Origin: a bacterium
GTDB taxonomy: Bacteria; Auribacterota; UBA3054
Assembly (NCBI GenBank): GCA_017539325.1
Contig: JAFYHD010000132.1
Span: forward strand, 1-34,499
DNA length: 34,499 nt
Reading direction: 5' to 3'
The position numbers were made by a program, and so were the translations under genes. Positions 1 to 34,499 of the stretch are shown here, piece by piece. Position 1 is the first letter of the stretch. Each line of letters starts with the position of its first letter. Under the pieces are notes generated by a model. The model saw only the letters and a list, made by a program, of their open reading frames with translations. It did not search any database and was not told where the DNA came from.

Positions 1-15
1 GAAGGAGCGATATAA

Positions 16-234
16 ATGCCTATAACATTATTAAAGAAAGGAGAGAAAGGACGCGTTAGCGCGATCCACGGAAACGATGACGTCCGCCACCGCCTGCAGG
101 AGCTTGGCCTGGTGGAAGGCGTGGAAGTGGAAGTCATTTTGAGCCAGGCCGGGAAGATCATCCTTGGGTTCTACGGAACGCGCCTGGCCCTGGACGCCAC
201 TTTGGCTTCAAGAATACTTGTAGAAGCGTTGTAA
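16..234 (+). CDS. feoA: FeoA-family ferrous iron transport protein (first copy)
   Basis: A 72-residue small SH3-like FeoA protein. FeoA proteins are cytoplasmic partners of the FeoB Fe(II) permease and are thought to modulate its activity. The family pattern is visible: an N-terminal segment leading to 'HRLQELGLVEG', a strand 'VEVEVIL', then 'ILGFYGTRLALD' and a hydrophobic C-terminus with 'ASRILV'. The ATG has a good Shine-Dalgarno (AAGGAG, bases 2-7) 8 bp upstream. It is followed 18 bp later by a second, divergent FeoA and then by feoB, so the three form one transcript. The promoter and any Fur or DtxR box lie outside the window. The length is typical of stand-alone FeoA. Confidence 0.93.
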   Translation: MPITLLKKGEKGRVSAIHGNDDVRHRLQELGLVEGVEVEVILSQAGKIILGFYGTRLALDATLASRILVEAL

Positions 235-252
235 ACAATATAAAGGAAATAT

Positions 253-480
253 ATGAAGACCTTAAACGATGTTCCCGTAGGGAAAACAGTCAAAGTAGTG
301 AAACTTTTAGGCGAAGGCCCGCTTAAGCGTCGCATCATGGACATGGGCATCCTTAAAGGGACGGAAATAACCGTCGTCAAGATCGCCCCCATCGGCGATC
401 CCATCGAAGTGAACCTGCGCGGCTACGATCTCTCCATTAGAAAGAGCGAGGCGGCCAATATCGAAGTGGAAGGGGAATAA
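253..480 (+). CDS. feoA: FeoA-family ferrous iron transport protein (second copy)
   Basis: A second 75-residue FeoA. It shows the classic pattern 'GPLKRRIMDMGILKGTEITVVKIAPIGDP' split around the conserved 'MDMG' turn, followed by 'PIEVNLRGYDLSIRK', which is the segment most conserved among FeoA proteins. It is closer to canonical FeoA than the preceding copy. An AAGGAA Shine-Dalgarno lies just upstream of the ATG. The stop codon is 4 bp before the feoB start, and the feoB ribosome-binding site (AAGGGG) lies inside the last codons of this gene, so translation is probably coupled. Tandem FeoA genes before FeoB are known in anaerobes. The two copies are clearly diverged rather than a recent duplication. 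Confidence 0.95.
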   Translation: MKTLNDVPVGKTVKVVKLLGEGPLKRRIMDMGILKGTEITVVKIAPIGDPIEVNLRGYDLSIRKSEAANIEVEGE

Positions 481-484
481 AATT

Positions 485-3079
485 ATGAGTATCAAGATCG
501 CTTTGGCCGGAAACCCGAACTCGGGAAAAACCACGCTTTTCAATGATCTGACCGGCTCCCATCAGTACGTCGGCAACTGGCCCGGCGTCACCGTCGAGAA
601 AAAGGAAGGCTTTTATGAAGGCGACAAGGAATTCGTGATCCAGGACCTGCCCGGCATTTATTCGCTTTCGCCTTATTCTTTGGAAGAAAGGATCTCCAGG
701 CAGTACCTTGTGAAGGACAGCCCGGACGGCATACTGAATATCGTCGACGGCACCAATATAGAAAGGAACCTTTATCTGACGACGCAGCTGGCGGAACTGG
801 GCGTGCCCATGGTGGTAGCCGTCAACATGATGGATCTCGTCAACAAGAGGGGCGACAAGTTCGATCTGGAGAAGCTCGGAAAGCGCTTAGGCTGCAAAGT
901 AATCGGCATCAGCGCGCAGAAAGGCGTCGGCTGCAAGGAATGCGCCGAGGCGATCTTCCAGTACGCCAAGGAAGCCAAACCCAAGGAAGCGCCGCACGTC
1001 TTCAGCGGTTCGGTGGAGCATGCCATCGCGCACATCGAGGAATCCATCCAGGGCGATGTGCCTGAAAAGGCCATCCGCTGGTACGCCATCAAGATCTTCG
1101 AAAGGGACAAAGAGATCATAGAAAAGCTGAATCTTGCTCCGGAGATCTTGGAGCATGTGGAAGAGCATATCATCGACTGCGAAAAGGAACTGGACGACGA
1201 CGCGGAATCCATCATCACCGCCCAGCGCTACGAGTTCATTCAGAAACTGATCAGCGAGTGCGTGAAGTTCAACGAGAAAGCGCGCCAGAAAGAAAGCCTG
1301 AGCGACCGCATCGACAGAATAGTAACGAACAGGATCTTGGCCATTCCGGTCTTTGTCCTGGCGCTCATGGCCATGTACTGGCTGGCGGTCTCCGACAACG
1401 GTCCCGGCACGAAACTGACCGACTGGGCCAACGACGAGTTTTTGGGCGACGGCTGGTTTCTGCCTTTCACGCAGCATGCCTATGTAACTAAGGAAGTCGG
1501 CGCCGAAACGCCCTGGTACGAAGGAAAGACCTATGATGAAGCCAGCTCTGAATACGAACCGCACGGCGCGAACGTTGAGAAGTGGCAGGCCGCCTATACC
1601 GAGGCCTACGATGAAAAGAACGGCGAAGGAGCCTTCGAGAAAGACCTGGCCGCCAGCGGTTCGGAAGAGGAATTCGAGGTGCTGGACGAAAGCCTGGCCT
1701 CCGGTGTCAAGACGGAAGTCTGGCTGGAGGACGAGGAGACCGGCGAAATTAGGACTGGCAACGTCAGCGAAACTGACGGCCTGATCTCGGCAGAGGACGA
1801 CGAGGAAGCGGAAAGCGAATTGAAGTGGACCTGCGATTATCCTATGTACAAGCGCTCTTCCGAAGTCGAGGAGCCAGATCCCAGCAGCGGCTTCGGCGTC
1901 TGGATCCCCGGCGTGGGCGCGCTCTGCGAGAAATTCTGCGACGCTGTGAAACTTGAAGACGGCAGCCTCGCGAGAGCCCTCATTATGGACGGCATCGTGG
2001 GCGGCGTCTGCACGGTCTTGGGCTTCGTGCCTGTCATCGCGATCGTTTTCCTGTTCCTGGCGTTTTTGGAAGACTGTGGTTACATGGCCAGAGTCGCCTT
2101 CATCATGGACCGCCTCTTCAGGAGCTTCGGCCTTTCCGGCAAATCTTTCATCCCGATGCTGGTGGGCAAGGGCTGCGGCGTTCCCGCGGTCATGGCGGCC
2201 CGAACAATCGAGAACGTGCGCGACCAGCGCATGACGGTGATCCTGGCGACCTTCATTCCCTGCGGCGCCAAGACCGTCATCATCGCCATGTTCTCGGCTG
2301 TCTTCTTCAGAGAATACTGGTGGGTGGCGGCCTCCATGGACCTTCTGGGCGTGGCCATCATCGTACTTGGAGGCATCGCGCTTAAGAAGACGAAACTCTT
2401 CGGCGGCGAGGCGGCGCCTTTCGTAATGGAACTGCCGGCTTACCACCTGCCGACGCTAAAAGGCATACTGATCCATACCTGGAACAGAGTCAGGGCATAC
2501 GTGATCAAGGCCGGCGTGGTCATCTTCCCGTGCTGCGTGGTGCTTACTCTCATGATGACCTTCAGCTGGAACTTCAGCGTGGTGGGAGACGCCATAGACC
2601 AGTCCATACTGGCCTCGGTCGGCCGCTTCTTCTCCTGGTTCACTTATCCTCTGGGATTTGGCAACTGGCAGGGGACGGCCGCCAGCATATCCGCTGAGAT
2701 CGCCAAAGAGCAGGCTACGGCCACCTTGGGCATGATCGCCAGCGGCGACGGCTCGGCAGCCGCCAACATCCTCGCCATGTTCAAGGAATTCGCCGGACAG
2801 GAATACAAGTTCGTCGCTCTGGCCTTCATGGTCTTCAACCTCTTCATCCCGCCCTGTGTGGTGGCCATCGTCGCGACGTTCAGGGAAATGGGAAGCAAGG
2901 CCTGGGGCTGGTTCGCCTTCAGTTTCCAGATGTTCGTCGGCTATCTCCTTGCTTTGAACGCCTTCCAGGTCGGCCGCTGCATTGCCTTCGGCACCTTCGG
3001 GACCTGGACCGCGATTACGATAATCCTGGACGTCATAGTCTTTCTGGCTATCGTGCGCCCAGCGCCAAAGGTGAAATAA
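485..3079 (+). CDS. feoB: Ferrous iron permease FeoB, with a long acidic insertion
   Basis: An 864-residue Fe(II) transporter of the inner membrane, longer than the roughly 700-770 residues usual for the family. The N-terminal G domain has G1 GNPNSGKTT (residues 9-17), G2 Thr in WPGVTVE, G3 DLPG (54-57), G4 NMMD (114-117) and G5-like SAQ (143-145). A helical regulatory domain runs to about 270. The first membrane helix is about 284-301. About 145 mostly hydrophilic, acidic residues (326-470) then precede the conserved core (FLED, GYMARVAFIMDRL). The core Cys motif reads GKGCGVPAVM, where FeoB proteins more often have Phe and Asn at the Lys and second Gly positions. Two Gate-type membrane regions follow. 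The gene overlaps nothing, and the next gene starts directly after its stop. Confidence 0.97.
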   Translation: MSIKIALAGNPNSGKTTLFNDLTGSHQYVGNWPGVTVEKKEGFYEGDKEFVIQDLPGIYSLSPYSLEERISRQYLVKDSPDGILNIVDGTNIERNLYLTTQLAELGVPMVVAVNMMDLVNKRGDKFDLEKLGKRLGCKVIGISAQKGVGCKECAEAIFQYAKEAKPKEAPHVFSGSVEHAIAHIEESIQGDVPEKAIRWYAIKIFERDKEIIEKLNLAPEILEHVEEHIIDCEKELDDDAESIITAQRYEFIQKLISECVKFNEKARQKESLSDRIDRIVTNRILAIPVFVLALMAMYWLAVSDNGPGTKLTDWANDEFLGDGWFLPFTQHAYVTKEVGAETPWYEGKTYDEASSEYEPHGANVEKWQAAYTEAYDEKNGEGAFEKDLAASGSEEEFEVLDESLASGVKTEVWLEDEETGEIRTGNVSETDGLISAEDDEEAESELKWTCDYPMYKRSSEVEEPDPSSGFGVWIPGVGALCEKFCDAVKLEDGSLARALIMDGIVGGVCTVLGFVPVIAIVFLFLAFLEDCGYMARVAFIMDRLFRSFGLSGKSFIPMLVGKGCGVPAVMAARTIENVRDQRMTVILATFIPCGAKTVIIAMFSAVFFREYWWVAASMDLLGVAIIVLGGIALKKTKLFGGEAAPFVMELPAYHLPTLKGILIHTWNRVRAYVIKAGVVIFPCCVVLTLMMTFSWNFSVVGDAIDQSILASVGRFFSWFTYPLGFGNWQGTAASISAEIAKEQATATLGMIASGDGSAAANILAMFKEFAGQEYKFVALAFMVFNLFIPPCVVAIVATFREMGSKAWGWFAFSFQMFVGYLLALNAFQVGRCIAFGTFGTWTAITIILDVIVFLAIVRPAPKVK

Positions 3080-3271
3080 ATGATAGCGTCCATAATAGTC
3101 ATAAGCGTCATTCTGATCCTGGCGGTCTTGGCCGCCAAAAAAGGCTTCGGAAAGCACGGCCCGAAATGCGAGATCTGCTCCTGCTCCGGCTGCTCGAAAT
3201 GCAAGGAGCTCAGGGAAGAGCTTGAGAAACAGGAAAAAGAAACAGAAAAAGATCAAAAACAAGAATCATAG
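3080..3271 (+). CDS. FeoB-associated Cys-rich small membrane protein
   Basis: A 63-residue protein whose ATG immediately follows the feoB stop codon. It has one N-terminal membrane helix (residues 2-18, rich in Ile and Val), then a short Lys/Gly stretch, a cysteine cluster CEICSCSGCSKC (31-42), and a charged Glu/Lys/Gln-rich tail. This is the layout of the FeoB-associated Cys-rich membrane protein family often found at the end of feo operons in Firmicutes and other anaerobes. The five cysteines suggest metal or redox binding near the FeoB cytoplasmic side, but the function is not established. It is the last gene of the operon, followed by a hairpin. Confidence 0.88.
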   Translation: MIASIIVISVILILAVLAAKKGFGKHGPKCEICSCSGCSKCKELREELEKQEKETEKDQKQES

Positions 3272-3305
3272 TTACTCCAATCCATAGTTAAAAGTAGGTA
3301 AGATC

Positions 3306-3339
3306 AGGCAAGGCGGCTTCCGCCTTGCCTTCTTGATTT
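3306..3339 (+). terminator. Hairpin after the feo operon
   Basis: A perfect 11-bp stem, AGGCAAGGCGG (3306-3316) with CCGCCTTGCCT (3320-3330), closes a 3-nt loop. It is followed by a weak, interrupted T tract (TCTTGATTT). The position, 35 bp after the last feo gene and before the tmRNA, fits a transcription terminator. The poor T tract lowers certainty. Confidence 0.7.
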
Positions 3340-3378
3340 CAAAACGCCTTTATGCTATTCTCTCCTCACCATATAAAC

Positions 3379-3384
3379 TATTAT
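3379..3384 (+). promoter_or_regulatory. Probable -10 box of the tmRNA promoter
   Basis: TATTAT ends 6 bp before the mature 5' end of tmRNA at 3391, the expected spacing if transcription starts at or near the mature end. No good -35 box is seen 17 bp further upstream (TATTCT). The surrounding DNA is AT-rich compared with its neighbours. Confidence 0.45.
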
Positions 3385-3390
3385 CTGCAT

Positions 3391-3744
3391 GGGGGCGCAC
3401 CGGTTTCGACTGGGATCACAAGCCTTCTGTGGCATGTCGCGGAGGTCCGTTGGCCGCGTTATCAATCGGGCACAAACTTAACTGCGAACAACGAATTCGC
3501 TCTTGCTGCCTAATTAAAGGCAACGACGCTTCCCATCCCCTCCGCCTGTGGGGGATCTGAAGCGAGGTTAACAGGCTGGCCTTTTCCATGCCCGTCGGGG
3601 AAAGGCGAGATCATAGGCGGGATTTTCCCTATCAACGCCCGTCGGTTGGCTAGGCAAGGGATAAAACTAATCATCCGACTACACATGTAGAAGCAGCTGG
3701 TAAGGATCGTCAGGACGCGGGTTCGAATCCCGCCGCCTCCACCA
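3391..3744 (+). ncRNA. ssrA: Transfer-messenger RNA (tmRNA)
   Basis: A standard one-piece tmRNA of 354 nt that rescues stalled ribosomes and tags the nascent peptide for degradation. The 5' end GGGGGCGCACCGGTTTCGAC matches the conserved tRNA-like start. The 3' end has a T arm (GCGGG, TTCGAAT, CCCGC), then CGCCTCC, discriminator A and an encoded CCA. The acceptor stem pairs GGGGGCG with CGCCTCC over 7 bp, with one G-U pair. The internal reading frame for the tag is at 3484-3513. Downstream, 3525-3570 can form a strong hairpin around CATCCCC/GGGGGATC, consistent with a pseudoknot domain. The partner protein SmpB is not in the window. Confidence 0.97.
3484..3513 (+). other. tmRNA proteolysis tag reading frame (ANNEFALAA)
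   Basis: Inside the tmRNA, GCG AAC AAC GAA TTC GCT CTT GCT GCC TAA encodes ANNEFALAA after the alanine carried by the tRNA-like domain. The resume codon is taken as GCG because TAACT precedes it, equivalent to the TAGTC before the E. coli resume codon GCA. The ALAA end is the usual ClpXP recognition signal. Confidence 0.9.
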
Positions 3745-3777
3745 TAGTTTGGCGCATAAGACATTTATTTTGGATTA

Positions 3778-3786
3778 TGGTAGAAT
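3778..3786 (+). promoter_or_regulatory. Candidate extended -10 promoter for rpiB and the V-ATPase operon
   Basis: TGGTAGAAT is an extended -10 element (TGn plus TAGAAT), followed by a very AT-rich leader of about 40 nt before the rpiB start. There is no clear -35 box. Because rpiB overlaps the next gene and all later ATPase genes are tightly packed, this promoter could serve the whole 7-kb operon. Confidence 0.4.
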
Positions 3787-3834
3787 ATTAAATAATTGAG
3801 GAATTAATTATTTAATAATCTTTCTTTTTTGCTT

Positions 3835-4266
3835 ATGCGTATCGCTATCGGTTCCGATCATGCCGGTTTCGAACTGAAAGGGAAGCTTGTCGCTTTCCTC
3901 AAGGAACAGGGACTGGAAGTAGTGGACTGCGGCTGCAACGGGCCGGAGTCGGTGCATTATCCAGTTTACGGGAAAGTCGTGGCTGAAAAAGTTCAGAAAG
4001 GCGAAGTTGATTTCGGTCTCCTGATCTGTTTCACGGGCATAGGAATGTCCATGGTCGCCAACCGCTACGAGGGTGTCAGGGCCGCTTTGTGCCGCTCCTG
4101 CGACGAAGCCTTCATGACCCGCCAGCACAACGACGCCAACATTCTTGTTTTAGGCGCGAAATACACTTTTCAGCCGGACGCTTTCAGCATCGCCATGATG
4201 TTTTTGAAGACGCCGTTTTCCGGCGGGGAAAGGCACGCTCTTAGAATCAAAATGATCGAGAAGTAA
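3835..4266 (+). CDS. rpiB: Ribose-5-phosphate isomerase B (RpiB/LacAB family)
   Basis: A 143-residue cytoplasmic sugar-phosphate isomerase that interconverts ribose 5-phosphate and ribulose 5-phosphate in the pentose phosphate pathway. Visible family motifs are SDHAGF (residues 7-12), the active-site loop ICFTGIGMSMVANR (64-77) with Cys65 as the catalytic base, RAALC (82-86), and RQHNDANILVLGA (96-108) with His98. The usual CGTGIG loop reads CFTGIG here, a bulky Phe next to the catalytic Cys. I chose the ATG at 3835 over a TTG at 3829 because the family begins directly with M-[RK]-I-A-I-G-SDHAG. Its stop codon overlaps the start of the next gene (TAATG), which ties it to the ATPase operon. 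Confidence 0.93.
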   Translation: MRIAIGSDHAGFELKGKLVAFLKEQGLEVVDCGCNGPESVHYPVYGKVVAEKVQKGEVDFGLLICFTGIGMSMVANRYEGVRAALCRSCDEAFMTRQHNDANILVLGAKYTFQPDAFSIAMMFLKTPFSGGERHALRIKMIEK

Positions 4267-4415
4267 TGAACAACGTTTACGAACAGGTAATGGCATGGAC
4301 TTTCATAGCGGTGAGGGTGCTTATCTTCGGCGCCATAGTTTGGTATGCCATTTTCGAGTATCGCAGATGGAGCAGAAAGAATACGTTTGAAGAAGACGAA
4401 AAGGATGAGCAATGA
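4266..4415 (+). CDS. Small single-pass membrane protein at the head of the V-ATPase genes
   Basis: A 49-codon ORF whose ATG overlaps the rpiB stop and whose TGA stop overlaps the ATG of the next gene (ATGA), so it is embedded in a chain of translational coupling. The peptide starts MNNVYEQVMAW, has one hydrophobic helix of about 18 residues (11-30, ending VWYAIFE), then a basic patch (YRRWSRK) and an acidic tail (FEEDEKDEQ). That predicts one membrane helix with the charged tail in the cytoplasm. I do not recognise a family. Its place before the peripheral stalk gene suggests an accessory or assembly role for the membrane ATPase, by analogy with the small AtpI/AtpZ-type proteins of F-type operons. 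That role is inference. Confidence 0.75.
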   Translation: MNNVYEQVMAWTFIAVRVLIFGAIVWYAIFEYRRWSRKNTFEEDEKDEQ

Positions 4416-4720
4416 GCAGCATCAAGGATATAATCCAAACGGAAGAAGAAGCGGCCGCGATCCTTTCTAACGCCCAGAGCCAGGCCGAGCAGATCAAAAA
4501 GGAAGGCAAGGAAAAAGCCGCCGCCATTTTGGCCGAGGCCGAATCGATTCGCGAAGCCGAACTGGAAAAAGAGAAGGCCAGGATCATAAAAGAAGAGGTC
4601 ATATCGGCCGAAAATGACAAGGCGGAATTGGAAAAGCTTCTTTGTGAACGCGAGAAGAAATTCTCGGAAAAGAAGAACGCGATCGCCAGAGCCGTTCTGG
4701 AGGGTCTTCTGGAGAGCTGA
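4412..4720 (+). CDS. V-type ATPase subunit H/G-like peripheral stalk protein
   Basis: A 102-residue, almost wholly helical protein rich in Ala, Glu and Lys. It begins with SSIKDIIQTEEEAAAIL and continues as an amphipathic helix with repeated A..I...A spacing, typical of the G/H stalk subunits that pair with subunit E to form the peripheral stalk of V/A-type ATPases. It shows no membrane segment. It overlaps the upstream small membrane gene by 4 bp (ATGA) and sits 3 bp before the subunit C gene. The operon position is the usual one for subunit H/G. Sequence alone could also fit a generic coiled coil, but context makes the stalk assignment likely. Confidence 0.82.
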   Translation: MSSIKDIIQTEEEAAAILSNAQSQAEQIKKEGKEKAAAILAEAESIREAELEKEKARIIKEEVISAENDKAELEKLLCEREKKFSEKKNAIARAVLEGLLES

Positions 4721-4723
4721 GAA

Positions 4724-5797
4724 ATGGGTATTTTCGGGCTCTGCGAATTCGCGGCTCTCAACAGCCGCATCCACTATGTCAAATCGCGCATGCTGAAAGG
4801 CGGCGATTGGCAGACGTTGCTTAGCGGTTCGGACCTTAAGGCCGCCGTCGGCGACTTGGGCTCCTTGCCTATGGGAGAAGGGCTTGTCACAGAACGCGGC
4901 GACGGCAGTTTGTCTCTCAGGATGGTGGAGCACAGCCTTCAGCAGAATTTCGTGACCGAGACGCTGTCGCACATGCGCTTTCTGTCCGGCGCCTCGGCGG
5001 AAGCCTTAAGGGAGCTCGTCAGAGTTTACGACCTCATGAACCTGAAGAAAGTCCTGAGGATCAAGCTTGGCTACGAAGGCAAGGACAGAATGAGCGAGCT
5101 TTTCGTGGACCTTTACGACCTGGGAAGACACTCGCTTCTCAAAATGGATAAATGGCGGGAGCTGACAGAGGGCGGCAAAATTGGGAACGCTTTCGTTGGC
5201 ACCTGCTACGAGGAAGACTTCAAGCTCGACATCGAGTCGGCGGGGGAATCAGCCGGGTTGCTGCGCTTGGAGACCATTATCGAGAGAAGCTATTTCAAGA
5301 ATCTTTACGCTTGTTTGAAGAAGTCGGGCGGAGTCGAGCTTCTCAGAATGCATCTGGACGAACTTTGCTTAGAGCAGATGGTGCGCTTAAGGTACCACTT
5401 CGAAATGGAGATCCCTGCCATCCAGCCGCTCACTATGTTAGACCTTTCCGCCTCCTTCAACGAAAAGCTTTTCAATAAGCTTATGGAAGCGGAGGACGAG
5501 AGAAGCTTCTTCGAGCTGCTGAGCGCTGAACCGGCCTTCAAAGGCTTTGACTGCTCCAGCCTCGGCGCCTGCTTAAGATCCATGCGCCTCGCGAGAATGA
5601 AAGAGTGCAAGGCGATCCTTAATTCCGGCGCACCCTTGTCGCTTAGGCCTTTGACGGCGCTCTTCATGCTGAAGCAGCAGGAGATCAGGGACGTCGTCTC
5701 GGCCTTGCAGATCAAGCGTTTCCAGAGAGAGGGCAAGAAGGGCTGGCTCGTCATGCCGGAAGTCAACAAATCTGTCGTCAGGGAGGCTTCCTTATGA
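4724..5797 (+). CDS. atpC: V-type ATPase subunit C (central stalk, AC39/d-like)
   Basis: A 357-residue soluble helical protein matching the V-type subunit C family, which forms the funnel connecting the central stalk to the membrane rotor ring. The start (FAALNSRIHYVKSRML) resembles the conserved Y-x-[NS]-[AS]-R-[IV]-[RK]-x-[MK] opening of the family. Later there are paired regions with 'ERSYFKNLY' and 'LRLARMKECKAIL', as expected for a protein built from related helical repeats. The C-terminus contains 'PLTALFMLKQQEIRDVVSALQ', close to the family's typical K..Ei.nir.i. segment. The length is usual. It overlaps the subunit I gene by 4 bp (ATGA), so their translation is coupled. Confidence 0.9.
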   Translation: MGIFGLCEFAALNSRIHYVKSRMLKGGDWQTLLSGSDLKAAVGDLGSLPMGEGLVTERGDGSLSLRMVEHSLQQNFVTETLSHMRFLSGASAEALRELVRVYDLMNLKKVLRIKLGYEGKDRMSELFVDLYDLGRHSLLKMDKWRELTEGGKIGNAFVGTCYEEDFKLDIESAGESAGLLRLETIIERSYFKNLYACLKKSGGVELLRMHLDELCLEQMVRLRYHFEMEIPAIQPLTMLDLSASFNEKLFNKLMEAEDERSFFELLSAEPAFKGFDCSSLGACLRSMRLARMKECKAILNSGAPLSLRPLTALFMLKQQEIRDVVSALQIKRFQREGKKGWLVMPEVNKSVVREASL

Positions 5798-7827
5798 TGT
5801 TCCGCCCTGAGAAAATGAGTTTGCTGCAGTGCGTCGTCCTTGACAGCGACGTCATGAAAGCCTGCAATTTTTTGGTGCGCAGGAAAGTCATGCATCTCAT
5901 CGACCGCAGCCTCCTCCACCCGATCGGCAAAGAGACGCTTTCCGCCGAGCTTCTGGGCGCGCAGACTTCCCTTGAGAAGGCGGAATCTTCCCTCAAGAAG
6001 GTCGCCGACTGGCTGGGCCAGGACGCCGAGCGCGCTATGAGGCCCTTCGAGGGCGAGCTCTCGCCCGTGGAAGCCTCGAAAGAGATCTCGGAAGGTCTGG
6101 CCGCGCTTTTATCCGACATCACAGATCTGGAAGCGAGGAAGGAAGATTTCCTGGATCGGGAGACCGATCTGAAGAGGATCTCCGACGCTCTTCAGAGCCT
6201 TGAAATGGCGGGCGTTTCCGCTTCCGAATTGAGGAGCCTGAAATATTTCGAGTGTATGACGGGCACGATGCCCTTGAGGTTCGTCCCCGAACTCAAGAAA
6301 GCTTTGAAGAACACGCTTTCTGTTTCCGAGATCAGGAAACTCGGTTCGAGAGACGCCAGCGTCATAGTGCTTATGATCAAAGAGGACGCGGAAGTCGTCC
6401 GCAGCACCCTAAAGAGCGTTTTCTTCAACGAAGTCGAGATCCCGGAGAAGTATTCCGTCGAGACCGTAGAAGCTATGGACGAGATCGAGCTGGAGCTCTG
6501 GATGATCAGGGAAGAGGAAGCGCTTCTGAAGAAAGAGGAGCTCGCTCTGCGCTCCAAGGCCAGGAAGCTTTATGCGCGCTGGAAAGTGATGCTCGGCGCG
6601 CATCTGAGAGTTTTGGAAGCCATGAAGCTCTTCGGCAAGACCGCCAGCACGACTTACATCAGCGGCTGGGTCCCGAAAAAGGTCGCCCAAAAGATCGCCG
6701 AGGAACTATCTGTAGTTCTGGAAGGCCGGCTCATCTTTGATATCTCCTGCCCGGAAGACGCGGAAGGCGAGGCGAGCAGCGTCGTCAGAAGCGGCGCGGC
6801 CACCGTCCCGACGAAGTTCGACCATCCCTCTTTCCTGAGGCCTTTCGAACCGCTGGTCACGACCTACGGATACCCGGAGTACAACGGCATCGACCCGACG
6901 CTTTTCGTCGCCATCACTTTTTTGGTCTTGTTCGGCATGATGTTCGGCGACGTCGGTCAGGGATTGATCTTCGTGCTCTTAGGCGCCTTCTTCGCCTTCA
7001 ATAAGAAATTAGCTCCGCTTGCCGACACCGGCAAGCTCTTCATGTGCGTGGGCGTTTCGGCCATGTTCTTCGGCTTCATGTACGGTTCGGTCTTCGGCAA
7101 CGAGGAACTGATCCCGGCTTTGTGGCTGCATCCCGCCGAGGATAGCATCAAGCTTATCGCCAGCGCGATCTTCGTCGGCACGCTCGTTCTGACGCTGGGC
7201 ATCTTCCTCAACGTCTGGCAGGCCATCATGCGCAAGAATTGGCGCGAGGCCATTTTCGGGCAATGGGGGCTTTTGAGCAGCGTTTTCTACTGGACCGCCA
7301 TTGCGCTCTTTTATTACATGGTCGTGAGGAAGGGGACGCTCTCCATAGGCTTGGCCGTGGGAATGCTCATTGTCCCCGTGGCGGCCGTTCTGCTGGGCGA
7401 CATAGTCTGGGGACTTGTGCTTAAGAGAAAGGCCATTAAAGAGGCTTTGTTGGCCGCCAAGGAAGAGGAGACGGAGGACGAAGGTCTGGCCGAGCAGCTC
7501 TTCAAGCCGGTCGAAATTATTCTGAGCCTCATGACCAACACCATCTCGTTCATGCGTGTGGGCGCCTTCGGCATGAACCACGCCGTCATGATGAGCGTAG
7601 TTTACATTCTTGCCGACGTAGGGGGCGGCTGGAGCGGCCCTGCCGCCAACGCTTCAAGCAAAGTCTCCTACATCGTCTCTATCATCGTGGGAAATATTTT
7701 TGTCATGCTCTTGGAGGGGCTGATCGTTTTCATACAGTGCCTGCGTTTGGAATACTACGAGTTCTTCTCGAAATTCTTCGGAGGCTCAGGCGTGAAGTAC
7801 GATCCTTTGAGAGTGGACGACGTATAG
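5794..7827 (+). CDS. atpI: V-type ATPase subunit I (membrane stator, a-subunit)
   Basis: A 677-residue stator subunit that carries the ion half-channels against the K ring. Residues 1-360 are a soluble, coiled-coil-rich arm. From about 365 there are seven to eight membrane helices. The start of the membrane part has GYPEYNGIDPTLF followed by 'MMFGDVGQG', a family hallmark. The essential arginines are visible: Arg588 in ISFMRVGAFG and Arg651 in QCLRLEYYEFFSKF, matching the two arginines known in the Enterococcus NtpI subunit. A GGGAGG ribosome site lies in the end of the C gene. A second in-frame ATG one codon later is also possible as start. The gene ends 32 bp before the K subunit. Confidence 0.96.
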   Translation: MMFRPEKMSLLQCVVLDSDVMKACNFLVRRKVMHLIDRSLLHPIGKETLSAELLGAQTSLEKAESSLKKVADWLGQDAERAMRPFEGELSPVEASKEISEGLAALLSDITDLEARKEDFLDRETDLKRISDALQSLEMAGVSASELRSLKYFECMTGTMPLRFVPELKKALKNTLSVSEIRKLGSRDASVIVLMIKEDAEVVRSTLKSVFFNEVEIPEKYSVETVEAMDEIELELWMIREEEALLKKEELALRSKARKLYARWKVMLGAHLRVLEAMKLFGKTASTTYISGWVPKKVAQKIAEELSVVLEGRLIFDISCPEDAEGEASSVVRSGAATVPTKFDHPSFLRPFEPLVTTYGYPEYNGIDPTLFVAITFLVLFGMMFGDVGQGLIFVLLGAFFAFNKKLAPLADTGKLFMCVGVSAMFFGFMYGSVFGNEELIPALWLHPAEDSIKLIASAIFVGTLVLTLGIFLNVWQAIMRKNWREAIFGQWGLLSSVFYWTAIALFYYMVVRKGTLSIGLAVGMLIVPVAAVLLGDIVWGLVLKRKAIKEALLAAKEEETEDEGLAEQLFKPVEIILSLMTNTISFMRVGAFGMNHAVMMSVVYILADVGGGWSGPAANASSKVSYIVSIIVGNIFVMLLEGLIVFIQCLRLEYYEFFSKFFGGSGVKYDPLRVDDV

Positions 7828-7859
7828 CATTTAATCTAAATTTAAATAAGGAGTAACCA

Positions 7860-8219
7860 ATGAAAAGTAAAGATCTGAGATCCCGCTTTGCCAGGAGTTT
7901 CGCGCTTGTCGCCGCGGTCGTGGCCGTTCTTTTGGCCCCTATGGCTATCCCCATGAACGTCCAGGCTGACGAAACCGAAGCCATCACCGCTTCCGCGCCC
8001 CAGCAGGAAAGCAACACCATGAGATTCTGGGCCGCTGCGGCCGCCGTCAGCTTAGGCTCCATCGCCGGCGGCACGGCTGTCGCCATCGTCGGCTCCGCCG
8101 CCTTGGGCGCCGTCTCTGAACGCCCCGAACTGATGGGCCGTTCCCTCATCTTCCTCGGCTTGGCTGAAGGTATCTGCCTTTACGGAACGATCATCGCCTT
8201 CATGATCCTTTTCAAATAA
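7860..8219 (+). CDS. atpK: V-type ATPase subunit K (rotor ring proteolipid), single-hairpin form
   Basis: A 119-residue proteolipid. Residues 12-36 look like a signal peptide or extra helix ending MNVQA before DE. A single two-helix hairpin then follows: helix 1 about 55-84 (GSIAGGTAVAIVGSAALGA), loop SERPEL, and helix 2 about 93-117 with the ion-binding Glu103 in GLAEGICLYG. Enterococcus K is a four-helix protein of about 156 residues, so this ring would hold one carboxylate per hairpin, as in F-type c rings. No Gln is seen in helix 1 at the place used for sodium binding in known Na+ rings, and Glu103 is followed by Gly. I therefore lean weakly towards proton coupling. Strong AAGGAG site upstream. 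Confidence 0.93.
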   Translation: MKSKDLRSRFARSFALVAAVVAVLLAPMAIPMNVQADETEAITASAPQQESNTMRFWAAAAAVSLGSIAGGTAVAIVGSAALGAVSERPELMGRSLIFLGLAEGICLYGTIIAFMILFK

Positions 8220-8225
8220 AAACAC

Positions 8226-8528
8226 GTGAAAATCAAGATAGTCGGTGACATAATAACTGTGCGCGGCTTCGGTTTCGCCGGGATAGACGGCGTGGTCGTG
8301 AAAACGGCCCAGGAAGCCAGGACGGCTATTCTCAAAATGCTTCAGGACGAGGACATCGGCCTCATCCTGGTCGCCCAGAGCATAGCCAATTCCCTGGGCA
8401 ACGAGTTTGACGAATACCGGTTCCGCAAGCACCTGCCGCTGGTTCTGAGCGTGGAGGATTCCACGGGAGAAAAAGCGGTCGAGGACATCATGGCCGTCGT
8501 GCAGCGGTCACTGGGCTTGAAACTCTAA
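8226..8528 (+). CDS. atpF: V-type ATPase subunit F (central shaft)
   Basis: A 100-residue protein of the V-type F subunit family, part of the rotating central shaft with subunit D. It opens KIKIVGDIITVRGFGFAGIDG, the family's typical 'i.viGD.dtv.GF.laGi.g' pattern, followed by 'DIGLILVAQSIANSL', matching the 'digiI.it..ia' segment. The C-terminus has the P.ilsVed...... element (LPLVLSVEDSTG). The start is GTG, 6 bp after the K stop, and there is no Shine-Dalgarno. Translation is probably coupled to subunit K, which could lower F output relative to the ring subunit. Length is normal. Confidence 0.92.
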   Translation: MKIKIVGDIITVRGFGFAGIDGVVVKTAQEARTAILKMLQDEDIGLILVAQSIANSLGNEFDEYRFRKHLPLVLSVEDSTGEKAVEDIMAVVQRSLGLKL

Positions 8529-8535
8529 AAAAATT

Positions 8536-9114
8536 ATGGAAAAGATTTTTTCAGAGATACTGGACAACGCCAGAACCGAGGCGGAGAACGCCATAAGGGT
8601 GGCCAAGAAGATTGCTGCCCGCGAGGTGGAGTACGCCGAGAGGGAGGCTCGCGAAAGGAGCGAACGCTACAAGAGCGAGAACACCGCGGAGCTTCTGGCC
8701 CTCAGAGAAAGGCAGTCCGTCGTGAGAGTGAGGGAGAACAAAAAGCGCGAGCTTTCCCAGCGCCAGGCTTTCGTCGAGGAGATATTGAAGTCCGTGCTTG
8801 AGATCTTCAAAAAAGAAGGGCGCTCCGGCGCACTCGGCGAGAAATACCAGAGCTGGCTGAAGACTTGCTTTGAAAAGGCGACTAGCTGCTTCGATGAAGA
8901 GTTCTGCGTATCCTGCGCGAAAGAGGACGAAGCGGCGATAAAATCCCTCGCCAAGGGCGCTAAATTAAAGGAAGTCGTAACCGGCGATTACGCCGGCGGC
9001 TTCAAGGTGAGCGACCCGAAGGGCAGGATCTCCGTGGACTGCACCCTGGAAGCGGCTGTCAAGAACAACGAAGAAAAGTGGCGTGACCTTATCATGCGCC
9101 GACTTGGGGAATAA
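8536..9114 (+). CDS. atpE: V-type ATPase subunit E (peripheral stalk)
   Basis: A 192-residue subunit of the outer stalk. The N-terminal half (1-90) is a long charged helix (AENAIRVAKKIAAREVEYAEREA), the second half a compact domain with 'GDYAGGFKVSDPKGRISVDCTLEAAVK'. This matches the family's C-terminal 'GG.vv...dG.i.vdnTle..l' segment. It pairs with the H/G-like protein encoded earlier. The start ATG is preceded by an A-rich stretch (CTCTAAAAAAATT) rather than a Shine-Dalgarno, like subunit F, and the gap to F is 7 bp. The gap to subunit A is 2 bp. Confidence 0.93.
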   Translation: MEKIFSEILDNARTEAENAIRVAKKIAAREVEYAEREARERSERYKSENTAELLALRERQSVVRVRENKKRELSQRQAFVEEILKSVLEIFKKEGRSGALGEKYQSWLKTCFEKATSCFDEEFCVSCAKEDEAAIKSLAKGAKLKEVVTGDYAGGFKVSDPKGRISVDCTLEAAVKNNEEKWRDLIMRRLGE

Positions 9115-9116
9115 CA

Positions 9117-10889
9117 ATGGAAGAGACTCAGACAAGATTGGGAACGGTCTATCGCGTGAACGGCCCGGCCGTCACCGCCGCCGACACCGCCGAGCTCAGC
9201 ATGGGCGAGCAGGTGCTTGTTGGCGAGCTGAATCTCCCTGGCGAGATCATCCGCCAGGAAGGCGACATGAGCACCATCCAGATGTACGAGGACACGACCG
9301 ACATCAAGCCCGGCGACGTCGTCAGGGGCTTGGGCAGCGCGCTTTCCGTGGAACTGGGCCCGGGGCTTCTGGGCAGTTTCTACGACGGCATCCAGCGTCC
9401 TCTGGACCGCATCTATGAGAAGACCGGGACCTTCATCAGCCGCGGCGTTTCCGTACCGAAACTCAACGAGGAAAAGAAATGGCATTTCGTGCCGAAGGTC
9501 AAAGTCGGCGACGAGCTCAACGGCTGCGACATAATAGGCGAAGTGCCTGAAAGCCGCCTGATCGTCCACAAGATAATGGTTCCCCCGGACAAGCGGGGGA
9601 AATTGGTCAGCCTGGCTCCGGAAGGGGAGTACACGATAAAAGACGAGATCGGACGTTTGGAAGATGGGACGGTGCTGCGTTTGGCGCAGAAATGGCCCGT
9701 CAGGCACCCGAGGCCAAGTAAGGGCAGGCTCGAACCGAACGTGCCGCTCTTCACCGGACAGAGAGTCATCGACTTCTTCTTCACGATCGCCAGAGGCGGC
9801 GCGGCCGCCATACCGGGCGGTTTCGGCACAGGCAAAACCGTGACGCAGCACCAGCTCGCCAAATGGTGTGACGCCAACGTTATCGTTTACATCGGCTGCG
9901 GCGAGCGCGGCAACGAGATGACGCAGGTCCTGCAGGAGTTCCCGGAACTCAAAGACCCGAAGAGCGGATACCCCCTTATCGAACGCACAGTGCTTATAGC
10001 CAACACTTCCAACATGCCCGTGACAGCCCGCGAAGCCAGCATATACACCGGCATCACCATCGCGGAATACTACCGCGACATGGGCTACCATGTGGCCATC
10101 ATGGCGGACTCCACCTCCCGTTGGGCGGAAGCTCTGCGCGAGATCAGCGGACGCCTTGAGGAAATGCCCGCGGAAGAAGGCTTCCCTGCCTACCTCGGCA
10201 GCCGTCTGGCGGAGTTCTACGAGAGAGCCGGCAGAGTCACTCAGGGCGAAGGCGACAACATAAGGGAAGGCTCCATTTCCGTTATCGGCGCCGTCTCTCC
10301 CCAGGGCGGCGACTTCTCAGAACCGGTGACGCAGAACACCAGGCGCTACATCAGGGCCTTCTGGGCGCTCGACAAGGCGCTGGCTAGTGCCCGCCACTTC
10401 CCCTCCATCAACTGGAACGACTCCTACAGCGAATACGTCGCTGAGGTGCTCGAGTGGTGGAAGAAAGAAGTGCCGGAACTCGATTATTCCTCAATGCGCG
10501 AACAGGCCATGCGCATATTGCAGGAGGAGAACAAACTTCAGCAGGTCGTGAAGCTCGTCGGACCGGACGCGCTGCCCGACCGCCAGCGCGTGCTTCTGGA
10601 GACCGCGGACATCATCAAGCAGGCTTTCCTGCAGCAGAACGCCTTCCACAGCAACGACGTTTACTGCTCGCCCAGGAAGCAGCTGAGGATGATGGACGTT
10701 ATCCTCGACTTCTACAACGAGGCTCTGAAGGCGGTCGGCGCCGGCGTTCCCTTCACGAAGATCGCCGCTTCCGACATCATAACGAAAATGATCCGCATGA
10801 AGACCGACTTCGGCAACGAAGAAGCGGAGAAACTGTTGGATCTGAAACAGGAGATAAAGAGGGAACTGAAGCTTCTAACGGAACTCTGA
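9117..10889 (+). CDS. atpA: V-type ATPase catalytic subunit A
   Basis: A 590-residue catalytic subunit of the V1 head. The beta-barrel domain (1-70) opens RLGTVYRVNGPAV. The A-specific bulge domain follows at about 110-190. The nucleotide-binding domain has Walker A GGFGTGKT (234-241, Lys240) and catalytic Glu263 in GCGERGNEM. Further conserved stretches include ANTSNMPVTAREASIYTG, ADSTSRWAEALREISGR and SVIGAVSPQGGDFSEPVT. Length matches full A subunits, so the gene is intact. It ends 8 bp before a hairpin terminator. Subunits B and D normally follow A in these operons and are absent here. There is no decayed trace of them in the 155 bp before the next gene. Confidence 0.98.
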   Translation: MEETQTRLGTVYRVNGPAVTAADTAELSMGEQVLVGELNLPGEIIRQEGDMSTIQMYEDTTDIKPGDVVRGLGSALSVELGPGLLGSFYDGIQRPLDRIYEKTGTFISRGVSVPKLNEEKKWHFVPKVKVGDELNGCDIIGEVPESRLIVHKIMVPPDKRGKLVSLAPEGEYTIKDEIGRLEDGTVLRLAQKWPVRHPRPSKGRLEPNVPLFTGQRVIDFFFTIARGGAAAIPGGFGTGKTVTQHQLAKWCDANVIVYIGCGERGNEMTQVLQEFPELKDPKSGYPLIERTVLIANTSNMPVTAREASIYTGITIAEYYRDMGYHVAIMADSTSRWAEALREISGRLEEMPAEEGFPAYLGSRLAEFYERAGRVTQGEGDNIREGSISVIGAVSPQGGDFSEPVTQNTRRYIRAFWALDKALASARHFPSINWNDSYSEYVAEVLEWWKKEVPELDYSSMREQAMRILQEENKLQQVVKLVGPDALPDRQRVLLETADIIKQAFLQQNAFHSNDVYCSPRKQLRMMDVILDFYNEALKAVGAGVPFTKIAASDIITKMIRMKTDFGNEEAEKLLDLKQEIKRELKLLTEL

Positions 10890-10897
10890 TAAAAAAA

Positions 10898-10927
10898 GAG
10901 CCGCAGACTTTGCGGCTCCGGCCTTTT
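10898..10927 (+). terminator. Hairpin directly after subunit A
   Basis: GAGCCGCA (10898-10905) and TGCGGCTC (10911-10918) form an 8-bp stem with a 5-nt loop, preceded by seven A's. It is followed after CGGCC by TTTT. It looks like an intrinsic terminator with a displaced T tract. It closes the ATPase operon without B and D. Confidence 0.65.
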
Positions 10928-11044
10928 ATCCGCCTACCCGAACAAACCTAAGAATAAAAGACCAAAAACATTTTATGAAAGTTCCCAAAGCGCAAACGTC
11001 GGCGGAAGCGTAAACCGACTGCCCCCAAAATGAGGACATAAATT

Positions 11045-11542
11045 ATGACCAAAAAACCCAAACAAGTCGATCTTGAGCAGTACGGCATCTACGAGTGGAA
11101 GGGCCGAAAGTACGAAAGCACTTCGTACGTTTTCGCGCTCGTCTACAACATCACGATGAAGGAAGTGAACCAATATCTGGCCGGCTACGGCTTGAACGCC
11201 ACCAAGTACAACGTGCTCTTCGCCCTGAAAAACCAAAACCACGGCAAGGGCCTTTCGCAGGTCAAATTAGCCAGCCACCTGATCGTGACCCCCGGCAACA
11301 TCACGAAGATGCTGGACAGCCTTGAAAAGGCCGGCTATGTCGTCCGCGGCGTGAACCCGACGAGCCGCCGTGAGAACATCATCAAGATCACTCCGAAGGG
11401 ACTGGAATTCATCGAGGAAGTCTGGCCGGGCTACGACAAGCTTCTGGCTGAGATCTTCCAGACGCTGCCCGAAGAGCATCACGCGCCATTGGACGCCGCT
11501 CTGAAGCAGTGGTTAACCAACCTCAAGAACCGCAAGTCATGA
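11045..11542 (+). CDS. MarR-family transcriptional regulator
   Basis: A 165-residue winged-helix regulator. After a 20-residue leader come helix 1 (YVFALVYNITMKEVNQYL), helix 2 (LNATKYNVLFALKN), the helix-turn-helix LSQVKLASHLIVTPGNITKMLDSLEKAGYV, and the wing VRGVNPTSRRENIIKITPKG with the usual paired Arg and T-x-x-G. A C-terminal dimerisation helix follows. The ligand and targets cannot be told from sequence. The ATG has GAGGA 8 bp upstream. A GTCGG/CCGAC inverted repeat at 10998-11019 lies in the leader and could be an operator, though it is weak. The stop overlaps the start of the DtxR-like gene (ATGA), so the two regulators are made together. Confidence 0.9.
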   Translation: MTKKPKQVDLEQYGIYEWKGRKYESTSYVFALVYNITMKEVNQYLAGYGLNATKYNVLFALKNQNHGKGLSQVKLASHLIVTPGNITKMLDSLEKAGYVVRGVNPTSRRENIIKITPKGLEFIEEVWPGYDKLLAEIFQTLPEEHHAPLDAALKQWLTNLKNRKS

Positions 11543-11934
11543 GAGAATCCGCGGAAATGTACCTGGAGACGATCCTCGTCCTGCAGAAGAGCAAGGACGA
11601 CGGCGTCCACGCGGTGGACGTCTCCAGAGCCATGGGCTTTTCCAAGCCGAGCGTCAGCATCGCCCTGAAGAGATTGAAAAACCAGGGCTACATCGATATC
11701 GACGGCTTTGACCATATCATTCTTCTTCCTGAAGGCGAAAAGGTCGCCAGGGAGATATATGAACGCCATGAAGTCTTAAGCGCGGTCTTCATGGAACTCG
11801 GCGTCCCCGAGGAAATTGCGATAAAGGATGCCTGCAAGGTGGAGCACGTGATCAGCAAGGAGACCTTCGAGGCCTTCAAGCGCCGCAGCGCGAAGATCAA
11901 GAAGCGCTGCCTCGGGTGCGAGCATTACAAATAA
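11539..11934 (+). CDS. DtxR/MntR-family metal-dependent regulator, short form
   Basis: A 131-residue metalloregulator with an N-terminal winged helix (MRESAEMYLETILVLQ, then VHAVDVSRAMGFSKPSVSIALKRLKNQGYI) and a dimerisation domain. It lacks the SH3-like third domain of DtxR, as in MntR. The metal ligands can be read off: Met7, His77, Cys99, Glu102 and His103 (DACKVEH). Met plus Cys at these places is the iron-sensing DtxR pattern rather than the Asp/Glu of B. subtilis MntR, so I infer Fe(II) response. A CLGC motif sits near the C-terminus. I chose ATG 11539, overlapping the marR stop, over an upstream GTG at 11509. The Feo operon is a natural candidate target. Confidence 0.88.
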   Translation: MRESAEMYLETILVLQKSKDDGVHAVDVSRAMGFSKPSVSIALKRLKNQGYIDIDGFDHIILLPEGEKVAREIYERHEVLSAVFMELGVPEEIAIKDACKVEHVISKETFEAFKRRSAKIKKRCLGCEHYK

Positions 11935-11938
11935 ATCG

Positions 11939-11944
11939 TATAAT
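11939..11944 (+). promoter_or_regulatory. Candidate -10 box for the triplet of secreted proteins
   Basis: A perfect TATAAT lies just after the regulator gene and 24 bp before the ATG at 11968. The leader would be only about 17 nt and carry the strong ribosome site AAGGAGG (11953-11959). No -35 box is visible, and no terminator separates it from the regulators, so read-through is possible. Confidence 0.35.
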
Positions 11945-11967
11945 AGAATAAAAAGGAGGATCGCAAT

Positions 11968-13455
11968 ATGACCAAATATTACAGCCTTTTTTTATTCTTG
12001 CTGTTTTTGACCGCCGCTGTAAGGGCGGCCGGCCCGAAAGATTGGGAGAAAGCCTTTTCAAAAGAAGGTGTGTATAAAGAAGGTTCGGGCGATGTGGTCG
12101 TTTATTATTTCGCCATAAGCCTGGCTCCCGGCCCCGCCCGCGTACTCCCCACGCCCGCGAAGGAAGAGAAAGATCCCGAGCCCGTAAAGGAAGAGAAGGT
12201 CGAGGAGACGAAAGTTGAGGAAAAGAAAGTCGAGGAAGAGAAAACTCCTTTTGATACCGAGGCCGAATGGGAAAGGGATGACAAGCTAAAAAGAGCCAAG
12301 GAAAACATTCAGCATTACAGCGAAGAGATCGCGTATGTCAAAGAACAGTTGAAAAGCTTGGACCGCGATGCCGATTATGAGGAAGTCAGGAACCTGGAAA
12401 TTGAACTGAAAGCCAACCAGACCATGCTGGAGATAGCGCAGGAAGTCTTAGCCGAGCTGGAAGGCCAGTCAGCGGAAAAGGAGGCCCCTAAAGCGGAAGA
12501 GGAAAAACCGGCCGAACCCGAGAAGCCTGCGGAGCCGGAAAAACCCGCCGAGCCGGAGAAACCGGCCGAGCCTGAAAAGCCGGCCGTTGAGGAAGTTGAC
12601 AAGAAACCTCCCAAAACACCGGAAACGCACGAAGTCCCCACCAAGGAATTCTACAACGTCGTTAAAATCGCGAGAGCCGGCGACGCGGCTTACCGCAATA
12701 TCAACAGTTGGCTGCAATTAGATCTGAAGTGGCAATATGTGAACACCAAAATATATTTGGTCACGTCCCCGAAGATGTGGAACGCCCTGAAGACCACGAG
12801 CAAAACTTTCTCGCCCGTGCACAACGTCTGCTGGGACAGTAAGAGCCAGTCGGTGCTGCTTTTCGCGTCACCGAAGATAAAGGAAAACCTGGCCGCGAGC
12901 GCGGCCTTTGCCGTGGCTTCCATAGCCTTCGACCAGGCCATGCCTATAATGAAACAGAATAGTTCCGAAGTCCCCGACATTTTCTCCTATGGATTAAGGG
13001 CAAAAGCGGCCGATCTGGACGCGGTCGTTGATCTCAACAAGGTAACGAAGATGGAGTTTTTGAAGGAAAAAGAGCTTCTTCTGCCCGCTGAACTTTTGAA
13101 TCCGACAAGGATGGGCGATCCCAAACGCTGCTATTATTTCATGAGGCAGAGCAGGGCCATTGTGGACTTTTTCGGGACCAACAGGGTAAAGGAATTCCTT
13201 AAGATCGCGAAGGGAGGCAATTCCGGCTTCCGCAACAGCTACCAGCATATGCTCAATCCTGCCGAATGGGCCTGGGATTATGATGATTTCTGCAACAATA
13301 TGTCAAAGCGCTTGTTCTTCCCCTTGACGGAAGAAGCCCACAAGGATCCTGTGACAATGGCGGAGTGGCAGGCCTCTTTAAAGCAGGAGGACAAAGAGTT
13401 GGAAAGAAGAGCCAAAGATAGGAAATATAGAGAAGATCTTAGAAAATACCGGTAA
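11968..13455 (+). CDS. Secreted protein, tandem paralogue 1: coiled coil, PAEPEK linker, suspected pseudo-peptidase domain
   Basis: A 495-residue exported protein of a family I do not recognise. Signal peptide 1-21 (hydrophobic LFLFLLFLTAAV, cleavage near RAA-GPK). A small N-terminal module (GPKDWEKAF to about 50) is followed by a Glu/Lys linker and a predicted coiled coil at about 105-170. A proline-rich linker of four PAEPEK copies comes next. The C-terminal domain is about 225-480, with IYLVTSPKMW, SVLLFASPKI, an Ala-rich helix AASAAFAVASIAFD, YYFMRQSRAIVDFFG, and GGNSGFRNSYQHM near the end. This order of elements resembles gluzincin-type peptidases (the MA-like fold), but the helix where HExxH would sit lacks it. 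An inactive, binding-only domain is my inference. Confidence 0.82.
   Translation: MTKYYSLFLFLLFLTAAVRAAGPKDWEKAFSKEGVYKEGSGDVVVYYFAISLAPGPARVLPTPAKEEKDPEPVKEEKVEETKVEEKKVEEEKTPFDTEAEWERDDKLKRAKENIQHYSEEIAYVKEQLKSLDRDADYEEVRNLEIELKANQTMLEIAQEVLAELEGQSAEKEAPKAEEEKPAEPEKPAEPEKPAEPEKPAEPEKPAVEEVDKKPPKTPETHEVPTKEFYNVVKIARAGDAAYRNINSWLQLDLKWQYVNTKIYLVTSPKMWNALKTTSKTFSPVHNVCWDSKSQSVLLFASPKIKENLAASAAFAVASIAFDQAMPIMKQNSSEVPDIFSYGLRAKAADLDAVVDLNKVTKMEFLKEKELLLPAELLNPTRMGDPKRCYYFMRQSRAIVDFFGTNRVKEFLKIAKGGNSGFRNSYQHMLNPAEWAWDYDDFCNNMSKRLFFPLTEEAHKDPVTMAEWQASLKQEDKELERRAKDRKYREDLRKYR
12508..12579 (+). repeat. Four tandem PAEPEK-encoding 18-bp units
   Basis: Four in-frame 18-bp units each encode PAEPEK, followed by a partial fifth (PAVEE). 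Synonymous codons differ between copies (CCG/CCT/CCC, GAA/GAG), which suggests the repeat is kept at protein level as an extended, rigid spacer. The neighbouring paralogue has a Lys/Glu linker at the same place. Confidence 0.9.
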
Positions 13456-13478
13456 AAAATCATCTGCGAGGAACAGAT

Positions 13479-14933
13479 ATGAAAAACCATTATATATTAT
13501 TTGTTTTATGCTTTCTCCTAGGCCTAACTTCTTTGGCCGCCGGACCTCAGGAATGGAAGAAAGCTTTCAAGGACGCCAAAATAGAAGAATCCAGCGAAGT
13601 GGACATCCTGTATTTTGAGCAGTGCCAGGTCCCGGGCAAGGCCAAAGCGAAAGTTGAGGAAACGAATTTTAAGGAACTGAAAGCTGACGACCCGAAAGCC
13701 GAGGAAGTGAAAGATCCTTTCGATTCCGAGGCCGAATGGGGAAGCGACGACAAGCTGACAAACGCCAGGGAAAACATTCAGCATTACAATGAAGAGATCG
13801 CGAATATAAACGAGCAGCTGAAAAAATTGGATCCGGACGCCGATTTTGAGGAAGTTAAGAACCTGAAATTTGAACTGAAAGCCAACCAGGCCATGCTGGA
13901 GATCGCCCAGGAGGTCTTAGCCGAAATGGAAGGCAAATCGGCGGAAAAGGAAGTCTCCAAAAAGCCCGAGGAGAAGAAAGAGGTAAAAAAAGAGGAGAAG
14001 AAGGAGGAGAAAACCGCCGCCGAGAAACCCAAGAAGGGTCCTGAGGTCCATTTCGAGTCGACCTCCAAATATTACGACATTCCTTCGCTTGCAAGCGCTG
14101 CCAGCGACTGTTTCAGCCACGCCAGGGGCATCCTGGACGTCAATAGCGACGACGGGAAGATCCATTACAAAGTTTATTTCATTACGGATCCGAAGATGTG
14201 GAAAGCCCTCAAGAGGGAAGGAAAGCATTTTTCCCCCGCCAGGAACGCTGACTGGGATATGAAGAGCCGTTCCGTTCTGCTTTTCGCTTCGCCGGCCATC
14301 ACAAATTCCCTGGCGGCCAGCCTGAAATTTGCGATGGCTTCGCTGGCTTTCGAGCGGAAGATGCTGGAAGTCAATCCTAAGGAAGAAGCCAGCGACCTGG
14401 TGGCCAGGGGCTTTGCCTTCCACGTCTCGGGACTTAATTCCGTCGTCGACATCAACAAGGTGTTTTATCTTCCGGCCCTGAAGGAAAAGGACCTGCTCGC
14501 TCCCAGCGAACTCATCAATCCGACCAGAATGAACGATCCGAAGCGCTTGCTCTGCTTCTCAAGGCAGTGCGCCGCCGTGGTCGATTTTTTCATGAAACAC
14601 AGCAATTTCCTGAACAAATACATCCCCAGCTTGCAAGGCGGGAATTCCGGCTTCCGCAACAGCTTCCAGCACCTGGGCCTGGGCGAGGACTGGGCTGAGA
14701 ACTATGACGACTTCTGCAACAACATGACGACAAGGCTCTTCTTCCCGCTGACCGAAGCGGCCAACGACGCCGAGGCTTATTCCGAATGGAAACAGTCCCT
14801 GGAAAACGACGCTATCGCCCAAAAAGACAAGGAAGCCATGCTCCAGAGGAGAAAGGAGACGCGGGAACGCAGACACAACGAATATAAAAGCACTCACACC
14901 AGTAGTGGGAAACGCATCATTTATAGACACTAG
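13479..14933 (+). CDS. Secreted protein, tandem paralogue 2
   Basis: A 484-residue exported paralogue of the preceding protein. Signal peptide 1-21 (FVLCFLLGLTSLAA-GPQ). The N-terminal module (GPQEWKKAF) and the coiled coil are very close to copy 1: both contain RENIQHY-type starts, EVKNL/EVRNL and LEIAQEVLAE. The linker here is Lys/Glu-rich (KKEEKKEEK) instead of PAEPEK. The C-terminal domain has VYFITDPKMWKALK, SVLLFASPAI, AASLKFAMASLAFER, LINPTRMNDPKR and GGNSGFRNSFQHL, then YDDFCNNM and LFFPLTEAA shared with copy 1. No catalytic HExxH is present. The gene lies 23 bp after copy 1 with a GAGGAA ribosome site, in the same operon. Confidence 0.82.
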   Translation: MKNHYILFVLCFLLGLTSLAAGPQEWKKAFKDAKIEESSEVDILYFEQCQVPGKAKAKVEETNFKELKADDPKAEEVKDPFDSEAEWGSDDKLTNARENIQHYNEEIANINEQLKKLDPDADFEEVKNLKFELKANQAMLEIAQEVLAEMEGKSAEKEVSKKPEEKKEVKKEEKKEEKTAAEKPKKGPEVHFESTSKYYDIPSLASAASDCFSHARGILDVNSDDGKIHYKVYFITDPKMWKALKREGKHFSPARNADWDMKSRSVLLFASPAITNSLAASLKFAMASLAFERKMLEVNPKEEASDLVARGFAFHVSGLNSVVDINKVFYLPALKEKDLLAPSELINPTRMNDPKRLLCFSRQCAAVVDFFMKHSNFLNKYIPSLQGGNSGFRNSFQHLGLGEDWAENYDDFCNNMTTRLFFPLTEAANDAEAYSEWKQSLENDAIAQKDKEAMLQRRKETRERRHNEYKSTHTSSGKRIIYRH

Positions 14934-14939
14934 GATGTT

Positions 14940-16139
14940 ATGAAAGCGTTCTTAGGCTCCTCTTTATTAGTGTTAGCACTTTTTTGCGCGGCTGAACTTT
15001 CCGCCGGGTTCGGCGAAGGCTACGGCGCTTATTGCAAAGCTCCCGCAAGCTTTAAAGAAGGCTTGTTCGAAATTTATTATCCGCCGAAACACGTCGCTCC
15101 CGGGCCGGATCCCTCCGTTACCCAGGTGGTCGCCCAGGTCGCCAAACAGCTCTCTCCCGAAGAATACGCCCACGCCAAGGAAGAATTGGCGCGCCGCAGC
15201 AAGGAGCTTGCGGAAGCCGAGAAGAGAGTCAATAAGCTCAAGGAAGAGTTCGACGAGGAAGCGCTGGAATACGCGGAGATGAGATACAAGCAGGCCAAGA
15301 GCAAGCACGACGAGGTCAATTCGAAGATAAAATCGCACGACCTTTGGGTGGAGGAGCAGAAAAACAAAGCCAAAAAGAAAGCGGAGAAACCGAAGGTAAA
15401 GGAGACGCACCAGGCCGAAACGGAGAAATATTTCCGCTTGAGAAACGTCATGAGGAACGCGACCACGGCGGTCACGATGATGCATTTCCTGGGCGACAAC
15501 GCTGTAACGAACCATTTCCCCTGGCCGGACGCTTCCATAAAAGTTTACGTAGTCAACGACAAGGCGGTCTACAAGAAACTGAAAACGAAGCGCCCCTTCA
15601 TATGCCCGGTCGAAAACATCTGCATGGACAAATCGGGAAAGGAAATGCTCGTTTACGTCGATGAAAAACTCACCAACAATTTCCAGGCGGCCTTCAACTA
15701 TATGGTCTGTGGAAAGGCCTTCGACGAGTTTATGGAGCTGGTTACCGTAAAAGACGGCGCCGGGGACGTTGTGAGGGTCGGATATTGCGCGAACGCGGCC
15801 AATCTGAATGTTGTGACAACAGTTGACGGCGATTATGACCTGCCAGTCCTTGAAGAGAAAAAGCTTTTCTTAGCTTCCCAAATGATAGACCCGAGCGCCA
15901 TTGACAGCCGGGAGAGATGCCTGTACTATCTCCGCCAGGCCAAAGCTTTCACCAAACCGCTGATAGACCTGGGAGATTCGGAATTCACCACGTTTCTTAA
16001 GAACGCCAAGGGCGGCAATTCCAGGATGCGTCGTAATTTCGAGCCAATACGGCTCCCCAAAGAATGGGGCGACGGCTTCGACACCTTCTGCATGAGGCTG
16101 CATGAGCAGGCTTTCCTGCCGCTCACGAAAAGCAAATAA
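14940..16139 (+). CDS. Secreted protein, tandem paralogue 3 (divergent, shorter)
   Basis: A 399-residue exported member of the same family. Signal peptide 1-22 (SSLLVLALFCAAELSA-GFG). The N-terminal module is looser (YGAYCKAPASFKEG, then FEIYYPP). The coiled coil runs about 75-140 and the linker is short. The C-terminal domain keeps the order of elements: KVYVVNDKAVYKKL, MLVYVDEKLTNNF, a helix QAAFNYMVCGKAFDEFM in place of an HExxH helix, YYLRQAKAFTKPLI, and KGGNSRMRRNFEPI followed by LPLTK near the end. It starts 6 bp after copy 2 with only a weak AGGA site, suggesting coupling. Its stop is 2 bp from the end of a converging gene. Confidence 0.8.
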   Translation: MKAFLGSSLLVLALFCAAELSAGFGEGYGAYCKAPASFKEGLFEIYYPPKHVAPGPDPSVTQVVAQVAKQLSPEEYAHAKEELARRSKELAEAEKRVNKLKEEFDEEALEYAEMRYKQAKSKHDEVNSKIKSHDLWVEEQKNKAKKKAEKPKVKETHQAETEKYFRLRNVMRNATTAVTMMHFLGDNAVTNHFPWPDASIKVYVVNDKAVYKKLKTKRPFICPVENICMDKSGKEMLVYVDEKLTNNFQAAFNYMVCGKAFDEFMELVTVKDGAGDVVRVGYCANAANLNVVTTVDGDYDLPVLEEKKLFLASQMIDPSAIDSRERCLYYLRQAKAFTKPLIDLGDSEFTTFLKNAKGGNSRMRRNFEPIRLPKEWGDGFDTFCMRLHEQAFLPLTKSK

Positions 16140-16141
16140 AC

Positions 16142-17926
16142 TTACTTATCGCGCCTTTGCCCGTTGTTCCAGACTTCGTTGTTTTGATAGTCGAAAGTCT
16201 TGGGAGAGATGGCTGTTTTGGCCTTGGACAATATCATGTTGCCCAGGGCATTTAATTTGAATTTGGCAGTGTTGACGTTCCCTATGTAAGAGGCGTGGGC
16301 GGGATTGCTAAGATCGTTGATGATCGTTCCGCCGGCAAAAAGCGAATCGTAGGCCTTGCTGCAGGAGAGGCTGTTGATCTGTCCTTTCTCGTTGGCAACG
16401 GTCTCCACGATCCCCGAGTAAGTGAAGACGGTCGGATAATGGCGCTCCATTGTGCCGTCGCTGTTTCCCAGCACGGTTATCCTCGGCTTGACGTCCAGGA
16501 AGAGTTCCGGGGAACCTTTTCTCAAAACTCTGAGCGTCACATTCGTTACCGGGATCGAACTTTCTTTCCCAAAGTAGAGCTCTTCTTCCGAGGGGTCCCA
16601 CAGGATCTTGCCTGAGAAACTGTCGGATCCCGTAAGAGCGATCTTGGAAGGACCGGAGTATTCTTCCGTGCCGTCGGATAATCTGACGTGCCAGGCGCGG
16701 TCTTTGTTGGGGAGGTATAGCTCGTATTCGCTTTCGGCGACCAGGTTGCTGATGACGAAGGGTATCTCCATGACCGCGTTTGTGGAGACTTCCACGGTCC
16801 TGTACAGGGAGATCTCCGGCATGTTGTAGTCCAAAAGCTGACCGGAATAGCCGGCGCGCACAACGCAGTTGCTGATCATGCCGTAGGGAAGAGACTTGTT
16901 GGAATTAACCTTCATTTCGGAGATGTTGCCCTGGCAGGTAAAAGTGCTGTTGATTATGTCGGCGTCCTTGACAGAAATCGTTTTGACAAAGAAGTTCGTG
17001 TAATTAAGAGTCGTTTTATTGTAGTCGCGGACGGCGAAGTAGGCGTCCCTTATGCCGCACGATCCCCGTTCAATAGGGTATGAGGAGGCGGTTTTGAAAG
17101 CGGTGACGTTGAAAGTTTTAAGGAATTTGGAACGTACCATTCCGCCAAAGAAAGCGCCGCCTTTTATCTGCATGTCTTTGAGCCCGTCCAAAAGAGAAAC
17201 GATGTCAGCGTTCACCACGCCGCCGTAGCATTTGGCCTCCTTGGTGTACTTGTCTTTTACTATCTGGGAGGCGACCGTAAAAGTCCTCATATTGTCTTTG
17301 GATTCGATGATGCCGTGGGTGCCGCCGGTCGCGGGATCGAAGTAAAGGTTGCCGCCTTTTATGGAAGTGTACTGAAGCTGGTCTTTAACGACGAGATCCG
17401 CCCAGACGTTGCCTCCCCAGTACTCCGTCCTTTGCTTTTCAGTATTCTGGAAAACTTTGCCGCTGATGTTTAGGTTGGTTATCCTTCCCTTGATCCTCAT
17501 CATGCCGCCGGCGCCCAAAGGTGAACCAAGGTCGCCGCCCACTATGGTAAGGTAGCGGATGTTGCCGATTATCGTGACGTCTTGGACGAAGCCGGCGTGG
17601 TCCAATCCGGGAGGGAAGGTCACGTTGAGGGATTTCAGGATGCCGTCGCAGTAGATCTCCCTGATCTTCACGTTGGCGGGAGTCTTGGCGTATTTCTGCT
17701 GAGGGGCTACGGTAAGCGTGCCGTCAAGGTAAAAAACGCCGGCGTCGGTCACCCTGATGTCCCAGACGTCCGTTCCCATGACTGGGATGGCTTCCAGGGT
17801 GCCGTTGCCGAAGTAGGTGGCCTTCATGTTGCCGAACTGGACGGTCTGCGTCCTCTCTTTCTTGGCGAAAAGCGAGAGCGCTCCGAAAATTATCAATACT
17901 AAGAGGGAAGCGTTTATTTTCCGCAT
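16142..17926 (-). CDS. Secreted protein, probable parallel beta-helix (paralogue A)
   Basis: A 594-residue exported protein of unknown function. Signal peptide 1-21 (LLVLIIFGALSLFA-KKE). From about 80 to 350 it consists of irregular short strands separated by Gly/Asn turns with recurring patterns such as 'LTIVGGDLGS', 'NLNISGKV', 'QIKGGAFFGG' and 'MRTFTVA'. I read this as a right-handed parallel beta-helix. An Ig-like beta domain may follow at about 390-500. The C-terminus (SLFAGGTII, ASYIGNV, FDYQNNEVWNNG) is shared with its neighbour at 17948-19717. There is no sorting signal or membrane anchor. It lies 21 bp downstream of that neighbour with an AAGGA ribosome site, so they form an operon. 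Confidence 0.78.
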   Translation of the reverse strand: MRKINASLLVLIIFGALSLFAKKERTQTVQFGNMKATYFGNGTLEAIPVMGTDVWDIRVTDAGVFYLDGTLTVAPQQKYAKTPANVKIREIYCDGILKSLNVTFPPGLDHAGFVQDVTIIGNIRYLTIVGGDLGSPLGAGGMMRIKGRITNLNISGKVFQNTEKQRTEYWGGNVWADLVVKDQLQYTSIKGGNLYFDPATGGTHGIIESKDNMRTFTVASQIVKDKYTKEAKCYGGVVNADIVSLLDGLKDMQIKGGAFFGGMVRSKFLKTFNVTAFKTASSYPIERGSCGIRDAYFAVRDYNKTTLNYTNFFVKTISVKDADIINSTFTCQGNISEMKVNSNKSLPYGMISNCVVRAGYSGQLLDYNMPEISLYRTVEVSTNAVMEIPFVISNLVAESEYELYLPNKDRAWHVRLSDGTEEYSGPSKIALTGSDSFSGKILWDPSEEELYFGKESSIPVTNVTLRVLRKGSPELFLDVKPRITVLGNSDGTMERHYPTVFTYSGIVETVANEKGQINSLSCSKAYDSLFAGGTIINDLSNPAHASYIGNVNTAKFKLNALGNMILSKAKTAISPKTFDYQNNEVWNNGQRRDK

Positions 17927-17947
17927 GTTTTTTCCTTGCTGACTGAT

Positions 17948-19717
17948 TTACTTTTTACGCGCGCCGCCGATCCAGACTTCGTTGTTTTCGTAATCGAAGT
18001 ATTTGTCCAGCTTGATGTTCTTTTTGGAATAGAGCAAGTTTCCTTTGGCGCTGCCGCTTGCCTTGAAGGAGTTGAGGGAGCCCATGTAGGTGGCGTGTTC
18101 GGATGTCCCGTCGCTGGATAGGAGCAAGCCGCCCGCGAAAAGGCTGTTACTAGCCTCGCAGCAATTGACGGCGCTGATGTTCCCTGGATAGACCTTGCGC
18201 TGGGGAGCGGCTGAGGAGGCGGAATGGATGAAGTTCGTGGAGGTGACTTCCTTCTTATTCTGCCTGACCCTGATGGTTAGGGGCAGTTCCGTGTGTCTCC
18301 TGGGGGAGGCTCCGTAGGAAACTCTGATCTTTATGTTGGTCAGGGTGTAATACTCGGTGCCGCTGAAATCGAAGTCGCCCAGGGCGGGATCCCAGACGAA
18401 GGTGCCGGAAACGGCATTTTCGCCGCTTACGTCATACATGTCGAACCCCGAGAAAGTTTCGTTGACAGTGTTCGAAATGAAGCAGCCCCAGGCCAGTCCG
18501 CGGGAAGCGATGCAAATTGAAGAAACGCCTTCGGAGGGAAGGTTGGTGACGGAAAACGGCAGAGTGAAGACGCAGTTGGTGCCGGCCTGCAGTATCCCGC
18601 TGTTTGGGGCGCTGGCGAAAATGACGGGGGAGGAGATGTAATTGTTCTCGTAGCCAACGCCGGCGTAGACGAAAGTGTTGAATATGGTTCCGCCTTCGCC
18701 GCTCTTATCCGCGCTGGCTTTCAAGCTCTTCAGGCTGCCGTGGGATGAGATCAGGGAATCGCGGGCGTTGACCGAGCGCAGGGAAACGGCGCCCATGTAG
18801 TAGTTCGTGAAATTGTCGGGATTGGCGTCGCTCATCGTTCTTAGGGAAGCGTTCAGAAGGCCGTAATCCTCTCTTGGAGCCGGCAGGGCGAGGGCGGAGG
18901 CGTTTGGCCCGCTGACGGTCACTTTACCGATCCTCTGGGCCTTGACGAGCCCCATTTGCCAGCCGCCGCCGACGATGTTCAAGTTGTCGATGGAAGAGGA
19001 GGCGGCAAGATCGGCGCTGGCAAACCCGCCCTTAAGATAGGCGAGCCCCAAGGCGTCCTTCATGAGATAGGACTTCAGGGCGAATTTCTTGACGGTTCCG
19101 GAGACGTTAAAGCAAGCCAGGCGCTGCTCCTTCAGCCCGGGGAGGAAGGAATAATTGCCGCCGGTTATTAGGCAGGAACCCAGGTTGCCCTTTATGGAGA
19201 CGTCGGCCCAGAGGTCGCCGCCCCAGTAGGTCAGTTCTCCCGTGGCTTTGTCCTTGTGCTTCAGTCCGGAAATTTTCAGCTGCTCCACGGAGCCTTTTAT
19301 TGAAACAAGACCGTCGCCCGCCTCGTTGGAACCAAGGTCGCCGCCCAAGATCGTTATGCTCTGCATGGCGCTGTCAACGTAAAGGTCCTTGAGATAGCCG
19401 ACTCCATTGCCGCCGGGAGGGAAGGTGATCTTGAGGGAGCGCAAGGCCGGAGCGCTGAGGCTGCGGATCTTCACGCAGAAGTTGGTGGGATCGTTCTCCA
19501 GAGGCCTGATCGTCAAGGTCGCTTTGGCAGCCAAAGCGGCGTTGTCCACGACCTTCAGATCCCAGACGTCCCATTTCCCGCCGTTGCTGTAGGGGGAGGC
19601 GACACAGTAGCCTTTTCCGGAGTAAGTAAGACGCATGCCGCCGAATAAAACGGTATCGGCGGAGAAGGCGGACATGCTGAGGCAAAAGAGGAAAACCGAG
19701 AGTAGACCTGATCTCAT
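17948..19717 (-). CDS. Secreted protein, probable parallel beta-helix (paralogue B)
   Basis: A 589-residue exported protein, first of a two-gene operon. Signal peptide 1-19 (LLSVFLFCLSMSAFS-ADT). Like its paralogue it has beta-helix-like rungs (SITILGGDLGSNEAGDG, SVEQLKISG, YWGGDLWADVSIKG, SCLITGGNYSFLPG, NLNIVGGGW), a later Ig-like region (GILQAGTNCVFTLPFSV), and the shared end NSLFAGGLLL, ATYMGSLNSF and FDYENNEVWIGG. The pair YWGG[DN][LV]WAD and GGDLGS are the clearest shared signatures. I cannot name the family. Polymorphic-outer-membrane-type or adhesin-like proteins are possible comparisons, but no autotransporter barrel is present, so release or loose surface attachment is more likely. 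Confidence 0.78.
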   Translation of the reverse strand: MRSGLLSVFLFCLSMSAFSADTVLFGGMRLTYSGKGYCVASPYSNGGKWDVWDLKVVDNAALAAKATLTIRPLENDPTNFCVKIRSLSAPALRSLKITFPPGGNGVGYLKDLYVDSAMQSITILGGDLGSNEAGDGLVSIKGSVEQLKISGLKHKDKATGELTYWGGDLWADVSIKGNLGSCLITGGNYSFLPGLKEQRLACFNVSGTVKKFALKSYLMKDALGLAYLKGGFASADLAASSSIDNLNIVGGGWQMGLVKAQRIGKVTVSGPNASALALPAPREDYGLLNASLRTMSDANPDNFTNYYMGAVSLRSVNARDSLISSHGSLKSLKASADKSGEGGTIFNTFVYAGVGYENNYISSPVIFASAPNSGILQAGTNCVFTLPFSVTNLPSEGVSSICIASRGLAWGCFISNTVNETFSGFDMYDVSGENAVSGTFVWDPALGDFDFSGTEYYTLTNIKIRVSYGASPRRHTELPLTIRVRQNKKEVTSTNFIHSASSAAPQRKVYPGNISAVNCCEASNSLFAGGLLLSSDGTSEHATYMGSLNSFKASGSAKGNLLYSKKNIKLDKYFDYENNEVWIGGARKK

Positions 19718-19745
19718 AGGCGTAAAATCTTTAGTTAACTATGTA

Positions 19746-19754
19746 ATTTTATCA
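19746..19754 (-). promoter_or_regulatory. Candidate extended -10 promoter for the beta-helix gene pair
   Basis: On the minus strand the sequence reads TGATAAAAT, an extended -10 element, 28 bp before the ATG at 19717. A -35 box is not convincing at 17 bp. It faces away from the strong promoter at 19793-19821, making this a divergent control region of 165 bp. Confidence 0.4.
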
Positions 19755-19792
19755 TAAACTCGGGAATTTAGTTTCTCAAAGGTCTATTCAAG

Positions 19793-19821
19793 TTGACAAA
19801 AATTGCGCCATTTAATAAAAT
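19793..19821 (+). promoter_or_regulatory. Sigma-70-type promoter for the 1466-residue PEP-CTERM protein
   Basis: A perfect -35 TTGACA (19793-19798), a 17-bp spacer and -10 TAAAAT (19816-19821) make the best sigma-70 promoter in the window. Transcription would start near 19828, giving a leader of about 55 nt with an AAGGAG ribosome site at 19870-19875. Confidence 0.8.
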
Positions 19822-19882
19822 TTCCCTATCTTACCTAGACCTGTTTTTATAGGCCGCACCCAATTAACCAAGGAGTTCATTT

Positions 19883-22800
19883 ATGAAACGTTTACTTCTC
19901 CTGGCGCTTCTTTTGGCGCTTTCCTCCACGCTTATGGCCGTGACCATCTACGAAGAGGATTTCGAGAGCTACGAGACCGGTACCGAACTGGTCGGTAACG
20001 TTGAGGGCTGGAATTTCTTTTCCACCTACGACGGCAGTTCCACCATCGTCGAGAACGAGAGCGGCATTTCCAGCAAATGCCTGAAAATGCAGCAGACCGA
20101 CGGCGGTTCGGCGGACTACGACATGATCTTCAGCCCGAAGTTCGATATGTCTACAGAAGATCCTCTTAGACAGCTGGTGAGAGTTTCCGCCACCGTGGTC
20201 CCATCCAGCGAGACCGACATCATGGCGCTCTACGCCGTAAACGGCGAGACCAACCGTTTCGCCTATCTGCACATGAACGTGGCGAAAGGCGAGCTTACTT
20301 CCTATCCCACCGGCGCGACGCTGACCAATCTCCACAAGGACAATACGCCCAACCAGATCTCCATACTGTGGGACAACTACGACAACACCATCAGGGAGAT
20401 CACCTGCAACGGCGAAGCCCAGGCCTGCCATATCCCCATGAGCGGCAGTTTCTATGGGCAGCCCGTCAGGATCCGCTTCTCCACGCAGTTCGGCACCAGG
20501 AAAGACTGGGTCACCTACTACGACGATGTCAAGGTGGAAGTTGAACCGCGCTACTCTGGCCCGCACCTGTTCATTGACACGAACAGCCTGACTCTTAAGA
20601 AGAAAGCCCAGGGACACCTGACTCTTCAGAACGCCGGATCCGAAGGAGACATCACCTTCTCTATCACCAAGAGCGAAGGCGCCGATTGGCTGACCGTCAG
20701 CCCCTCTAGCGGCACTTACAACGGCACCAAGGACCTGACCCTCTCCACCAGCGGCGACAAGGATTACGCCAGAGCGAAGTTCACCATCGACGCCGGCGAT
20801 GCCGGAAAAGAAGTGGTGAGCGTTTACTGGGTGAACGGCACGGTCTTCTACAAAGAAGACTTTGAGGAACCCTTCATGACTATGGGCGACCTGCAGACTC
20901 AGGAAGGCTGGATGGTCAGAAGCTCCACAGGCTCCAGCAACAACAAGGCCGAGATCGAAAAGCCCGAGTTCGCTGACAGCCAGGTCATGCACGCTTACAG
21001 GTCCACCGGCTACGACGGCGTAAGAAAGGGCGGCCGCTCCGACAGCTCGCCCATTGAAGGCTGCCCGGCTCTGGCCGTGGTGAAAGTTTCCGGCAAGGTC
21101 TATTGGGATTCTGCTTCCAACGCCGGCAGCATCTACATCGCCACGCCTGACACCGCCAAGCCCTTCTGTATGAAGATCAGAAAGACTGACGGCCAGAACA
21201 CCTTCTATCTCTACCAGATGAGAGACGGCAGCTACAATCCTCCCGATGCGTTCAGCGGCAAGACCTGGCCCATGGACGAGTGGGTCTACATCTCCTATAC
21301 CATCGACTTCGCCTCCATGAAGGGCGTGGAAGTCCAGATCGGCGAGGAAGTGGCGGACATCTCCGACTACAACCTCTACGACGTGGCCGTCAAAGCCTTC
21401 ACCGGCCTCTCCTTCTGCACCGACAAAGCTAGTGGCGGCGACGACTGGGACGCCAAGTTCTACTTCGACGACATCCAGTGCGAATACATCCCCAGGGGCG
21501 ACGAGCCCATCATGGGCATCGACAACGACACTTTCCACACCGGCTTGACGGCTGAAAGCGGTGAAGTGACGCTGGTCAACGCCGGCGGCGGCAGCTTCGA
21601 CTACAGCGCCTCCGTTATCATGGGCGGCAGCTGGCTCTCCATCGCAGATCCCGCCAGCGGCACCTGCGAAGACGAAGCCAAGATCGTCTTCAACATCGAC
21701 CGTTCCGGCATGAGCGAGGACTATTACCGCGGCGTGATCAACATTGATTGCGGCACGGCCGGCTCCACCAACGTCCTTGTGACGGCTGGCGCCGGACACA
21801 TCATCTACAAGGAAGACTTCGAGGAACCCTTCATGCAGGTCGGCGACCTCCAGGGCCAGGATGGCTGGGTCGTCCGCGGCACCAACTGCGCTGACAGCAA
21901 TGAAGCCTACGTCGTCGACGCGCACGATACGCACTGCATGCACGCCAAGCGCGCCCAGGGCTACGACGGCATCAGGAACAACTCCATGTCCGGCTGCCCC
22001 GAGAACCAGCTCGTGAAATTCTCTTACAGGATCTACTGGGACGACCAGTCCGAGGCGCAGAACGTCTATCTGGCCACCCCGGCCGGCATGAAGCCCTTCT
22101 GCATGAAGATCAGGAGAAAAGACGACGGCACCTTCTATCTCTACCAGATGATGGACGGCGCCTATCGTCCGCCGCTGGATGGCGTCAGCTGGTCCCTGAA
22201 CGAATGGATCCCCATCTCCTATACCCTGGACTTCCGTTCCAACAGCGGCGTGACAGTCCAGATTGGCGACGACGAGGCTGACATCAACACCTTGGAACTC
22301 TACGGCAACTACAAGAAGCTGGAAGGCTTCTCCTTCTGCACGGACGGTTCCGGCAACGAATTCGACTCCCTCTTCTATTTCGACGACTTCAAGATGGAAG
22401 TTCTTGACAGGCCGGCCGATCCCAAGCTCTTCCTGACCAAGGACAGAGTGGTGGTCGGCTTCGACGCCGAGACCGGCGCTTTGGCCATCCAGAACGCTGG
22501 CGCCGGCAGCTTCGAATGGACCGCTTCCTTCCCGGATGATCCCTCCTGGCTGGAACTGGTCGCCGAGCACGGCACCTGCGAAAAAGAAGACGAGATCCGT
22601 TTCAAGATCCTGAGAGACGAGATGGAGTCTGACTACTACCGCACCATCATGCACATCGACGCCGGAGCCGCCGGCGAAGCCGACGTGATAATATGCGTCT
22701 GCTCCGGTTCTGTCTTCTACAAGGAAGACTTTGAGGAACCCTATATGCAGGTCGGCGATCTGCAGAACCAGGACGGCTGGTGCGTCAGGAACGGCGGCTA

Positions 22801-24283
22801 CTGCCGCGACGTCAACAGCGCCTACGTCACCAACGGGCTGCCCTTCACGGACAACGCCTGCATGCACACAGTGGTTTCCAAGGGCATCGACGGCACCACC
22901 AAGGACTACGTCGACACCTGCCCGAGAGACGCCAGAGTGAAAGTCTCCATGGACGTTTACTGGGATTCCGCTTCTCCCTGCGACGCTGTGTATCTGGCCT
23001 GCCCGGCCCGCCACAAACCCATGACTCTTAAGATCGAGAACAAGGGCGACGGCACCTTCGGCGTCAGAGGCATGCAGGATGACAGCTACAAAGTGATGGT
23101 TGGCAAGAGATGGTCCATGGACGAATGGGTGCACATCAGCTACTCTATGGACTTCAGGACCCAGACCGGCGTCGAACTGACGATCGGCGACGAGACTGAA
23201 TCCATCACCCAGGTTGAACTCTACGGCACCTACCACACCTACGAAGGCTTCTCCTTCTGCACGGACGGCGACGACGAGATGGATTCGCTCTTCTACTTTG
23301 ACAACCTGATGTTCGAGATAGTTCCCAAAGAAGACAAGCCGCATCCCGTGATGCCCGGCGCCACGGCCGTTTCCACGGATGACACCGCCACGACCAAGGT
23401 CTTGAACTACGGCACGCCTTACGACTTCTCCATCAGTGTGATCGACCTGCCCGAGAACGTGAGCGTTTCTCCTGTTGCCGGACGCACCGAAGACTCCACC
23501 GAGCTGACCTTCACGGTCAACCGCGACGGTCTGGGCGACAGCTTCTACCGCACCAGGATCCGCATGGCCTACACCGACGGCACCATGGAAGGCGCCCTGA
23601 CGTCTCTGGTGACCTTCGCGGTGGGCGGCTGGTACTACGGCGCCGACTTCCTCGGCCCCTGGTTCAGCTACGGACCGCTGAACGGCCAGGAAAGCTGGAC
23701 CGCCAATTCTTCCGATGTGGAGATCATTGAACTTGCCGGCGAGAACGCCATCAAGTATCCCTTTGCCTGCTCCACCGAATTGGAAGCCAAGATCCCCTTG
23801 GACGGCATCTTCACCTTCAGCGCCCGCGTGTATAGTGAAGAGCTGGCCGACGACTCCTATTTCCGCATCGGAACTGTGGACGGCGCCGGCTATTTGCCTG
23901 TCTACATCAGCAGGGAAGGCGATCCCAGGGAACTGCAGTTCGGGTACTTCTCCGGCAACACCTGGACGCCCATTGCCACCGCTCCCTTCGGTGAGTGGGT
24001 CGACTTCAGCTTCACCATGGACACCGATCCCGATGTGGCCTGCATGAAAGAGATCACCTTCGGTGATTTCGTGACCAACTTCATCGACGGCGAACTGCCG
24101 CTCAATCCGAGCTACGACGGCCGCCGCATCGAGAAGTTCACGATCAATCTGTACGACGTGGCCAACCCGGCCGGCATGTACATGAGCAGGATCGTCATCA
24201 AGGATCCCGCCGTTCCTGAACCGGCGATCTTCGGCTTGATGCTTGCCTTGCTCGGCCTGGCTTTCGCCCGCAAACAACGTTAA
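19883..24283 (+). CDS. Large secreted PEP-CTERM protein with repeated jelly-roll and BACON-like modules
   Basis: A 1466-residue exported protein. Signal peptide 1-19 (LLLLALLLALSSTLMA). Five modules begin near residues 21, 321, 640, 944 and 1250. Each opens with a pattern like Y-x-E-D-F-E-E-P-[FY]-M-x-x-G-D-L-x-x-Q-x-G-W and holds a beta-rich, probably jelly-roll domain of about 210 residues ending in YFDD. A BACON-like Ig domain of about 90 residues follows (WLTVSPSSGTY in the first). The C-terminus is VPEP, a hydrophobic helix and ARKQR: a PEP-CTERM signal cut by an exosortase on the way to the cell surface. Carbohydrate or matrix binding is plausible but unproven. Cysteines recur at fixed places (FSFCTDG), suggesting disulfides. 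Confidence 0.9.
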   Translation: MKRLLLLALLLALSSTLMAVTIYEEDFESYETGTELVGNVEGWNFFSTYDGSSTIVENESGISSKCLKMQQTDGGSADYDMIFSPKFDMSTEDPLRQLVRVSATVVPSSETDIMALYAVNGETNRFAYLHMNVAKGELTSYPTGATLTNLHKDNTPNQISILWDNYDNTIREITCNGEAQACHIPMSGSFYGQPVRIRFSTQFGTRKDWVTYYDDVKVEVEPRYSGPHLFIDTNSLTLKKKAQGHLTLQNAGSEGDITFSITKSEGADWLTVSPSSGTYNGTKDLTLSTSGDKDYARAKFTIDAGDAGKEVVSVYWVNGTVFYKEDFEEPFMTMGDLQTQEGWMVRSSTGSSNNKAEIEKPEFADSQVMHAYRSTGYDGVRKGGRSDSSPIEGCPALAVVKVSGKVYWDSASNAGSIYIATPDTAKPFCMKIRKTDGQNTFYLYQMRDGSYNPPDAFSGKTWPMDEWVYISYTIDFASMKGVEVQIGEEVADISDYNLYDVAVKAFTGLSFCTDKASGGDDWDAKFYFDDIQCEYIPRGDEPIMGIDNDTFHTGLTAESGEVTLVNAGGGSFDYSASVIMGGSWLSIADPASGTCEDEAKIVFNIDRSGMSEDYYRGVINIDCGTAGSTNVLVTAGAGHIIYKEDFEEPFMQVGDLQGQDGWVVRGTNCADSNEAYVVDAHDTHCMHAKRAQGYDGIRNNSMSGCPENQLVKFSYRIYWDDQSEAQNVYLATPAGMKPFCMKIRRKDDGTFYLYQMMDGAYRPPLDGVSWSLNEWIPISYTLDFRSNSGVTVQIGDDEADINTLELYGNYKKLEGFSFCTDGSGNEFDSLFYFDDFKMEVLDRPADPKLFLTKDRVVVGFDAETGALAIQNAGAGSFEWTASFPDDPSWLELVAEHGTCEKEDEIRFKILRDEMESDYYRTIMHIDAGAAGEADVIICVCSGSVFYKEDFEEPYMQVGDLQNQDGWCVRNGGYCRDVNSAYVTNGLPFTDNACMHTVVSKGIDGTTKDYVDTCPRDARVKVSMDVYWDSASPCDAVYLACPARHKPMTLKIENKGDGTFGVRGMQDDSYKVMVGKRWSMDEWVHISYSMDFRTQTGVELTIGDETESITQVELYGTYHTYEGFSFCTDGDDEMDSLFYFDNLMFEIVPKEDKPHPVMPGATAVSTDDTATTKVLNYGTPYDFSISVIDLPENVSVSPVAGRTEDSTELTFTVNRDGLGDSFYRTRIRMAYTDGTMEGALTSLVTFAVGGWYYGADFLGPWFSYGPLNGQESWTANSSDVEIIELAGENAIKYPFACSTELEAKIPLDGIFTFSARVYSEELADDSYFRIGTVDGAGYLPVYISREGDPRELQFGYFSGNTWTPIATAPFGEWVDFSFTMDTDPDVACMKEITFGDFVTNFIDGELPLNPSYDGRRIEKFTINLYDVANPAGMYMSRIVIKDPAVPEPAIFGLMLALLGLAFARKQR
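20843..23629 (+). repeat. Three long direct repeats of about 0.91-0.96 kb inside the PEP-CTERM gene
   Basis: Units start at 20843, 21800 and 22712. Each begins with a closely matching stretch encoding [FI]-Y-K-E-D-F-E-E-P-[FY]-M and continues through a jelly-roll and a BACON-like domain. Copies 2 and 3 also share the following M-Q-V-G-D-L-Q. The first and last modules of the protein are more diverged and are not included. The repeats are similar enough at DNA level to invite recombination and changes in copy number. Confidence 0.85.
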
Positions 24284-24317
24284 GCTTGCTTAACGTGCGC
24301 TCTTGCTAAAGGAGCGC
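24277..24317 (+). other. Two hairpins spanning the stop codon and 3' end of the PEP-CTERM gene
   Basis: ACGTTAAGC (24277-24285) and GCTTAACGT (24288-24296) form a perfect 9-bp inverted repeat that contains the TAA stop. Immediately after it, GCGCTC (24297-24302) and GAGCGC (24312-24317) form a second stem. With the terminator at 24326 this makes three consecutive stem-loops. A role in mRNA stability is possible but not shown. Confidence 0.6.
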
Positions 24318-24325
24318 AAAAGAAA

Positions 24326-24381
24326 GCACCCTCCTCAAGATTTTGTTACGAAGTAAAATCAAGAGGAGGGTGCCTTTTTTT
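24326..24381 (+). terminator. Strong intrinsic terminator between two PEP-CTERM genes
   Basis: GCACCCTCCTC (24326-24336) pairs with GAGGAGGGTGC (24363-24373). After a symmetric AA/AA internal loop, GATTTT pairs with AAAATC around a 10-nt loop. Seven T's follow (24375-24381). This is the clearest intrinsic terminator in the window. It ends the 1466-residue gene's transcript. Confidence 0.92.
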
Positions 24382-24392
24382 GCGCCCAAATG

Positions 24393-24401
24393 TGCTATAA
24401 T
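24393..24401 (+). promoter_or_regulatory. Extended -10 promoter for the 863-residue PEP-CTERM protein
   Basis: TGCTATAAT is a perfect extended -10 element, 34 bp before the ATG at 24436. The place for a -35 box falls on the T tract of the preceding terminator and is poor, which an extended -10 can tolerate. The gene therefore has its own start despite lying downstream of a related gene. Confidence 0.65.
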
Positions 24402-24435
24402 CTCTAGTACTTTAAACAAAAATAAGTAGGGAATC

Positions 24436-27027
24436 ATGTCTAGGACTTTACTGTTTTCAGTCATCATGTTCGCGGCGGCGGCTTTCGGCGCCGAGGTCTA
24501 TTATACCTGCGATTTTGAGGAAGGCTTCACGCAGGGCGACCTTCAGGGACAGAACAACTGGACCGTCAGGACCACCGACGGCTACTGCCACGAAGACAAC
24601 GTCGCAACGGTAGGGGACTACCATTCCCGCCAGTGTGCCCAAATTGGCAAAGCCACCGGTTGGAACGGCGTCATCGTAAAGAATATTCCGCCTTCCCCGA
24701 ACGGAAGCCTTTTGAAAGTTTCCTTCAAAATGTTCTGGCCCACGGATTCCGGCGTTTCCGCGGTGCAGATAGCCAGCGACTGGTGGAACCGCCCGATCCA
24801 GCTCAGCTTCAAAGCGAACGACAACGGAACGTTCAGGGTCGGCTCCATCCAGGACAAAGATACCTATGTCCCGGACGATCTCAAGAACGTCTCCTTCGCC
24901 ATGGGGGAATGGGTAGACGTTTCATATTCCATAGACTTCAGAGCCGGCGTCCTGGACAAGCTAAAAGTGGGCGAAAAAGAGAGCGACGTGAGCCTTGTCC
25001 CGATCAAGGACAGTTCCACGAACCTGAAGAGCTTCTCGATCGTCACCGACGCCGACGCCAACATCTGCTTCGACGATATCAAGGTCGAATCGATTGACCG
25101 CGAGGGCAGCCCGATATTGGCTATCGCTTCCACCACACTGATCGTGCCCAGCAAGTCAACTTCCGCGAAATTGTCGCTTTTCAACATGGGCGGCGGAGAA
25201 CTGACTTACAGGGCTTATTGCGACGAGGAACCCGAATGGCTGACCATAAAGAATCCGGAAGGAACGTTTACGGAGAGTGCGGCCCTTAATTTCAGCTTTG
25301 ACCGCTCCCTTATGGGGACCAACGTCTATTATGTCAGGGTCAACATAGACGGAGGTTCGGCCGGCAGCAAAGTATGTCTTCTGAAAGTTCAGTCCAAGGG
25401 CGCCATCTGCTCGTATACCTTCGATCCCCCCGCTTTGTATCCCGGCGAGATCACTGGTCAGGACGGCTGGGAAGGCATCAGGGACGACGGCTACGGAAAT
25501 CTTGACAACTGCATGCTGGTGACCAATGTGGATTACGGCGTGGACGGTCCCTGCGGCTTTGTGAAAAACGCCTACGGCTGGAACAGCTACACCTGCCCGG
25601 TGACGTCCGAAAAAGACGCGGTCGTAAAAGTCTCCATGAAGATCAGGAAAGACTCCGAATCCAGCCAGGATTCCTTCTATTTCCGCAACGAATGGTGGAG
25701 CTTCCTGTATGAGTTCTGGTTCTGGCGCTACGAGGACGCTTTCTATCTCTACAAATTCAACAGCGGAAAAGCCTACGCCGTCGCCGGGGACTACCCCTTC
25801 CCCTTGGACACTTGGCTCGATCTCTCCTTCACCATCGACCTTAGGCTTTATCGGCTGACGGAATTCTCGCTTGGCGGTTTCTCGACCAACTTCACGTCGG
25901 GCTTCGAACTTATGACCCAGCACGACAAGACGAACAGGTATGAGACGCTCAACACTTTGGCCTTCGTTTGCGGCAGCGGCGAAGTGACGGACGCCAACCT
26001 TCTTGTCGACGACATCCTGGTCGTCGAGCTTGAGCGCCCGAAAATTCCCATGCCCTTGCTTGATCCCGTCGTCTCTTTGGATCCCACGCAGGACAGCGCG
26101 AGCGTTTCCGTCATGAACGCCGGCGGTAGGGCCTTCAAATACACGCTCACCGTGCTGGATCTGCCCGAAAATCTTGTTCCGCAGCCCGCCACCGGAAGGA
26201 TCGGGACAAGCGGAAATTTGAATTTCGATCTGCACACCGACAGCCTGAACGACGGCTTCTACCGTACCAGGGTGGTTATGGATTACAAGGCCACCTCCGG
26301 CAGCGGGGAAGGCTCTCTCACTTCGCTTTTCACCTTCGCCAAGGGCGGCTGGTATTACGCCACGGAGTTTGAGGGCAACTGGTATCACGAGGGCAATCTT
26401 CGCGGCCAGGACACCTGGCTGGCCGGCTCCGACGGCTCTGAGGAAGCCCCCTCTGTTTCCACGAAGGAAGGCGAGCAATGCGCCGAGCTTCCGGGTGCGG
26501 GCTATATCAAAACTTCCTGCTATGTTCCCGCCGAGAGCGCCTTCACCTTCAAGAGCCGCTTTTTCGCGGAATCGGCTGACGACAAAGGCTACGCCAAAGT
26601 GTCTTTCATCGACGACACCGGCTTCATGCCTTTCTACATCTGCCGCGACAGCGACATCCGCAAAGTGGTGCTGGGTTATTTCCCAGCCGGCAGCGACACT
26701 TTCGAGACTTTAGCCCAGGCCAAGATGGGCGAATGGCAGGATTTCAATTTCAGCATCGACACGAATCTGGAAAAGAACGAAGTTCTGAGCCTCACTTTCG
26801 GAGATACTGAAATTGTGTTCCCTGAGGGCACGTTCTTCCTCAACAACGAATACGACACCTGCGCGGTGAGCAACCTCACGATCAGGGTGGCAAGCGACAG
26901 CGAGGAGGAAGAGACGGTCGCGCCTTTCTATTTCGACAACATCGTTGTCCATGACAACGCCGTGCCGGAACCTTTGGCGGGCCTCCTCATAACGGCGCTT
27001 GCGCTTTTGGCTTTGAGAAAAAAATAA
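24436..27027 (+). CDS. Secreted PEP-CTERM protein with three jelly-roll/BACON-like modules
   Basis: An 863-residue exported protein of the same family as its neighbour. Signal peptide 1-18 (LLFSVIMFAAAAFG-AEV). Modules start near residues 20, 323 and 637, with openings CDFEEGFTQGDLQGQNNW, YTFDPPALYPGEITGQDGW and GGWYYATEFEGNW. BACON-like Ig domains lie between (EPEWLTIKNPEGTF in the first). The PEP-CTERM end is VPEP, then a 14-residue hydrophobic helix and LRKK. The second module resembles those of the minus-strand proteins at 28139-34402 (FRNEWWSFLYEFWFWR and a YLYKFN element) more than those of the 1466-residue protein. It is followed 15 bp later by ilvE. Confidence 0.9.
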   Translation: MSRTLLFSVIMFAAAAFGAEVYYTCDFEEGFTQGDLQGQNNWTVRTTDGYCHEDNVATVGDYHSRQCAQIGKATGWNGVIVKNIPPSPNGSLLKVSFKMFWPTDSGVSAVQIASDWWNRPIQLSFKANDNGTFRVGSIQDKDTYVPDDLKNVSFAMGEWVDVSYSIDFRAGVLDKLKVGEKESDVSLVPIKDSSTNLKSFSIVTDADANICFDDIKVESIDREGSPILAIASTTLIVPSKSTSAKLSLFNMGGGELTYRAYCDEEPEWLTIKNPEGTFTESAALNFSFDRSLMGTNVYYVRVNIDGGSAGSKVCLLKVQSKGAICSYTFDPPALYPGEITGQDGWEGIRDDGYGNLDNCMLVTNVDYGVDGPCGFVKNAYGWNSYTCPVTSEKDAVVKVSMKIRKDSESSQDSFYFRNEWWSFLYEFWFWRYEDAFYLYKFNSGKAYAVAGDYPFPLDTWLDLSFTIDLRLYRLTEFSLGGFSTNFTSGFELMTQHDKTNRYETLNTLAFVCGSGEVTDANLLVDDILVVELERPKIPMPLLDPVVSLDPTQDSASVSVMNAGGRAFKYTLTVLDLPENLVPQPATGRIGTSGNLNFDLHTDSLNDGFYRTRVVMDYKATSGSGEGSLTSLFTFAKGGWYYATEFEGNWYHEGNLRGQDTWLAGSDGSEEAPSVSTKEGEQCAELPGAGYIKTSCYVPAESAFTFKSRFFAESADDKGYAKVSFIDDTGFMPFYICRDSDIRKVVLGYFPAGSDTFETLAQAKMGEWQDFNFSIDTNLEKNEVLSLTFGDTEIVFPEGTFFLNNEYDTCAVSNLTIRVASDSEEEETVAPFYFDNIVVHDNAVPEPLAGLLITALALLALRKK

Positions 27028-27042
27028 AATAAAGGAGTTATT

Positions 27043-28068
27043 ATGAGCAAAGACATCGATTGGGGGAAATTGGGTTTTTCCTACATGAAGACGGACTACC
27101 GTTACGTCTCTTATTTTAAGGACGGAAAGTGGGACGAAGGCAAGCTCATTGCCGACGACACCATAACCTTGAACGAGTGCGCCTGCGTCTTCCAGTACTG
27201 CCAGGCCTGCTTCGAGGGCCTCAAGGCCTACACCACCAAGGACGGCCGCATCGTGAGCTTCAGGCCCGATATGAACGCCCAGCGCATGGCCGAGTCCGCC
27301 AGGCGCCTTGTGATGCCTCCTTTCCCGGAAGAGCGCTTCATTGAAGCCGTCAGGGCCCTTGTCAAGGCCAACAAGGACTTCGTCCCGCCCTTTGGCAGCG
27401 GCGCGACACTCTACATCCGCCCCTTCATGATCGGAAGCAACTCCGTGATCGGCGTGAAGCCGGCGGACGAATTCGAGTTCAGGATGTTCTGCACTCCGGT
27501 GGGTCCTTACTTCAAGGGCGGCGCCAAACCCATCGTCCTTAGAGTCTGCGATTACGACCGCGCGGCCCCCCGCGGCACCGGGCACATCAAGGCCGGCCTC
27601 AACTATGCCATGAGCCTTTTCGCCGGCATGGAAGCCCACGCCGAGGGCTACGCCGAGAACATGTACCTCGACCCCGCCACCAGGACGAAAGTCGAGGAGA
27701 CGGGCGGCGCCAACTTCATCTTCATTACGAAAGACGGAACGTTCGTCACGCCCAAGTCCGACAGCATCCTGCCTTCCATCACCCGCCGCTCCCTGATGGT
27801 CGTGGCTGAAAAATACCTCGGCATGAAGGTCGAGCAGAGGGAAGTGACCTTAGCGGAAGTTCCAAAGTTCGCGGAGTGCGGTCTGTGCGGTACGGCGGCG
27901 GTCATCTCCCCGGTCGGCAAGATCGTCGACCACGGCAAGGAGATCTGCTTCCCCAGCGGCATGGCGGAGATGGGACCGTGGACCAAGAAACTCTACGATA
28001 CGCTTACGGGCATCCAGATGGGCGTAATAGAGGGCCCCGAGGGCTGGGTCGATACAGTTATCGGGTAA
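27043..28068 (+). CDS. ilvE: Branched-chain amino acid aminotransferase (class IV, PLP)
   Basis: A 341-residue fold-type IV aminotransferase that transfers the amino group between glutamate and the keto acids of leucine, isoleucine and valine, in the cytoplasm. The motifs CQACFEGLKAY (53-63), RPDMNAQRM (74-82), LYIRPFMIG (123-131) and GTGHIKAGLNYA (178-189) are visible. Lys183 is the expected PLP lysine. The usual K-x-G-G-N-Y has Leu for the second Gly. Later 'GLCGTAAVISPVG' is the family's CGTAA phosphate-binding loop. Length is usual for the longer bacterial and eukaryote-like type. It has AAAGGAG upstream and is only 15 bp from a secreted-protein gene, an odd partner. It is closed by a bidirectional hairpin. 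Confidence 0.95.
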   Translation: MSKDIDWGKLGFSYMKTDYRYVSYFKDGKWDEGKLIADDTITLNECACVFQYCQACFEGLKAYTTKDGRIVSFRPDMNAQRMAESARRLVMPPFPEERFIEAVRALVKANKDFVPPFGSGATLYIRPFMIGSNSVIGVKPADEFEFRMFCTPVGPYFKGGAKPIVLRVCDYDRAAPRGTGHIKAGLNYAMSLFAGMEAHAEGYAENMYLDPATRTKVEETGGANFIFITKDGTFVTPKSDSILPSITRRSLMVVAEKYLGMKVEQREVTLAEVPKFAECGLCGTAAVISPVGKIVDHGKEICFPSGMAEMGPWTKKLYDTLTGIQMGVIEGPEGWVDTVIG

Positions 28069-28091
28069 ACCTTAAATGACGCCTAAAAACG

Positions 28092-28125
28092 AAAGAGCGG
28101 GCTTTTCAGCCCGCTCTTTTGTTTT
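28092..28125 (+). terminator. Terminator between converging genes
   Basis: AAAGAGCGGGC (28092-28102) and GCCCGCTCTTT (28109-28119) form an 11-bp stem with a 6-nt loop, followed by TTTTGTTTT. It ends the ilvE transcript. The A-rich left flank (CCTAAAAACG) gives a shorter T tract on the other strand, so it may also serve the minus-strand gene ending at 28139. Confidence 0.9.
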
Positions 28126-28138
28126 AGTTCGCGATCAC

Positions 28139-30784
28139 TCAACGCCGCTTCTTCAGGAAAAGCAGCAGGAGCAGCACTCCAAGTATTGCCGGCTCCGGCA
28201 GCGTGGCGTCGCAGAAGACTAGGTTGTCGACGCAGACAGAGGTGGCGGTAGAGGCTTCCTCGTCATAGTTCCAGGCGTACAATTCTATCTGGTCAAGATC
28301 TTTTTCATCGTAAGCCGGATCGAAGACCACTTCGCCAGGGAAGAAGTTGGTGGTGTAATCGTTGACGGAAAGCCAGTTCACGCAGGAGGCGGAGACGTCC
28401 ATGTCCGCTTCGAAGGTGAGAGTATTCCACTTGTTGAGGGGCGCTTCGGCAAGCTCCAGATACGCATCCTCTCCGCTGGGTTTGTGGCAGACCACGGCGG
28501 CATTCCGCACGGGATCGCACATAAGGTAAAGCGGGAAGTTGCCTTCCGAATCGGAGTGCTCTTTCTGGACCTTTTCGTTTTTGGCGGTGAAGCGCAGGGC
28601 GTAGCTGTGCTCGATGTTCTTCAGGTAAAAGCGCAGCGAGGCGCGGTATTTTGTCCCCGCGGCGATCCTAAGGCTGGATACGGCCGTGCCGTCATCCTGG
28701 AAGGAGAGGCACTGAGCGCCGTCCGTCAAGACGATCTTAGGCGCGGTCTTTCCGCGGGCTGAGGCTTTCCAGGTGTCCTGGCCGTTCAGGTCTCCCAAGC
28801 GATAGGTGGAGCCCTCAAATTCCGAAGTGTAGAACCAGCCGCCCTTGGCGAAGGTGACAAGCGAAGTCAGGGAGCCGGAATTGGTCTCGTCGCTGGCAAC
28901 GTAATCCATCACGACCCTGGAGCGGTAGAAACCGTCTTCCAATCCGGACCTGACGAGCCTGAGCACCAGGCTCCCCGAGGAGGTGACGGTGGCGGTGGCG
29001 GATTTCGGCTTTACGTTGTCGGGATAGTCTAGAACGCTGAAGGCCGCTTTGAATTTCTTGCTGCCGTTGTTGTAGATCCTGTTTGTTACGGAATTGAGGT
29101 CCTCGCCAAACGAGAGGGAATTAGACCATTGCGGGATGGCGTAGGGCTCGCGCTCCAGCTGCTCCACTTTAAGGTTGTCAATGAGAAGCATGGCGTCAAG
29201 AGTCTCCTCTCCGCCGGAGCTGATGCCGAACTTGGTGTAATTGGTGGCGGGGGCTGTTCCCTGCGGCTTGTTCCTTATGGGAATGCCGTCCACGTAGTTT
29301 GTGGCGTAGTCGCCCAAAGTGAAAGCGATGAGTTTCGCCGAGCGGTAATCGACCGTGAAGGAGAGGTCGAGCCAGGTGTCGAGAGGCGCTTCGTAGGAGC
29401 CGATAAGCCCCCAGGGCTCGTCGTCGTTGAACTTGTACATGTAGAAGTGGTCTTCGTTGCGCCAAAACCACATGTGCACGGAATTGTTCCAATAGTCCTG
29501 GTGCAGCGTGAAGGAGTCCTCGTCACCGGCCGAGCCTTTGTAGATCTTCATGCTGACTCTTACCACGGCCTGGTTTTCGGAATTGACGTCGCAGGTGTAG
29601 GCGTCCCAGCCGTCGCTTCTTTTGATGTAGGCGCAGGCGCCGTCAAAACCGTAGCTGACGTTGGTAACGAGCATCTCGTTGTATATTTTGCCGTAGCCGT
29701 CGTCGCGCTTGCCAGCCCATCCGCCCTGGCCGGTAATTTCGCCGACTTTCCTGTAGGGCGCCTCGAAGTTCTCGTAGATAAGGACGGTTCCGGAAGCCGC
29801 GCCCAGAGTCAGGTATTTCGTTCCGGCCGCGCCGCCGTCGACCTTTATGACCGCCCTGTAGTAGCCGTCCGTCATGACGGAGCGGTCAAGGTTGGCTTTA
29901 ACGTCGACTTTGCCCGCGCAGGTGCCGCTTGCAGGCGTCACGGAGAGCCATTCCGGCGCTTCTTCGCAAGTGACGGTGAAGTCGAAGGAATCGCCACCGT
30001 TGTTCATAACGGAAAAAGAAGCGTTCTTGGCGGCTTTGCCGAGCGCGATGGAGTTGGGCGTCACCACCAGTTCCGGAGGACCGGAGCTGCCGTCTATTAT
30101 CCCGACGTAAAGGTTGTCGGCGGAGACGTCGCACTCAAGGGCGAAGCGGAAGGGCTTCGGCTTGCTCGCGGTGGTGTAATGATGGTAGCCCATCATCAAA
30201 GTGTCGGTGTTGGTCCAGCAGTTTTCGTCAAGCTCGAATTTCACTATGAGCTTGCGGGCCGGATCGACGGTAAGCTTGTAGGTGTGGAAAGCGTCGGATC
30301 TGTAGGAGCCCAAGGGGAGGGAATAGCTTTTGGCGGTCAGGATGTCGTAGCAATCCAGCGAAATGTTGTGCTCGTCGCCGGAACTTTTGGCGACAACGGT
30401 GGCCATTTCCTTTTCGTTCTCACAGAGAAATTTCACCCAGTTGTCGCAGCCCTGGGGGCTTAGGAAATCACCGGACATCACGACGTACTTGCCTTCCAAG
30501 CTGTCTGAAAAAGTGAAGGAACGTCCCAAAAAAGGCTTCTTGTCACCGTCGACCCTCAGGCAGAGGGCCTGGCTTCCGCTTTGCACGATGGAAGCCCTGT
30601 TGGTGACGTTGCAAATAGACTGCGGGCTGTGGCGGCTGTCCGTGGAGGTCCAGCCTTTCTGCCCGATCACTTTGCCGAGCGCGTAGCCTTCCTCCGCTTC
30701 AAAACCGATCTTTAGGATCTCGGTGTCAGCGAAAAGGCAGGCGTTCACGGCTAAAGCCAAAAGCACGATGTGAAGTTTTTTCAT
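28139..30784 (-). CDS. Secreted PEP-CTERM protein with three modules (second gene of a minus-strand pair)
   Basis: An 881-residue exported protein. Signal peptide 1-19 (IVLLALAVNACLFA-DTE). Modules begin near residues 24 (GFEAEEGYALGKVIGQKGW), 333 (ENFEAPYRKVGEITGQGGW) and 645 (GGWFYTSEFEGSTYRLG), with BACON-like Ig domains between (APEWLSVTPASGTC in the first). It ends LPEP, a hydrophobic run rich in Leu and KKRR, a PEP-CTERM signal with Leu before PEP instead of Val. The first module is of a subtype shared only with the upstream 1198-residue protein (VQSGSQAL, DNWVK). Gene start has AGGAAA. The gap to the upstream gene is 21 bp, so they are co-transcribed. Confidence 0.9.
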   Translation of the reverse strand: MKKLHIVLLALAVNACLFADTEILKIGFEAEEGYALGKVIGQKGWTSTDSRHSPQSICNVTNRASIVQSGSQALCLRVDGDKKPFLGRSFTFSDSLEGKYVVMSGDFLSPQGCDNWVKFLCENEKEMATVVAKSSGDEHNISLDCYDILTAKSYSLPLGSYRSDAFHTYKLTVDPARKLIVKFELDENCWTNTDTLMMGYHHYTTASKPKPFRFALECDVSADNLYVGIIDGSSGPPELVVTPNSIALGKAAKNASFSVMNNGGDSFDFTVTCEEAPEWLSVTPASGTCAGKVDVKANLDRSVMTDGYYRAVIKVDGGAAGTKYLTLGAASGTVLIYENFEAPYRKVGEITGQGGWAGKRDDGYGKIYNEMLVTNVSYGFDGACAYIKRSDGWDAYTCDVNSENQAVVRVSMKIYKGSAGDEDSFTLHQDYWNNSVHMWFWRNEDHFYMYKFNDDEPWGLIGSYEAPLDTWLDLSFTVDYRSAKLIAFTLGDYATNYVDGIPIRNKPQGTAPATNYTKFGISSGGEETLDAMLLIDNLKVEQLEREPYAIPQWSNSLSFGEDLNSVTNRIYNNGSKKFKAAFSVLDYPDNVKPKSATATVTSSGSLVLRLVRSGLEDGFYRSRVVMDYVASDETNSGSLTSLVTFAKGGWFYTSEFEGSTYRLGDLNGQDTWKASARGKTAPKIVLTDGAQCLSFQDDGTAVSSLRIAAGTKYRASLRFYLKNIEHSYALRFTAKNEKVQKEHSDSEGNFPLYLMCDPVRNAAVVCHKPSGEDAYLELAEAPLNKWNTLTFEADMDVSASCVNWLSVNDYTTNFFPGEVVFDPAYDEKDLDQIELYAWNYDEEASTATSVCVDNLVFCDATLPEPAILGVLLLLLFLKKRR

Positions 30785-30805
30785 TTGTTTTCCTGCAAAT
30801 TAAAA

Positions 30806-33800
30806 TTATCGTTTTCTGACGGCAAGCAAAGCGATCAGGGACATGATGAGAGCCGCGCAGAGCGGTTCAGGAACGCTTCTGTCGCAAACGACGAGGTTGT
30901 CAACGTAAACGCCGGCATGATCATCCTCTATGAGGCAGTAGGCCGAAATAAAGAACTGGTCCAGCACAGCGCTGTCGTAGGAAGGATCCAGCACCACCTG
31001 CCCTTCGTAGAAGTTGGTGGTGAAGTCGTTTAAGGTTAAGGAATCAGCACAGCATCTGGTTACGTCCGTGTCAAGAATGAAGGAGAGCTCATTCCACTGC
31101 TCCATGGGCGCCTCGCAAAGCTCGTAGACCTCGTCATCGCCGTAGTTCTTGTAGCCGACAACGGCTTTGTTGTCTTTCGGTTCATAAACCACGCAGAAGC
31201 GCAGGTTGCCGTCTTTTCCTATTTTGGTGTTTTTCGCGCACAAATCCAATTCGTAAGGATTATCGTTTTTCTCCAAATAGAAGCGCAGGCTTGTTCTGTA
31301 GGGGACCTCTGCAGGAACGAGCATGGTGGAGGTGGCGGTGGAGTCGTAGGGGAAATAGAGGCACTGCAGGCCGTTGAAGACCGTGATGCTGGGAGCCGCC
31401 GTTCCCCACGTGTAGGCGCTCCAGGTGTCCTGGCCGTTAACGAAGCCCGGCTTGTAGGTCATACCTTCGAATTCCGTGGTATAGAACCAGCCGCCCTGGC
31501 AGTACGTCACGAACGACGTGATGGAGCCGGAGTTGACGCCGTCCACGGCCTTGTAATCCATGATGAGATACGTGCGGAAGAATCCGTCGTCGATCACAGA
31601 GCGGTCCAGCTTAACGATGGCGTTGCCGGATTGCGAGATGGTGCCGCTGGCGGGATCGGCGGAGAGTCCTTTGGTTTGGCCTACGAATCTCAGGTCATAG
31701 TTGAAATCGACGCTGCCGAGGTTGTCAATTCTGTTCGTTATGCTGGATTGTTCTTCGCCGACGCTGATGACGCTCGTCCAGATCGGCGCGGCCACGGCTG
31801 GCCTGTCGATCTGCTCGACTTTGATATTGTCGATATAGACCATGGCGTCAACCGTTTCTTCTCCGCCGGCCGTCATGGCGAAGTATTCGTATCTCTCGAC
31901 GGGTTTGACGCGGTCGTTGGGAGCGTTCCAAAGGGCAACGCCCTCCGGGAAGTCCACGGTCTCGTCGCCGAAGGTCACGCTGGTCAATTTGTAAGCGCGG
32001 TAGTCCAGGGTGAAGGAGAAGGGGACCCATTCGTCTAAGAATTCGGCGTGCTCACCCACAAGCGCATATTTCTCGCCTTCGTTCAGTTTGTAAAGGTTGA
32101 AATGATCTTCGTGGCGCTTAAATTGGAACTGGGCGCAGTTGCCCCAATAGTTCTCGCGGATATAGAAAGAATCTGTGTCGGCTTCCGTGCCGAAATACAG
32201 CATCATGGAAACTTTGACAAGAGCCTGCTTGTCGCATTTGGCTTTAAGCGTGTAGCCGTCCCAGCCGGTGCCGCGGAAGAGGTGGGCGCAGGCGCCCTCA
32301 TAGCCGAAGTCCACGTTGGTCACGATCATCTCGTTGTAGGGTTGTCCGTAGCCGTCGTCTTTCTTGCCGTTCCAGAGTCCTTGTCCGGTCACTTCGCCCG
32401 GCGTCATATAGGGCGCTTCAAAATCCTCATACATGACGACGGTGCCGTTGGGCACGGCCAGATAGATCTGTTTGGTGCCGGCGTCCCCGGCGTCCACGGT
32501 CACAAAGGTCCTGTAGTAGCCGTTTGTCATGATGCTTCTGTTAAAAGAGAGCGTGACCGTCTGGGGAGACACGCAGCTGCCCGAGGCGGGTTCAATATTG
32601 AGCCATTCCGGAGCGTCTTCGGCGCTCACCGTATAATCGAAGGAAGTCGTGCCGGTATTCCTAACCTGGAAGGTGACGGAATCACTTGTCCTTTCAGCGT
32701 AGATCGTATCGGTCGAAACGGCGAGCTTGCCGTCGTCGATCTCTCTTTCCGTCTGCTCGATCCTAAGATCATCAATGAAGATATTGGCGTCAACCGTACT
32801 GCTTCCTCCGGCGCCGATTGCGAAAGTTTCGTATCTTTCAACGGGATCAACGCGGTCATTGGGCCTGCCCCAAAGGGCGAAGCCTTCCGCATAGTTGGTC
32901 GTCAGGTTGCCGAAAGTTACGCTCTTCAGAACATAGGAAGTGTAGTCCATGGTGAAGCTGAAGTCGATCCAGGTGTCAAGGGGCGCGCTGTAATCGCCAG
33001 CCAGCGCGTTTTTATTGGCGTCGTTGAATTTGTAAAGATAAAGGCGGCCTTCTTCGCGCTTGAACTCAAACTGAGCGCAGTTGCTCCAGTAGGCCTCTTT
33101 AATGGCGAACCTTTCGCAGTCGTGTTCGGAGCCGGCGTAAAGTTTGAGGCTGACCTTCACGCAGCAGCCCTTGTCGGCTTTGGCGGGGCAGGTGTAGCCG
33201 TCGTAACCGCCGGCTCTTATGATGCGGGCGCAGGAGCCGTCGATGCCGAAACTGACGTTGGTCACGATCATCTCATTGTAAGCTTTCCCGTAGCTGTCGT
33301 CTTTCCTGCCGGCCCAGCCGCCCTGGCCGGATATCTCGCCGGGAAGCATATAGGGCTCCTCAAAATTCTCCTCCATCAGGATCTTCCCGCTGGCCACGCC
33401 AACGTACATTTTCTTTGAGCCGGCGGCGCCCGCGTTAACGGTTAAGAGGGTCTTGTGGTAGCCGTCGCCGGTCAGTTTCTCTCTGTCGACGGAAAGCGTT
33501 ATTTTCTGCGAGGCGCTGCAGCTTCCGGACGTTGGCTCGATGGCGAGCCATTCCGGAGATTCGTCGGCGCTCACCGTGAAGTCGAAGGGATCGCTGCCGG
33601 TGTTGTTGATGTTGAATTCGGCGCTGTTTTTCTCGCTGTCTATGTACAGGCCGGTCTTGGAGAGCATAAACGAGGCGGGCTTATATTCAGCAGTCCTGGT
33701 CTCGATCTTTAAATTGTCTGCGGAGAGGTCGGCTTCCAGGGCGATGCGGTTGGGCGTGGGATCCTTGGAGGAGTCGTTCTTGTAGTAGCCCATCATTCTG

Positions 33801-34402
33801 GTCGCGGTGTTGGTCAGGATGCCTTCGCCTACGGTGCAGCTTATTATGGTCTTGTGAGTGGGGTCGACCACCAGTTCGTAATGGCACCAAGTTTCGTCAG
33901 GTATCTCGGCGACCTTTTCCTCTTTGTGGCTGGTGCCGGCCAATAGATCAGTGTAGCCGAGCTTCACACTGTGGTAGCCCTCTCTGTTGTAGGCGACGAT
34001 GACGGCGTATTCCCTGGTGTCGGCGAAATTGAGCTTCACCCAGTTGTCCTTGCCGGCGGGATTGAGGAAGTCGCCGGAGAAGACCAGGTATTTGTTTTCC
34101 AAACCGCCCTCAATGTCGAAATTGACGCCCACGAAGGCCCTTTCCGTGCTCTCCGAGCCTTCCAGCTGAACGCTGCGCATGGTAAGGGCCTGGCTGCCGC
34201 TTTGGACTAGTTCGGTCCTGTTGGTGACATCGGACACGGCGTCGCTGCTGTGGCGGTTGTCCTTGACGTCCCAGCCGCATTGTCCCACCACGGGGCCAAG
34301 GGTGAAACCTTCCCCAGGTTCGAAGCCGGTTGAATAAACAAGGTCGTCGGCCGCGCAGAAAAGTGCGGTGCCAATTAAAGAGCAGAGCAGTAAGTTTTTC
34401 AT
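30806..34402 (-). CDS. Large secreted PEP-CTERM protein with four modules (first gene of a minus-strand pair)
   Basis: A 1198-residue exported protein. Signal peptide 1-18 (LLLCSLIGTALFCAA). Modules start near residues 25, 340, 652 and 970. The two middle ones are clear duplicates (ENFEEPYMLPGEISGQGGW and EDFEAPYMTPGEVTGQGLW, both followed by YNEMIVTNV). BACON-like Ig domains lie between (SPEWLAIEPTSGSC; APEWLNIEPASGSC). The end is VPEP, a hydrophobic helix and VRKR. The ATG is preceded by ACCCCCTTTTTACT on the coding strand, with no Shine-Dalgarno, unlike the other secreted genes here. It follows a partial gene after 25 bp, so it may rely on coupling or on another initiation mode. Confidence 0.9.
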   Translation of the reverse strand: MKNLLLCSLIGTALFCAADDLVYSTGFEPGEGFTLGPVVGQCGWDVKDNRHSSDAVSDVTNRTELVQSGSQALTMRSVQLEGSESTERAFVGVNFDIEGGLENKYLVFSGDFLNPAGKDNWVKLNFADTREYAVIVAYNREGYHSVKLGYTDLLAGTSHKEEKVAEIPDETWCHYELVVDPTHKTIISCTVGEGILTNTATRMMGYYKNDSSKDPTPNRIALEADLSADNLKIETRTAEYKPASFMLSKTGLYIDSEKNSAEFNINNTGSDPFDFTVSADESPEWLAIEPTSGSCSASQKITLSVDREKLTGDGYHKTLLTVNAGAAGSKKMYVGVASGKILMEENFEEPYMLPGEISGQGGWAGRKDDSYGKAYNEMIVTNVSFGIDGSCARIIRAGGYDGYTCPAKADKGCCVKVSLKLYAGSEHDCERFAIKEAYWSNCAQFEFKREEGRLYLYKFNDANKNALAGDYSAPLDTWIDFSFTMDYTSYVLKSVTFGNLTTNYAEGFALWGRPNDRVDPVERYETFAIGAGGSSTVDANIFIDDLRIEQTEREIDDGKLAVSTDTIYAERTSDSVTFQVRNTGTTSFDYTVSAEDAPEWLNIEPASGSCVSPQTVTLSFNRSIMTNGYYRTFVTVDAGDAGTKQIYLAVPNGTVVMYEDFEAPYMTPGEVTGQGLWNGKKDDGYGQPYNEMIVTNVDFGYEGACAHLFRGTGWDGYTLKAKCDKQALVKVSMMLYFGTEADTDSFYIRENYWGNCAQFQFKRHEDHFNLYKLNEGEKYALVGEHAEFLDEWVPFSFTLDYRAYKLTSVTFGDETVDFPEGVALWNAPNDRVKPVERYEYFAMTAGGEETVDAMVYIDNIKVEQIDRPAVAAPIWTSVISVGEEQSSITNRIDNLGSVDFNYDLRFVGQTKGLSADPASGTISQSGNAIVKLDRSVIDDGFFRTYLIMDYKAVDGVNSGSITSFVTYCQGGWFYTTEFEGMTYKPGFVNGQDTWSAYTWGTAAPSITVFNGLQCLYFPYDSTATSTMLVPAEVPYRTSLRFYLEKNDNPYELDLCAKNTKIGKDGNLRFCVVYEPKDNKAVVGYKNYGDDEVYELCEAPMEQWNELSFILDTDVTRCCADSLTLNDFTTNFYEGQVVLDPSYDSAVLDQFFISAYCLIEDDHAGVYVDNLVVCDRSVPEPLCAALIMSLIALLAVRKR

Positions 34403-34427
34403 AGTAAAAAGGGGGTTTTTAGAATAT

Positions 34428-34499
34428 TTACTTTTTAGAGCGGAAAAGGTATTCGATGTTGCCGATGATTATCAGCAGAATGGCGAAGGTATGGATATA
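34428..34499 (-). CDS. C-terminal end of a membrane protein, cut by the window edge
   Basis: The last 23 codons and stop of a minus-strand gene that enters from beyond the window. The translated end has a hydrophobic helix (HTFAILLIIIGNIEYLF) and a basic tail RSKK before TAA. That suggests an inner-membrane protein with a cytoplasmic C-terminus. It lies 25 bp upstream of the 1198-residue PEP-CTERM gene on the same strand and probably in the same transcript. Too little remains to name it. Short length makes chance possible, though the tight spacing supports a real gene end. Confidence 0.5.
   Translation of the reverse strand, partial: YIHTFAILLIIIGNIEYLFRSKK

Follow-up and report, generated by a model that had tools for sequence, protein, structure and literature searches.

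A V/A-type ATPase operon that ends after subunit A

The window, by which we mean the whole 34,499-nt stretch of DNA that was analyzed, carries on its plus strand seven closely packed ORFs (4412-10889) for subunits of a V/A-type ATPase. Pfam matches above cut-off identify subunit C, the AC39 protein at the top of the central stalk (4724-5797; PF01992, E 2.6e-26), the membrane stator subunit I (5794-7827; PF01496, E 1.2e-34), the rotor ring subunit K (7860-8219; PF00137, E 5.5e-13), subunit F (8226-8528; PF01990, E 2.2e-16), and the peripheral-stalk subunit E (8536-9114; PF01991, E 2.1e-10). The last gene encodes the catalytic head subunit A (9117-10889; PF00006, E 1.5e-74), which scores 860 bits against the NCBIfam model for V-type ATP synthase subunit A (cut-off 470) and is full length, with the P-loop GGFGTGKT from residue 234 and the catalytic glutamate in GERGNE from residue 262. 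The first ORF, of 102 aa (4412-4720), matched nothing in Pfam or NCBIfam; we assigned it as a G/H-like peripheral-stalk subunit by its position and its Ala/Glu/Lys-rich make-up, and its place is that of the G/H stalk subunit in relatives with split and intact operons alike.

A hairpin (GAGCCGCA-loop-TGCGGCTC, 10898-10918) starts 8 nt after the stop codon of A and ends the half-operon. It folds better than shuffled sequence (z -3.6) and is terminator-like on the minus strand. Congeners have a GC-rich hairpin of other sequence at the same place 3' of A, in several of them with no T-run on the plus strand. The hairpin of the window is probably a terminator, possibly a bidirectional one. Neither intact nor remnant copies of B or D were found 3' of A in the window, where a tblastn search with B matched A alone, and the next genes past A encode MarR-like and DtxR-like regulators unrelated to the ATPase. 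A preliminary description of this DNA had reported the same order of genes, from an H/G-like subunit to an intact A with its Walker A motif and catalytic glutamate, then a hairpin and neither B nor D. ORF, Pfam, and folding analyses confirm that account, with a G/H-like ORF that lacks a family match.

The start of the operon seems to lie earlier than 4412. The probable first gene of the transcript encodes an rpiB/lacAB-type isomerase (3829-4266; Pfam LacAB_rpiB, E 6e-52), and it is followed by an ORF for a 49-aa single-TM protein (4266-4415) that has no Pfam match, begins in overlap with the rpiB stop codon, and ends in overlap with the start of the G/H-like gene. Among related genomes, rpiB also adjoins V-ATPase genes in G005, G009, and G010. 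Farther 5' on the same strand lies the tmRNA gene (ssrA, 3391-3744; Rfam RF00023), and in the congener G005 as well the front half stands behind rpiB with a tmRNA gene, located by ARAGORN, 5' of it. The tmRNA is probably only a neighbor of the front half because 84 nt and a weak promoter match (AAGACA-17-TAGAAT, from a consensus scan) separate it from rpiB. The tmRNA of the window was itself missed by ARAGORN and detected by Rfam at 181 bits.

Several other features of this region deserve mention. Translation of the 49-aa protein is coupled to that of rpiB and the G gene, and the protein is kept at the head of the operon across the genus and the order; it also occurs in the intact relatives L114 (2067-2201) and L154 (2220-2348) and is absent from the other loci searched. 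It is possibly an unrecognized V-ATPase accessory protein. The half-operon is flanked 5' by a FeoB-like iron transporter gene (485-3079) and 3' by the regulator genes (11045-11934), and the DtxR-like and FeoB genes may once have been neighbors. Beyond them, positions 11968-14933 encode a tandem pair of secreted proteins that are related to each other and contain Pro/Glu/Lys repeats; three more relatives lie in tandem in G005 (L071, 1873-5860).

Subunits B and D are encoded at a second locus

The genome to which the window belongs is a metagenome-assembled genome (MAG) of 1.99 Mb in 183 contigs, 91% complete. Profile searches of the whole genome returned two D genes and six matches to the ATP-synt_ab model. 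One contig, C150, carries B (465 aa; 721 bits against the NCBIfam B model) and D (205 aa; PF01813, E 1.9e-54) and no A, in the order B, CarboxypepD_reg-like protein, D, UspA, PTS EIIA, CysE-like acetyltransferase. No remnant of A was found ahead of B in this back half. These B and D are the missing partners of the A in the window. The preliminary description had predicted B and D in a second locus beside other genes, which is where they lie, and had named their absence from the genome as the mark of a dead operon, a possibility that fails with both genes present.

The protein encoded between B and D on C150 is 200 aa long, begins with a signal-like stretch, and contains a CarboxypepD_reg domain. 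The secreted CarboxypepD_reg-like protein encoded between B and D in L009 (12624-13226, minus strand) has a low-complexity, PAEK-rich tail. All split genomes that we checked have a gene of this kind separating B from D, and intact operons lack it. Its product is secreted, yet the gene is flanked by genes of two cytoplasmic subunits.

The split extends across the genus and the order

All eight members of the genus have the same arrangement, with the same end after A. Most of these genomes are fragmented MAGs, and the better-assembled congener G005 is the sole one to show both halves on one contig: A (127104-128873) and B (257570-258964) lie on the same strand of a 542-kb contig, 129 kb apart. 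That contigs simply end, or were misjoined, after A would be conceivable in a MAG of 183 contigs, and a misjoin at this point was the other objection raised in the preliminary description. We regard such an assembly or binning artifact as practically negligible, given that the same junction recurs in eight genus members, that G005 holds both halves on one contig, and that other genes extend for kilobases past A and also ahead of B.

Among 15 genomes of the order, we found a type 1 A in 13, the matching B in 14, and both in 12, in none of which are A and B neighbors. A was not found in G008 and G013, nor B in G009; these genomes are 74-86% complete, and the missing halves are most simply explained by incompleteness.

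Elsewhere, A directly before B is usual. The other families of the phylum have 19 type 1 operons with A directly before B, a count that leaves out two further operons ending at contig edges. Among named loci in public genomes, the 80 that match B best include 76 in which A immediately precedes it, counting L150, where 1.4 kb lies between the two genes. The remaining four are L088 and L089, which belong to this order (the records of G012 and G008), and the archaeal loci L128 and L158. The comparison of operon order in relatives that the preliminary description had called for places the split throughout the order. The usual contiguity of A, B, and D in type 1 V/A-type ATPases is absent here, which concerns the arrangement and not the enzyme type: judged by its genes, the enzyme is an ordinary V/A-type ATPase in an unusual gene arrangement.

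Gene order, phylogeny, and selection point to one divided operon

Intact operons in Spirochaetota, Planctomycetota, and Lentisphaerota run on past D into uspA and EIIA, and the split B-D block is likewise followed by uspA-EIIA. The nearest intact operon, L154, reads smallTM-G-C-I-K-F-E-A-B-D-uspA-EIIA. The split order has rpiB-smallTM-G-C-I-K-F-E-A at one place and B-CarboxypepD_reg-D-uspA-EIIA at another. The break coincides exactly with the A-B boundary, and no other gene has changed its order relative to L154. Because the nearest intact relatives read G-C-I-K-F-E-A-B-D-uspA(-EIIA), we infer that a single ancestral operon was severed at the A-B boundary, with uspA-EIIA leaving alongside B-D.

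In maximum-likelihood trees, the split A sequences form one clade and the split B sequences form one clade, both sister to the same pair of intact operons, L114 and L154 (SH-aLRT 99 and 96), and in both trees apart from the two operon kinds of other families in the phylum. Since the two trees agree in setting the split halves next to the same intact pair, a single operon appears to have been cut rather than two merged. The opposite history would start from an ancestor with two type 1 operons, each of which lost the complementary half to leave a hybrid enzyme. In several families of the phylum there are indeed two type 1 operons; these are, however, far apart in the trees, where split A and split B both fall beside L114/L154, and only a very recent duplicate could give such trees. 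Neither a remnant of A before B nor one of B or D after A was found, and we consider reciprocal loss unlikely.

The halves also bear the signature of working genes. Between congeners, dN/dS (NG86) is 0.05-0.12 for A, 0.03-0.08 for B, and 0.01-0.07 for D, values that indicate purifying selection on both halves and their retention as functional genes. R358 of B, in the motif PSLSRIM, is invariant in an alignment of 13 rows; we take it to be the likely arginine finger, a role known from the Thermus and Enterococcus V-ATPases.

A potential source of other partners for A is contig C2, where the genes of a second, complete V-type ATPase follow one another as E, unnamed ORF, A, B, D, I, K. With this full A-B-D-I-K set at hand, the A of the window could be unused or paired with the B and D of C2. 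Such a dead or borrowing operon is highly improbable: the reading frames are all open and show purifying selection, the B on C150 shares the tree of the A in the window, and the A on C2 is only 47% identical to that A. The G005 contig, the order-wide split, the trees, the dN/dS values, and the search for remnants together disfavor artifact, dead operon, borrowing from C2, and reciprocal loss.

As a separate observation, the K subunit of C2 (L010) is a four-helix protein with Gln and Glu-Thr motifs typical of Na+ binding, of which the Gln is missing from the K of the window (7860-8219). The ions that the two pumps move may differ.

A tRNA-Leu gene lies ahead of the B half in the genus

In all eight genus members, a tRNA-Leu(UAG) gene stands directly before B with a gap of about 25 nt, in which we found no terminator-like site. 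The sequence 5' of the tRNA contains TTTGACTAAAAAC and TACAAT, which form a TTGACT-17-TACAAT promoter that is invariant in the eight genomes, and the sequence farther 5' varies among them. From this arrangement, B and D are probably read from the tRNA-Leu promoter in this genus. We looked for a promoter motif common to both halves by eye and by consensus scan; the match before rpiB in the front half is weak, unlike the strong match before tRNA-Leu.

Other members of the order show different leads. The order is tRNA-Leu, nfeD, B in G012 and G014, nfeD lies directly 5' of B in G008 and G011, and in the genus of the window nfeD is absent between the tRNA and B. The presence of nfeD ahead of B in these four genomes suggests that the site to which the back half moved lay behind nfeD, a gene that the genus no longer has there.

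Discussion

We propose that a single break, at the exact boundary of A and B, divided an ancestral smallTM-G-C-I-K-F-E-A-B-D-uspA-EIIA operon in the ancestor of the order. The front half through A would have remained behind rpiB, while B-D-uspA-EIIA would have moved to a site behind nfeD, where in two families a tRNA-Leu gene also precedes it, and would have acquired the gene for a small secreted protein between B and D. Together, the two transcripts would provide for one ordinary A3B3 head and for D, its rotor shaft. In the genus of the window, B-D would be transcribed from the tRNA-Leu promoter, and 3' processing of the tRNA would release the mRNA. We put the probability of this account as a whole, a single fission in the ancestor of the order, two transcripts for one enzyme, and a tRNA-led B-D in the genus, at roughly 90%.

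A more speculative extension, about which we are rather doubtful, concerns regulation. If a tRNA-Leu transcript carries the head and shaft half as its tail and a separate operon by the tmRNA gene expresses the rest, the supply of B and D might come under the growth-rate or stringent control of stable RNAs and so limit the number of finished pumps.

Few genes in bacteria are linked as firmly as those whose products pair strictly within one complex. Severed cleanly between A and B across an order, with a precise break point and intact sister operons, the operon offers a natural test of whether co-translation from one operon is needed for A3B3 assembly, and also of how two transcripts are matched; for one half, B-D, the tRNA-promoter arrangement gives a concrete and testable answer. 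As far as we have checked, a bacterial V/A-type operon cut between the alternating head subunits throughout an order, with B-D behind a tRNA promoter in one genus, is new. The open-access literature that we searched held no direct report of split V/A-type operons in bacteria, and one may exist elsewhere.

The closest known systems are the V/A-type operons of Spirochaetota, Planctomycetota, and Lentisphaerota, which share with the split loci the same subunits, the gene order on both sides of the cut, and the uspA-EIIA tail. Those operons are intact (C-I-K-F-E-A-B-D-uspA-EIIA), whereas here the cut separates A from B and a CarboxypepD_reg-like gene lies between B and D. The archaeal A-type ATPases of L128 (Desulfurococcales) and L158 (Thermoplasmatota) resemble the split loci in having a B without A directly upstream, but belong to other lineages with other neighbors and lack the uspA-EIIA tail as well as a leading tRNA or nfeD gene. 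The placement of B finds a likeness in tRNA-mRNA operons such as tRNA-tufB of E. coli, where a protein is encoded immediately after a tRNA gene and shares its promoter; here it is V-ATPase head and shaft genes that follow the tRNA, in what would be a shared transcript. Rotary ATPase operons are split in other ways in cyanobacteria and green sulfur bacteria. The F-type ATP synthases of alpha-proteobacteria are encoded by separate F1 and FO operons (PMC9317440). As proposed here, one rotary ATPase is made from two transcripts in these bacteria, but their cut runs between the F1 and FO sectors, and ours lies inside the head, between the alternating subunits A and B.
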